This document shows, piece after piece, positions 1 through 64,000 of a stretch of 64,000 nt of DNA (the first letter of the stretch is position 1; each line of letters begins with the position of its first letter). A program made the translations under genes and the position numbers. The stretch is from Peronospora farinosa (taxonomy: Eukaryota; Oomycota; Peronosporomycetes; Peronosporales; Peronosporaceae), in the NCBI GenBank assembly GCA_947646735.1, contig CANTFK010000766.1, positions 62,001 through 126,000 of the forward strand, read 5' to 3'. The notes under the pieces are model-generated. The model was not told the DNA's origin, did not search any database, and saw nothing but the letters and a program-made list of their open reading frames with translations.

Positions 1-1950
1 TTTTTACTCGGTTGACGCAAAAGACCTAAAGACTTATTCTTGGTATAAGATTTGGAGTTGGTGGTCCCCGAGTGGATATGCTTCACTCAGGACCAAATTT
101 TCTTAGCTCGATAGACTGATTTGAGAGCAATGCCACTGGTACTAAGTACCTCTTCGGTGGCTGACGGCTTCTTAGTCTTTCGACCTCTTTTTCTTGTTCT
201 CTTAGGATTCCGCTTCTGTAGCGGGTCTTGAATGGTTATGGTTACGAATTCACAGGCCAAATACTTCCTGGGGTTCGTTCGAGCTTGAATATTACCACAC
301 GACTGTCTTAACGGGGGGGCAAAATATATATGTTTTCCTCGGAACAGGTGGGTAGATCGAAACAAGTTCGCACTTGCGTCTTGACACCTCAGGTCAAATA
401 TCCTGAGGCTCAACTTGCGTTGCTTGAGCCGTCACCTCACCAGACATCGAGAGGGGCAAAGGGTTTCCCGCCCGTAGTAGGTTAGGTGACGGAGAAGAGC
501 TTATAGGGGGCGCTTAGAGCTGTCACGTGTAAAGCAAATTCGCGTGTGTTGATTTATCTTTTACTTTGTATGCTTTTTCTTGCCCAACCCCAACCCTTCG
601 CTTTGAATAGAGCCACGTGTCGACTCTTGGAGGAAGTACTGGCTCCTTAGTAGATGTACTTTCTATACTCTTCAAGCTTCCGTGTACCGTTTTTGCACCC
701 TCGGGCATAGGTCCTCTGGATCCTTGAACCCTGAGACCCTTGGACCCTAATACCCTTAGATCCTGAGCCTTGGACCCTGGGGCCCTTGGACCCTGGCCAG
801 TTGGTGTCACAAGCACGCCGTCGCGAGGGACGTCACATGATTGGTGTCATTTTTACAATGCCACAGCCATCCGAATAGTTAAGGGTTGGATGATAGTGGC
901 GTGTCTGTAGTAAGCCTTATTACAGAATTAACACAATCATATATGTACAATTATATATGTAGACAGGTACTATGCCCGAATAGTGGGCACAGCGTGGCAA
1001 TTTAAAATTACTTTAAAATTGGGGCCCAAAGACCTAATATGTCAATGATAAATGAATTGAAAATGAGTGGTTCCTAATGGCGAGAACACGGTCGTACTTA
1101 GTACAAGTAATATTCTTTATAATTAGTACGAATTATGACAAAATAAAATACGGATTAAATTCAATAAAAACCAGATACTTGAGCTTGAGACTCTTCAAGC
1201 GTACGTGTAAGCTAGTATGGAGACTTTCTTGCCCGTTACAGCGTCGCTTATAAAACGTGCCACTATTGACGCTAAAATAATCTGTAGCGTTCTTCCATTA
1301 TGTAAACGACAGATAAAAAAATATGGGTCGCATTTCTTCTATTCTAGTCGTGTTGCGTTCGAAAGAAAGAACTGACAAATACGAAGCAGAGTTTCTGCGC
1401 CTTTTACATCCGCATTCTAATGCGATGAAATAACGGTTTGCAGGGATTCAGCCTCGCTATCAAGCGTGCGAGATATATCTTGGGTGATAAAATACCCTCA
1501 TTAATTTTATCCACCCCGCCCCGTCTGAATATAGCAAAGTAAGTGCAGCTGCTCCTGCTCCTAAGCGGACACCACCTTAGTATGGCGTGTCAACCAGCTC
1601 CCAAAAGTCTAAACTCTTCGAATATCCTCTTCATTGGACAAGGTTCTAAAGATTCTGCTTCATATAGCATGTTTCAACAAGAATTGATTGTGGACCCGCA
1701 TCCACCAATGCTAAATAGGAGAGGCGATCAAGCCAACCTACTCGCGGCTGTCTACCCTGATGTAGTCCAGATGCAGTCGCAGAACGATGCGTTAAGGAGG
1801 CAGGTTGTCGATCTCGAGAGTCAAGTCTCTTGACTGACCTCAAAACTCCAAGGTGCGAAGGTGAGAGGCCGTCATGGAATTGACCGCCTGAAGCTTCGCT
1901 TGGGCATTTTATAGCGGTTTGTAATGAGCGACTTGCAGCATGCGCCAAGT
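1..1950. other. Gene-poor left flank, no gene supported
   Basis: I see no convincing gene here. Short open frames exist on both strands, for example about 108 codons on the minus strand at 87-413, but none shows a motif, a credible start context or a splice-linked continuation. The stretch around 900-1340 is AT-rich. The segment 1543-1980 may belong to the degraded retroelement whose recognisable part starts at about 1959, but I cannot prove it. Confidence 0.4.
718..797. repeat. Imperfect short GGACCCT-type repeats
   Basis: A run of degenerate copies of a roughly 10-base unit close to TTGGACCCTG is seen, including TTGAACCCTG, CTTGGACCCT, CTTAGATCCT and CTTGGACCCTGG. It reads as a small decayed minisatellite. 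The minus-strand open frame across it is a by-product of the repeat. Confidence 0.6.
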
Positions 1951-1958
1951 CTTCTTGA

Positions 1959-2201
1959 CTACCGATAATTTGACCAAGGCTCACTCGTATACGAAAAACC
2001 TTTCGGCTTCACTGCCGCTTCCTTGGCAACGAAGCTCGAATCACAGTCGACGTCGTCATCGGTCCTGATAGACCGATGCGAATATGTGCTCTCTTGTGGA
2101 TACACATACAGGTTTTGACGACTCACGTAATATACGGGGTGCGTCTTCGTGTACGGCGAGAGAGCGATCCTGTAATTTAGGCTACCAACCTCTTCGACCA
2201 C
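1959..2201 (-). pseudogene. Gypsy integrase C-terminal remnant
   Basis: The minus-strand frame encodes a fragment with VEEVGSLNYRIALSPY followed by HPVYYVSRQNLYVYP. This resembles the end of Ty3/gypsy integrases, where a small beta-barrel is followed by an HPVFHVSRLKPYV-like motif and, in many oomycete copies, an acidic DDD stretch; DDDVDCD is present here. No catalytic integrase core is visible nearby, so this is a relic. It belongs to the minus-strand retroelement debris extending to about 3.6 kb. Confidence 0.55.
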
Positions 2202-2459
2202 CGTAAGCTTAGAAAATCGGAAAGTATCTTTGTGATCACATTAGGTAGTACAAAAATTGCATTTCTAGGTAGAGTTGCAGTACTCAATAGCATTATATTC
2301 CCAGCACTAAAATGTTCATTATATGCGACTCTGATGATCCACATTTGTTGTTGCTTTTCCTGTGTGCTTGTCATCGCGTCATGGCGTTTGCGTGTGCCCT
2401 CAACCAAGACAATATTAATTGATTCTTACATCGTCGAAGGCGCCTATCTAAAATATTTT

Positions 2460-3010
2460 TGTCTTAATGGGCTGTGCCGCAGTCCGTTTATGAACGTGGG
2501 CACCTCAATTTGTTTCAGTATCAGACCTTAAGTAATAGATGCCGACAGTGAACGTATCTCCTGCACATACTCTTGCATGGATCGCTTCGCCTGTCGTGCT
2601 CCGAAGAAGAGCGCCTGAAGTAACACTTTACGTGTGTGGTGCAGTCCTTATTAAACTTCAGAGGGTCTTACCGAATGGGCCTCAGCTGAATAGACTGGGC
2701 AGAGAGCGTCTCAACAGTCCTGTCTAGAGCCTTATTCCAAGCCAGCTCACGCAAAAGCACATTCTTAGTCTGATTGATGGACTCAGCCGCAGCATGGCTT
2801 TGTGGCTCGGACGCGGATTTACGCTGTCCGAGCACAACGTCTCAAACGGCTCCAACTGATCAACATGTGCTAAATAGGACTACCTAAGAGATTTTCCAGG
2901 GCTTGTTCACCAAGTTTCTGAGCCAAATGCTCAGCCACCTCTCGATGATGTTTGAAGAGGTGAGAGGATTAAGCCCAATCGATGCTGAGGCTTATCCTCG
3001 CTCACACACT
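2460..3010 (-). pseudogene. Decayed Ty3/gypsy gag
   Basis: On the minus strand, broken frames encode gag pieces. One is FFGARQAKRSMQEYVQEIRS (about 2545-2610), which matches the corresponding part of the gag at 58.2 kb. A second piece around 2760-2960 is the same sequence family as 60400-60600, containing GEQALENLL and AAESINQT-like segments. Multiple stops and frameshifts break the frame. The paired similarity with the right-flank element is the main evidence. The order along the minus strand is N-terminal gag (higher coordinates) then the central gag. Confidence 0.65.
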
Positions 3011-3239
3011 CGCTCAATGAGACGGGTCATGGAAAGGACTAGAAGTGCAACCAAGTGTAGACGGGTGCTTACAAGTTGTCTTGTGCTACATGCACACGCA
3101 CCTTCAGCACAGATGAGGAAGTGGTTAGACTATCTTAGCCCTCGCGTGCTGTGGTGGAGATTGCCGGTCGCTGAAGCGACTCGTACAAGAGATGTTGGTT
3201 GCCAAAAGGCTCGTGCAACTAACTAATAAAATATACACT

Positions 3240-3621
3240 GAACGCGTCGCAGACGCTTTTGCCCGTCTTCCGAAGCGTAGTGTGTACCAATTGGAAAGTG
3301 AAGGACTAATTTATCTATTAGGAGATTAACTAGATATAAATTTAACAGATAATTGTTTAATGTATGTAATGATTTGTTGTGCATCTCTATATAAGCGCAT
3401 CCCTACGCGGCGAGCTTAAATATATTCATACTCGCTGATGAAGTTCGTCTGTGGCGTCATCCTCTTTGATGTGAATACATCTGATAACTATTACATACAC
3501 GAGGGTGGGTCATATTGATGTGATATAGGTCTAAAGTTCTCACGTACCTTTTAGACCTCCCCGTTATGTATGCAATACTTAGCGAGTACGTGTAACATAT
3601 GGGCACATTTAGCCCGTAACA
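3240..3621 (-). mobile_element. Diverged gypsy LTR (left copy)
   Basis: The interval shares an ordered set of short blocks with 60.9-61.26 kb: GCGTCATCC, ATGTGAAT, an ACGAGGGTGG block followed by ATCACATT-like sequence, a pyrimidine-rich ACCTTTTAGACC/ACTTTTGACC block, and TACGTGTAAC. Read on the minus strand the outer end would begin TGTTACGGGC, comparable with TGTAACAGGGC in the right copy, which fits an LTR 5-prime end. The inner boundary is approximate. It is adjacent to gag debris in the expected order. Confidence 0.5.
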
Positions 3622-3630
3622 ATTCCCCTG

Positions 3631-3823
3631 ACTAAAGCCCAGACTAAAGCCCAGACTAAAGCCCAGACTAAAGCCCAGACTAAAGCCCAGACTAAAGCCC
3701 AGACTAAAGCCCAGACTAAAGCCCAGACTAAAGCCCAGACTAAAGCCCAGACTAAAGCCCAGACTAAAGCCCAGACTAAAGCCCAGACTAAAGCCCAGAC
3801 TAAAGCCCAGACTAAAGACCCAG
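3631..3823. repeat. 12-bp minisatellite, about 16 copies
   Basis: The unit ACTAAAGCCCAG is repeated head-to-tail with essentially no variation from 3631 to 3810, then a final variant copy with an inserted A. Because the unit is a multiple of three with no stop in several frames, long artefactual open frames (GFSL and ALVW repeats) appear on the minus strand. It starts a few bases outside the presumed LTR end at 3621. Confidence 0.95.
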
Positions 3824-4833
3824 ACTGCACGCCATGTTGTCAACTTGATACCGGCAAGAACCGACCGTATGAATTAATAAGTCTTCCAAAAGCGATTTTA
3901 TTCGCACTAAGAATCGTTAACAGTAACTGCATCAGATTTTTTTGGTTGGACTGGGGCTGGCGATTTGTGATGACCACCTAAGTAAAGCAACGAGATACTG
4001 TAGTTGTTCTGCGGAAGACGCCCATGACTCCCGCTTCGTATTTTGTGTTCACCGAGTATGGAACATACCACACTACTTACTACGTTGGCGCATTTCAACT
4101 AGGACTAGGATATGAATGTTTGTTACAGCACCATGGTCAATCCGATAGAATGCCGTGCCTACCTATAGGTATCGTGAAAGCAAATTACGAAATAAAAAAA
4201 TCCTTAGCGACAATATTGCGGCAAAACTAGTGTTTATCTCGCTTTGTTGTGGTCTTTTATAACCCGATTGGTACGAAGACGCGGAGGGTGCTGTTGATTT
4301 TGAACTGGAAGGTGGTACGACGTTGAAGCTACAACCGGATCAGCAGTTTCTACGAACCACATGATTTTTCAGTTGACCTGTCAAACATAATGTTGCTTCA
4401 TCTTAAGAGGAAGACGCAGATCGTCGCTTTGTAACCCAGATTCTTGACTAGGAACAAGTACATATTCAATCGATAGCATTTAAAACATGAGTATATAAAA
4501 CTATTAATAATTACACATGGTAGTATAATCGAGATCTTCGTCGTTTCTTATGAGTGGCTGTAGAAAGTTTATTACCGTACAGTTTTAGGCTCAGGTATAA
4601 GACCGCTATGGTATGTCATAAATCACAGGTCAAGCTGCGCCAACAAAACAAAATCTCTTATAGCAGAAGGCTGGAATATATACGCAATCTCGTACCTGTT
4701 GTAATCGATACGTCTGCAGTATTCGAACCTTAAAATATATAATTGCACAGGTCCTAGACTTTTGCCCTCACTTTTCGATCAGTCCGCCGCCGAGTCAGAC
4801 GGGAAAACGCGGGCAAGCGACAGTCGATAGAGG
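3824..4833. other. Intergenic, AT-rich, no gene seen
   Basis: No supported gene is visible. Short frames at about 3907-4230 have no recognisable motif. The last 200 bases form the upstream region of the GTP cyclohydrolase II gene. Confidence 0.5.
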
Positions 4834-4840
4834 TTGTCTC

Positions 4841-4854
4841 TCTCATTCACCACT
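4841..4854 (+). promoter_or_regulatory. Putative oomycete initiator (Inr)
   Basis: TCTCATTCACCACT, 32 bases before the start codon at 4886, resembles the oomycete core initiator (TCAYTYYNCA type) that normally lies 50-100 bases or less upstream of the ATG. Transcription starting here would give a very short leader. Assigned from pattern only. Confidence 0.5.
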
Positions 4855-4885
4855 GTAGAGTCCGATTTATTGATCTATAGACACA

Positions 4886-5722
4886 ATGACACAGTATTCA
4901 AACACGGTAGACATTGCATCTCCAGTTGCATTCAAGTACAAACCGGCAGTTGGTGCCGACGCCCCCGGCCTCACGTGTCTAGGCGACCACGTGACCACGA
5001 CGTTTGTGGCAGAGACGGCGCTGCCTACAGATAGCGGTGTATTCCGTGTACGCGCGTACCGCTCAGTAGGTTCGTTGCGTGAGAGTGAACCCATTGCGAT
5101 GATTACGGGCGACGTGCGTGGCAAACACAATGTGTTTGTGCGTGTTCACGACCAGTGCTTTACATCGGAAGTCTTTGGTTCGCTCAAATGCGACTGTAAG
5201 GAACAATTGGACTATGCAAAGGTATGTATCCAGCAGCATGGAGGTGTCATTATCTACATGCCACAGGAGGGACGGGGTATTGGTCTTGCCAATAAGATCA
5301 TGGCGTACTCTATGCAGGAGCGTGGGCTTGATACAGTGGATGCTAATCGTGTGTTGGGTTTCAAGGATGACTATCGCTCGTACGAGCCTGTGCCGACTAT
5401 TCTTAAAGATCTGGGCATCCAGTCGGTTCGTTTACTGACTAATAATCCACGTAAAATCAGGCTGCTGAGTCAACTCGGCATTACTGTTGAGGGACGACAG
5501 CCTGTGGTGATCAAGGGTGGAGAATTTAGCCAAGGTTATTTGACAGCCAAGGCGAATCGGATGTCGCACTTGCTGCCTAGTATTCCAGGAACAGATGGCA
5601 GTGGTGAAGATACATCCACTGACGAAAGTCAGGACGAAGAGGAGCTGCAGATCGACCCTCAGGAAGCTGTAGCAGCCGTATCACTGACGACATTGTCGTC
5701 CTCGTCTTTTAGAAGCTATTAG
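4886..5722 (+). CDS. RIBA: GTP cyclohydrolase II (riboflavin biosynthesis)
   Basis: This 278-residue protein should open GTP to 2,5-diamino-6-ribosylamino-pyrimidinone phosphate, formate and pyrophosphate, the first step of riboflavin synthesis, in the cytosol. The zinc ligands are visible as C91 and the CDC pair at C102 and C104 within the family motif GSLKCDC. QEGRGIGLANK (about 127-137), LGFKDDYRSY and LLTNNPRK follow in the usual order for substrate binding and catalysis. There is no fused DHBP synthase domain, unlike the plant and many bacterial bifunctional enzymes. The C-terminal 45 residues are acidic and serine-rich and are an extra tail. The coding sequence is a single exon. The first in-frame ATG is used. 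Confidence 0.95.
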   Translation: MTQYSNTVDIASPVAFKYKPAVGADAPGLTCLGDHVTTTFVAETALPTDSGVFRVRAYRSVGSLRESEPIAMITGDVRGKHNVFVRVHDQCFTSEVFGSLKCDCKEQLDYAKVCIQQHGGVIIYMPQEGRGIGLANKIMAYSMQERGLDTVDANRVLGFKDDYRSYEPVPTILKDLGIQSVRLLTNNPRKIRLLSQLGITVEGRQPVVIKGGEFSQGYLTAKANRMSHLLPSIPGTDGSGEDTSTDESQDEEELQIDPQEAVAAVSLTTLSSSSFRSY

Positions 5723-6340
5723 CCAGCCCTTAAACTACCAAGGACTGCCATGTATCAGCAAAACTCGGTCGAGTGGACGCTTGGAACAGAAGGCCTGCCA
5801 CGGGAAACTTCGATATCTTCGCGTGCAGCGCCCTCACTGGTCTTTATCGACCATCTTGTCCCAGGTCTGCCTCGTCAGCATGGTCGCTGGCCAGCTTTCA
5901 GGTTCAACATTGAGCAAACACAAGTGCTTGAATCTGAGCGAGTGGCATTTTTTTGTGAAGTGGGATCACTCGACCGAGACGGACAAGCTGTAGACTATTT
6001 AGCACGCCCAGTAACAGCGCATTGAACAAAACCTCATCATTATACAAAACTCAACGTTACCGGTACATGTCGGTATACCAAATGCAAACATTTTTATCCA
6101 ATCCAAGAGTGCCAGTTAGAAATCTAATATCCTCCAATCGTGTCTCTCAAACGGCGTTTCCTCCCTTCAAAACTTATTCGTCAAAGGACGAGAACAAGAG
6201 CTCTGACGTACGTGACGCACCAGGTTTTGTGCCTTTGCATTATACCTCGTTAGTATCCTGTGACGCGAAGGACATCCCGCACATCATTCTAGTGGTTTTA
6301 TCGCTTATAAACCGTTCGTAGCCGCAGAAAACAAGACAAA
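5723..6340. other. Intergenic between RIBA and GOT1; one unassigned ORF
   Basis: About 620 bases. A 91-codon plus-strand frame with an ATG at 5750 (to 6025) starts 27 bases after the RIBA stop. I recognise no domain in it and would not call it a gene without transcript support. The remainder holds the GOT1 upstream region. Confidence 0.35.
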
Positions 6341-6760
6341 ATGCTGGATGATAACCGCAAGATTGGTACTTTACTCCTGGGTCTGGGCTTTGCGTTCCTA
6401 CTGCTGGGCGTGCTCATGATCTTTGATGCTGCAATGCTGGCGCTTGGCGATGTGTTGTTCTTAAGTGGCGTGGCGCTTACCATTGGCCTTACACGGACAG
6501 TGCGCTTTTTTACACGCAAGGAGCGGTGGCGTGGCATCGTGTGCTTTTTGGGCGGTATCCTATTGGTCATGCTACGTTACCCCGTGATCGGCATGATCAT
6601 CCAGAGCTTCGGCTTTTTGAATCTGTTTGGATCGTTCTTTCCTGTGGCTGTGGCGTTCTTGCGTCAGACGCCTGTAATCGGGACTGTGCTGAATTTCCCA
6701 GTGGTCAGCGAGATTGTCAACCGACTAGCAGGAGTGCAAAAGCGCGGCTACCAGGTGTGA
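6341..6760 (+). CDS. GOT1: GOT1-family vesicle transport protein
   Basis: A small membrane protein of 139 residues with four hydrophobic segments (roughly 8-28, 32-52, 66-83 and 86-112), matching Got1/Sft2-like proteins that act in ER-Golgi and intra-Golgi vesicle traffic. The N-terminal RKIGTLLLGLGFAFLLLGV followed by MIFDAAMLALGDVLFLSG is the family hallmark. The length equals that of yeast and human homologues. It is a single exon. The start ATG directly follows a short A-rich leader. The last residues KRGYQV are cytosolic in the family. Confidence 0.88.
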   Translation: MLDDNRKIGTLLLGLGFAFLLLGVLMIFDAAMLALGDVLFLSGVALTIGLTRTVRFFTRKERWRGIVCFLGGILLVMLRYPVIGMIIQSFGFLNLFGSFFPVAVAFLRQTPVIGTVLNFPVVSEIVNRLAGVQKRGYQV

Positions 6761-7054
6761 TTGTCGGAATAAAAAAAGATAACGAAAGCAAGTGATAGAC
6801 GTGACCGTGCAAAAGGGGTGATACTACAATGAGTGAGAGGGGTTTCTGGTCGTGATAATGAATCAATTGGCCCAACTGCATCGACACTTTTTCTTGTAAA
6901 TTAACACAACCATGCCAAGAAATAGGTGCTCATCAGTATGTAAACTTTGTGTAATGTCTAGGTCTTTTGGCTCACCACGTCGTCTGCATTTACCACCAAT
7001 CACATTCAACGAAGTTCACTCAGCCGTCACTCCTCCATTCGACATAGATTCGAT

Positions 7055-8695
7055 ATGCCCGCTAGCTTCTTTCGCTCTCTACGTGCCCGTGTAGCTGCCG
7101 TAGATTCGCTTTTATGCGTGGGTCTGGATCCACACGTGGCCGAATTACCAGAACCCACGGCTGCCGCCGCACAGGCCTTTTGCATGCATCTCATTGAGCA
7201 GACGCATCATGTCGCAGCTGCTTATAAACCCAATTCGGCATTCTTTGAAGCCTTTGGTGCCGAAGGCATCACGGCTCTGCATACTGTAATCAAGTCGATT
7301 CCTGAGGGAATTCCCGTTCTTCTAGACGCCAAGCGCGGTGATATCAGCACCACGGCAGCTGCTTACGCTGTCTCGGCCTTTGACAAGTTGGAAGCACACG
7401 CCATCACGTTGGCCCCGTACATGGGCCAGGATTCCATCGATCCATTTGTACGTGGTCGTCCAGAGCGTGGCTGTTTTGTCTTGTGCAAGACCTCAAACCC
7501 CAGTGCCAATGACTTTCAAACGCTTTCCATTGGATCACGCACGTTGTTCGAAGAAGTCGCAGTCAAATGCGAGCAGTGGAACTCTGAGGACAATGTAGGT
7601 CTTGTTGTTGGAGCTACGGACGTTGATGCACTTCGTCGTGTGCGTCTTGTGACGCCCAACTTGTGGATATTGGCACCGGGGATTGGTGCACAGGGTGGCA
7701 ATTTGGAGGAAGCGGTGACTGCCGGTCTGTCGGCGGATGGACTTGGTCTGCTAATACCCGTCTCTCGTGGTATCTCCAAGGCGGCTGACCCTAAGGAAGC
7801 TGCTGAGTCTTTGCGTGATGCCATTAATGTTGCTCGAAGGAGTAAGGTGGCTTCTGCTATGACGATTGTGACCAACTCGACTGCCAACGACTTCATTAAG
7901 TTTGCATTGTCCTTTGGTGTACTTAAGTTTGGTGACTTCACTTTGAAGTCGGGACGCCAAAGCCCGTACTTTTTTAATGCCGGTCTGTTTCGTACGGGCC
8001 GTGCACTTGGCCAACTCGGCAAGTTCTACGCACAGGCTATCCATGTACGTAGAACGGAGGAGTTGTTTACCTGTGGCTGTTACTAATAGTAATGTGTTTC
8101 TTTTATATTTCTACTTCGCATTTCAGGACAGTGGCGTGGAATTTGACGTGCTCTTTGGCCCCGCCTACAAGGGTATCACTCTAGCAGCAGCTGTATCCAT
8201 CGCGTATGCTGATATGTACGACGTCGATCTTCCCTTTGCGTACAACCGAAAGGAAGCTAAGGATCACGGCGAAGGCGGTGTACTTGTTGGTGCCGACATG
8301 ACGGGCAAGAAGTACGTCATTGAGATTGCTGCACCTGCTTTTATCTTTAGTGTGTCTAATCTGTTTGTCCTGTTTTATACAGGGTTCTTATCATCGATGA
8401 CGTGATCACCGCCGGTACTGCGATTCGTGAAGCATTTGCCATTCTGAAGAAGACAAATGCACACGTGTCGGGTGTTTGCATTTCACTGGATCGTCAGGAA
8501 AAGGTTTCAGTGGAGGATACACGTTCGGCTATTGACCATGTGAAGGAGAATTTTAACATCCCCGTTGTCAGTATCGCCACACTCGACACCCTCGTGAACT
8601 TTCTTGAGACAGTGGATCCAGCCACTGACGCTAATGCTTCATATTTGCCAGTTATCCGTGCATACCGTGCCGATTACGGCGTGTCGAAGCAGTAG
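7055..8695 (+). CDS. UMPS: UMP synthase, OMPDC-OPRT order (3 exons)
   Basis: Bifunctional pyrimidine enzyme making UMP from orotate. Exons are 7055-8044, 8127-8311 and 8383-8695, with introns of 82 bp (GTACGT...TTTCAG) and 71 bp (GTACGT...ATACAG). Joined they give 495 residues. The N-terminal half is orotidine-5-phosphate decarboxylase, with the catalytic motif D91AKRGDI and KPN at 58-60. The C-terminal half is orotate phosphoribosyltransferase, with the PRPP-binding motif [13 protein letters not shown] spanning the second splice junction. This domain order is the reverse of animal and plant UMPS and is known from stramenopiles, kinetoplastids and some bacteria. Without splicing, exon 1 reads into the intron and stops at 8086. 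Confidence 0.95.
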
Positions 8696-8888
8696 TAAAT
8701 TGCGGCGTCCCAAATAAACTTGTTGACCATCTAATTAAAGCCTCTATATAATGACATGATGTCATTCCCCACATACTCCTAATCTCCACGAATCAACTCA
8801 TCTTATATGATGTTTTTATCCAATCCAATTGCTTCAAAACGCTGGACCCAATCGAGCGGTTCTGACATTGTAAGAAGCTCTTCCCAAT

Positions 8889-9353
8889 ATGTTCCAGCGT
8901 CGCGTGATTGCTAGCATCAATACCTTGGAACGTGTGGCCAGTAACCGCCAGATCCGTCGCAAGACACGTCATCCAGCCAATTTACGTGCGTTGCAACGTC
9001 AGCCTCAAGAGGAGGTCATTGTTCCACCACTCAAGTATGAGCCTACGTATGTCCCAGAAAAAGTGAGCTTTAACGGCTGGTCGCCAGCTCCCAAGACGGC
9101 ATTACCGGGTCTGCCCTTTCACGTGAAACGCACAGCATTGGGACTGCAATTGCCAGTGTACCGAGACTATAGGAACGGTCGTACGCGAGTACTGACGATC
9201 CTTCGCCGTTATAAAGGTGACGAGCAGGAGCTACGCGACGAGATGTCCAAGGTGTGTGACGGCAAAGAGGTGATTGTACGTCCTGGTCGCTTAGAAGTCG
9301 TGGGAGATCACGCTAATGATATCCGCAAGTGGCTCGTGGGTCTAGGCTTCTAG
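8889..9353 (+). CDS. MRPL49: Mitochondrial ribosomal protein mL49
   Basis: This 154-residue protein has a basic N-terminus suited to mitochondrial import. The conserved mL49/Img2 core begins at about residue 80: LPVYRDYRNGRTRVLTILRR, then a charged helix, VIVRPGRLEVVG and the terminal IRKWLVGLGF. These features match a component of the mitochondrial large ribosomal subunit. Single exon, first ATG used. It lies about 190 bases after UMPS on the same strand. Confidence 0.88.
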   Translation: MFQRRVIASINTLERVASNRQIRRKTRHPANLRALQRQPQEEVIVPPLKYEPTYVPEKVSFNGWSPAPKTALPGLPFHVKRTALGLQLPVYRDYRNGRTRVLTILRRYKGDEQELRDEMSKVCDGKEVIVRPGRLEVVGDHANDIRKWLVGLGF

Positions 9354-9497
9354 ACAGAAAAGTAAGGAAGGACGTCCTTAATAGAGTTCGTCAAAGATGG
9401 TCATTTTTTCATTAGCAGGAAGAGACTTCTTACTCCGTAGAATTTCGTGTCAATGGTGAAAAGCTTTTTTTGGGTGGTTCTGGCTGGTGTCAAGTTA

Positions 9498-11560
9498 TTA
9501 CAGAGAGTGCATACCGTAAACGTCAGCGACGACGTTGTTAAGAATGTCGGAAACGCTGACGTCGGAACAGGCCACAAGGATCAGGTCCTTTTCGATCGGT
9601 AAGAAGTATGGAAACGTCGTGCGATTCATCGAAATGTTACACAGCGTTGCGACTGTGATACGAGCAGCTTCAGGCTAGAAATGTAGAAACAAACATATGC
9701 GACGTTAGCGACAGATATGCACCGTTTCGACTTGGCTTAGCTGCACGTACCCTTCCGATACACGAGAGGAGCGATCCTGCTAGTCGCCGCATGCATGTTG
9801 GGTGTTGTGCCATTCGTAGCTTGGTAGCATCGTCGTAGTCTGACAAACGGAATAGCACCTCCAGTGCGGCATCACGCATTTCATGATCCAGTTGGCTTGC
9901 AACATCGTCAAACGCTACTGCATGAGTCGACGAAGTCGTGTGGCGAACGCCTTCGGGGCTTACGTACACCACGCCCATGCCGACACCTGACGGCAGTCCG
10001 TCATTCTCCCATGGTGCCGGCCACCTACTGTTGTCATCTCCGTCCGTCTCATCGTCTTCATCGTCAGAGTCTTCCGCATCCATTTCATAGTCTGCCTCCG
10101 TCGGAAATCCGTGTGCTGGCTGCTGCTGCCTTTTGTGCTTTGGCCCCCGGGGAAGAAATTCTCTGTCGCGAGCACCCTAGCAACGCTACCACGTAGTTAA
10201 GCAAAGCAGGATCTTGAAGAGCCTCACTTGATGAAAGATACTTCTTAATAGCGACGTCGCGGCATACGTTAGTAAGCAGTTCGCACGCACGTAGTACCAC
10301 TGACCGACGCTGCTGCTGGAGTTCGCGACCGACTAGGATACGGCGTAGCTCACGGAGAAGACATTCAAGCGGGAGCACACGTTCTTTCTTCCACAGCTGC
10401 GAACTCAACTGGTACTGTGGGTGCCATATTTCAAGCGAAACAGGCGGATGAAGTGCTAGGAAATCAATGCGCTTTGATATGGCGCACAAAGTGTCGAGCA
10501 CATGGTCGCCAATATTTACGGCAGCTCGAGATCGTCCTCCGCGGAAATTGCGCGCGTCGCTATTATTCACGTAACGCAGCGCCATAATAAGAAACACGGA
10601 CAATTCATCGTGCGCAGCAATAGGCTTTTCATTTGCGCCGACAATAGCCAAATTGCGCAGGATATTCAGCACCATTAGAGCAGTCGAGTCCAATAATTCC
10701 CGTTCACCGTCATCAACTCTCAAATTCAGCAACCTTCTGCGTGTCTCTTGTTCTTTTTCCACCACCTTTTCATCGGGCAGTAACTTGCAAAGCACTAACT
10801 GCCGATACAGTGCATCTAGTAATCCAGGAACATTATCCACCAGCAACTCATTCTCACGTGCCGTAGCGTTTGCATTAACCGTTGCAGTCGACAACACAGC
10901 AGCATTCTGCTGCTGCTGTGCAGCACCTCCTCCTGAAGCGTCTCCATATGACAGAATTGTCAATAAATTCAACGCTGACATCACTTGCTCTGGGATCTCC
11001 GAGTCCAGAGCCAGCACAATATTGTGCAGTGTACCAAGGTGAGTCTGAAGTTCTCTCTGTGTCTTGAATCTCTTACTAGCTCGTGGCAATGGAGTTCCAC
11101 TCACACCGCTCTGTGCATCTTGTAGATCTTGTATAGTAGCCAATGGGGCTTCCATCTCTCCTGTCTCCTCTTGAGCTCGACGTTTAGCAGGTAAAACACT
11201 CATCGTCATCGGGAGATCTCGTCCAAAGAGCTGTTTTTCCTCAAATGGACGTAAAATATGGTCATAATGAGCTGCTAATTGATACGGCATCATTCCTTTG
11301 ATATTCAATCCACCATGTCTAAGAATCTCGGTCCATTGTTGACGTTGAGAGACAATCGTAAAACCTCCACGTGCCACCACTTCTTCATACAATTTCAACC
11401 AATCAATAGCAGCCCCTGATGGACTTTTCGGCAGGTTTTGAAGGCGAGACACCTCCTGTCGACCTTCTAGAAACGTCACCCAATCTTGTAGAATATTCTC
11501 ACGTCCAGCATCACCTCGACACGTGAGCTGAAGAGCCAAGACCGCTTCCTTTGACGTCAT
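9498..11560 (-). CDS. ARID-domain chromatin protein, ARID2/RSC9-like
   Basis: The N-terminal 120 residues carry an ARID/BRIGHT DNA-binding domain: FLEGRQEV, ...WLKLYEEVVARGG, then a W and LAAHYDHILRPFE. A long alpha-helical, armadillo-like region follows, the layout of RSC9/ARID2 subunits of SWI/SNF-type remodellers. The main frame runs 11560-10085 and the second 10083 onward. A 76-bp intron (9675-9750, GTACGT...TCTAG) links to a last exon 9498-9674 ending ADVYGMHSL. Between the two main frames the reading shifts by one base around a C5G4 run at 10144-10151. Dropping one base there would join them smoothly, so this is either an assembly indel, a real frameshift or an unrecognised intron. It faces the Rab gene head-to-head. 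Confidence 0.75.
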
Positions 11561-11713
11561 TTTGTCCGAATAACCTCAATTTGATTTGATAAAATCAATC
11601 GAATATTCTTATTGGTTGAAAAGCTCAACTCGATGCAAGTTGAAGTTCAGGACGTCTCGTCTCAGATTCTTGGTCGGTCTCAGTCATAGAAAGTACGTGA
11701 CAAGGACCCAGAA
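11561..11713. promoter_or_regulatory. Bidirectional promoter with ATTGG box
   Basis: Only 153 bases separate the divergent start codons of the ARID gene and the Rab-like gene. The interval contains TTATTGGTTGAAAAG at about 11609-11623, an inverted CCAAT box. No TATA box is evident. Confidence 0.5.
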
Positions 11714-12790
11714 ATGAACGACTGCAGTGACGTTGCCACCATGTTTAGTTCCAAGCACTCAGCGCGTATTTTATTGCAACATCGTAGTAGTGTCAGTAGT
11801 GTTGATGGTGACACGGAAGCGCGCTCGTTATCTGATGTTGAAATTGATAGAGACTTGTCTTGCAAAAAAGACAAGTCTCTAATGCCTGGTGTAGCTTTAA
11901 ATCAACATGTTAACGTAGTGACAACTAGTTTAAGCCTTGAAGAAGTAGAACGACAACTTGCAGAACTTGATAATGCTCGAGTCATTACAAAGGAAGAGAT
12001 TAACGACATGTTGGCAGAACAATTAGATGAATTTGAAAGTAGTGATTCCGACGACAGTATTGATTCTTCATCGAGTGACGAGGGTGAGAAAGTGATTATG
12101 AAAGTATTGATCATTGGTAATGCACGTTGTGGAAAGACAAGCACGATTCGACGGTTTACAGAGGACGAGTTTCATGAGGAGTATGTGAGTACAATTGGAG
12201 CGGACTTTGTCGAGAAGATCATTCAGTATGACGATCAACTTAGTCTTAGCTTGCAACTTTGGGATATTGCTGGACAAGATCGATTTGCCAAGTTTACACG
12301 GGGATATTTCCGGGAAGCAAAAGGAGCTGTCATTGTTTGTGATATCACTCGAGCGAATACGCTCGATGCGGTGGTGAATTGGAAAAAAGAGATTGACACG
12401 TGCTGTAAGGACTTGAACCAAGGCACGGAGATACCTGTAGTGATGATTGCCAACAAGAGTGACTTGTTGATTGATCCCATGGGTGCGTTGGATCTTGGTG
12501 TGAGTATGCAAAAGTGTGTGGACAAGAACAACATTGTGGAGTGGTTCCGTGCGTCGGCAAAGAGTGGCGAGCACATTGACGATGCTTTTCGGTGTCTAAT
12601 AGACCGCATGGTGGAAAACCATCGCGCTGAGAAGGAAAAGGAAAAGGAAAAAGAGAAGGAGAAGGAAAAGATTGACGATGACACCGCGAAGAAAGAAGAA
12701 TCACCCGCACCCGAGATTATCCGGTTGTCCCGGATGCCACATCAGCACAGAGCTGTCAAGCAACATGGCGTTGCCTGTGACTGCAACTAG
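11714..12790 (+). CDS. Rab32-like small GTPase with long N-terminal extension
   Basis: A 358-residue protein. The GTPase domain starts at about residue 129 and shows the P-loop GNARCGKT, switch I threonine in YVSTIGADF, WDIAGQD as the G3 motif, NKSD as G4 and SAK as G5. IAGQ rather than TAGQ is typical of the Rab32/38 group, which works on lysosome-related, mitochondrial and autophagic membranes. The C-terminus is CDCN, with two cysteines that could be prenylated although not in a standard CXC end. The first 128 residues are acidic with short coiled-coil potential and are not part of the normal Rab fold. A lysine-glutamate repeat (KEKEKEKEKEKEKEK) separates the domain from the tail. Single exon. 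Confidence 0.85.
   Translation: MNDCSDVATMFSSKHSARILLQHRSSVSSVDGDTEARSLSDVEIDRDLSCKKDKSLMPGVALNQHVNVVTTSLSLEEVERQLAELDNARVITKEEINDMLAEQLDEFESSDSDDSIDSSSSDEGEKVIMKVLIIGNARCGKTSTIRRFTEDEFHEEYVSTIGADFVEKIIQYDDQLSLSLQLWDIAGQDRFAKFTRGYFREAKGAVIVCDITRANTLDAVVNWKKEIDTCCKDLNQGTEIPVVMIANKSDLLIDPMGALDLGVSMQKCVDKNNIVEWFRASAKSGEHIDDAFRCLIDRMVENHRAEKEKEKEKEKEKEKIDDDTAKKEESPAPEIIRLSRMPHQHRAVKQHGVACDCN
11849..11880. repeat. 13-bp perfect inverted repeat inside the Rab gene
   Basis: AGAGACTTGTCTT at 11849-11861 and its exact reverse complement at 11868-11880 flank a six-base loop. It lies in coding sequence for the N-terminal extension and would form a strong hairpin in the mRNA. Confidence 0.85.
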
Positions 12791-13020
12791 AGACGACGTC
12801 GACTATTGTAATCGTCTCTTTTTTATGCTGACCAAGTAGGAGCGACTCGTAAAGATACTCACAGGTTGATACCGTTGCTTCACCCAAAATGCAGTCCCCA
12901 CCTTATTTGATTTCATAGCATTATCTAGCAGCACGACCAGATAATTCACTTTCGCGTGCTTACCGCATATGTCGCGTTTCCTTGTATACTACTTCTTTTA
13001 ATGCTTGGAGCATCACCCGT

Positions 13021-14193
13021 TTACGGTCGCGGGCGTTTGCGGCGCACCTCGGCAGCCAAAGTCGCCGTACTATGCAAAATTTCTTTGCCTTCGGACGGGC
13101 GCTCAACGAAGTATGGATCCAGGTCTACAGCAAAGCGTCGAATTTTCTGTGAGGCCTCGTCGATCTTCTCGTCTGTCGTAAGCGCAAAGATCTCAACGAG
13201 CAGTGCTTCAACTCGAAGATTTTCTAAGTCCACCAGGCGGTATTCGTCCTTTTCGTCTTCATTCTTCAACTAAACGGATGAGAACACACCAGAGCGAGTT
13301 TCATTAGATGTGTCACTAAGCCAATGCATTTTTCAACATCTCGTCCCTTACCGCTTTCATTCGCGTAGCTTCAATCGTAATTCCGTTGGAAAATTGCCAC
13401 CTCGTTCCAAGACGCATGTACCTGTAGCTGTGTCTGTCCTCATCCAGCAACATTTACACAGCGTAGGCTCGGTGAAAGGGAGAGGTCAATAAAATCCACA
13501 TTGTACTCTACCGAAAGCCGAGCGTGCCCAGGAAGGAGCGTACATTCTGCCCGACTGACACCGCAATCTGGCTGCGAAACGGAACGCCAAGAAGAGCACT
13601 GCCTCCATGCTCCGACATTTTCTTACGTTCCCAACGTCCAATGTACCTTAGTTCCCTGCCAAAAGTCACCAAAAAGCACCAACTCAGCGCGCTATCTACC
13701 ACTAAAATACCACGATAGAGCTCACCACTTCTGTCCTCCATCAGATGGCATTTCAACAGCTTCACCCTGAAAAGTTGTAGACCCTGAGAATACATGACGA
13801 GCTCGAATTTCGTAATGAGGTACGCCTTGGATATACTGCGGACACTTCTCATCAAAATTGTACACGTATTCTTTGTATGCAATGTCCTCCTGCAATAAGA
13901 TACAATTAATTAGTTAGTAGTTCATATTGATACATAGTAACGTCTATACAGATTACATTCCATGTACCTTCACTACGCTCTCGTCACAAAGACCTCCAAG
14001 GCGTTCGACAAAGGACGGAAAATGTTTAAAGTTCTAGGGTCAATTTTGACCCAAATACAACGATATTCAACCACAAAAATTTGTCAGCATCTTTTCCATC
14101 ATCTTCTACACAACATTTTTCCTATTATTTTGCACTAAGACCCACCACTTCCCCCTGTAAAACACACTCGAAACACTTGCCCGCTCTCGCCAT
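13021..14193 (-). CDS. MED18: Mediator subunit 18 (MED18), 6 exons
   Basis: Six exons read on the minus strand: 14193-14146, 14033-13968, 13889-13726, 13655-13512, 13427-13352 and 13269-13021, giving 248 residues. All introns are GT-AG and 70-112 bp. The product has the Med18 pattern: ECVLQGEV near the start, FVERLGGLCD, YEIRARHVF, KWELRYIGRWE, FLGTLGFRYRYMRLGTRW and a C-terminal helix LVDLENLRVEALLVEI. Med18 sits in the Mediator head module and contacts Med20 and RNA polymerase II. Recognised from memory of the human protein's layout; the first intron donor (GTGGGT) is the least certain boundary. It is divergent from uL23m with only 151 bases between starts. Confidence 0.78.
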
Positions 14194-14344
14194 TTTTATC
14201 CAAGTGTCTTCAAATGTTCAATAATCTTTTTGATTGGTTGAAATACTCTATCACATGAGTTGTAGAAACAAAAATATAAGCGGGAGCTCAGTCATTGGTT
14301 AAAAAGCAGCGGCCTGTGAGCCTTTGACTATTCTATTGACAAAA
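14194..14344. promoter_or_regulatory. Bidirectional promoter MED18/uL23m
   Basis: The 151-base divergent interval carries two ATTGGTT boxes, at about 14234 (GATTGGTTGAAATAC) and 14294 (CATTGGTTAAAAAG), spaced 60 bases apart. These are inverted CCAAT elements similar to that in the ARID/Rab promoter. Confidence 0.5.
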
Positions 14345-14689
14345 ATGGTATGGAACCGTATCAAGTTTCCTAATATGGCAGTGGCGTTTATGGGCAAGAA
14401 TGCACGTACACGACTACGTGAGAATCAATACGTCTTTCGTGTGGAACCACACTATACAAAGCATGAGATTAAGGAGTACTTGACTAAAGTATACGATCTA
14501 CCAGTGGTCAAAGTAAACACGATGAATTACGAAGGTGACGTTCATTAATAGCTACAGTATTGATGCTTTAGCATACAATTAACAAGTACTTATTGACAAT
14601 TGACAGGCAAGTTTAAGCGTGCATTTCGTGGTCGTTATGTGTACAAGGAAAAGGACTGGAAGAAAGCCATTGTGACCCTAAAGGCGTAG
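14345..14689 (+). CDS. MRPL23: Mitochondrial ribosomal protein uL23m (2 exons)
   Basis: Exons 14345-14534 and 14607-14689 (72-bp intron GTGACG...TGACAG) give 90 residues. The protein shows the uL23 fold signature: FRVEPHYTKHEIKEYLTKVY, LPVVKVNTMNYEGK across the splice site, then KRAFRGRYVYKEKDWKKAIV. uL23 sits at the polypeptide exit tunnel of the large subunit, and the short basic protein with AFMGKNARTRLREN upstream fits the mitochondrial form. The ATG at 14345 is used because upstream in-frame codons lack an ATG. Confidence 0.87.
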
Positions 14690-15110
14690 CTTAGGCACTA
14701 GCTTTAGAACATCTAAGAAGAGTCAGTAGATACAATAAACCTCTTGGTGCCTGGAGACGGAGCTGAGCTGTTGTTCGTCGCTTGATGTCATACGACTTGT
14801 TTGACTTATTGTTGAGGCGGAAACATCCTAATATTAACATGGTCATCAATGCAAACAAACACACACTCGACTGCTTGATGTAATACCTGGCGTACTAAAT
14901 GTACCGCGATCTCTTTAGAAAAATTACGCTCCTTGATGCAAAACCTATAGGACACCAAAGACAGCGTCGGCTACTGACAGCCTCAAGCATCAAGCGTCGA
15001 CGACAACAACCAACTCGTGGTAGATATCCAATAGACACTTCAGATTTTCTCAATGCCACGAATTAGTTGGCACTGTGTCAACGTCAAGCCTCCGGCTCCT
15101 TGCGTACTTC
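14690..15110. other. Intergenic between convergent genes
   Basis: About 420 bases between the uL23m stop and the NAC-beta stop. I see no gene or repeat here. Confidence 0.5.
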
Positions 15111-15593
15111 TTAATCTTGCTGACTAACGTCCTCAAAGTTGTCCACAAGATCCGGGACCTCGTCATCATCGTCGTCAGCAGCAGCGGCCTTGGCGGCCTT
15201 CTGAGCAGCCGTATACGACTCGGCAATTTGCTTCAGGTTAGCAAGATTGTCCGAGCCCAATTGGTTGATAATGCCCGGCAAAAGCTCCTGTAGCGACTTG
15301 GTCTGGTTGAAACCACTGACAGCAAACGTGTTGGATGCAATCGACGCTTGGACCTTTGGGCCCTGAAAATGAATAACCTGTCCATCAGCTTTAAAGAGGT
15401 TCACTTCTTCAACACCAGGAATTGGAGTGACGCCCAATTTCTTCAACGTCGCCCCCAACTTCTTGTCATCAGCCGTCGCGGTCTTGTGAGCAGCTTTATG
15501 TTTTCGGCGTACTGAACCTTTACCGCCCGTACGGACGTCACCAAACTTGGCCGCAAGGCGTTCACGCGCAAGAGTAATAGCAGCATCAGCCAT
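15111..15593 (-). CDS. BTF3: Nascent polypeptide-associated complex beta / BTF3
   Basis: A 160-residue protein that binds the ribosome with NAC-alpha and shields nascent chains. The N-terminal basic ribosome-binding motif is [13 protein letters not shown]; yeast and human have RRKKK or similar at this place. The NAC domain follows at about 42-105: [40 protein letters not shown] and NTFAVSG. The C-terminus is alanine-rich then acidic ([15 protein letters not shown]), as in BTF3 homologues. Single exon, ATG complement at 15591-15593. Confidence 0.95.
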
Positions 15594-16131
15594 ATTTCTA
15601 CATATATATCAATTATTAAGTTAAACAGATAGCAAATAAGGTTAAAACTTAGCATTTTAGCCATTTATCTCCCTAGCCAAGGAGAGATTCATGAAAGTAA
15701 CAGCAGCATGGTTTGTATAAAAGAAGCCAAATACTGCTAGAATTTCATGTAACAATCCTGTAACTAAAGAGAAAGAGAATTGCATGGATGTATAGCAGCC
15801 ATGAACGTAAGAACGCACCTTTACAGTAAAAAACTGGAGTAAGTTCGTAGACCAGGCAAAAAGTGAGAAGACTTTGTGGTTGTGAAGAAGCTAATTCGTC
15901 GATTAAATCAGGGTGAGAAGTGCGATATACCTCTGATTTGTAAGCAACGAAGCGGTCGACAAGTAACTCCTTTTAACGTGTTTCAGCTGAGACGTTCTCA
16001 GCCAATGGATGAATATAAGACAGCGGATTGACTGAAATTATGTATAGTTTCTACCAATAGGACGGATTGCAGAAATACTGTCAAAATCAATCGACTTGGT
16101 ATATCGATTTTCACAAAACAGAGCAAACCCC
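15594..16131. promoter_or_regulatory. Divergent promoter region NAC-beta/RED
   Basis: A 538-base divergent interval. Two CCAAT boxes occur on the RED side: CAGCCAATGG at about 15998-16007 and CTACCAATAGG at 16051-16061, roughly 70-130 bases before the RED start codon. No gene is seen in the interval. Confidence 0.4.
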
Positions 16132-17587
16132 ATGGACCAAAATGACTTTCGGCAAATGCTAGCAAGTCGTAATAAGCCACATAGCAACAAGCACAGATAC
16201 GGAGGCAAGCGGAATTTAACAGATACAGACCTTGAAGATATCAAAAAGCTATCGGCAAAAAAAGCGAAGAAAAAGGGCAAGAAACCAAAGAATGCAGAGC
16301 TTTTCAATGAAGCTGAGATGGGGCATCATCTGCCTAAGAATTTGTATCGAGATCGAGCAGCCGAGCAACGCATAGGAGATACGGGCGATATGATTGATGC
16401 AAAAGAGTACAAGCATTTAGATACAGAGCAGAGCAAGTTCTTAGGTGGAGATATGGAACATACGCACTTGGTTAAGGGATTGGACTATGCTCTTTTGGCT
16501 CAATTGAAGCGAGAGAAGCAAAAGTTGATGAAGGAGAAGCCAAAAAAGGTAGAGAATAAAGATGTTGGAGCGCGAAAAGTGGAGACAATGAAGCCACGGG
16601 ATGGCAGACTTACGTTCAAGTCACGGATGGGGAGACTGGTGTATTTCCACGCGTGTCAGAGCACGCGGGAGACGATCAAATCGGTCAAGTCAGAGCTCTT
16701 TCTACCTGGTAGGATGTACTACACATTCAACTTGTCGACGACGGAGATGGAGAGTGTTCCTGTGAGTGTACAGAGGAGTAAAGAGGATTTCTTGGAACCA
16801 GATGATGTGGTTAGTGGAATCGTTGACGTGTCGCTGATTGAGCGAGTGCAGGAGCTGATGATCAATAAGAAGAAGAGCAAAAAGGTGCGGAAGAAGGAGG
16901 CTATGTGTCATCTTAATAATGGTAGAGAGAAGACGAGTGGCTACATCGGTGAAGAGCAGGATGTTAGAGATGAACCTATGGTTCAAGTCGACATTGGAGC
17001 TGCTGCTGTTGACGACGACGATGATATTTTTCCTGATGTGGGCGAGTACCTTCCGATGGATCAGCGTTTAGATGATAAACCACCTATAATACCGAAAAAG
17101 GAGATTGTCAAGCAGACAGGATACTTTTCAAACCTGAGCGCCTCCATTACTGAAAAGGAGGAAGCAGTTCGGAAGAAAGAGGAAGACGCAGAGCGTGCTT
17201 GGAAGAAAAGATTGGAGAAGGCGATGAAAAAGCAGAAAGAGATTGATCTAGAAAAGAAACGTAAAGCAAAGGAGGTCAAGATGACTGGTGAAGCGGACGA
17301 CTACGCAGAGTACCAGGGCATTAGTGCGCTGGTAGACAGCGACGACGAGGACGACGAAGAAACGGCAAGACGTCGCAAGGCAGCAGGACTTACTGACCGT
17401 AAAAAATCCGATTATGGTTCCGAAGAAAAAGCCCGTCGTAAACAGCAGAAGCTGAGCAGTAAGCTTGCGAATGACCTCGAGAAGATCAACAAGGTAAGAA
17501 ACTGCTTATGTACAATTATGGAGGTGAACTCTACTAATACCAATTTTTTGTCGTGATCAGATCATGGACGACAAAATGAAATCTTAA
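16132..17587 (+). CDS. RED: Spliceosome B-complex protein RED/IK (2 exons)
   Basis: Exons 16132-17493 and 17561-17587 (67-bp intron GTAAGA...TGATCAG) give 462 residues. RED with SMU1 helps B-complex spliceosome activation. The RED N-terminal domain is seen as LPKNLYRDRAAEQRIGD, then EYKHLDTEQSKFLGGD and THLVKGLDYALLAQLKRE. The C-terminal half is highly charged, ending in the short second exon encoding IMDDKMKS. The chosen ATG gives MDQNDFRQMLASR; an upstream in-frame TTG is not used. No RE/RD dipeptide repeat as long as in the human protein is present, so the oomycete form is shorter. It faces NAC-beta divergently. Confidence 0.9.
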
Positions 17588-17870
17588 GCTTTGTATATTA
17601 TTCTATCATTATAATTGTATCCTCATAGTCGTCTTGCTAAACAAGTTCATGCTGCAAAAAAAGAAGTTATAAATGTGTCAACTGTTCTTTACAAGGAGAA
17701 GAATAGTCTTGTCTTTGGGCCAGATATCCATCTGTATCTGATGCATGTAGCTTCAACTACGAGTATACAAACCTTAAGCTTATTTTCATCCCACTTCGAC
17801 GTTATTTTCGTATCCATTACGTGTCGACCACACAATCTTATTTGTGAAGCCATTATCATTCGTCAAGAAG

Positions 17871-18767
17871 ATGGCGAAAATGATGAAACTTTACGCTATG
17901 ATATCGCTGGCGACGACAATCTTAGCAGTCTGTACTTTAGCGGAAAAGAAAGAAGACGACGAGTTAATCTTGGGACTGCTTACTCCTAAATGTTTTGAGA
18001 CTTTTGTGACTCAGCACGACTTTACCAATGTCCAGTGTTTTAAAAGTATTATCAGTAAGATATTGAGCTATGGTATCATTATGGGCAGTTTGATCCTGAA
18101 ATTACCACAAATTCTCAAGATTTTAGCAGCTAAGGACGTTACGGGCCTTACACCGAGTGCTTTTTACATGGAAGCAGTGCTTTATTTGTCCAGTACCATC
18201 TACAATTTGTTACGTGGCTATCCATTGACCACGTGGGGTGAGAACCTGGTGATCCTGGCTCAAAACATTCTTCTAGTGCTGCTGTTATGGATGTTTTACA
18301 CGCCTAAAATCCCAGTATCGACTCGGTTTGGATTTGTGCTGGTATTTGCTGCTATGGCGATGGGAATGCTCTCCATCCCGGAAGAATTTCAGTGGCTGCT
18401 GGCATCAGCGGGGATTCCCGTGAGTATTGTCGCTCGTATTCCACAGGTACGGGAAATTTGTTGTTGTTGCAATTGGATAGTGGAGGGAACTGTAGAGAAC
18501 TCATAATGATGTGTACTGGTGATGCAGATCTTGTCCAACTTCAAACAGGGTCACACGGGTCAGTTGGCCCTTGTGACGTTAGTGCTTAACTTTGCTGGAT
18601 CAGTTGCGCGCTTGTTTACTACGATGCAGGAGACGGGTGACCCGGTGCAAGTTGTAGGCTTTGGTGTGGGTATCCTGCTTAATTGTACGCTCGTGGTCCA
18701 GGTGCTGATGTTCTGGGGAGCTACCAACAAGGCTCTTGTTCAGGCGTCCAAGAAGAAATCCCAGTAG
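17871..18767 (+). CDS. MPDU1: MPDU1/Lec35 PQ-loop protein (2 exons)
   Basis: Exons 17871-18446 and 18528-18767 (81-bp intron) give 271 residues. MPDU1 is an ER membrane protein required for using dolichol-phosphate mannose and glucose in N-glycan and GPI assembly. Two PQ-loop repeats are visible: KLPQILKILAAKDVTGLTP in the first and RIPQ|ILSNFKQGHTGQLALVT, split by the intron, in the second. Several further hydrophobic helices and a lysine-rich C-terminus KKKSQ, a likely ER-retention signal, fit the family. The N-terminal 30 residues are hydrophobic and may act as a signal anchor. ATG at 17871 chosen; an alternative ATG is four codons later. A decayed partial copy of its 3-prime end lies just downstream. 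Confidence 0.88.
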
Positions 18768-18937
18768 TAGCAATGTATGACGAGAGGCTGCTGCTTTGCC
18801 ATAATGCATCTAATTGTGCTGCTGAGAGTCAGATGATTGCCCAGCCAATTTTCGTTGTCTCTAGTGACCTTCTGCTTCTCTTACCAAGCACCACAAAGTA
18901 GCCAAGAGTATGTACCACTTGCTTTCTTCCTGATGAT

Positions 18938-19056
18938 GTTTACTAAACCGCAGTAGACGGGTGACACGGTACAGGTTGCTACTCCAGCTTAGTTATTCTA
19001 GTAAAACGGTATGCTCGTGCTTCAAAACCGTTTCCCTGGGCAACAAGGTGCTTCCT
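18938..19056 (+). pseudogene. Decayed duplicate of the MPDU1 3-prime end
   Basis: Sequence from about 18938 parallels the end of MPDU1 exon 2 (18615-18740): TTTACTAAACCGCAGTAGACGG against TTTACTACGATGCAGGAGACGG, then GGGTGACACGGTACAGGTTG against GGGTGACCCGGTGCAAGTTG, and later GCTCGTG and CCTGGGCAACAAGG-like blocks. Stops interrupt the frame. It is a tandem partial duplication that has decayed. Confidence 0.7.
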
Positions 19057-19121
19057 ACTGAAGATTGATGAAAAGCGAGAGATATCCGATGAACAGCGAG
19101 AGAGATCTGAATATCCGTAAT

Positions 19122-20169
19122 TCAAGCCGCCGCTTTCGTAGGTGTTGGTATGCTGTTCTGTACCAAGCCGTGCTGTTGACCGTCCTTCTCTTCAACACAT
19201 GCTTTACCCTGCGCACTTCCATTAGCCTGCTCTTCTTCTTTTTCCTCCGCCTCACGTCTCATCCTATCGATCTTTTGTTGTTGCATACTGATTCTTTTCT
19301 TGGGCTTGGGCTGATTAAAGATTCGAGGAAAATCTAACGTATTCAAGAACGTGATTGTCTTGGGTGCGTCCAATTTGCTATAATATCGCACCATTCTCCC
19401 TGTAAATGGCACTTTAGGTGCTACACTCTCTGCCTTCTTTTCTTCCTCCAGCTGCTCCAATCTCTGCAATGATTGCGTATTCTCTACCTCTGTCCTCACA
19501 GCTTCCGCCAACAATTGAGCCTGTGTCAATTGATTGCCCGTCTTTTCCACCGTCCCTTTCTTGTGTTTTGCAGCCACTTTTGCCGCGTCCTGTGACGCTC
19601 GTCGTCGTATTTCTGATGACATGGATGACTTTTGGGCCGTTGAAGACCTCCTTGTAGGCGCCACATATTGATAAAGTGACGTCAAAGAAGCAGTAGCTGC
19701 TCCTGGAACATTAAAACCTGTTGTTACAGTTTTCCGTTTGATTGGTCGAGATTGAACTGGCTCTTTGTATCGTCCTGAATTCACCGTGGAACGTTTACGT
19801 TTTATGGATTTTTCGTCTTCATCAACATCGTGTACGTCATCATCTGGAGCTTCTTCGTGGTCAAAATCTGAGTCGGCAATGTCTTCTTCCTCTATAGTAA
19901 CGATAAAACGTAGTGAATTAGTACTAAAACGTAGCAAGTTAGCATAACATTCTGTTAAGTACGAAAACACCTGCTTCAGTGGAATAATCCTCGTCTTCAC
20001 CGTCTTCCTGCCAAGCTGATTGCCCCCAGAATGATGCATCTGCTTCAAACTCCTCACCAATGAGCTTATGGATACGACTACCACGAGAACTGCGAGCTGG
20101 GAGTACTTTGCGAGTCTCTGTGTCGTCAGAAGGACTGGAACTGCGACGGCGAGGGCGACGGGATGGCAT
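19122..20169 (-). CDS. VPS72: VPS72/YL1, SWR1-complex subunit (2 exons)
   Basis: Exons 20169-19971 and 19891-19122 (79-bp intron) give 322 residues. YL1 is the H2A.Z-binding subunit of SWR1/SRCAP remodellers. The diagnostic N-terminal block is RSSRGSRIHKLIGEEFEADA, then FWGQSAWQEDGEDEDYSTEA and EEDIADSDFDHEE, the H2A.Z-binding segment, which spans the splice site. A lysine-rich region and a long helix follow. The C-terminal YL1_C motif appears as KTITFLNTLDFPRIFNQP, although the block is short. Start ATG encodes MPSRRPRRRSSS. It converges with MPDU1. Confidence 0.85.
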
Positions 20170-21329
20170 GCTGGATTTTATGCTCGGGATAGTGGGTTAA
20201 ATCGTATATCCTTTTGGAAAAAAACCATGTTACCCTTGTATAGAGAGACTGACCAATAGAATAACCAGTATTTGAACGATAAATAGAAATTTGAAACTAA
20301 AACAAGGCAAATTTTGTATATATTTTTCTTGCACTCGGTAATTAATCGTAAAGCGAATAACATGTTTACATGTATCAGCAAGTGGTAATCTATGTATCCC
20401 AGTATTACATAATGTCTGCTTTTATCTTACGATTTTACCAGCAGTAGTATGAAGCCAAAAAAATGTAATGCTGCAAGTAGTCGACGCCTAATTAGTTTAT
20501 CATCGTTTCTTAGACTTTAGTCCATACTGTCGACTACGTTCGTACAATACATACATCGCTTCTATGCTAATAGAGGGAAGCGCAAACCTTTATTCGCTTT
20601 TAAGACATACGATCAAGTCGTAAAATAAAAATTCCATTGCGACGTCAGGAATATCGACGAACGTCTAATTTTTTGCGCCATGTGACCGTAGAGTCGCGAC
20701 AGAACTCCGACATCTTTTTGGCCGCATTCGTACGGATTGATTGGATCACGACGTGACAAGGCAGTAGGAAGATCCCACGTCCAAGGTCGGTATTGTCCAC
20801 ACAAATGCGTTCCAACTTCATTTCCAAGTACCACTTCCAGCCAACACTATATCAAATATCTCAACGGTACATCATGCACAATCAGCTTTAAGACTACAGG
20901 TTCAGTCCTTCTCAATGCGTATGCGTGTCAATTTCGCACGCATTTAAACGGAGCTCGACGAGCCGACAACCGGAAGGATAACGATTCGAAAAAAGCTTAA
21001 CTCTTAGAATCAAACTACATTGTTCAATTCTGTTTGCCCCGTAGTTATCGAAAAAACGTCACTGCATTTACAATAAGAGTTCTTTCAGTCTTGTTGACCA
21101 GCAACCGTTTGATCCAGTGGTATATTGTGCAATGGGTTTCGTGCTTCAGGCTCGAAGATGGAAGAAAAAGACAGCATCAGTACTTGATACTAAGATGCTT
21201 CATGAAAACCACTTTCGACCAGTGCAGGGAATAGTTCTTCTGTATATGTCGCTACCTCAATTGATGGATCGGATGATCGGATGCTGCAAAGTACAGAGGA
21301 GGCAGAATCGTCAATGTTCACCTTCAAGC
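20170..21329. other. Intergenic with one unassigned minus-strand ORF
   Basis: About 1.16 kb. A minus-strand frame at 20645-20838 encodes MKLERICVDNTDLGRGIFLL and a basic tail, without any family I recognise and without an obvious upstream exon. It could be a gene relic. The rest upstream of the receptor kinase at 21330 shows no feature. Confidence 0.35.
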
Positions 21330-23823
21330 ATGAAGACGACAATTGCAGTGTTGTTGCTGATTCAGAGAGTGGCAGGACAATCATGCGGACTCACAGAAAT
21401 GACCTTGTCGACAAATTGCAACGATGCGTGTTCGCAGTACGAACCGTGCTTGGTCTATAGTGCTTCGATGTGTCCTTCTGGAGCTTCGTGTGTTACTAGC
21501 TCTCAGTGTGCGATCCAGTGCTTTTCTGAGCCGTTGAATGATTCAAATACTTTCACGATTTTGATCAAGTTCGGAGCATACGAGAGCACTCAAAAGAAAA
21601 CGAGGACAGAGAGCACCTTGTTATCGTTTGAGAAACTGGGTGATTTCATTCCTAATGAGACTGACACGTACGCGTCGATCAGCAACGATGCAGTCTCCAG
21701 TATCAGTACAATTGAACTCCAGCCGACAGCGACCTCATTGTCAGTGCTAGTCGGGTGGATTTCAAATTCAAGATGTGACGTCGGTGGCTGACGTTGATCT
21801 TGTTGTTGTGTTTGGGATGTGACAGCATGGTGGTGGGAGGTACGAGCATCACGTCATCGTTAAAGAGCAAGGTGGCCAAGGTGACCTTTGGCTCCGACGT
21901 CATCTCCACACAGACGAACGTCACGAACGTGGTGCTGAACAACCTGGATTTAGCAACTTCTGCTATGCTCCAGCAACTGCCTTTCGTACTGCCAACTACT
22001 TTGCATAAGCTAAGTCTCGCCAACACACTGCTTACAAATTTTCCAACCATGGTGGCCAATTTCACCAGCCTCCAGAGCCTGTAAGGAAACACTTTGGGTT
22101 GTCTGGGTATTGAACTTCACAAACTAACACGTCTTGTGTTGATAAGCAGTGACCTGGCCATGAACTACATCACCGAAATCGTCGCAACGGCAGCTCTAAA
22201 TTCCCTTGTGAACATGTACGTATAATCGCCTACAAATACACACCTGACAATCCTCTCGACTTACATCTGATGTCCGTGTGGTCATCCATGTGCAGGAATT
22301 TACATAGCAATAACCTCAACAGCTTTCGCGCTGTCTTTCCGAATCTTCTTTCGCTGGATTTGACGGACAACAACTTCACAGATACCCCGCCTAGCATATA
22401 TATCCATTACAGTCTAAAAGAGCTGCGGATGAAAGGAAATCCTTTGGCTTCCCCGTGGTTTACACGACATCAGGTGGACTTTTTGAGCAAGCTCACGTTT
22501 CTTGATCTCGAAAACTCGGACTTCACGAAATCCATTGACGGCTGCAGCTCGGCTAACCAGCGCAAAGTACATGCACTGACTGTTTGCATTTCGGACAGTA
22601 TGGACGATGATGATGCCACGACATCATATGTGTTTGCCACTGTGGGTGCCATCGTGTGTGGCATCTTGGTCCTCAGTATCGTGACGTTCGCCGTAATCTG
22701 GATATACAGGAGACAAGTGCGGCCTTCAAAACACCATTCGAAAATTGTTAACGAGTCTTACTTTGGTGGTCTATCACCACCTCTTGCTCGATCTCCTGTC
22801 GATAAGGGATACCGTGGAGGCCGTCGCACGCCTGTTAGTGGAGGGCCAAGATTTTGCTCGAGTGATTACGAGGATGATGGCAGCACTTATTCACCTCGAA
22901 TTTCGACTCGTAGTACGCATAGCAACAATAGTTCGACTGCGTACTCACTTTGGAACGATGAAGAATTGCTGTCATTGCAGGTGAAGTATGATGAAATTGA
23001 GGACATTGGTATCATCGGCAGCGGAGCGTGCGGTATCGTTTGGCTTATCAAGTACCGAGGATCTCAGTTATTAGCGTCTAAGCGACTTCGATCTGACCAG
23101 ATCACAAAGCAGCGTACGCAAGCATTCATCGAGGAGATCAAAATGGTATCTCCTTTTAATCACCCGAACGTTGTTCGTCTTATTGGGTGTGCATGGACAA
23201 TCGAGACTGATCTACAGGCGCTGTTTGAATACATGGAAAATGGTGATCTCCGTGATTATTTACTCGATCCGAGTTCACCTCGTCATTGGAGTCAGGAGTT
23301 ATTGCAACTGGCGGTGGATATCATTGAAGCACTCGTATATATGCATTCATTCACGCCTCCGCTGGTGCACCGTGATCTCAAGTCTCGCAACATAATGTTG
23401 TCGGACGACATGAAAGCCAAAGTGACCGATTTTGGTGCGTCAAGGTATAAGTCGGTAGACGAAACCATGACTGCAGCTGTTGGTACGGGCCGGTGGTTGG
23501 CACCAGAGGTGATTTCAGGAAGTAGCAAATACGACCAGTCTGTTGACGTGTTTTCATTCGGAGTTGTGTTATCTGAAATGGACACACACACGATCCCGTA
23601 CGACAACGTCCGCAGCACGAACGGCAATCGCTTAAACGACATAGCCATTCTTCAGTTCGTGGCGAATGGCCAGTTACGTCCAAAATTTGGTGCAAGCTGC
23701 CCACCAGAGCTGCGCATACTGGCTGAACGATGTTTTGATCAGGACCCACAAAAGCGTCCGCCAGCGCATGTTGTGGCATACGAGCTACGAGTCATCCAAC
23801 GCTCACACTACATGCAGCTCTAA
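21330..23823 (+). CDS. LRR receptor-like TKL kinase, active (4 exons)
   Basis: Exons 21330-21754, 21826-22080, 22150-22215 and 22296-23823 give 757 residues. All introns are 69-80 bp GT-AG, and the LRR introns cut each repeat at the same leucine codon. The order is signal peptide (MKTTIAVLLLIQRVAG), a cysteine-rich module, leucine-rich repeats such as LLSLDLTDNNFTD, one transmembrane helix (ATVGAIVCGILVLSIVTFAV, about 362-382), and a TKL protein kinase from about 478. The kinase is complete: GIIGSGACG loop, K in ASKRL, HRDLKSRN, DFGASR and APE in WLAPEV. It is probably a cell-surface receptor. Its paralogue at 42.3 kb has the same architecture with a dead kinase. Confidence 0.88.
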
Positions 23824-25263
23824 GTAGCGAGTGCTGTTTTGAGTATAGAGTAGACCATCAGTATAGGTCAAGTGTTGCTGGAAACGGGCTGGGGACGACA
23901 AAAGCTCTAGAGATCGTCAGTGTAATTATCAATATCATTAGCTATGAAGTAGAAGAAGCATTCCTATTGTTTGAACACATTTCAAAGCAAACCATCAGCA
24001 GTGACTTCTGGATCGAGCCAGCGACCAGTTCTGACACCACTTGTCACGTCTCATCAACAGAGCGTAGTCTCGCTACATCCAATGGTCTCACAAATCTCAG
24101 ATAACAATACATTGCGTGATTGCGTTACACAGTCAAAGTCGTGAATGAAATGCATGTAATCTAACGCCTCGGTGATATCACCTGCAAGCTGTAGCTTCTC
24201 GACATTTCAATGTTTTCACCTTATCTGAATGTCTCAAGGTACACTTGAAGATCTCCTTTTGATTGAACATTGCTTGTATGTCGTCGTAAGGGTCTAGCTA
24301 AACGTAACTATGAGCAATGCGCGGGTGATCTGAAGTGGCGTACAGATATTTGGTACGAGCTGAATGAGTTAGTGCCTTGGACAATTGATTACCGATTCTC
24401 GTCTAAGAATCTAAACCATGTCTTGACTATGACTGTTCAATGGCGCTAAAAACACTTAGGAAACAGGAAGTCGATATACGTGCAACTTCCATTTTCGAAA
24501 GAGAGGAAAGCTATCCTGGAAGTAACAGCTGAAAGGAAGGTCTTATATTGATGTAGTGGGATTATATGAGAAGGCTGCGTCTTGCGGCATTATAAGCACT
24601 TGTGGAGTTTATCGAGCATAGATTACAGCGATGCTAGCTCATCTGTTGTGAACACCACATATCCCAGCGCACACCCATCGATATGACATTCATTTCATCA
24701 ATGTCTCACGCCCTCTTTTCAAACAGATAACGCGACACGTAAATCTTCTCTCATTCTGCATGCGAAAGGATTGGATCGAAGACCCTGCTAAGAGGTTGGG
24801 CACACACGTCAAAACACATTACATATATTACTCCTAAATTTGCGTCTCAGAATGACCGTTTCGCACTAGGGACTCATAGTAAAATAACGGTACAACAAAA
24901 AATGAGGATCATTTAAGTGCCGGCTAAGGACTTGAATGACCATCATTTTTGATTCTAAGTGATGACTTTAGCACACATGGATTAAGCCTATGGACCTCAT
25001 CATACTGAAGGTTTTAGTTCAGTAAATTTAAGCGTGCCAACCTAGCTAGCACCTCGTGAAACAAATCATACAAGGCGGGCTCCGACCTGGAGATTTTTAG
25101 ATGAGATTAAGAAAGGTGAAGACGAACGTCTTATATAAATCTAATAAATCGCTAACGAGGTAGACCAATTCGACATTAGTCGCTCCTTCGTGGAAGATTG
25201 GGACAGTCTGGAGGTATTGTTTGTTACCTTATTGCGACAAAAAATTACTAATGAATCATCCTT
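23824..25263. other. Intergenic stretch containing a kinase relic
   Basis: Apart from the kinase pseudogene described separately, I see no gene in this stretch of about 1.4 kb. It is AT-rich with no long frame. Confidence 0.45.
24000..24330 (-). pseudogene. Decayed receptor-kinase fragment
   Basis: On the minus strand, broken frames give kinase pieces in the right order: GDLQVYLE (about 24245-24270), LQLAGDITEALDYMHFIHDF (about 24145-24205), SRNVLL (24110 region), then GRWLDPEV (about 24018-24045). They correspond to GDLRDYL, LAVDIIEALVYMHSF, SRNIML and GRWLAPEV of the intact kinase at 21330-23823. Stops and indels separate them, and the HRD and DFG blocks are lost. Confidence 0.75.
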
Positions 25264-25335
25264 ATCAGTGGCATTTTCAATCCTCATCAGTGGCATTTTC
25301 AATCCTCATCAGTGGCATTTTCAATCCTCATCATC
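25264..25335. repeat. 22-bp tandem repeat, 3 copies
   Basis: ATCAGTGGCATTTTCAATCC plus TC is repeated three times head-to-tail at 25264, 25286 and 25308, without mismatch. Confidence 0.95.
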
Positions 25336-25611
25336 TTTCGTGAGTTGATCTACTGAAGAAGAATTATTCATCTCGACACAGCAATCAGAGACTCAGTGTC
25401 ATGGCATTGCAGCGAGAGAAATTTGCACAGAAGACGATGTATGTAATGGCTACAAGCTGATACCAAGCCGTAGGACTCATGCATCAAGTGATTATTCTAT
25501 CACACAGCTGCATCCGGTTTGGGAAGAGAGGGAAAGCATGGTAGTAGAGCTTCATGAGGCGTCCAAAGGTTGGGCAATTAACCTGTTATAGGCACGTATA
25601 CAGTGCTACTT

Positions 25612-26759
25612 CTATACATGAAAAGTACGGCCCGAATTTACGGATGTAAATCTGTACATGTATGGAGAAAGCTTGCGCCTCAGCGCCACGAATAAAGCTG
25701 CTATTATAGCAAAGTCGCCTTCTCGATTGGGTTGTATGTCAATGCGACCACCAATCATCTCGGTGATGACAAATATTGCGAAAACGTTCGACGAAATCCT
25801 CCGACTTAGGCACCGACACAAAAACCAGTGCGTGATATCCGGCTTCATTTCCGTCGTCCTATTATAAGATATACATCCCAATTGGCCAATCATCACCACA
25901 ACAATATACTTGCAATGTGGTGCTGGCTTTATGAAACCAGGTGTTTTGCTGTCCCAGCACTGTTATGCCAGCAGCTGGCATACTAAGAGGGAATTCCTTA
26001 AAAATCAGACTCCGGCTCGAAGTACTTACTACCGGTAAGTAGTACCATCGAGATTGCATGGGAGCCAACGCTACCACCATCAGAGTGTTGGCGACACTAC
26101 TGTCCAGTAAGCTAACAGGTGGCAAGCCAATTTACGCCCTAGTCCGTAACTGTCGTGTCCCTCGAGTCAAAGTTTGACGACTGTCATCAAAATTGTAACA
26201 CCCTGCTGAAACGTGGCTGTTCCGCTCACTTTCCCGTAGTCTTCCGCACCCAATGCGAGCCGATTCCTTCTTTCAGTAAAGTGTCGTCGATTTGAACACG
26301 TCCGTGAAACTGCGGGAATAAACTGCCGTTGTCGCGCGCTCTCTGTCGCCGTCGTGATTTCTCTATCATCTGTAAGTTGCAGCTCCATCGCCCCTCAGCT
26401 GCAGCAGGCATACATGGAAGCCCCCGTTTCGCACGTCATGGCATACAGCAGCCAAACGGGCTGGCTCCAAATCAGCTATGGAGAGAAATACTTTTCTTGG
26501 TTTCACAGTCTCACTATTATGCAGCTGAGTTTGGCCAGAGACTTTACCTACCGCTCGCCACGTGCCGCTTCCATATCGGCAGTGGGATGTCACCGGTGCC
26601 AAGAATGTACTTATCCTGAACGTGGAAAATCCCAACTTTTTCTTCACCACCGCTACCTGCCTTATGTGACTTGGTCTCTTTAGTCAAGCTCTGCATGTCT
26701 TCGTGTACCAAAGTGACCGTTTGACTCCTGTCGTATGCGAGAGCAACGTCAGCCACCAT
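25612..26759 (-). pseudogene. Minus-strand frames of unknown, probably decayed gene
   Basis: Several adjacent minus-strand frames (25899-25612, 26388-26167 and 26759-26544) look protein-like in composition, for example VADVALAYDRSQTVTLVHED and GIFHVQDKYILGTGDIPLP. They are in different frames, and I found no clean set of introns to join them. No family recognised. This may be a decayed gene or an unusual multi-exon gene. Confidence 0.3.
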
Positions 26760-27583
26760 GCCGTAGCACGATGGGTGTCACGTCTAGGGATTAGACCAGG
26801 CGCGACAACAGCGGGTTACTCACGGCAGCTGATGTTTGTGCTGTCGCTTGAAAACGCTCCCAGCTGGCGGCAAATGAGCACCCGCTCTCGATGGCCGGCG
26901 ATTGACCGATCGACTGTGTCTGATGGATGGATTTTGTGCCCTTATCTTCTTATCGTGCACGAACGGCTGCAAACGAAACCAGTGGCAACAACATTGTAGT
27001 ATTATGTATATGTAGGAGTGTATCTTTCTACTAGTCTAATCGCATGCCGTTCGCCTGCGAGGCTGCAATACGCAGACCGTCAAAACGGTCCGCGACGAGG
27101 TCAACGTAAAAAAAGCGTCGTAAGTATCAAGTTTCGATTTTTTTCGTGCCTTTACACTGCCGTCGTTGAAGCTTCACGCAAGTCATCTCGTTTTTTCTAT
27201 CTTGGAATTTCTCGCATCCAACGCTTTCCACGTCCGTTGGCAGCCGAGCGTTATCTCGCTTCTTTTCCTTGCTTTTTCAAGCTTCTTCACGCCCCGTCTC
27301 CAAACCTACTTTACATACCCATACACTACCAGTGTGTTTCACATCTCAATCTGCCACGAAAGTCTTTGCCACAGCGTTTTCTTTACCATACTGAGACATA
27401 TCACCCCAAAGAAAAAGACCTTGTTTTTTACCTTTGCGACCAGACAGTAAAAGCGTCGCTTCCATTTTCCAGCAGTTAAGAAAGAAAAAAGCACCACAGC
27501 AAAAAAAAACGTCACAGCATTTTGGGTTGTCTTAACTATAAAAAAAATAACTCGATTGAACAATAAGGTCATTAGTGAAAAAG
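26760..27583. other. Intergenic, upstream of F-box-like gene
   Basis: About 820 bases without a recognised gene. The last 350 bases are pyrimidine- and A-rich and include the upstream region of the gene starting at 27584. Confidence 0.4.
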
Positions 27584-29293
27584 ATGCAAAGTCCACGAGA
27601 GATTTCGTCTGAAAACCAAGGTGCCCTCACTCCCGCGACTGCTCGTTTAGTGGCCAAGCCAGTGGAAGTACCAGAGAATGGCGCAACACCTCGTCTACTT
27701 GATCCATCGGCTACTCGCCAGCCCTGGGCTCATCTCAGCGTCGTCACAGCCATTAATCATGTAGTAAATGCCGCGGATCGCTTTCAGTTTGGAGACGTGG
27801 CAGCAACGGCACCAATTCCTACTACTGCACCGACAACAAGCACAGCATCGTCGATGCGCTCCGGCTCGGGGTCCAGTCAAGCAACGTTGCCTGCTGGTCT
27901 ATTACCGGAACGATATACGGCTGATTTGACACACTGGCAGTCACCTGCTGATTTACCAGAGAGACGATTAATGGTACAACGTATCATTGCTATGACTCGT
28001 AGTAAGCGAGTCGATGCCTCGGCTTGTACTGATGCACGCACTCCATCACTCGCCAAGCGCATTGAGCTGTCACTATATTCCCGAGCTGCTTCGTTTCATG
28101 AGTATCGTGATTTAAACACATTACGCCGTCGACTCCAGTCACTCGTGTCACTGAGTTTCCATGAAGCGGCGGTATCGCGTCGTCGTGCAGCAGCTCATGC
28201 ACTTGGGAATGCATCGGTTACTGCAGTCCCTCAACTTGGAAAACGCAAGTGTCGAGCGATGACACCATTTGGTGTCTCGAGACTGACGATCAAACGACCA
28301 CGACCCGAGTGCATTGGCTCGACTTCGTCGAATACACCACGTACAACTGCCCGATTAATTGAGGAGGCACCGTTTTTTATCATGGACGAAGCTGTATTGG
28401 GTCTTGTGTTCGCGTATTTACCTGGGCTCGAGACAATTCGGTGTATTCAGCTCAACCGTTTCGCCCGTCGTGTGTTACCTCGATGTGTATTCAATCTTGA
28501 AGTGGAACTTCGTCAGTTACAACTCGCTTATGTCTTATACGCTGCTGCGGTACCAACTCAACCGGCAGCTACGCTGCTATGCCAGTTCCCGAACTTGACG
28601 GGTCTTACTGTGTACAACTCAATGAAACCGATGTGTGATCAGCAAGAAGCGGGGCCAGCATTGCATGCTTGGGGCTGTAGTGAGCTGGACATTTCACACG
28701 ACAATGCAGGAGAAGAAGTGGTGCAGCAATTGGCGGAGGGTATTGAGCTCGGTGCATGTCGTCGTCTTACTAGTCTGCGGCTAGTATCGGTGTTCACCAA
28801 CACATGCCGTGGCAATGCATTACACCTGTTGTGTGCCGCTTTTGTCAAGGGATCGTGCCCTAATTTGCAGGATTTACTGTTGGGAGGTAACGGTTTCTCG
28901 GACGTGGGTACTGTCGATGTTGCGTGGCTTCTCAAGGTCGGGTCACTTCCGAAACTGGCACGTCTTGATATTCGTCGCAACTACATTGGCGAGTCGGGAC
29001 TCAAGCGTATCATGGCTGCATTACGTGTTGGCCGTTGTCAGCAGCTTAAGTATTTATGCATGGGTGGTAACATTATCACCGACAATTGCGTTGCACCGGT
29101 CGTGGATTTGTTGTCAAGTGCCCAATGTCCGCAGATGCGCTTTCTCGGACTCGAGGATAACTTTCTGAGTGCACGAGGTGTACAGTGCATCATCAAGGCG
29201 GCAGTAGCGGGAGGTATGATGCCTAAATTACACCACGTTTCATGTGATGGGACACTCGGTATTGATGAGACACAGAGTGTTCGAGCTGCCTAA
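27584..29293 (+). CDS. F-box-like and LRR (RNI type) protein
   Basis: A 569-residue single-exon protein. The first 260 residues are low-complexity with basic segments (KRKCRAMTPF, KRPRPE). A F-box-like motif is at about 262-310: MDEAVLGLVFAYLPGLETIR followed by LNRFARRVLPRCVF. Residues 370-560 contain ribonuclease-inhibitor-type leucine-rich repeats, for example LLLGGNGFSDVGTVDVAWLL, LARLDIRRNYIGESGLKRI, LKYLCMGGNIITDNC and MRFLGLEDNFLSARGVQCI. Such proteins can serve as substrate receptors of SCF ubiquitin ligases, but the F-box match is by eye. The ATG at 27584 is preferred over the GTG three codons upstream. Confidence 0.75.
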   Translation: MQSPREISSENQGALTPATARLVAKPVEVPENGATPRLLDPSATRQPWAHLSVVTAINHVVNAADRFQFGDVAATAPIPTTAPTTSTASSMRSGSGSSQATLPAGLLPERYTADLTHWQSPADLPERRLMVQRIIAMTRSKRVDASACTDARTPSLAKRIELSLYSRAASFHEYRDLNTLRRRLQSLVSLSFHEAAVSRRRAAAHALGNASVTAVPQLGKRKCRAMTPFGVSRLTIKRPRPECIGSTSSNTPRTTARLIEEAPFFIMDEAVLGLVFAYLPGLETIRCIQLNRFARRVLPRCVFNLEVELRQLQLAYVLYAAAVPTQPAATLLCQFPNLTGLTVYNSMKPMCDQQEAGPALHAWGCSELDISHDNAGEEVVQQLAEGIELGACRRLTSLRLVSVFTNTCRGNALHLLCAAFVKGSCPNLQDLLLGGNGFSDVGTVDVAWLLKVGSLPKLARLDIRRNYIGESGLKRIMAALRVGRCQQLKYLCMGGNIITDNCVAPVVDLLSSAQCPQMRFLGLEDNFLSARGVQCIIKAAVAGGMMPKLHHVSCDGTLGIDETQSVRAA

Positions 29294-29480
29294 GATTATT
29301 GTAAAATCACAAGCATTGGAACATTAACATTAGGGGCGATGCACGGAAGAGCTGAAGTTAGAAATTGTTAAATATAATGGCTAGAGAAATTCTATACAAT
29401 GAAGTGGTTTATACTGATCCATTTTATCATTACAAAGTGACTACTAAACGCCTTTGAATCTTCCAGTATCAAAGTGTATT

Positions 29481-30070
29481 ATGTCGTACTTCATCCCACC
29501 AGTCAATTATGGTATGATTGAGGAAGACTTGTACCGATCAGGACAACCGAATGAACTCAACTTTCCCTTTCTAGAGCGATTAAATCTACGTACGATTATA
29601 TATTTGGCACTGGAAGAGCCCAATCCGCAGTTCCAGAGTTTCGTGGAAGAACAGGACATTCAGCTTGTCTTTTTAGGGGGTAATACGCGCATGGAGAGTC
29701 GCCGCAAGTCCTGGGAACCACTGTCTGAAGAAACGGTTCTCGCAGCACTTGATATTATCCTTGATCGTTCGAATTATCCACTCTACATCACGTGTCATCT
29801 CGGTCGAGACCGTACAGGTAACATTTGATAGAATTAATGTCTTAAGATTTTCTTGTCTTACGTGATGGCTAATTTGAATGATATGCAGGTGCTGTAGTGG
29901 GTTGTCTACGTAAGATTCAAGGATGGCATTTGTCATCGATCTTTGAAGAGTATCGACGGTTTGCTGGTAGTAAAGTGCGGCTGCAGAACGAGCAATTTAT
30001 TGAGCTCTTTGACACGGACTTGGTGACGATACCTGTGAATCCACCATCTTGGATGAGAAAACACTTGTAA
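29481..30070 (+). CDS. Atypical dual-specificity phosphatase (Siw14/PFA-DSP)
   Basis: Exons 29481-29817 and 29889-30070 (71-bp intron) give 172 residues. The start FIPPVNYGMIEEDLYRSGQP is the hallmark of the plant and fungi atypical dual-specificity phosphatase family, members of which hydrolyse inositol pyrophosphates or phosphotyrosine. The catalytic loop reads CHLGRDRTG, giving the CX5R signature with the splice site inside RTG. The residue before the cysteine is threonine rather than histidine, as in ITCHLG, which departs from the classical HCX5R. The C-terminal helices KIQGWHLSSIFEEYRRFAG are as in the family. Confidence 0.85.
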
Positions 30071-30317
30071 AGGATAAGAGGTGGTAGGAAAAACAAACAT
30101 CAAACAGGTTTGCATAGAAAAAAGTGGACTTGCATTCAACAGCGTTACAAGGGACTTGTCATGGTGACTGCATTCTCAAAAGGAGAATAAAAGCTTCATG
30201 ACAAAAGCCCACGAGCTCGTAACGAGTGGATCTTACAGAGCTTTCTTTTGGTTCTCCTACTTGTCTTTTTTGTTGCTGCTCGTCCTTCTTGACACACAAA
30301 AAGAGATAGTGACTCTC

Positions 30318-30623
30318 TTAGTATTGAGAGCCACCAACCTGCTCAAGTGCACAATCAATCTGATCCTGATCTTCCAACTCGAGCATCTTGGGCGTCTGGT
30401 CGCCACTGATGCGCGTGCCATCCAACAAGAAGCGCAGAGCGCTAGCAGGCACACCTTTACGCTGAGCATAAGCACTAAAGATCTTCTCCATCTTCGTATT
30501 GGGCTTCACCTTAAAGAATGTCTCTTCACCTGATTGATCCTTGACTCGAATGGTGATGGGCTCAACCTTTTTCTTGTCTTCACCATTGGATGGGTCCGTA
30601 TTGGGGGGAACTTCTTCCGACAT
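30318..30623 (-). CDS. SUMO: SUMO, ubiquitin-like modifier
   Basis: A 101-residue protein. A flexible N-terminus is followed by the beta-grasp fold ITIRVKDQSGEETFFKVKPN, then FSAYAQRKGVPASALRFLLD, DGTRISGDQTPKMLELED and a maturation site QVGG with the short tail SQY to be cut off by a SUMO protease. The length and GG position match eukaryotic SUMO. Single exon. The start at 30623 is chosen; upstream codons give no ATG. It faces LSM4 divergently with 299 bases between start codons. Confidence 0.97.
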   Translation of the reverse strand: MSEEVPPNTDPSNGEDKKKVEPITIRVKDQSGEETFFKVKPNTKMEKIFSAYAQRKGVPASALRFLLDGTRISGDQTPKMLELEDQDQIDCALEQVGGSQY

Positions 30624-30922
30624 GATATAAGGGACTGGTACTAATACAAAGAAATCATACAAATTAGAAACCAATCAATTTAATAGAGACGGATAGAGGC
30701 CTTTTATAGAAGAAATTAATATCACTCCCACCTTATAGTCGTTTAGTTGCTTGAATTTCAAAAATGACTGTTTCGTTCTTCCATTCGCTTATTTTTGGCA
30801 ACTCCTTCTTATATTCGGATCATGACTCATAAATAGTGTGGCATGAATACCTTATTTTTGACACTCGACATTACGCAACGACGAAAAACGGCTGAAAAAC
30901 TTGCGTGTTGCGGACGATTATA

Positions 30923-31884
30923 ATGGTGCGTTTGTGTGCTTGTAAAGCGATGTAGACTGTATTAGACTTGTCTAGACTCATAGAGGAAGCTGGTGGATTG
31001 AAAATGGAGACTTAGAACCTTCTGTATATGTAGAAATTAACGAAAGAATGTTTGTATCTTTGTCATTATGTATATAGCTGCCGCTTTCGCTTCTTAAGAC
31101 GGCACAGGGACACCCTATGGTACATATAACAACTTAAAGAGGTTGATCACATGACATAGAATTAACTGATGCCTACTGATGGTTGTGGAGAAGCTTGTGG
31201 AGCTTAAGAATGGGGACACATACAATGGACATCTGGTGAATTGTGACACTTGGATGAATGTGAATTTACGTGAAGTCATTTGTACGTCCAAGGTACGTCA
31301 ATGCAATACTTTCTATACTATAAAATCTTGTATACGTGACTCTGTGTTTATGTGGCATATTGTGAAAATGCAGGACGGTGATCGTTTTTGGAAGATGCCG
31401 GAATGTTACATCCGTGGCAATACAATCAAGTACATTCGTGTACCCAATGAGGTAGACAAATGTACGATAACATATGCTAGGCTCTCATTTTTTACGGTCC
31501 TTTTGTGGTTGTGTCGTACAGCTTCTTGATATGGTGCATGAGGAAGACTTTAACAAGCGCGGTACGTTATTTCTACGTGGCATTGCTAAGAGGACAGTAG
31601 AGTTGTACGGCATGTTGTGAGCTGGAGAGGTTTGTAACGAGCTTTTGTATGTGTAAATGTTATCAACAACAGATCGTCAAGCATATCGTGGACGTGGCCG
31701 TGGAGGTCGTGGTGGCATTGGTGGTCGAGGAAACCGCGGTGGCCGGGGTGGACGTGGTGGACGTGGGGATGGCTCTGGTGGCCGAGGTGGACGTGGAGAT
31801 AGCCCGGGTGGCCGAGGTGGACGTGGTGAAGGCCGTGGCCGAGGAGGTGGTCGTGGTCGTGGCCGTGGTCGCAGCGACAACTAG
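30923..31884 (+). CDS. LSM4: U6 snRNA-associated Sm-like protein LSm4 (6 exons)
   Basis: Exons 30923-30925 (the ATG alone), 31078-31119, 31194-31292, 31374-31451, 31522-31561 and 31673-31884 give 157 residues. LSm4 is a ring subunit of LSm2-8, which binds the U6 3-prime end, and of LSm1-7 in mRNA decay. The joined protein begins [20 protein letters not shown] and contains the Sm motifs [39 protein letters not shown] and IKYIRVPNE. The C-terminal exon is an RGG tail. The first exon holding only the start codon is inferred from the exact match of the next exon to the family N-terminus. All junctions are GT-AG. Confidence 0.9.
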
Positions 31885-32132
31885 CTAGCTAGCTAAGGAA
31901 CTAACTAAAACACACAGAAGAAGCACGTTAAAGCACCAGGAAAGACATGAAAGCGGTGAATGAAACTCGTCTGTAAGACTTGAAGTGAATATAGTCAAGC
32001 CACGAACTAGTCAAGGTTTTCCACCCCTTAGGATTTGTGAAAAAAGAAGCGTCAAGATGTTGATGAATTCATACAAGCAACTAACTCCTCGCAGTCTCCA
32101 TTTTCATAGCGTGTTGCGGCATGTGATGTTAG
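31885..32132. other. Intergenic between convergent LSM4 and DPY30
   Basis: About 250 bases with a small CTAG-rich tract (AACTAGCTAGCTAGC) at the LSM4 stop. Nothing else recognised. Confidence 0.4.
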
Positions 32133-32639
32133 TCACTTGACTTCACTGTTTCCACTGGGACCTTGTGGATTGTTCTTAATGAGATAAGATGCCAACCATT
32201 CGATAGGATTCGATGGACGTTCTTTCACAAGTGCCGACATGCCTTGCAACAAGATTGGCACAACGGTCTGGTCCAAGTAGGCTCGGATAGGTAAAGCTTG
32301 TACTTCCGCCTTGTCCTGAACACTCTCGGTTTCAGGTTCAGCTGGTTTCATCTCCTCCCCGTCATCTTTAGTCACTGAATCGTCCTGATTATCATCTTTG
32401 TGTCTCACTTTGTCGTCTTCTGTAGCATTTGCCTCCTTCTTCTCACTCGATTCTACGGCAGTTGGTACCGACACGTCAATCTCCTCCGTGTCAGCAGCAG
32501 TAACTTGCTGATCTTTAGCTGGCGTTGCCTCTGCTACGACATTTTCTGTATACAATGACCGTCCATGTATAAGTATTACAATCATTAAAAGACAGGAGGA
32601 GCAGAATCTCGTACCAGTAGTAAGCGCGTCATCTTCCAT
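32133..32639 (-). CDS. DPY30: DPY30-domain protein (COMPASS subunit)
   Basis: Exons 32639-32615 and 32545-32133 (69-bp intron GTACGA...ATACAG) give 145 residues. The C-terminus has the Dpy-30 motif: [20 protein letters not shown], then the helix ending [18 protein letters not shown], which forms the dimer that binds ASH2 in H3K4 methyltransferase complexes and also occurs in cilia proteins. Residues 20-100 are acidic and lysine/glutamate-rich, longer than in human DPY30 (99 residues). Divergent from mS23, with 169 bases between starts. Confidence 0.88.
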
Positions 32640-32808
32640 GGTTCGATTTTGGACGGGATGATAATACACTTTGATCCGGATAATAATTATGTGAATTTAA
32701 AAAATGTGTACTCATATATTTCTAACCTCAATAGAAATCTATGTCATCCACTCGTAAAATACCGCGGCGTCTGAGAGCCTATCAAATAAATAACGGATAA
32801 TCGCAAAT

Positions 32809-33297
32809 ATGGGTCGAGCTCGAAAGCGTACGATGGACATGATTCGATTGGTTAAAGGTTTATCCCGTAATGGCGGGATGCGTCGACCATCTTGGGTGTC
32901 AATGGTTGACCGTTTTCCACCCCCACCAATTCCACGTCAAGACCGTGACAAACTTCCAGTAATTACGTTCCCACAGGACCGTCTAGCTGAACTCTATCTA
33001 AAGCAGCGTGACGGTATCGTAGATGGACAAACTGCGTATGAATTTGCCGATGAACAATTGACACTTATTGAACATGGGATTCCAGAAGAAGATGCATTTA
33101 ATATGCTCATTGAAAAGTACGATCAAGTCGAAAGTCATCGGTTTCTTGAAAAGTTTTCCAAGATGCGAGGTATTGAATTTGCTGATCCTGCCGAGTACGA
33201 TGATATTGAAAAGGGATGGGTGGATGCAGAAAGTCGTGCTATTAAAGAAGCCATGCGTCTCGAGCACGAGGAAGAAGAAGCGCTACGGAAAATGTAG
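32809..33297 (+). CDS. MRPS23: Mitochondrial small-subunit protein mS23
   Basis: A 162-residue protein. A basic amphipathic N-terminus (RARKRTMDMIRLVKGLSRNG) is followed by MRRPSWVSMVDRFPPPPIP, the signature of the mS23 family: L.R.G.M..P.W...V..FPP. It ends in a helix rich in E. The length and layout agree with mS23. No intron is apparent. The assignment rests on this N-terminal block. Confidence 0.7.
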   Translation: MGRARKRTMDMIRLVKGLSRNGGMRRPSWVSMVDRFPPPPIPRQDRDKLPVITFPQDRLAELYLKQRDGIVDGQTAYEFADEQLTLIEHGIPEEDAFNMLIEKYDQVESHRFLEKFSKMRGIEFADPAEYDDIEKGWVDAESRAIKEAMRLEHEEEEALRKM

Positions 33298-34344
33298 GGA
33301 TATCACTAGGGAATGGATGCAATTGGGAAAAAGACAAAGAAAAACATACCTTTATCATTTTCATATGACCTTTGTGCAGTCTTGCAAGTCGTCGTTTATT
33401 ATTGAAAACTACTTATAGAAGATTGAGACAGGCATTTGCTTGAGTGGAATTTCTACTCCTTGAATCGATGCCGCAATCTCTTTGTTTGTTGTATCCAGTC
33501 TTCTTGGCATGCAGCGCAATTGTAATTCACGTGTAGGGTCTTTACAAGTTATTTGGTTTGATAACTCTAACGACTACTGTGGTTGTATTCGAAAGGGAGG
33601 ACTTGGCTTGTGTCAATGGTATCACATTACTGACGTACGTCGTAGTACATTTTTTGCAGTACCGAGACAATGGAAGTGCTCACGAAACTCTTATCATGAT
33701 CATAGCTCGAGAATCGAACGCTCTACAACGACATGTCACTCAAGTTCTTGCTGAGCAGTGTTCCACAGTTGTTAGCAGCTTTGCTCTTGCTTTATTACGC
33801 CTGTACTTTTTCACGAGCCTCCAGTGCCTTCATCCATCGTATGGTGATAAACTCGTGTCTACACCAAGGTGTGACCAGCCTTATGCTTGCTTCGTTTGTG
33901 TTTTCGGCCTTTCAAGTGTCACTTAGTATGTGCTGCTCGTTTCCAGCCTCCTGGTACGATCTCTTTGGCTTTTGATGTCGACAAGAATGCTAATAACGTG
34001 TCTAAATCCACAGCCCCGTGGACCCGACCGCCTGCCAGCTCAGTCGAATCGTAGCATGTCCCAAGACCGTTGCCCATCTCACAAACTACAACTTGTATCC
34101 CCGGTTAATCCACTGTTGCGCAACTTTTACGATGTTGTTTGCGATGTCCAGCATTGAAGCTGTCCACGTTATCAAGGAGTTGAATGCACGCGTACGTCAT
34201 GCCAACATCATCACGTTTTCTCGTCATGAATCCATTCACGAAGCTTCAGTTTCTGTTGTCTCCTAAAGCAAAGAAAAGGTCATAGCAATAATACCACAGA
34301 TCTATCTTCACAAGTCGTCGTGGTTTCAACTGTCATTGACACTC
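33298..34344 (+). other. Unresolved region with linked plus-strand frames
   Basis: Three plus-strand frames (33558-33926, 33733-33975 and 34018-34266) look protein-like, with strings such as SNALQRHVTQVLAEQCSTVV and AVHVIKELNARVRHANIITF. GT and AG sites exist between them, for example CTTTGCTC...CCACAG near 34013. I could not assemble one convincing protein. The helical composition could suggest an armadillo-like gene, intact or decayed. Confidence 0.3.
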
Positions 34345-34827
34345 TTAACTAACGGACCACGGATCGTCCAGAAATTCCGGTTGAAAAAGCACTCGTCCGA
34401 GTCCCTTATCAGTAGAATAAGACTGTACTTGTTGTGGATACATTTGCTCTCTCCGTTCGGGGTCTTGTCCTTTTTGCTCTCGATTCTCATCAGTAGCAGC
34501 TTCCAGAGCCTTCCACGGATCCTCCAGGAACGACGGCAAGAAAAATCTCGCCGTCTTTTGCACGTCATCACTTGGTCCTCTCTTGCGTTTTGATTGCCAT
34601 TGATTATCACTTTGATAACGTCGATTGTTTCGCTGTTGAAAGCCGCCTTTACGTCCACGTCCTCGTCCTCTTCCTCCTTGATACATTCCAAATTGTTGTA
34701 TCTGCTGCTGAAATTTTGGCTGTTTATGTTGCATTTCCTGCATCATTATTTGTAAAGTTATAGGCATGGGCGGTACTGGTCCAACATGACCAGAAAGTGG
34801 TGGAGGAGGAGGAGGTGGTGGCGTCAT
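34345..34827 (-). CDS. MPLKIP/TTDN1-like proline- and RGG-rich protein
   Basis: A 160-residue protein. It begins MTPPPPPPPPLSG, then a glutamine-rich piece and an RGG stretch ([12 protein letters not shown]). It has two copies of a short motif: FLPSFLEDPWKAL and FQPEFLDDPW at the C-terminus. The SMLEDPW-type motif is characteristic of M-phase specific PLK1-interacting protein (TTDN1), which associates with splicing and lariat debranching factors. The duplicated motif is not the usual arrangement. No other domain is seen. The ATG at 34827 is used; the longer frame has no ATG. Confidence 0.5.
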   Translation of the reverse strand: MTPPPPPPPPLSGHVGPVPPMPITLQIMMQEMQHKQPKFQQQIQQFGMYQGGRGRGRGRKGGFQQRNNRRYQSDNQWQSKRKRGPSDDVQKTARFFLPSFLEDPWKALEAATDENREQKGQDPERREQMYPQQVQSYSTDKGLGRVLFQPEFLDDPWSVS

Positions 34828-35164
34828 GGAATCTAGAATCAATAGTCAAGTCAAGTCGGACGTGAAGCAAGCATTGGTCTCAATACTATAAACATATCAC
34901 ATAAATCTGTTTTAACAGGTTAATTAATTTTAAGAACATCATAAATATTACAATTAAATGTCGTATACATTTTATCTGTATTAAATAGTACAGGTACATT
35001 ATATATACTGACATGGATGAATTGTCCGCTCGTACTTTAGCCATTCACTTTATAATTCGTGGTCCTTCCGCCAAGTGAGTAAGTGAGTGAGTAGCTCTTT
35101 TAAAGCGTCTTTTGTACTGGTCTCTTGGTACTTAGTGACGGTCTCTCGGCTCTGAATTTCTAAC
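34828..35164. promoter_or_regulatory. Divergent promoter region, MPLKIP-like/PRP40
   Basis: The 337-base interval is AT-rich, with runs such as ATATATAC at about 34999. CTGGTCTCTTGGTACTTAG precedes the PRP40 start, but I cannot assign a specific element. Confidence 0.3.
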
Positions 35165-37876
35165 ATGAATCAATACGGACCTCCATCTAATGGTACAGCA
35201 TTTCCACGCAATGGTCCACCACCATTTCGAGGTCCACCACAAGCTTTTCCACGTGGTGGTCCACCTCTTTTTCGTCCACCCCTTGCAGCTCGAGGATTAC
35301 CGCCGATTTTTGCGTTTCGAGGACCTCCACCGGCTTTCCAGGGACGTGGAATATCTCCTATTCAAGGTTCATTACCTCCTGGAATTGCTCAACCACCTCA
35401 CGGACTTTATATTCCACCATCTAGGATGACGACACCAGGATTACAAGCTCCACCATCACCTGCTACTTCTGTTGGACCTCGAGGATGGAACGAGTTTCGA
35501 CCAGGTCAAGGAGCTCCGTATTATTATAATACTGCTGTGATGGAGAGCAATTCATCTAAATGGCTGGAATATAAAGACGAAGCAACGGGTGCTTTGTACT
35601 ATTTCAATACAGTGACAAAGGAGACAGTGTGGGATCAACCGGAAGAATTCCGGATGCAAAAGGCAAGGGAACAAGTAGCCAAGATGACAAGTGAGACACT
35701 CCACACGACGTCATTTCCGATGACGACGCAGGTACAAACTTCAGTCCAATCGATGCAGGATTCTGAACAGGAAAAGAGTCGTGCACTGACAGAAAAAGAA
35801 GAGGAGGAGAATCAAGAGGACATGAAACGACAGGAAATACAAGACAAAGCTCGCAAGAAACGGAAAGAGGAGCAGGAGCGGGAACAGGCTGCAACTTTCG
35901 AAAAGATGCTCGTGGCTGAACGTTTGGCTGCATTCAAGCAGTTTCTGGAGGATAAACAGATCACGCCGACGCTCAAGTGGGGTGACGCACAGCGTTTGAT
36001 TGGAAAGGACTCGTCAATGCACAGTGATCCTCGCTGGAAGTTTGCATTGAATACTGTGGGTGAAAAGAAGCAGGCGTTTGCAGAGTATTGCACGCAAGCA
36101 AAGAATCGTGCAACTATTGAGAAACGTCGATTAGTTAAAAAGACACGGGAGCAGTTTACCGAGCTGCTGGGGCTGTTTGAATCCACCTTGGCTCCTCCTT
36201 CACGGCGTCGGCAGGTTTCGTGGGAGGAACTTGCAGCGAGCAATAATTTTTATTCCTTGCGGAACGACCCACGATGGTCTGCTGTTGAAGAGATCCGAGA
36301 GCGGCAACAGCTTTTTGCCACATTTATGCAGGATCTGGAGCGCAACCAGAAAGCTCGTCTTGCAAAGCAGCGTGATGCAATGCACAGGGCCTTTACGGAG
36401 CTATTGCGGCAGCGTGTTGACTCGAAACAACTGGAGTTTGGTAGCAGTCGCTCCAGCAAGCGGCTTGATGCCGACACTAAGTGTCGTGTTCTGGATTTGC
36501 TAAGGGAGGTCGAACTTCCGGATGGTGGTGGCAAAGTTGGCGATGATGCGCTCCGAATTGTTGATCGGCATGATGTGTATAACTGGGCAGAAGAATTCTT
36601 GCACGAACGTCGCGAGCTAGAGCACGCAAAGCGCAAGCGGGAGCGTGTGGACCGTGTGGAGCGTCAAGAGAAGATGAGTCGTGAGCTGAATGAGCGATTT
36701 AAGGATTTTGTAGTTGTGCAGAAATTGACAGCTGGAAGCACGTGGGAGGAGTTTTCGACGGAGCATCTAAGACAGACTAATGAGGAACCGGCCATAGAAT
36801 CGAAGAGCGAAGTGGATGGTGGTACTGAAGCAGGCGGAGACGACGAAGGAAATGAAGATGGGGATGACAAACACTTGTTGCACTGGAAAGAACAACGTCA
36901 TCTTTTTGAGAAATACACTCGACGACTTCGTCGGAACCTAGAGCCCGTCGCCTCGGTGCTTCGCAAGTACTTGGATCGTAGAGGCGATCCGCCATTACGC
37001 GTGACTGAAACCACGTCGTACGCAGTATTTATCGATGCGCTCAAGAATGGTGTAAGCATCGCACTGGATAACAATGCACCGGAAGAGGGTGAAGAGAAGG
37101 TGATCGAGAAGTCTAACGACGTCATAACGGGTACTTTAGAGGATCATGACGATGGTTCAGCTACAGGGGAAACCGAAGAGGTTAAAAAGTTGAATCCTGA
37201 CGAAGTTGATGCAGCTCTCGAGAGTGCAGTCAACAAACATCGAGAAATGAACGACAACGATGCGACAGTAGAGTTTCCTGTGTTCGTACGTCAGGTGTAC
37301 GAAATGTGGGTTGCTTTAGCTAAAGAAGATGGCATGAGAGAAAAGGAAAAGAAGCTCAAGCATCGCAAGCGAAGTCGCAAAGAAAGTCGTAATGTGACTA
37401 ACGAGGACGACGACGGTGACGAAGATCGACCTTGTCGTGTACGCCGTCGCTCGTCTGCGTTGGAGGAAGTGGAGGACGACGAGAATACTAAGAAGCGTCG
37501 GAGCCATCGTTCGTCTAGGAAACGACACCGTAGCCACGGCTCACCGTCTGTCTCGCGTTCCAGGTCTCGATCTCGTTCGGTATCTCGACGCGATTCGTCA
37601 AGTTATAGACGCAGTCGCAATCGATCTCGCGACTGTGAAGGTGCATTGCCCCCCGGCTTAGCTGCTGTCAGCCTCAAACCTATCGTTGGTACCATGACAG
37701 CACGTCAAAAAATACCATTCAAGTCATTGTCTGAAGCAGAAGAAGCAGCGAAAGCCGAAGAGATTATTCGTCAAGCGCGATTAAAATTGCAAGCAAAAAT
37801 TACGACGACGACTACGAACGACAGCGAGCTTGAGGACGGCGAGGAACTTGAAGAAGGCGAGGAAGGGGAAGAATAG
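35165..37876 (+). CDS. PRP40: Pre-mRNA processing factor 40 (WW/FF protein)
   Basis: A 903-residue single-exon protein of the PRP40/FNBP3 type, which bridges U1 snRNP and branch-point factors. The N-terminus is proline-rich. A full WW domain is at about 133-159 (WLEYKDEATGALYYFNTVTK to WDQP). Just before it is an incomplete WW-like block WNEFRPGQGAPYYYN at about 108. FF domains follow, recognisable as LAAFKQFLEDKQITPTLKWG (about 254), FTELLGLFESTLAPPSRRRQ (about 329) and further degenerate copies to about 600. The C-terminal third is acidic then RS-rich (about 770-825), which is unusual for PRP40 and recalls SR proteins. A TCERG1 relative is the alternative. Confidence 0.85.
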   Translation: MNQYGPPSNGTAFPRNGPPPFRGPPQAFPRGGPPLFRPPLAARGLPPIFAFRGPPPAFQGRGISPIQGSLPPGIAQPPHGLYIPPSRMTTPGLQAPPSPATSVGPRGWNEFRPGQGAPYYYNTAVMESNSSKWLEYKDEATGALYYFNTVTKETVWDQPEEFRMQKAREQVAKMTSETLHTTSFPMTTQVQTSVQSMQDSEQEKSRALTEKEEEENQEDMKRQEIQDKARKKRKEEQEREQAATFEKMLVAERLAAFKQFLEDKQITPTLKWGDAQRLIGKDSSMHSDPRWKFALNTVGEKKQAFAEYCTQAKNRATIEKRRLVKKTREQFTELLGLFESTLAPPSRRRQVSWEELAASNNFYSLRNDPRWSAVEEIRERQQLFATFMQDLERNQKARLAKQRDAMHRAFTELLRQRVDSKQLEFGSSRSSKRLDADTKCRVLDLLREVELPDGGGKVGDDALRIVDRHDVYNWAEEFLHERRELEHAKRKRERVDRVERQEKMSRELNERFKDFVVVQKLTAGSTWEEFSTEHLRQTNEEPAIESKSEVDGGTEAGGDDEGNEDGDDKHLLHWKEQRHLFEKYTRRLRRNLEPVASVLRKYLDRRGDPPLRVTETTSYAVFIDALKNGVSIALDNNAPEEGEEKVIEKSNDVITGTLEDHDDGSATGETEEVKKLNPDEVDAALESAVNKHREMNDNDATVEFPVFVRQVYEMWVALAKEDGMREKEKKLKHRKRSRKESRNVTNEDDDGDEDRPCRVRRRSSALEEVEDDENTKKRRSHRSSRKRHRSHGSPSVSRSRSRSRSVSRRDSSSYRRSRNRSRDCEGALPPGLAAVSLKPIVGTMTARQKIPFKSLSEAEEAAKAEEIIRQARLKLQAKITTTTTNDSELEDGEELEEGEEGEE

Positions 37877-38183
37877 AAAAAGCGTTGACAGGATCACGTG
37901 CCATTAATCATCGCACAATATTATCCAAAAAGTATCTTTTATACATACAGTATGGGTCGTAATTAACGACCAGCTGTTGTTGAAGTATAGTACCAGATGG
38001 CAAAACACGACAGAATAATAGCCATTTCTACCTCTTAATTAGGAGTAAGTGTTTCAGTATTTAGTAACTAGTGTATCCCTAAAATTAGAACTAGTATGAA
38101 ACTTATAAAAAGATTATTTCTCGCACTTCTGATTGGCTATTATTTGTACCTACTGAAATCAAATAAGTTTTGGCTGTTCTGAA
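37877..38183. promoter_or_regulatory. Upstream region of the LYRM1-like gene
   Basis: About 310 bases. An inverted CCAAT box, CTGATTGGCTATT, lies at about 38130-38142. No gene here. Confidence 0.3.
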
Positions 38184-38756
38184 ATGACGACCGCCATTAC
38201 TCGACGTGAGACTCGACGTGATATGTCGCTCTCTCTCTATCGTCGCATCTTACGCGTAGCACGGACATGTACGTCAACACTTTGAGTCTTATCTGTATGT
38301 TGAACATGAAGAAATGACTCATCTCCTTATTAAATTATGTCTCTCCCGCTTCTTTATTTTTTTGTAGGGGAAGGTGGTTACAAGGAGCAAAATTGGATTC
38401 GAACTGAAGCGAGGTAGGAAGAAAATGTGTAGAAGGTTTTGCTAATGACTTGTACGCGTTATGAGGAATGCTCTTTGCAATGAAAAAAAATCTGAATTTT
38501 TGAATGCAGGAGACGCTTTGAGGAGAATTGGACGTTAAGAGATCCTGTCATGATCGAAGAAGCTGTCCAACAAGGACACAATCAAGTGGACGTGGCATTG
38601 CATTATAAAATTTGTTATCCACGACCACAGTACGCGGATCCGGGTACAATGGGAGGTGAAAGTAATTTCCGTCGCCAGTCTTCGCGAGCAAATACAAGAC
38701 GTGGACGACTGGACAAGAGTAAAGTACAAGATCAATTCCGTTCTGGTGGACGTTAA
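38184..38756 (+). CDS. LYRM1: LYR-motif protein, LYRM1-like (3 exons)
   Basis: Exons 38184-38268, 38368-38413 and 38510-38756 (introns 99 and 96 bp) give 125 residues. The LYR signature is SLYRRILRVARTWEGG with a conserved tryptophan split by intron 1, and the second helix is NWIRTEARRRFEENWTLRD. IEEAVQQGHNQVDVALHYKI followed by CYPRP is nearly the LYRM1 ending (LHYKIPYPRP). LYR proteins help in mitochondrial Fe-S cluster or complex assembly. The last 25 residues are basic. A second in-frame ATG at 38223 is a possible alternative start. Confidence 0.85.
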
Positions 38757-39035
38757 AAAAGTTGCATATGATCAGGGATGGAAGTAGTACAGAGAGACGA
38801 TGGAACATTTATCTGAGAGAGAATATAATGCAAGAGTGGGAATGCTCGTGTGCTATAAATTATCTTTTGTCTTACTATGCTAAGTTACTAAACAGCAAAG
38901 TGAAAGGCGCGACTACATTGTGCGCTGCAAGTAAAGGAATTTAACTCGGGGACGACCTATGAACGCGACCGAAACAAAGTGTGGACATGATTGTCGGACA
39001 AACCGACCGATATAAAAATACTGCCGATCTGAAGC

Positions 39036-39440
39036 TCAGAGCGCCACCAGCAAGATCGAGTAAATGGTGCATCGATGCATCGCTAGAAATTGTGGCACCG
39101 TAATGTTAAATCCTAGCGCTTGCATGCAGCCAACAAGATGGGCGCCTTGTTCCTCTGAGCCATTGAGATCGTAAAAGAAATCCGTCGTGAGGCTCACGTC
39201 GTTGCGTTGTAATTCACGTTGCCACAACTGGAGTAAAATCTGCGCATACATGGGAATGCTAGCGTGACGTGGCGGTTTGTCCAATGATTTCCGACGCTGA
39301 TGCGCTTGCTCTTCCTCATCCTGAGCGAGAATCAGCGCTTGAACGTCCGCTAAAGACGCGAGGCTACGCGTCGAATTTGATTTACGCATGCCGCCAGTTT
39401 TGGTGGCGAGAGTCGATGAATGCAAGGGGTTTTCCATCAT
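39036..39440 (-). CDS. Uncharacterised 134-residue protein
   Basis: This minus-strand frame has an ATG at 39440. The N-terminal part is serine-rich and polar (RKSNSTRSLASLADVQALIL). A helix-rich region PMYAQILLQLWQRELQRNDV follows, then a segment ending with MQALGFNITVPQFLAMHRCT. The region QALGFNITVPQFL could be an EF-hand or calponin-like helix, but this is a guess. No transmembrane segment seen. No close family recognised. Confidence 0.5.
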   Translation of the reverse strand: MMENPLHSSTLATKTGGMRKSNSTRSLASLADVQALILAQDEEEQAHQRRKSLDKPPRHASIPMYAQILLQLWQRELQRNDVSLTTDFFYDLNGSEEQGAHLVGCMQALGFNITVPQFLAMHRCTIYSILLVAL

Positions 39441-42349
39441 ACGGAGAAAAGAGTGAATGAGGTTTCGATGTGGTGTTTACGAGGCGAATTCTGAAATGCA
39501 AGTGCAACAACGACATGTTTGGGCAAGTGGGGCACTCTCCCTTTGAAGTCGTCTAGAACAACCGACTAGAAAAGAAATTTCGAAGCTTTTGAACGAATAG
39601 TAGGCGAAGAAAGTATCGCACGTTTGATGCGTAGTCGGTTGTAAGAGAGCGTCACCGGTTTTTGTGCAGACGAGCAGTGGCTGTGTGAAAAGCGCGGAGC
39701 CGGGACATGTCAGTTAGACGTGACGGGTGAGAGGACAGAAAAAGGAAGGCGCAGCATCACTCTCATCGAGTTGACCTAAAATAGGACACAGGGGTATGAA
39801 TGTCCGACTTTATATGGATTGCAAAATCTAGTGAGGAATTTTATCCAAGGAGACATGACCAATTGATGGAATTGAATCCCCCTACTCAACGAGTACAAAA
39901 AGTGGACTTTTACCGTAAAGATGTAGGTAGTTCCGTGGTAATACTGGAGCCATAGACTTGATAGTGAAATATTCATATATAGGCTGCTAATGATGATGAC
40001 CTGGTAAAATGTGGTAGCGACTATTTTTGGAAAGGAGCTAGAATGACGATGAAAACTTTGGTCGCTTAATGTCGCTTTTCATTCAAGGCGGTTACTGTCA
40101 TCGTTGGTTTCAGATGAACTAGAGCTATTTGAGACAAAAGTACGGCAACTTGCCCTATGTCGTTCCACTTGAGCCTGTCACACGAAGCTTGTGTGCTTTA
40201 ACTCCCATCCTCGCTAAAACTTTGAACCTCTGCAGCAGCTTACAAAGAGGTCGATCGTTATGCTGCAGCAGAAAAGGCGTCTTTGATTGAGAAAAGTCGC
40301 TGACTGAACATCGACGCTGGGCAGACCACCGTTGGAATAATCGCTTTTTCTTGTCTGCTGGGTGGGACACATGTTAACACATATCATGTCAGCTGGTGCT
40401 GTGCTTAAAGTTGCGGTTGTAATCTGTCACCGTAACCACCGAAACCACGACACCATGATTGTTTGGAAATGACCTGTAGTGGGATTCCATGTCGCTTCAC
40501 TTCAACCTCACCTGCTAGTCGTAATATAGGCAAAACATTAGACAAACGCGTCAGATTTGGCGGCATTACGGTAAAAGCTTTTGCTACTTTGCGTCTTAGG
40601 TGGTCTCACGACAGGTGAAGATACTTCAATAATTCTGCTTTGTTGGTAGAGAGTACGTACCACAAGCACATGAGTATGACCTAAGTTCTTAGACGAGCTG
40701 TAAATCTTTACAGCGTCCATCTATACTAATTTGCTATAGATTTTGCCATCATGCATTCCAACAGTTCTGGAAATCATCCGCTGCATCTAAGGCGTATTGA
40801 TTTGTAATATGGCCTGCAAGAACGACAGGTGCTACGAGTTTTGGGGTGGCGTTGAGCAATGAAATGACATCGTATGAGCTTGCCCACACGCTACGCTTAT
40901 AGGGTCAGCAGGGCAGTCGAAATCGCTCAATAAATGGCCTTTAAGTGCCAAGTTCCTGACGATTAGAAACTTCGCACTGGGTGCTCGACATCTTTTTTGG
41001 TATCGTATCCGTTAACTCAACGACCATCGCCTACAGATGATCATGCAACTCATGTTGTCCATCCGGGCAGTGTGGCACTTAGTGCGTTGCATGTGTGTTG
41101 ATGTCTGGTCTGCCCATCTGGCCCGCTGGGTAACGCAGGCTACATGTGTCACAAAAAGAATACTAGTGGATATCACGAGCCATACATTCATATCGGCACG
41201 TGGACACTGGTGCTCGTTATGAAACGAATTCAGCAACGCTACCGGCTTTGCTGAAAATATATCTACTAACGATGAACTGTGGGCATCCTGCCCTACAACC
41301 GCCGCTTGCCGAAGATTGTCCCTTTGTGGTTTCACACCAAGCGAACTCAATTTTATACAATGGCGTGCGTGCTTTGTGTAGGGTGAAGTCGTGTAAGCGG
41401 TGCGACTTTGCAAAAGCAAGCAGATCACTTGACCAATTGTAAATGGCACTATAAGACTTAATCTTCTGCAATAAACATGATCGATTAGTCGTAGTGCAAG
41501 CGGTTATCATTCATTACAACATAAAGTCAGCAGTAGGGACTTGGGGTCCGTTGCCAAGAGGTCTAAAAGACTGACGCAAAAAAATGAAGAGACCGGGTGG
41601 GTGACCTGACAAGAAAGTGTAGTGCGCTCATTGTAAATGCAAGACCTGCACATACATTTTCTTCCTGATATCTCTACCTTACACAATTCAATCTTGTCGA
41701 CAGTGTATTTAGTGTGCTGATGTTTTGTCAGGGAAGTAGCTGGTTTGTTGTTGTTCTATCATGGGGGTTGCTGTATATCTGGCTTAGTAGTTTCAATATT
41801 TGCTTTATCGTCATCACCCACTGACCACGAATGCTTACGAAGCCGAATTTGCTTAAGGTAACTTTGACAATGATTGTGGTCGACCTCGCATAGGAATAGT
41901 GAATATGAAACTGCAAGTTTTTGGTTATCCAATAGATTCGTTATCACGTTGACGCTCTCCCCACTTTACGATGCCACCTTGACCTAGACGGTCTTTATCT
42001 CTTGCATACCGCTGGCCTTCTTTAAATCACTAAAACATAGCAAAGAATCAGGGACGTCCATCCGTTTGAATTCTTGAGACGGCTTGTCGAGGAAAGAGAA
42101 ACTTTGACGACAAAGGCATTGGCGTCTGTCTACATGCACAAAATGTCCTCGGTTGACAACACTTCAATAGCGAGTGCAACAAGCAAGCAGATGGTTATGG
42201 CTGGACCAGCAAAAGTATCTCTCTTCTCATTACTCACCTTAGAGAGCTCACGTGTATATATCTCTTAGCGAATACTATCTCCTACAAAGATGCAGGCATA
42301 TCTCACATATTGAACCCATGTGAGTTATACCTGCTCATCTCTTGTTGCG
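39441..42349. other. Gene-poor region, unassigned frames only
   Basis: About 2.9 kb. Numerous frames under 150 codons occur on both strands (for example 41449-41012 minus), none with a recognisable motif. I looked for kinase, LRR and copia pieces and found none I could defend. The final 100 bases may include the missing N-terminal exon of the receptor below. Confidence 0.4.
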
Positions 42350-44789
42350 ATGCAATGCAATGCACCTTCACACCTCAATTGTCATCCTTCACCATCCAAA
42401 TCTATGCCGTCTTCTTGCACACGCAGTCAGACGGTATTGACATCGGATTGCAATTCTCTATGTCCCGAAGGTCGTCCGTGTGTGGCGTATACTGCTGAGG
42501 ACGAAGACAAGTGCTCGTCCAGCACTTCAACGTTCGGGAACTGCACAAGCGACGACTATTGTGCATATGAATGCTTTGCTACAGGTCCAAACGACTTTGG
42601 AGCTAACGGGGCAATCGACTTCAGTACGTACACGTTTCTGATCCCTTTTGGAAGCGACGTGGAGCTTTATGAGCAAGGGTCAAGAGATGAGGAGGCGGCT
42701 GTCGATGATGCCAAAGTGGGTACGGTCGATTTGACATCGAAATACCCTTTCAAGTCCAATGAGGTACTGCAGCACATTGAACCGCTCGACTTCAAGACGT
42801 CGACTACAGATATCGTGTTGGCTGGTGGCTCTAGTGTGTTTGGCGTGCGAGGAAAGGTGGTGAAAATGCAGCTACCACGGGAATTATTCACGGCCGATAC
42901 CCAATTGCAAACAGTGTATGTAGTTGGTTCATAGGATACAAAGCTGACTTAGGTATGATGAAGTGCTCAAGTGACTCGGTGTAATGTGTAATGCAGAACG
43001 CTGGCAAATTTCGGATTGAAGCAGATTCTCGAGTCGTCCTTGCCCTCAGGACTGGTCAATCTTACGATATCCAACTGCCTCATGACAAGCTACCCGAACG
43101 ATTTACAGGTTATGAGTGAGCTCAAACACCTGTAAGACTTGCGTTACTTTTTAGGATGTCAGTGACATCATTTCTGACTTTGTTGCTATTGCAGGGATCT
43201 ATCGACGAACTACTTTGAGTTTTTTCCGTCAGATCTGGAATTGCCGAGACTACAGACGCTCAACCTGTCAGCAAATAGTCTTGCAAGTTTTGAGGGCTCG
43301 TTGCCGAGTTTAGTCACACTGTAAGTGCAGGAATGCAAAGGATACTTCAAGTGATCTGATCTTTTGTCGATGTTGTTATTCTCGCAGTGACATCTCACAC
43401 AACAACTTCACTTCGATTCCAGCAGCCATTTTCGGACTGAAAGATCTACGACGGCTAGATCTTCAAGAAAATCATTTCACAGATGTGATACTCACAACTT
43501 CACAGTTTAAATTCCTTCAAAAGCTTACCGAGCTCAAAGTAGATTCGTTTGGTAAAGTGGCGTGCAACACGACGGAGACGCTTCAAACAAGCAATAGCTC
43601 AATCAGCGTGTGCGTGTCAGATACGAAGCTGCCGTCCAACAAGGCACTTATCGCTGGAATCATGGCTGCATCTCTCGTGCTATTTGTCGTCATCGTCCTC
43701 ATTTTCGTATTCAGACTTCTTCACCGCCGTGCGTTAAGCACGAAATTTGAGCCAAAGATAATCAGTCTGCATCGCGAGCTACTCAGCCCAATGAAAGAAG
43801 CTCCTTTGTCACCTTCGCTCAGTTCATCCGATTCTTTGGATGTGAAATACCACCCCCAACGTTTTCCTTATGAAATGGAGCTTGAGGCACTGCTTTTGAA
43901 CGCAGACGACCTCGACTATATTCGCAAGTTACCCAGCAAGCATCGACCAGATCGTGATCATCGTGAGACTTTTTTGACGAGATTTCGTGGCTCCAGTTTT
44001 CTTGTGTGCAAGAGGTTGCAGCGAAAATTTGTCAACGATACATCGGAGGTGCAGCGCTTTGCAAAAGAGATTCATCTTGCTGCCTTCCTTGATCACCCAC
44101 GGATTGTAGCACTTGTGGGAATTCTTTGGAGCCGCGTGTACAGTTTGGAGGCACTGTTTGAGTACATGGATGGAGGTAACCTGCGTTCATATTTGGCAGA
44201 AGTCAAAAATGCTGAAGGCTTACGCTCATGGCGGTCACAGAGTGTCTGGAAACTCCAAGTTGCGTTTGATACTGCTGAAGCGTTAGCGTATGCACATTCG
44301 TTCTCACCAAAGCTTGTGCACCGTGCTCTTACTTCCCACAGCGTTTTGCTGTCCTCGCCACCAGAATTACACGCTCACCTGGACAACTTTGTTTATGAAC
44401 ATCAAGAAGTTACCAACATGTCGACTTACCCTGAACGATCGCTTGAAGCGAGGTGGTTGCCACCCGAAGTAATCACGGGTAGCGCTGATTACAGTCCTGC
44501 TGCAGATATGTACGCGCTCGGAGTGATTTTATCGGAGATCGACACTCATTCGCTGCCTTACGAGAATGCAAAGAGTGTTGTGGGCATGAACGACATGGAA
44601 ATCCTTAATCTAGTGGCTTCCGGTAAACTGCACCCTGCTTTCACTTTCGGCTGCCCGAAGGGTTATCAAAAGCTCGCACAGCAATGCCTCAGCTTTAAAG
44701 CATCCGATCGACCGACTGCCTCACAAGCTGTCATCATGTTGCGTGCACTACCTTTCGTGGAAGATCGTCACATTTTGTATACTGTCTAG
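42350..44789 (+). CDS. LRR receptor pseudokinase (4 exons, start uncertain)
   Basis: Exons from 42350 (or a downstream start after a GTGAGT...CGCAG intron ending near 42430) to 42915, then 42997-43131, 43195-43320 and 43388-44789. The protein has a cysteine-rich module, LRRs (LQTLNLSANSLASFEGSL), a transmembrane helix (AGIMAASLVLFVVIVLIFVF) and a TKL-like kinase fold. Catalysis should be lost: HRD is HRA, with TSHSVLL for LKSRNIML, DFG is DNF, the glycine loop is absent and APE is PPE. The lysine in VCKRL remains. It parallels the intact receptor at 21330-23823 in domain order and intron phase. The N-terminus has no clear signal peptide in this frame. Confidence 0.8.
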
Positions 44790-45571
44790 TTTAAAGGCCA
44801 GGCTACTAATGCCGCGATTAAGCATCGTGTAATGCTACCAGCGCATCCCCGTAGTATCACAGGGACATGACAACATCACCCGACGACGAGGGCATTTCCG
44901 TCTGCAGCCAAAAGACTTGCTCAGTAAAGCTGAAGACACCATTTAACAGCTCAAACACTACATAGCACAATTTTGCATCGTAATAAGGTTGAACGGGTCG
45001 CACCCTTGCACCCTTTTATTCAACAAGGGTGCAGTCGGCCATGCGTTTTCCCCTTGCTGAAACATCCACTTCATCCCAGCGACGACCTATCTCCAGCTGC
45101 ATTCTCACCACAAGGTCGAGTATTCTTTCCAGCAACTCACAACTCGGCCTTTTGACCCTTTGCACTAGCAAGCTCGCGTTTAGTGACGAAGATACTATGT
45201 GAATTCAACTAGAGCATCACCACCAAGAGCTGGGCATATACATACACTATCAAAGACTAGAAAGACTATTATTGCTTATTGAAGCAATTTTCTTATCGCA
45301 TAATCAAGTGTAGCCATTTGATCTGATTCATCAACGACCCCTTTTCTCTGCCTTACTTCCCGCTATAAAACGGACGCTTGCATAAACAAGTGATCACCTA
45401 AAAATGAGCTTTCCAAGATGGATCTTTGACAACCTAAGACCGTAGTATACAAACCCCCAGTTTATTTACAATTCTTTTTCTTTATTAGCTCTTAGTATTC
45501 GTTTCAGCCAATCACCATACAAATAAACGGAAAGAGTTGGAAATTCTAGTCATTTTCCATTTTATAACGCC
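44790..45571. other. Intergenic, no gene seen
   Basis: About 780 bases, AT-rich near the right end, with no recognised gene. A plus-strand 60-codon frame at 44973 has no motif. Confidence 0.4.
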
Positions 45572-46429
45572 ATGTCCGAACACGACCCACTTTTTTCACG
45601 TTCTTATGGAGCTTCATCCACGACTTCCACGTCCACAGCTCCACGATGCTATGGTGGGTTTGAGCAACAAAAGCGAACGTGGGCATCGACAGCACGTCGT
45701 TCACAGCGCATCCGTGTGATTGCTGGACTGCAATTGTTACTGGGCTTATTAGCATCGTGTAATTATTTGTGGCTGTCCAATATCTTTATGTTTATTGTGG
45801 GCATTGTCGGTCTTTTGGCTGTACGTTCCGATTGTATGAGCTGGACCGTTGTGGTACGTTTGATGATGGATACATAGTTGACAAAAAGATACGCCCATCT
45901 GATTTGTCTTCTTTGCTTTTTTTTGTGTAATGGTCTTTTTTTATTGTAGTACTTATTACTAAGTGCGATGGAATTTGCACGGATTATCATGCTGACACCT
46001 CATTTATATGAGCGGTTTGAAGTACCGGGATATGCTTTTTCGCACTATGAGGTCTTTCAAGCTGTCGTCCTTGTACTGGAAGAAGTTTTCCTTGTGGTAT
46101 GACACTTTACAAATGATTTCATGACTTATATTCTGATACTTTTCTAAATGTACAATTTATATTGTAGCCAGCAGCTTTTTGGGTGTGCATTGCAGCGGCA
46201 GCAGCAGTGGCCAATCCATTGTGGTAAGTTTTTACCGAGATCCACACATCTAATCGATTTATTACTCAGAGACCTACAGAAGCACAACAATCAGACTGAG
46301 CCTAACTGGGTGACACTGATTTCAACTGCTACCTACGTTTTCTATTGTCGTGTATTCTCGCACAGCTAACTTAATCTATATTCGCCTTCAAACGCAAGGT
46401 TTGTCTATGAGTTGTGTCGTGTCATTTAA
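45572..46429 (+). CDS. Small four-helix membrane protein, unknown
   Basis: Exons 45572-45853, 45950-46096, 46168-46223 and a proposed last exon 46399-46429 give about 171 residues. The N-terminus is serine-rich and polar (MSEHDPLFSRSYG), then four hydrophobic segments: IRVIAGLQLLLGLLASCNYL, IFMFIVGIVGLLAV, YLLLSAMEFARIIML, and AAFWVCIAAAAVANPLW. No family recognised. The last exon (FVYELCRVI stop) is uncertain because its acceptor reads CGCAAG; if correct, its stop codon overlaps that of SLD5. Confidence 0.6.
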
Positions 46430-47403
46430 ATCAGCTCAATTGCACCGGATTCAACGTGTTCCTGGATGCTTCGGTAGCGCAGCACATAGCGATCAGCAGA
46501 AGTTACTTGGACAAAGTTTGCGCCTTTGTCGTCGCACTGTACGCCGCCTGCGTCTAATCCCTGACAAAACACAAAGCCGTCTAGATTCGGCTTAAGCACT
46601 GGCACATACCGTCAGAGTCAAACACTAAATAGCCACATATTGCTTATTTCTTACCCATATCTTCAGTTGTTAGAGAGCGGTGTTCCGCATCAAACTTGCT
46701 CAGAACCAGATCGTTCATATGTGACTCATAGAGAGTCACAAACCTAGAAAGCAGCAAGAAACAGCAAAACACCCTAAGCATAGTAACACTTCTAGCAATA
46801 TAACGTAACATGATCTGTGCTTAGCTTACTGCTGAGCAAAGTTGCGCTCTTTCATCGAGAGTCGCTGTACCAACATAGCATCTCCCAAAATATGGATGGC
46901 AAATTTCTCAATCTACAGTACAAGAGACACCATAAAAATAGCACAAATACAATATCGTATCAGTTACATATCCCAATCTCTTGGTTACAATGACAATGAC
47001 TTACTTTGTGCAGACGTGTGCGCAAATACGACGAGACCATGTATCGCAGTCGGTCAATTTCCATCTGGTACAGTTTATTGACAAAAGATTTTTCGTCTAC
47101 AAGTTGTTTACGATCTTCATTGACTGAATCAACGTATTCCTGTTGATTTTGAATTTGCTCGAGCATCTCGGACACCATTTCTTCGTTATATTGTAAGATT
47201 TCAGGGGCATTCTAATGGACAGAAGGACAATTGATTAAATGACAAGCTACGCAATTGATTCTTTTATTGTTTTAGACGGAGAAAGATGCATTTTAAATGA
47301 AAAGAATTACACATACGAGTTCATTGACCCAGATCACACGCATGCGCGTGATATCTTCATTTAAATTGTCCTGATTAAATTCGGGCTGCGACGGCGTGTC
47401 CAT
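46426..47403 (-). CDS. SLD5: GINS complex subunit SLD5 (5 exons)
   Basis: Exons 47403-47317, 47211-47005, 46912-46830, 46743-46655 and 46598-46426 give 212 residues; introns are 56-105 bp. SLD5 is part of the GINS heterotetramer of the CMG replicative helicase. The product contains the Sld5 pattern: NAPEILQYNEEMVSEMLEQI, LYQMEIDRLRYMVSSYLRTR, then LHKIEKFAIHILGDAMLV, and the beta-domain PNLDGFVFCQG to YRSIQEHVESGAIELI. The last motif is the typical GINS C-terminal end. The length is close to human (223). Divergent from the unknown gene at 47.9 kb. Confidence 0.88.
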
Positions 47404-47866
47404 TTATTGACGATTCAAATGGCTACAGTCAAATATTAATAATAGTAATAGTAGTAGCTATGATAAAAATATTATTAATATATTATTTTGCATACTTGAT
47501 GATAGTGGTCTCTTCAAATGTAGCCATCTTGAGAAAGGCAAGATACTTTGTAGCTCCTTAATGCGAAATGATGTTCTTTCTCGTTGAGAGATGGTTCGAT
47601 TTGTTCAGTGATAGATTTAGCTTGATACGGAAAAGACCGAAAAGAAAGAAGACAAAAAAATAGAGAGATCTCATGGGCGCCGTGAATTGCTGCGCACAAA
47701 CGGCTTCGGATGGTTAGCCATCTTTAATCTGCATTCGAGTGTTGCAGTGTGCCTGATAGTGTACTAACATGACACTTTTTGTACGCTGTTTGGGTCACAT
47801 GCAGTAGATGCATGGAAGACAGGAACCCGTTGTCGAACGTTGAGCCGAGGTGAAGCGAAAGAGCTG
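47404..47866. promoter_or_regulatory. Divergent region upstream of SLD5 and the next gene
   Basis: A 463-base divergent interval, AT-rich (TATTAATATATTA tract near 47470). A plus-strand upstream exon for the next gene could lie near 47770-47866, where an open frame continues without an ATG. Confidence 0.35.
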
Positions 47867-48630
47867 ATGCCAATGTACGACTATGAGCCGTCACTGTCAC
47901 TGGACCTCGAAGACCGTGCATCCAATACCGATGGTGGAGGTATGGCCTTCTCCCCGGGAACTCCCATCTCTACATCAATTAGACCTGATCTCGAAGACAA
48001 TTCGATCGAGCTTGTCGCTGGCGAGGGTGTTGTAGCGATCCATAAAGACCTAAAAGAGCAGGAGATGGAGATGTCTTCGGAGGCACGAGCACTGCTACCT
48101 GCGCCCAACTCATGCCCTCGTTCGGGTACAACTTGTAGATTGTTGAACAAGTGTGTACCTTATACTGACTGCTGTCCTGCTGCTATAGGCATAAATCTAC
48201 GTGGCAGACAATCACCGACATTAGGTAGCAATAAGTCGCACGCATCGACACCACGCCGTACGCAGTCGTTTGGCGAAGGTATCACCTTGTGACTTTTCTA
48301 GCTATTCACAACCTTTTGACTGTTGCTACTTGTTCGTACTGTTCAAAAGCTCCTCAGCAATTACGTCTTGAAGACTACTTATGCACGTGCAAGCATTGTC
48401 CTCGAGCCATGACGATCCAACGTGCTTTTCAGCTCTATGGCTTTGCATTGGACCACCCTCACAGTGACGCACTTCTTCACGTGTTACGTGCCTGTGCTAA
48501 TTACGATGAGACTATTGTTGAAGTTGATCCGATTTTAGTGCTACATGCCGAGAAAATGCTGGAAGAGCTCAACTTTGACGAAAACGAAACGTTTCGTCTT
48601 CTCGTTGCCTCGCATTTTAAACACCTATAA
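47867..48630 (+). CDS. Unknown two-exon protein
   Basis: Exons 47867-48278 and 48350-48630 (71-bp intron GTATCA...AAAAG) give about 230 residues. The first exon is acidic and serine-rich (MPMYDYEPSLSLDLEDRAS), with a cysteine-containing segment TTCRLLNKCVPYTDCCPAA. The second encodes TCKHCPRAMTIQRAFQLYGF and a helical tail PILVLHAEKMLEELNFDENE. The frame is open upstream of 47867 without an ATG, so an additional 5-prime exon is possible. No family recognised. Confidence 0.5.
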
Positions 48631-48841
48631 GCTACTAAGTAGCTACAGTAGGTCAATTCAAGCGCAACATGTTGAAGCAGACACCGCTTCTACCATCCCT
48701 AATCTCGTTAATTCCATCATCTTTTATCCGTTCATTGGTTGAAATTTAATTACATCACTATTTGATTTGATGAAAATACAATCCCCAAGTTGCTACTGTT
48801 CATTGGATACCACGTGTCCCTCCCCCCCCCCCTCGACCTCG

Positions 48842-48853
48842 TCATTTTTCAAA
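48842..48853 (+). promoter_or_regulatory. Putative initiator of the NDP kinase gene
   Basis: TCATTTTTCAAA, 46-57 bases before the start codon at 48899, matches the oomycete Inr shape (TCAYTYYNCA). A C-rich run just upstream (48828-48840) is notable. CATTGG at 48800 is a CCAAT-type box. Confidence 0.5.
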
Positions 48854-48898
48854 AATCTCTGTTAATCTCAAGTCTCTTTGTGAATATTCAAGTAAATC

Positions 48899-49354
48899 AT
48901 GGCTCGTGAACGCACGTACATTATGATTAAACCGGACGGTGTCCAACGTCACCTCGTGGGTGAGATCATCAAGCGTTTTGAGACAAAGGGCTACAAGCTC
49001 GTGGCTCTCAAGCTCGCTCGTCCGTCGGTGGAGCATTTGGAAGCCCATTACTCGGATTTGTCCGACCGCCCCTTTTTCCCGGCGCTTATTAAATACATGA
49101 GCTCTGGTCCCGTGACGTGCATGGTCTGGGAAGGTACCAATGTCGTACTAGAAGGACGTAAGATGTTGGGTGCTACGAAGCCCAGTGATTCAGCGCTCGG
49201 CACGATCCGTGGCGACTTTTGTGTCGACGTCGGTCGTAACGTGTGCCACGGTTCGGACTCGGTTGAATCGGCTGAAAAGGAAATCACCTTGTGGTTCCCT
49301 GAAGGTGTCATTGAGTGGGGTGCTTACGATGACGAGTGGGTGTACGAGAAGTAA
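48899..49354 (+). CDS. NDK: Nucleoside diphosphate kinase
   Basis: A 151-residue cytosolic enzyme that transfers the terminal phosphate from NTPs to NDPs. The family signature is NVCHGSDS with the phosphorylated histidine H117. Other conserved blocks are [47 protein letters not shown] and the ending [14 protein letters not shown]. The length is typical of the hexameric NDPK. Single exon. The GC-rich third positions suggest high expression. Confidence 0.98.
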
Positions 49355-49876
49355 AGTCTGTAGTATAAAAAGTTGAGATGGAGCTTTTCGTCCGTCATTA
49401 GGATGGATCACCCCCTGCTCACTTTTATTTGAAAACGGACTATCAACAAGGTAACAAGATGTTAAAATCCAATACAAAATGAAAGCTTTTCAATTGCAAC
49501 AATGTGGTAGTCAAGAAGAGGACGGAACAATTTGTGTCAATCATGTTGTCTCTGAAGTGGTATTTCGATTGAAAGTGTCTTGCTTCTTCTTCGTGGGTCA
49601 AGTAACGTATATGTGCCAGTAGAGTCTATAAATATATACCCTGGGGTTGTTTCTTTACCAGGTGACGAGAACGACGTCTATTGTCATTCGATTCAATGAC
49701 GTTTCTTCTACTTTGATTGATACCTGTCATATCATTGTGCTTTATTCTCTTGTGTCATATTGATTGATCTCCACCAACTGAAACGTTACTGAACGTTGAC
49801 AAAGCTCTTCTTTTTCTTCTTTTTTATACCAAAGACATTTTTATAACGTAAATATAAACAAAGAGAAGAAAGAAAA
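49355..49876. other. Intergenic, no gene seen
   Basis: About 520 bases. The last 100 bases are T-rich (TTCTTTTTCTTCTTTTTT) and include the leader of the membrane protein gene. Confidence 0.4.
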
Positions 49877-51086
49877 ATGACATCGAGTGATAAAAAGTAT
49901 GAAGTACATGTGCTACCGGCATTTATTCCCATTTTCTGGTGCTTTGTAGGCATTTGTCTCGTGCTTTTGTATTATTCATTGAGATATGCCAAGAAATACT
50001 CCACTACTGCCGCTTTTCTCTTGACGGTAAGTCAGTCTACTTGTCTGTATCACATTTTGTTTGTCTGTAGGGCTACGATCGTTTGATGCTCTTCTGTGTG
50101 TGTCTTCTGTCATGCAGCCATTCATTTGCTTTAGCTTAATCTTTGACAACGTTATCATGGCTACCACGGGTATTGACCGTCGTCGAACTAGTACTCAAGC
50201 AATGTTGGCCTTTCATTCATGTGTCGTGCCCATGCTTTTGCTCGTGTGCTATGAATTGGCATACTTGGTCCACAAGCACAAATCTGTCAATTTCTGCGGG
50301 ATCATGTTCGAGACTGGACGTGACAATAGCTGCAATAATGCTGATGCAGTCTTGCAATGCCGTTGGCGACTGTCGACGTGCTTGCGGTTCATTGTGTGGA
50401 TCCTGAGCTGCATCTTGCTGGTACTTAATTTACTTGTAGCTTACCACTGGACATCAGACGTATCACTTGAAATTACCAGCTTGTATGAGCTTCAGGGAGA
50501 TAATATGGCTCATGTTGTGAGTGCCATTCTACCGGCACTAGTGCTTGTGATACTTGCACTTTACATTGGTCTTCAGCTTTGGAACTACGGCACCAATTAC
50601 TCGTACATGGTGCACGCTACATGTTTCAACCCGTGGATTTGGATGCTTGTAGGTGCAGTGGCGCTGCTTGTTGGCTACCTCATGCCGTCTCCAATCTACG
50701 CGCTGTCTTCAAACGCTGGTGAAGTGATCATGATGGCTACAATTGTACGCATGTTTCGTGAAGTGCACCACGACATGCAACAAGGTCTTCAGTTTAGTGA
50801 TTTTATTGATCCGGAAGGTGCTGCTGCTCGCAGACAAGGATTAAAAGGTTTCGACGTGCATAGTTTGAGCTTGAGCACTAGCAAACGCACAAGTCAGAGC
50901 AAGATGGCAGCCGATCAACCTAACGGATATTTTGCGGCGACGACACCGAAGGAGTCGGCACTTCCGGCCACGTTTGCGAATCAACTCCGTCGCGGTGACT
51001 CTGAGGGAGATGCACGTTCCAGCAAGAGTGCTGCCTACCTATCCGTTGTCGTGGCTAAAGAGTGTACAAACCCGCTATGGGAGTAG
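49877..51086 (+). CDS. Polytopic membrane protein, about seven helices, unknown
   Basis: Exons 49877-50026 and 50118-51086 (91-bp intron GTAAGT...ATGCAG) give 372 residues. Hydrophobic segments are seen near residues 12-34, 43-60, 74-92, 124-146, 171-193, 207-227 and 229-247, then a polar tail of about 120 residues with serine clusters (SLSLSTSKRTSQSKM). Several cysteines lie in a loop between helices 3 and 4 (NFCGIMFETGRDNSCNNADA). This layout is GPCR-like or resembles the Tom1/THH1 type, but I recognise no diagnostic motif. Confidence 0.65.
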
Positions 51087-51456
51087 GTAGGAACCATTGT
51101 GATGCAGCTGTACAAGAATCCACCTATTTTGTCTCTGAAAGCGTTGCTGCGTTCGATTGTGAAAACACGAGGACGAGTTGAGTTGTGGGAGTCAAGTGAT
51201 CCATAAGCCGATCACAGGGCACGTATATCTCAATCAGTGAAGGTTTCTTGAGATGAAGCAGCAATCGAACTAGATACAGATCATGATGGCACATGACAAC
51301 TTGTAAACTGCTAAATCGACAGACAACATCATTAGCCATAGCACAACAAACCATACGACTTCATGGCATTTTTACTTTACCAGATGCAGCTTGAGTATAC
51401 GTTATGTACATATCCATCACTGTCATCTAGCATGAGTCGAGCAAAATAGATGGTCG
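51087..51456. other. Intergenic between convergent genes
   Basis: About 370 bases with no gene seen. Confidence 0.5.
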
Positions 51457-53766
51457 CTATACTCCACTCGACAACACAACATGCGCTTCTTTCGTGTGTT
51501 TTTGCTTCTTCTCGAGCACCTTCATCATCTTCGTACTACCTTCCCCGGAAAGCAGTTTCTGTGCTTCTAGCTCCTCCTTGAGCTGCTTCAGTCGCTTCTC
51601 CTTCTTCTTCTTTCCCGGTTCTTGGCCATGGAATTTGTACGACAACATGCGAAAAGCCTCCTTTTTGGTAAGTAAGCGGCCAAACTCATCGCGGTAATCC
51701 AGCTTTACGCCGTTTTTTATACGCAGATCGTCCTCAAAGCTGTGATTACGTGCATCATTAGCACGACCAGCCTGCCGTTCAACACGGGTCTGACGTAATT
51801 CCCCAGTCTTGCGCAGTAGCGCCAGGGTTGCGCCCATTCCTGTTCCAACCAAATGCTGCTCCTCGCCCCAAACCTCATCCTCTTTAGCCTCTTCGTCCTC
51901 ACTTTTATCCTCAGCTTTCATCTCTTCGACAATTTCTTCGTTGTCTTCCTGTTTGCGCTCTTCACCATAAAGTTTCTTAGTCATGGACGAGACATGCACT
52001 GTACCACCTACAGGTTTAGCCTGGAACTGAGCTGCACGCTTCTCCATGGCGTCGCGCAGCCGCGTCTCGAAGTCTGTAGCCTCGTTAAATACCACTTCGT
52101 TTGATGTAGTGCCAGCTTCACCGAACACGTGACCTACAGGCTCGCTTCGGGAGCTAGCGCAATTATCCATTGTGACGTCTCCGCCGCTGTTTGTGGCAAC
52201 TGTTGAGGTCACATCTTTCTCGTTGCTCATAGCTTGATTCACCAGCTGCGTGATCCGGTCCTCGCTCGTCGTCGGAACTACTGGCATCTGATCTTGATTT
52301 TGTTGATGTGCCACTTGCCGAGCACGAGCTAACGAAGCACTGAGCTCCATATCTATCGCAGCAGCATAATCCATAATCTCGCTATCGTCAAACGGTCTCC
52401 TTTTCACCCGCTTCCTACTGACATTGGCAGCCAGTGCCTCTGATGCCACAACACTTGCCTTTTCTCGTGCTTCCTGAAACCGAAGAAGATTGATTTCCTC
52501 ATCAGGGTCTTCATCATCATGACGGTTGCGTTTGCGCTTTCCGCGGTCTTTGGACGCCGACGCACCGGCCTGTAGAGCCTCTTGCTCCAGCTGGGCAACC
52601 AGAGACGCAGCTTCGCCACCATTTTTATTTCCCGCTTGCGCCTCAAAAGTATCATTGTCGCCAAGATCTTCATCATGACGACGACGAGATTTCGTTTTCT
52701 TCTTTTTGCGCAACTTCTTGCTTTTCTTGTGTTGCGCAAATTGAGCATCCAGTTCTTCCTTCGTGTAGTAATCATCAGCCCGCTTGATTCTATTCATTGC
52801 CAATGAAATCACCGCCACGTTGTCGTCTCCTTCCTCCACTTTACTCTCTTGTAACACAACCGAGCCTCCCGATGCATCCAACTGAAACTTCCTCGCTGCT
52901 TCAGCATCCTCCGCATCCTGATCTTCATCATACTGCGCCAACAACTTGGACCCACTTTTCTTCATCTTCCTCGAACTCCCCATCTCAACAAATTCATCAT
53001 CATCATATCCGGTATACACCGGCATGGTCGCTCTTTTAGCTCTTAATTGTTGTACTGAGCGTCGATCTCTTTCACTCATTTCAACGTTCACAAGCTCATC
53101 CTCTTCTTCATTCAACTCCTTGCCGTCTTTTCCTAAAACTCTCGCGTCTTTCAGCGTCAAAACAACCTCTTGTCCGTCTTCAAAAGTATCCAATGAATGC
53201 CCCACTGTCATGCCTGCCAACGCAGCAGCGTCATACTCTTTCTCCTTCTCCTTCTTCTCCTTCTCTTCTTCCGTCTTTATCTTGGTCCTTGACCGCTTCA
53301 CCCACTCGAGAGCAGCATGGCTCGTCTGGACACGATTTTTTTGTCCTTCCAAGTCGTGTTTTAGCTGTTCGCCAAGTGATTTTCCTGCTAATTTCTGCGT
53401 TAACTCTCGTCTTGTCTTGGACTGCTCGAGCTTCCGTTTGAGCTCCTGTTGCTCCCGTTGCGCGTCGAGTTGAGCGCTTGTTTTCTGTACATTAACGACT
53501 GCTTTTTCCTTCTTGGAACTACCAAGAGAAAGTGGTTTAAGACCTAAAGAAACACGCAATTGATTCGTTTCTTCGATACTGAGCGAAAGTTCGCCAATTT
53601 TCTCATCTGTTGACGCTAAAGGCTCTTTTCGACGTCGACTCCGACTGCGACTACGACGACGAGATGAAGAAACGTGTCGATCACGACGAGAGGACGACGA
53701 AGAGCCGCTATGACGACGAGAACGAACAGGAGAACGCGACCCACTACGACTTCGACTACGAGCCAT
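51457..53766 (-). CDS. SART1: U4/U6.U5 tri-snRNP protein SART1/SNU66
   Basis: A 769-residue single-exon protein. Residues 1-47 are RS-rich (MARSRSRSGSRSPVRSRR). The SART1 signature SLSIEETNQLRVSLGLKPLS follows at about 61-80. The middle is charged, with repeated coiled-coil segments (ELKRKLEQSKTRRELTQKLA). The C-terminus EFGRLLTKKEAFRMLSYKFH and the ending KKQKHTKEAHVVLSSGV parallel the human SART1 C-terminus. SART1 (Snu66) links U4/U6 and U5 in the tri-snRNP. The promoter contains a 20-bp palindrome. Confidence 0.93.
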   Translation of the reverse strand: MARSRSRSGSRSPVRSRRHSGSSSSSRRDRHVSSSRRRSRSRSRRRKEPLASTDEKIGELSLSIEETNQLRVSLGLKPLSLGSSKKEKAVVNVQKTSAQLDAQREQQELKRKLEQSKTRRELTQKLAGKSLGEQLKHDLEGQKNRVQTSHAALEWVKRSRTKIKTEEEKEKKEKEKEYDAAALAGMTVGHSLDTFEDGQEVVLTLKDARVLGKDGKELNEEEDELVNVEMSERDRRSVQQLRAKRATMPVYTGYDDDEFVEMGSSRKMKKSGSKLLAQYDEDQDAEDAEAARKFQLDASGGSVVLQESKVEEGDDNVAVISLAMNRIKRADDYYTKEELDAQFAQHKKSKKLRKKKKTKSRRRHDEDLGDNDTFEAQAGNKNGGEAASLVAQLEQEALQAGASASKDRGKRKRNRHDDEDPDEEINLLRFQEAREKASVVASEALAANVSRKRVKRRPFDDSEIMDYAAAIDMELSASLARARQVAHQQNQDQMPVVPTTSEDRITQLVNQAMSNEKDVTSTVATNSGGDVTMDNCASSRSEPVGHVFGEAGTTSNEVVFNEATDFETRLRDAMEKRAAQFQAKPVGGTVHVSSMTKKLYGEERKQEDNEEIVEEMKAEDKSEDEEAKEDEVWGEEQHLVGTGMGATLALLRKTGELRQTRVERQAGRANDARNHSFEDDLRIKNGVKLDYRDEFGRLLTKKEAFRMLSYKFHGQEPGKKKKEKRLKQLKEELEAQKLLSGEGSTKMMKVLEKKQKHTKEAHVVLSSGV

Positions 53767-53806
53767 TTTAGCCGGAATTTCGTGTGGTGTACCTTATGAA
53801 ATGAAC

Positions 53807-53826
53807 AATGGCTACATGTAGCCATT
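53807..53826. repeat. 20-bp perfect palindrome
   Basis: AATGGCTACATGTAGCCATT is its own reverse complement. It lies 41-60 bases before the SART1 start codon, in the place expected for the core promoter or 5-prime leader. Confidence 0.85.
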
Positions 53827-53872
53827 TCAAGCCAGCTCACGGTTTAATTTATGGGTCACATATGTGAAAAAA

Positions 53873-54052
53873 ATGTATGATAGTACGAAATTGCCGACTA
53901 ACCCATGGGTGAGCATAGCGGAAGCTATGCTTCGTACTTACTACAACAACTACAATCATTTTTGGACGATGCTGCAACGCTTCTGCAAGAACCCTGAAAC
54001 AGAAGAAAACGCGCGTGAATTGCTGGATGTGGTGGGGAAGAAAATTTCTTAG
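53873..54052 (+). CDS. Small unassigned ORF
   Basis: A 59-codon frame starting at ATG 53873 encodes MYDSTKLPTNPWVSIAEAML with a helical continuation (LQRFCKNPETEENARELLDV). There is no signal peptide. The aromatic-rich helix (TYYNNYNHFW) recalls the end of secreted oomycete effectors, but this is weak. It may be a gene fragment. Confidence 0.3.
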   Translation: MYDSTKLPTNPWVSIAEAMLRTYYNNYNHFWTMLQRFCKNPETEENARELLDVVGKKIS

Positions 54053-55230
54053 AAGGTCAACCTTAAAAAATAAAGGTACGGACTGGTGTCAATGACGAAG
54101 TCATCAAACGCATTCGAAGTGGACCGATATCTTTAATTCATTGATAATATAAATCGTTTGCCTTTACCTGTTATAGTATTGATAAGTTTGCCTTTTACTG
54201 GTTTCGTATTGATCTTTATGTAACGTTCTGAGTTGATGATGTTAAGCTCTACTAATATTCTCATTGATCAGTGTGTTTTCCCAGCACTGAAGAAACGCAG
54301 TGTGCTAGCTGCAAATAGCAAACTCGACGCAGCTGTAAAATATGAAACGACTAGTGTTTTTGGTATTACGGGGGACCTGGAGTTTGTCATGTTCTTAAAA
54401 GATGCAAGCCGGTATTTCAAATCAAGAGTCGAGTAAACCGCAACTGCCGGAAGAGAGTACGCCAAAAGCGATACTTCTTCATGATGAGACTGACATCCCT
54501 GGCTTAGCTATCACCAGTGTGTATCTTTACAGTTTTTAAGAACACTTGAATTTCTTGGCACTTTAACGTTGCGAGTCGTGTGTGGGATCCGGAGGAGTAG
54601 TGTATCTCTGTAGCACTAGCACTGATGTCAAATAACCAACGTTAAAATCTAGACATATTCCATGATGTCAGCGACAGTCCATTAAATATACGACAATTAC
54701 CTTCAATGGCGACGGAATGTACAGAGGTGCGTAAAGACAGCGGATTGTACTTGGTAAGTCTTTTGGTTTGCTTGGATTTGCGATCTTCAAGGGTGCCATC
54801 GAAGATTTATAAAGAACTGTCGACGAAGACTGCACAGATAATAATGGCTGCATCTTCCTGCTTCGCTGTGGATTTTTTTTATTAAGCACCTGAACTGCTT
54901 TCTTCGACCCTGGCCACGCGGTTCATCGGGAATGACGTCTTTACTTATTGTGGTACATGTTTGGTCACGTAATTGCCAGTGGATGTACTTCCACTGTAAC
55001 GGGGTGAGTCCGTTACATAATATTGACACTAATATGACGTATCAATAAGAATATTATAAATAACTAATAATATTAGACAGTATTATCTTTAATTATAATA
55101 TTGTTAAAAATGCCCTTTAATTGGTTGATATGGGCCATTAAATCAACCAGAGCGCTGACCAATGACCGATGAACGCGCGCAGTGAGTTGTCAACATACAT
55201 AGTTGTAGTTTAATAGTTAGAACAACATTA
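54053..55230. other. AT-rich spacer before the retroelement cluster
   Basis: About 1.2 kb with only short unassigned frames. No repeat pair found except two similar TTTGCC(T)TTTACTGG-like blocks near 54160 and 54188. Confidence 0.35.
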
Positions 55231-55765
55231 TAGCAGATTACGTAGCGGAGCTCTCACCACGTTTGTCAGAGGAAGACTTTTGTTAGGCTAAAGGCCTGTT
55301 AGTTCGAAGGAGATATATAAATATACGGCTTAAATCTGCTTGGTTCAAAGAAACTAATCAAAAGACTTAGTGTCAACTTTTAGCTCGACTTTTATGGTCA
55401 AAAGCCTGTTAGATTTATAAAAGTAACAGGCTTTAAACCTAAAAAGTCTACCTCTGGTCTAGAGCTGTGTAGCTCCGCTACACTTGTAGCACCTGTAGTC
55501 AATCCTACACCTGACTTTTTAAGACTGACCTTCTGTGAGGATGGAGGGTCAAAATCACCTCTCTGAGGCGCAACGACTCGCACTAGATAAATTATGTGCG
55601 TTCGTTGGGCTCGATCAAATCGAGGCTCTTTTGGCCCAAGGCCCGGAGGTCCTCAATGCTCGCCTATAGGCCTTCATGCGTTATGAGGCAACGCTACTCG
55701 GGCAGGTCCACGACCAGGTAGCGCCAGCTGCGGCTACGCGGTATATCCCGGTACCTGTGCCCCAT
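55231..55765 (+). mobile_element. LTR-like end plus gag 5-prime fragment, plus strand
   Basis: The section from about 55405 to 55485 (CCTGTTAG, ACAGGCTTTAAACC, CTCTGGTCTAGAGCTGTGTAGC, TACAC) is repeated with changes at 61735-61835, as LTR copies would be. From 55541 the plus strand reads MEGQNHLSEAQRLALDKLCA, an oomycete retroelement gag-like start, to a stop, then another open piece to PVPVPHE at about 55765. There the sequence changes to a minus-strand reverse transcriptase, so this fragment is truncated. Confidence 0.5.
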
Positions 55766-56792
55766 GAAGTGGGACTGGCCATTCCTTGATAATTTTAATC
55801 TTTTCTGGGTCTGCTCGTACACCGTGTGCACCAGCAATGCAGCCCAGCACAGGTATCTCGGGGACCCCTATTACGCACTTTTGCAAGTTTACGTATAATT
55901 GGGCGTCACCCAGAGTCTGCAACACAGCGTGTAAATGACGCTTGTGCGACTCTATTGCGCACAGGCCGTCCTCCGCCCTACTATGCACGAGCACGTCATC
56001 AAAGTAATGGGGCGCGTAGGCACGGTGCTGACGCATCACGTGAGCCACCACTCGGTTAAATGTTGCCGGAGCATTTTTCAGCTCTTGTGGCATCACAAGC
56101 CACTCCCACAGCATACCGCTTGGGGTGCTTACTGCCGTTTTGGCTACATCAGTATCTCTCATGAGAACCTGATAGTAGCCATCCTTCAGATCCAACGCGG
56201 AAAAGATAGTTGACTTTCCCATGGAATTCAACAAAACATCTTTCCGCGGGATCGGCGTTTGAGCCGGAATGGTGGCCGTGTTCAGCTTATTATAAGCATG
56301 AACCACGCGCCATCCACCCGTGGCTTCACGCACACAGAAGGTCGGGCTGCAGGGAGGCGACTTACTCTCACGTACATGTCCCGCCTTGGCTTGCTTGTCG
56401 AAGAACTCATCGATGTAATCGACTTGTTCCTTCGGCAACGGCCATTGCCTGGTCACACAATACTTGGTGCCAGGCTCCAGGTCAATCTCGTGCCTGATGC
56501 CCCTATCGGCAGGAAGGCGGCTCGTCACTTCGGCTGGAAACACATGACGGTGTTTCCACAGAACATCATAGAACGGGCTGTCCTTCAAAGCATTCCAGTC
56601 TTTAGCAGCGAACTGCTTCTTTTTGTCGGTCTCCAAGACGCTCTCATCCATTGTGGATGACGAGCAACAGTCCACCACGTTCTTTTCTGGAACTGATGCG
56701 AATATCTCGTGGATCTTTCCTTCCTTTAGTTCGGACAGGAACAGATCCCACGTCATCTCTGAGAGATCTACTATCTTCTCGGCAGATGCCAA
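55734..56792 (-). pseudogene. Ty3/gypsy reverse transcriptase fragment
   Basis: A minus-strand frame of 352 codons. The RT domain is seen in order: ESKSPPCSPTFCVREATGGW, RVVHAYNKLNTATIP, PIPRKDVLLN, FSALDLKDGYYQVLM and the catalytic YFDDVLVHS. It ends at PEKIKIIKEWPVP, before RNase H and integrase, at the junction with a plus-strand gag fragment at about 55765. The element is therefore truncated. Its gag and protease lie at higher coordinates. Confidence 0.9.
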
Positions 56793-57303
56793 GACAAGTT
56801 TAGCACCTCAACTGAGGATGCCTCCGGTATCTTGTCTTTGACGACCTCAAACAACTCGGTCGTAGTCTTGGACCGATACTGATCCAAAGGTCACCGTTTC
56901 GACGTACCCTTGATCGTCTTAATACGTCTGGTGATCGTTCTTCGAGTGTCCACGACTTTTGACCTAGAAGAAGGTGTCGTTGCTATCTCAGCTAACGCAC
57001 CTCTTCCAACCGCACCAGGCCCATGGCTCTGTGCCGGTTCTTGTGGCGCTTGACTTCCTGTCAGCCCACCATTAACTGCCACAGGCTCTCGGCTCAGCAG
57101 GACTTTTGGACGCATGACTACTTGTCATCGCCCCATTCACTACGCCAGTCTTTTCGACCTGGTAAGGAATATGTGTCACCTGACTTTCTGCCAGGGCAAT
57201 TCCAACTACACCACTCTTTTCGAGCTGGGTAGTTCCTGGTGCCATTAACATACCGTCATCGCACCCTCGACTGTGTTGGACACAGCATCAATCACATAAG
57301 CCT

Positions 57304-57876
57304 CTAGCAGGAGCACATCCTTTCCGGTTTTTGCGTATAGTTAGCGACTGTGCGTGTACGCCAGTCTATCCATGGTTGGCGTTTAGCCAACCAAGGCATG
57401 CCTAGGATGAGGTCATACGGACTCTCCATACCTAGCACTGTGAACTTCTCTTTACAAGAGAAGTCACTAAAGCTGACGGCGAGTTCAACTTGAACTCCCT
57501 CCGATTTAACGAGCGCGCCGTTCGCTAAACGAACGATCGCCTCTTCTCTCTTGCCACCCTGGAAAAGCGACTCATAACTCGCCGGTCTCTTTTTCAGAGC
57601 CGCGAGTTTCACAAAGTTTTGTGATGCACCCGAATCCACGAGAAGGGTCATCACTTGGTCATAGCCTCGTACTCGAGCGCTATATACCAAAAGGGTTGGG
57701 GTCCGACCTTTCGGAACCTCAGGGACTATGCTACCCATTTGTTCGATCACTCTGAACTTAGGGGTAGCTTCAGAGTCCGCGACAGTAGGGCATCCCGCCC
57801 CTACTGCGCTCCCACTTTCCCGTCCCATCTTAAACAGATGCTGAACCCGTGCGTCGTGCACGCTGGCTTTTTGCAC
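57304..57876 (-). pseudogene. Ty3/gypsy aspartic protease
   Basis: The 190-codon minus-strand frame shows the retropepsin site LLVDSGASQNFV, then VQVELAVSFSDFSCKEKFTV and the LGMPWLAKRQPWIDW block typical of oomycete gypsy proteases. It overlaps the gag end in another frame. Between it and the RT (57300-56800) the frame is broken by stops. Confidence 0.85.
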
Positions 57877-58440
57877 CTACTTTCGGGTATGGAGCCTTCT
57901 TTCTGGATGCCTTAGCACCAGCAGTAAGTTTGGCATAGCAGCGAGCCATTATATGGCCTCGCTTGCCGCACTTGTAGCAGATCACATCTGCATTGCCTAA
58001 CTCTATAGGAGTGGCATCAGACTTCTCGAACGACGGCCTGTAATAGTCTGTCGCCGAGGCGCTGTTGTAGAATTGATTCTTAACTAAGGCAATGTCAATT
58101 GCCTCTTCAATCGTCGCTGGCACCTTTCTAAAAAGGGCCCGACGCGATGGGCCGTGCCTAAGTCCATTCATGAACGTGGCCACCTTTATACGTTCCGGTA
58201 TCGGACTCACATTAATGGACGCCGACAGAGAACGCATCTCCTGCACAAATTTTTTGCAGAGAGCGTTTCACCTGTCGTGCTCCAAAAAAGCGCGCCTGAA
58301 GCAACACTTCGTTGATAGGCGGCTAATACATGAAGCAAATCTTTGCTTTAAAGATCGCTCATGACGGAAACGCATCAGCATTTGCCATCAGCGCAGAGTA
58401 TGCCCACTCTGACGCTTTGCCACGCAAGTTGGACATGGCA

Positions 58441-58457
58441 TACGACACCATTCTGGT
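58441..58457. repeat. 17-bp direct repeat, left (target-site duplication)
   Basis: TACGACACCATTCTGGT, identical to 58827-58843. It is the gag sequence duplicated on insertion of the U6-SINE unit. Confidence 0.9.
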
Positions 58458-58768
58458 TGAATTTGGTGTTTATAATTTGGTATTAACTTCGCTACGAGAG
58501 GTCGGTAGGATTCGTTCTCGAAGGTTATGCATTTTCGGGGGTGAATGTCACTTGCCGAACACATGTACTGTGAGAGGTGATTAACTTCGCATGGAGAGGT
58601 CGGTAGTGCTCTCTGATACCCGGGGCCCCAGGGGTATCGGAAAGTCTTGCGCTTGCGGGGATCGAACCAGTGACCGCTGGGTCATCAGGTCGGTGCTTAA
58701 CCACCGCACCATGGGGGGGGCCCAAAAAGTGCGATACTTCTCGATTTATGCGTCCTTGCGCAGGGGCC

Positions 58769-58799
<31 letters not shown>

Positions 58800-58826
58800 T
58801 ACGGATGACCACCGAAGTGGTTCCTA
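58458..58826 (-). mobile_element. Chimeric U6 snRNA-tRNA SINE retroelement
   Basis: The 369-bp insert is bounded by perfect 17-bp target-site duplications. Read on the minus strand, it consists of a whole U6 snRNA copy (58824-58724), a G1C-type run, a tRNA-related region with an A-box-like segment and a perfect B box GGTTCGATCCC (58668-58658), an unrelated body with two 27-bp imperfect repeats (58606-58580 and 58508-58482), and an AT-rich tail with the ACCAAATT motif twice. The 5-prime end of U6 lies within two bases of the duplication. This is what a LINE-mobilised chimeric transcript or a U6-headed SINE would look like. tRNA-derived SINEs are known in Phytophthora. Confidence 0.85.
58724..58824 (-). 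ncRNA. U6: U6 spliceosomal snRNA copy (probable retrocopy)
   Basis: The minus strand shows a 5-prime stem-loop ACCACTTCGGTGGT, then AAAAATTGGAACGATACAGA, the invariant ACAGAGA box, the AGC triad in GATTAGCATGG, CCCCTGCGCAAGGA with the internal stem-loop, and a 3-prime end closing in T5. All core U6 elements are intact. No TATA box or upstream element precedes the 5-prime end, where the target duplication starts, so expression is doubtful. This may be transcribed only if a flanking promoter helps. Confidence 0.9.
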
Positions 58827-58843
58827 TACGACACCATTCTGGT
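58827..58843. repeat. 17-bp direct repeat, right (target-site duplication)
   Basis: Identical to 58441-58457. It continues into gag codons for the segment IEDDTR. Confidence 0.9.
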
Positions 58844-59042
58844 GTCGTCTTCGATGTGCTGATCCACTCCACATTGCTAAACTGCTAATAGCCAGTGAAC
58901 AATCGTGTAAGGTGTAGTTCCATCGAACTTAAGAGGGTACATCCGAATGATCCTTGGCTGATTAGACCGTGCAGAGAGCGACTCAACAGTTATGTGAGCG
59001 CATCATTACGTGCCTGATCAAGCCTAAGCTCGTCCTGAGTCT

Positions 59043-59547
59043 TCACTTATCTCCTTCGGACTTCGCCGTGTACTTTGTCCCTTGCTTCTTGTTGCTGGGT
59101 TGGTAGGGGCTCTTGTGCTCACTCTTACGTGCGTGATCCTTGTTGCGACCGCCTTTGTTTCTATGGCCTTCTTGTGAAGATGGCCCCTTGTGTAATCTTT
59201 CTTGTTTCTCAAGGCGTGAAAAGTAAAGTATCATTTCGTTGAGCGTATCAGGGATGACACCCGCCGCTGCCAACTTATCTTGCCATGATATCGGCATCCC
59301 GCGCTTGAAGTAGCGACGCATTTGCACATACTGGTATCACCTCCGCGTCCTGCGGAAGCTCAGCGAATAAACGAATGTTTTCACGAAAACGCTGAGAAAA
59401 CTTTAGAACACTTTCATCCCGTCGCTTTGTCATGTTCCATATTTCATTGTCCAGATCTTCGCTAAAATTTTCTGGTACTGAGAGCAGCCCCACAGCGGTA
59501 AAGAAACGGTCAAAAGTCCAACTATTGGTTCTTGTATCGATCACCAA
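59043..59547 (-). pseudogene. Second retroelement gag-like fragment
   Basis: Two overlapping minus-strand frames contain retrotransposon gag-like sequence: FFTAVGLLSVPENFSEDLDN, VLKFSQRFRENIRLFAELPQ, then YFKRGMPISWQDKLAAAG and a basic tail. This type of gag differs from that at 58 kb. It lies inside the other gag, between its N-terminal part (60.39-60.65 kb) and its continuation at 59.03 kb, so I infer a nested insertion. Confidence 0.6.
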
Positions 59548-59559
59548 GAGGTTTACGTC

Positions 59560-60100
59560 GTATGCGAGGTCCCCCTAAATCAGAGCTATAAGGTTACGGC
59601 TCTTTTGCTCATCATTCCACCCTTTCTTGGCAAGGCTTTGGAAGTCACAACTCCACTTGAGATAGTCCCGCGGACTTCCTCCTTAAAACTTGTTCATTTT
59701 AACTTGCATGGTATCAGCCGGGATTCCGTCTTGGGCTGGCGAGATCACCACCGTATAAGTGACGTAATCGTTTTCATCATATCTGCACATGATAATATTG
59801 TTTTGCTTACGTATTTGATTCTCTTGAGTTCAAATTTGAAATTTCAAAATGACACGCCCTTGGCTGGCAGAGGGGCAATCGGCTCCGAGAGCTTGCTGGA
59901 GAGGCTTCTGGAGATGTAGGTAGAAATGAGAATGAATTAATTAAACAACCATAAGTCCTATCGTGCTTAACCTAACGTGCTGTCATAACCTGTCAACTGT
60001 GGCATGTCAGATACCATCTGTCATACTAACTGGCATGTCCATCAATCATCTGTCATACCAACTGGCATGTCATACTCCCCCCATGAAGCACTAGGCTGAG
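59560..60100 (-). mobile_element. Probable LTR or leader of the nested element
   Basis: The interval holds short direct repeats such as CTGTCATACTAACTGGCATGTC (about 60017-60038) and a second imperfect copy at 60049-60070, next to the integrase end. Position and TG/CA content suggest an LTR, but no paired copy is in the window. Confidence 0.35.
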
Positions 60101-60103
60101 CAC

Positions 60104-60388
60104 TTAGCACGGAAAGATGCGGCGAATGCTAACTCGTTCAGTTGATGCACCTTTGTCGATTGTGACGGTTCCATTGTTATGAACAGTTCGGATCGAATAT
60201 GGTCCTTGCGAAACTGCATGTAATTTTGCGCGAAAGGTTTTGGGAACACGGAGCATGATGTGATCGCCGGGGTTGTAGAAGTGTTCCAAGCGTTTGCGGT
60301 TTTGGCGAGTATTGTCTGCTAAGATCGCTTCGAATCGTCGCTTGGATAGATAGCTCCAATTAGCTTCGTATAGCCGACGTGATATCAT
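60104..60388 (-). pseudogene. Integrase C-terminal fragment
   Basis: A 94-codon minus-strand frame shows HFYNPGDHIMLRVPKTFRAK followed by GPYSIRTVHNNGTVTIDKGA, the C-terminal SH3-like region of gypsy integrases. Its 5-prime end coincides with the place where gag N-terminal similarity stops (about 60386), indicating a junction. Confidence 0.7.
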
Positions 60389-60650
60389 TGATGGACTCAG
60401 CGGTGGATTGGCTGTTTACCTTGGACGCGTTTTTGCGCTGTCCGAGGACAAACACCTCAAATTGCTCCAACTGAGCAACATGTTGCTCAGGAGGACAATG
60501 CAAGAGGTTGGCCAGGTCTTGTTCACCAAATCCCTACGCCATATGCTCTACCAACTCCCTATGGTGTTGGGAGAGGTGAGGGAAGTCACTACAGTCCATA
60601 TTAAGGACCATCTCAACCACACGCACGTTCAGAGAGACGGGTCGTGGTAA
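60386..60650 (-). pseudogene. Gag N-terminal fragment
   Basis: The minus strand encodes ELVEHMA, then GFGEQDLANLLHCPPEQHVA, FVLGQRKNASKV and QSTAESIND, and pairs with 2760-2960. It stops at about 60386. The continuation (LDQARNDAL) resumes at 59.03 kb. Confidence 0.65.
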
Positions 60651-60939
60651 GGACTATTAGTGCTACCAAGCGTAAACGGGCACTTCTAAAAAGTTGCCTC
60701 TTACTACTTATTGCACTTCAGCACAAGCGAGGAAGCAGTTAGACCGTCTTACCTTCGCGTGCGAGGGTGGTTATGTGGTTGGTCGACTGCTTAAGCAGTC
60801 GTACCACCAGTTGCCTCTCGCTTAAGCGAGAGTGCAACGAACTTCTAAGACAAGAAGTCACCGACGTCACGCAGAAGATTTTTCAGCGTCTCGTGCGTGC
60901 TTTGCGTCTAAGGAAATTCAAGACTGAGTTATATTTAAA

Positions 60940-61264
60940 GAATTATAATTAAATATAAACTTAACTACTGATTGGCTATATATGTATATAAATCGGATAC
61001 GCGACTCTTTAGAGCGTATCCTGTCGCATGAACTTCAATCTAGAATTAAGCTCGCGAATGACGTCCTTCTGAGACGTCGCGATGCCTAGCTTCAACTAGC
61101 GTCATCCCTTCCCATGTGAATCCATCAATGGATATCACATTTACGAGGGTGGATCACATTTGTGTATCGCACCCAAGCGACAGGTCAAAAGTATCCATGA
61201 TTACTTTTGACCTTACATTAAGTATATTACTTAATGTTTACGTGTAACTAGATGCCCTGTTACA
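60940..61264 (-). mobile_element. Gypsy LTR (right copy)
   Basis: This is similar to 3240-3621 in an ordered set of blocks (GCGTCATCCC, TATCACATTTACGAGGGTGG, AGGTCAAAAGT and ACTTTTGACC, TACGTGTAAC). On the minus strand it would start TGTAACAGGGC at 61264. The inner end is approximate. A TATA-like TATATATGTATATAAAT tract is at 60976-60992. Confidence 0.55.
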
Positions 61265-61461
61265 TGAGTGATATTAAAATGTATTAGTAATAACTTATAC
61301 TATCGGTATCAGTTTCATAACGGATACAGTAGTACTAAATACAACATAAACGATGATTGGATGATTCCATATCCAGATACAGACGGTGGCATATTATGAT
61401 TATTATAATAGTAGTTTTTCTAGTGTAGGGTACTTAGAATAGGATTATTCAAAAAAATCTT

Positions 61462-61535
61462 AATGCACAAACAATATCAGTTCTCATTTTGAGTTACAAA
61501 TGCACAAACAATATCAGTTCTCATTTTGAGTTACA
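61462..61535. repeat. 37-bp tandem duplication
   Basis: Two adjacent identical 37-base copies (61462-61498 and 61499-61535) begin AATGCACAAACAATATCAG and end GAGTTACA. Confidence 0.95.
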
Positions 61536-61559
61536 TATGTAAGTCTCTCTAAGACTTTT

Positions 61560-61840
61560 TCTCTTGTACACTTCGTGCGTAGGTTCCTTCAATCGTAATC
61601 ATAGCTTAAACTCTTGCACTCTGTGCGATGGTTCTTTGAACCTGAAGCTATTGCTTGTAGACTAGAGGCCCCTCCTAATTCCTTAAAACAGGGTAGACTT
61701 CTTTGTCGTTTTATTACTTCCTAAGAACCAAGTGGCTGTACGCCGTCCACTTGTAGTTAGTTATATAAAACTAACAGGCTTTTAGCCTAAAACGTTTTCC
61801 TCCGGCTTAAAGGCTGTGTAGCCCTACTACACTGTGCAGG
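61560..61840. mobile_element. LTR-like block, second copy
   Basis: The end of this block (61735-61835: TAACAGGCTTTTAGCC, CTCCGGCTTAAAGGCTGTGTAGC, CTACAC) parallels 55405-55485. It abuts a minus-strand RT fragment at about 61845, the same combination as at 55.7 kb but with a different junction. Confidence 0.5.
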
Positions 61841-61844
61841 TATA

Positions 61845-62200
61845 GTGGCTGCATTGAGCTTTATAAGCAGGAACAATACGCCACTTATCATTGTATTTTT
61901 GACACAGATGGTAGGTGCCGAGTGCGGAGATTTACTCTCGCGTACCAATCTAGCCTCGTACTTTGCACGAAAGAACTCGTCAATGACGTCACACTGTTCT
62001 TTTTGTAAAGGCCAATGCCGTGTTACGCAGCATTTTTTTCAGGAAACAAGTCAAAATCATGACGTACACCTTTATCGGGAGGTCCTGCAGGGCACACCAC
62101 GTTCTGAAATATCTTAGCTTAAGGATATTAGTGATCCGGTTTTTTTGTTTCAAGATAGATGATCCACCACGTACACTAAGTGCCGCCTTTGTATCTTCAA
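61845..62200 (-). pseudogene. Gypsy reverse transcriptase N-terminal remnant
   Basis: On the minus strand, broken frames correspond to the RT start at 56300-56450: AAATGCTGCGTAACACGGCA, CCTTTACAAAAAGAACAGTG and the segment for FDEFF... RESKSP, including a match to GAGAGTAAATCTCCGCACTC. The frame has been lost. Confidence 0.6.
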
Positions 62201-62229
62201 GGACTGCCTCATCCACAAGCGATGATGAG

Positions 62230-62700
62230 GTCAGTCATGACCACCATATTGGATAGATCACCTACCTTCAAGGCTGGAAGAAATCATCCACGGCGTCCTC
62301 CCATTAGGTCGAACTCACCATCTACACCACCTTTCACTCCGTTGACCAGGGTGTACAGCTGTTCACTGGCATCACTACGTGATAAAACATACGCCTTGCG
62401 TCTCGCAGCCGCCATCTGGCGACGCTGCCGTATCATTGACGAAACCGTACCTTTTAAAATACTCGGGATGTCATCATTCCCAAGGTCGATAGATTCCTCG
62501 GCCTTAACCTGCTCTATACGAGAGCCGATGTCATTACCGACATCCAGTGCGTCATTGTCACAGGTGACTTCACTAACAAGGTCATCAACCTTAGCTTGCT
62601 CTTTACAAGAGCCGATGTAATCAGCGACATCCAGTGTATCAATATACTATGAGTATCATTCAACGGAGTACGTGTCTTTCCACTAGGTGTCACTAAGCTA
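62230..62700 (-). pseudogene. Gypsy polyprotein linker with acidic repeats
   Basis: A minus-strand frame of roughly 145 codons reads DTLDVADYIGSCKEQAKVDD, then DALDVGNDIGSRIEQVKAEE, an imperfect internal repeat, and continues to MIRQRRQMAAARRKAYVLSR. It lies between the protease and RT relics and has the layout of the variable protease-RT linker. No known enzyme. Confidence 0.5.
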
Positions 62701-63058
62701 TGCTCGGCACTATTATTGTTGACGTTGGAGTCTATCAACTCGACACTCCAATATCAAGCACACAAACTGACTCAATTAATGTATCGCGCCAATAACGCTT
62801 CTGTTTTTTTAGGGAATGTGGGTTCATGAATCTACAAAGCTTCTCTAGGAACATTGCGCGTGGCAACTAAGATTTTGGATCTCCAATCGATCCATGGTTC
62901 ATGGCGTTTTAGCCAGGACATACCGAGAACAAGATTATATCTCGAGTCCAAATCTAGGAAAAGACAGCGTTCAACGCTATTGAAGTATAATAACTTTACA
63001 CCTAAGTTCCACTAAGCTTTAGGAACGGTGACACGTAAACCTGTTGCGAGACGAAAGG

Positions 63059-63556
63059 TTATACTGTCGCCCTCTTGCGCTTGTAGCGCCTCAGCGTACA
63101 GATGACTCTCTTCAAGGGAACGATGTCGGACATAATTATCGACGCTCCTGAGTCGAATAAATATGACCATGGCTTTTCAAAACCTATAACGGTTGTCGAC
63201 ACAACCAACAAGCCTGGCTTGTATTCATGCTCCATGGAAGCTTCCACGGAGCCACCTAGGGCTAAGGCTTGTTTACCTCTACCTCCTTGAGGTTCAACAG
63301 AACTTAGTCTTTCACAATAGGGAGCCCCGCGCCTACTGGGAGCTGACGTTTTCCCCTGTCGTTCTCTCCTTTTGGCTAGGAGCAGGGTTACGGCTCTGTC
63401 GGTTCTGACATCTCTTTCGCAACAGATAGCTAGGGCGCAGGTGCCTATTGCTTCCGCACATGTAACATTTACGGATGTTATTTTGATGCTCTGCAGCTTG
63501 AAGCTCAACTTCTTCAGCATGGCTGAGGTCCATGGGTTCTGACCTATTGAAAGCAT
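63059..63556 (-). pseudogene. Gypsy zinc knuckle and protease remnant
   Basis: The minus strand shows a degenerate zinc knuckle CYMCGSNRHLRPSYLLRKRC, in which the canonical spacing is lost, and the protease motif YLFDSGASIIMSDIV. The frame between them is basic and serine-rich. It is the same architecture as at 57.3-58.2 kb, in a second, older copy. Confidence 0.75.
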
Positions 63557-63566
63557 TTATATTGTG

Positions 63567-63851
63567 TCATGGCAGACGATAGCTAGCAAATTTGAAATTA
63601 AATTCAGCGTTAAACGCTATGCTCACTGCCTCTTCGAAAGTCGAAGGTTCTACACGAAAAACCATCATCCTGGCGACCCCAGTACGAAGTCCTTCCATAA
63701 AATGGTTACTCGGACTTCCTCTGCCAGAGTTCCTGCTGCATAGCAGCAATGAGAGTTCCCAACTATTAAACATAGTCCGACAATTCTTCCTTACCCTGTC
63801 GGGTAGATAAGAAGCGTGAGCGCACACGATAAGCCTGATTAGACGGTGCAA
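63567..63851 (-). pseudogene. Gypsy gag remnant, second element
   Basis: The minus-strand frame has FMEGLRTGVARMMVFRVEPS followed by TFEEAVSIAFNAEFNFKFA, the same gag region as FMNGLRHGPSRRALFRKVPA at 58.2 kb. The N-terminal part is out of frame. The element continues beyond the window edge. Confidence 0.8.
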
Positions 63852-64000
63852 ACACGCAAGTTAATTGCGTTTATTGCATATCCCACGTGGGAAATGCGGC
63901 ATTTACAGAGACATCGCTCGTTAGAGCCCACTCTCTAGCTCTTCCACCGAGCATAGAAATGTCCAAGCCAGCTCGTTGCTTATCTGACACAAGCATTAGG

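Follow-up and report, generated by a model that had tools for sequence, protein, structure and literature searches.

SINE families with snRNA-derived heads, present in multiple copies, were reportedly described by Kojima in 2015, and SINEs are said to have been recorded in oomycetes by Whisson in 2005 (cited in PMC3522703). Single insertions that combine U6 snRNA with a retrotransposon form a separate set of examples, including U6 joined to Mon-1 in the platypus, six U6/AnolisSINE2 cases in Anolis, and human U6/Alu chimeras cited as reported earlier; in the same source, the LINEs in U6 chimeras are usually 5'-truncated and structures of this kind are attributed to template switching (PMC4476161). 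A related structure in Magnaporthe grisea, the WEIRD-MgSINE chimera with its 12-bp duplication, is also explained by template switching, and the 3' part of published bipartite chimeras is usually 5'-truncated, according to PMC2104539. The open-licence papers searched yielded no account of an oomycete chimera of U6 and a SINE, in keeping with a preliminary description of the DNA discussed here, which knew of no described U6-headed SINE in oomycetes, but U6/SINE chimeras as such have been published in vertebrates.

The window, by which we mean the whole 64,000-nucleotide stretch of Peronospora farinosa DNA analyzed (G000:C204:62001-126000, in an assembly of 46.85 Mb and 274 contigs), carries a 368-bp minus-strand insert at 58458-58825 composed of a U6 snRNA copy and a SINE (Table 1). 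Elicitin domains, which are a mark of oomycetes, match 22 times in this genome and in none of 14 control genomes, in agreement with an oomycete source; the controls seen by name are bacteria and archaea and are thus of little use as a contrast to other eukaryotes. Read along the minus strand, the order is repeat, U6 copy, SINE, and repeat, with U6 and SINE in the same orientation and a single 18-bp duplication enclosing both. The preliminary description had reported U6 joined to a SINE within a perfect target-site duplication, with the U6 5' end and the SINE tail at opposite insertion edges, and both observations hold, although its 17-bp repeats and 369-bp insert measure 18 bp and 368 bp, respectively.

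Table 1. Features of the U6-SINE insert and its surroundings (positions in the window)
Feature	Position	Strand	Basis or remark
Target-site duplication, U6 (5') end of element	58826..58843	.	18 bp, identical to 58440-58457
Target-site duplication, SINE tail end	58440..58457	.	18 bp
U6 snRNA copy, 102 nt	58724..58825	-	Rfam RF00026, 86.2 bits; alignment to genomic gene
T5 run, U6/SINE junction	58724..58728	-	Sole run of ≥4 T in element
SINE, putatively tRNA-type, 266 nt, 5'-complete (GGGCCCC start)	58458..58723	-	Family alignment; other copies
A-box-like sequence, SINE head	58701..58711	-	Sequence and alignment; one change relative to L010, L015
B box, SINE head (GGTTCGATCCC)	58658..58668	-	Sequence and alignment
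SINE 3' tail, type B (...CACCAAATTCA)	58458..58480	-	Common to C132, C274, C262; C42 less closely
Ty3/gypsy gag flanks interrupted by insert	58308..58993	-	Stretch used for empty-site test, insert included

The host sequence is a gag gene, as had been claimed for a gypsy gag, and a Retrotrans_gag domain (PF03732, E 2e-13) is encoded by an uninterrupted copy elsewhere (L049). When 150 bp per side plus one copy of the repeat was compared as a probe with the gag and SINE loci, and views of the insert's own locus and two duplicate views of contig C274 were left out, 28 loci matched; excluding L072, whose row starts inside the repeat, the alignment runs across the site without the insert at 27 other gag loci. 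The alignments are gap-free at 23 of these loci and gapped at four, and the exact 18-bp sequence occurs once in 18 of the 27. Twenty-five come from the gag search, in which the best 40 of 468 candidates were scored and gave 30 loci, and the other two (L011 and L028) are SINE loci situated in a gag of this type. The 25 include seven that are not independent of one another because they share one contig (C192). There, over C192:884-18342, the gag piece recurs seven times at intervals of ~2.88 kb, apparently as a tandem repetition of part of the element. Because 27 loci align without the insert, the 18-bp duplication is not a product of chance, and the same sites rule out an assembly artefact behind the flanking repeats, an explanation that the preliminary description had offered for checking. 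These results are most simply read as the joint arrival of U6 and SINE in a gag previously lacking both.

In the U6 portion, minus-strand positions 58822-58723 match Rfam RF00026 with 86.2 bits (cut-off 44; E 1.4e-20). No other Rfam match in the window passes its threshold, and homology to the U6 genes extends 5' as far as 58825. Compared with the genomic gene at L016 there are zero substitutions and one 5-nt internal deletion, and the copy ends in five T, where the gene has four T followed by G. Both U6 ends are present, so that the U6 earlier called complete is so at its termini, T5 included, but lacks 5 nt internally.

Further U6 sequences were sought in the assembly in three ways. The U6 part of the insert finds six places. 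The Rfam U6 model finds five, with the best 48 of 3199 candidates being scored. The initial 24 nt of U6, with up to 3 mismatches allowed, find six places that are all exact. Combined, these are six U6-like places: four U6 genes on contig C248 (102.0-102.5 bits), the chimera, and one 3'-truncated fragment on C270. Because the U6-like places are accounted for in this way, there is no sign of a U6-headed family in this assembly, and none of the SINE, U6, Rfam-model, and 24-nt searches of the 46.85-Mb assembly finds another U6-SINE junction. The copy-number search proposed in the preliminary description, run here in the insert's own genome, thus returns a single junction copy, the outcome expected of a single event.

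The four U6 genes (L016-L019; C248:604705-633353) lie within 29 kb in two opposite orientations. A TATA-like stretch that may serve as a promoter element lies 24-28 bp upstream of the L016 gene start; compared with this region, the sequence upstream of the insert has no TATA-like element. At the two of the four U6 loci that were scanned for tRNA genes (L016 and L018), a tRNA-Trp gene lies downstream in convergent orientation 90-120 bp away, and a tRNA-Ser gene lies upstream in the orientation of U6. The proposal that U6 and the tRNA-like part are a normal adjacent pair of genes, which had been put forward as a counter-explanation, is ruled out by this arrangement at L016 and L018.

The SINE belongs to a dispersed family with at least 16 clear and two weak loci (C210 and C13:135453) besides the chimera, where loci on C42 and C237 that are each split in two are counted once; the count is a lower bound because the searches score best candidates only. 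None of these other loci overlaps a U6 place. Two types of tail are present, ending in either ATTAAACC or CACCAAATTCA, of which the chimera carries the latter. Exact edge repeats of 15-19 bp flank six of the 15 SINE rows examined (L010, L012, L013, L021, L024, and L027), with L020 not counted because its repeat is 61 bp off in a repetitive flank. Several copies are 5'-truncated, and both these truncations and the edge repeats are what LINE-driven insertion would be expected to leave.

The head of the SINE contains the B box noted earlier, at 58658..58668, together with an A box bearing one change that is absent from the aligned full-length copies L010 and L015; both assignments presume the general consensus of such boxes. 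Three SINE heads resemble the genome's tRNA-Trp with z of 5.0-5.6 (500 shuffles), and the same three give z of 0.4-2.5 against tRNA-Ser. ARAGORN predicts no tRNA in the window, L010, or L021, and Rfam, at E up to 1, finds none in eight chimera or SINE loci (L009, L010, L015, L020, L021, L022, L024, and L025). The preliminary label of a tRNA-related SINE is only moderately supported, with the B box and the tRNA-Trp similarity in its favor and the missing Rfam and ARAGORN calls in the copies tried against it.

Two SINE copies are themselves interrupted. At L014:1052-1787 (C42) the SINE is split by 736 bp containing a tRNA-His (gtg) identified by ARAGORN, and the AT-rich look of this segment suggests organelle DNA. 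At C237:238874-258587 (L079 and L087) one SINE is split by ~19.5 kb that starts with TG, ends with CA, and has a 5-bp TCTCC repeat, which fits an LTR-type insertion, perhaps nested. C237:258522 had been considered as a LINE 3' end, and this is ruled out since the position fits one SINE split by that LTR-type insertion.

The junction is informative as to how the two parts were joined. The T5 of U6 directly abuts the GGGCCCC start of the SINE, which coincides with the start of L010 and is near the starts of the full-length copies L015 and L020, so that both RNAs reach their facing ends at the junction. The reading that we favor, with a probability of roughly 0.7, is a chimeric retrocopy that arose once, through LINE-type machinery whose reverse transcriptase switched from SINE RNA to U6 RNA; it is favored because of the exact duplication, the 27 insert-free loci, the near-identity of the U6 part to a gene, and the position of the junction at the SINE 5' end. 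A LINE endonuclease would nick the target, and reverse transcriptase would begin on the tail of the SINE RNA, copy to its 5' end, switch onto the 3' end of a neighboring U6 RNA, and copy to the U6 5' end, after which the second strand would be closed. Parts joined end to end are consistent with an enzyme that comes to the end of its SINE template and goes straight on along U6.

Candidate machinery is present in the genome. LINE-type endonuclease matches (PF14529) occur at four places, and L099 encodes Exo_endo_phos (E 4.1e-9) and RVT_1 (E 4.7e-27) domains in two overlapping frames. At L021 (C13:349111-349351), a SINE copy interrupts a stretch that matches the terminal part of the L099 LINE-like element, and the two LINE-like halves overlap by 15 query bases, the length of the L021 edge duplication. 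LINE machinery is supported because this SINE splits LINE-like sequence and because endonuclease and reverse transcriptase domains occur in the genome. A search for a partner LINE with either SINE tail (tail patterns with up to 3 mismatches) found none, the matches being SINE copies and one place on C102 that has 3 mismatches and lies in unrelated-looking sequence. This null result counts against template switching, as do the 5'-completeness of the SINE, the restriction to a single genome, and the fact that RNA ligation leaves the same DNA.

Ligation is the alternative that survives best, although we regard it as rather unlikely. In this account an RtcB-type ligase first sealed the U6 3' end, with its 2',3'-cyclic phosphate, to the SINE RNA 5' end, and a single round of reverse transcription then copied the resulting chimera. 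For U6/LINE-1 chimeras, PMC13174262 names two mechanisms, of which ligation ahead of retrotransposition is one. The placement of the junction exactly at the U6 3' end, with five T versus four in the nearest gene, may point to mature oligo-U U6 as a substrate, but the extra T is a possible trace of oligo-U maturation under jump and ligation alike. RtcB needs a 5'-OH, whereas SINE RNA that keeps the 5' end made by Pol III should bear a triphosphate, so that the intact SINE 5' end speaks more for a jump than for ligation. The two routes have the same DNA outcome. The earlier claim of a single template-switch product is supported by one duplication around both parts, the empty sites, and one copy found in the assembly.

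A fusion at the DNA level, in which a SINE inserted behind a U6 gene and a read-through U6-SINE transcript was retrotransposed, is very improbable. The shared orientation of U6 and SINE and the presence of tRNA genes near U6 genes are in its favor, but no SINE follows any of the four U6 genes (80 or more downstream bases viewed for each), the tRNA-Trp genes near the two scanned U6 genes are convergent and 90-120 bp away, and the T5 should have ended such a transcript. Scarcely credible, despite the SINEs with U1/U2 snRNA-derived heads cited in PMC13174262, is a U6-headed SINE family propagating as a unit and using U6 for transcription or stability, the bolder suggestion of the preliminary description, since only one junction copy was found in the 46.85-Mb assembly, no TATA-like element lies upstream of the insert, the T5 would read as a Pol III stop between U6 and SINE, and the internal SINE promoter would start transcription after the U6 part.

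For the one-off retrocopy, the U6-headed element is expected to be inert because it lacks the U6 upstream promoter element and T5 would stop Pol III before the SINE, and for the same two reasons the U6 part should be lost in further rounds driven by the SINE's own promoter. Broader generalizations, that related oomycetes hold a multi-copy U6-headed SINE family with a single member in this genome or that end-to-end jumps from one Pol III RNA to another are routine for oomycete LINE enzymes, are quite improbable; if such jumping were routine, new SINE heads would arise by these jumps and could be caught in the act.

The fragment on C270 (C270:583152-583212; L026:853-913) is a companion U6 copy of a different kind. 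It comprises U6 from nt 1 to about nt 36 between two 12-bp repeats, ATGATACATAAT, with two extra bases (AC) between the left repeat copy and U6, and the repeat contains GATACA, the same sequence as U6 at that point, a pattern as if copying began inside U6. It resembles the 3'-truncated ('tailless') Group III snRNA pseudogenes in having only the U6 5' part, flanking repeats, and a short U6 match at the 3' junction; in PMC4476161, these are explained by priming inside single-stranded RNA via short pairing, and the U6-SINE chimera itself is of another type. Together, the chimera and the C270 copy suggest two behaviors of this lineage's LINE machinery, jumping onto U6 and initiating copying within it, both of which PMC4476161 describes for mammals.

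Among known systems, the chimera is similar to the Group IV snRNA pseudogenes of vertebrates in the position of U6 5' of a non-LTR element, the shared orientation, and the flanking duplication, but its host is an oomycete, its SINE is 5'-complete, and the two RNAs are joined at their facing ends (compared with the available text of PMC4476161). An snRNA copy joined to a non-LTR retrotransposon and a flanking duplication indicating single-step insertion are found here as in that group, and template switching by a LINE enzyme, also part of its definition, would be read from the structure. SINEs with U1/U2 heads, as cited in PMC13174262, likewise carry an snRNA at the SINE 5' end, but the snRNA here is U6 and there is a single copy.

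WEIRD-MgSINE is alike in fusing a non-coding RNA to a SINE, in its flanking duplication, and in having a filamentous plant pathogen as host, but its head is WEIRD RNA rather than U6, its Mg-SINE part is 5'-truncated, and it has many sister chimeras versus one copy here (PMC2104539). Of the features listed for bipartite retrogenes in that source, the chimera has a full-length cellular RNA as its 5' part (both ends present, with a 5-nt deletion), direct joining, the same transcriptional orientation, and short flanking direct repeats, but its 3' part is not 5'-truncated, as the SINE reaches the L010 start; it works like these retrogenes yet fits their feature list incompletely. Less usual are the lineage in which it occurs, a join that involves the ends of both RNAs, and the truncated U6 copy that accompanies it, and it is the presence of both RNA ends with an exact duplication and many empty sites that makes the joining step unusually readable. 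The locus is a real single insertion, best explained as a chimera produced by a template jump or else by ligation, with its parts unusually joined end to end, and it probably extends U6 chimeric insertions to a new lineage, the oomycetes.
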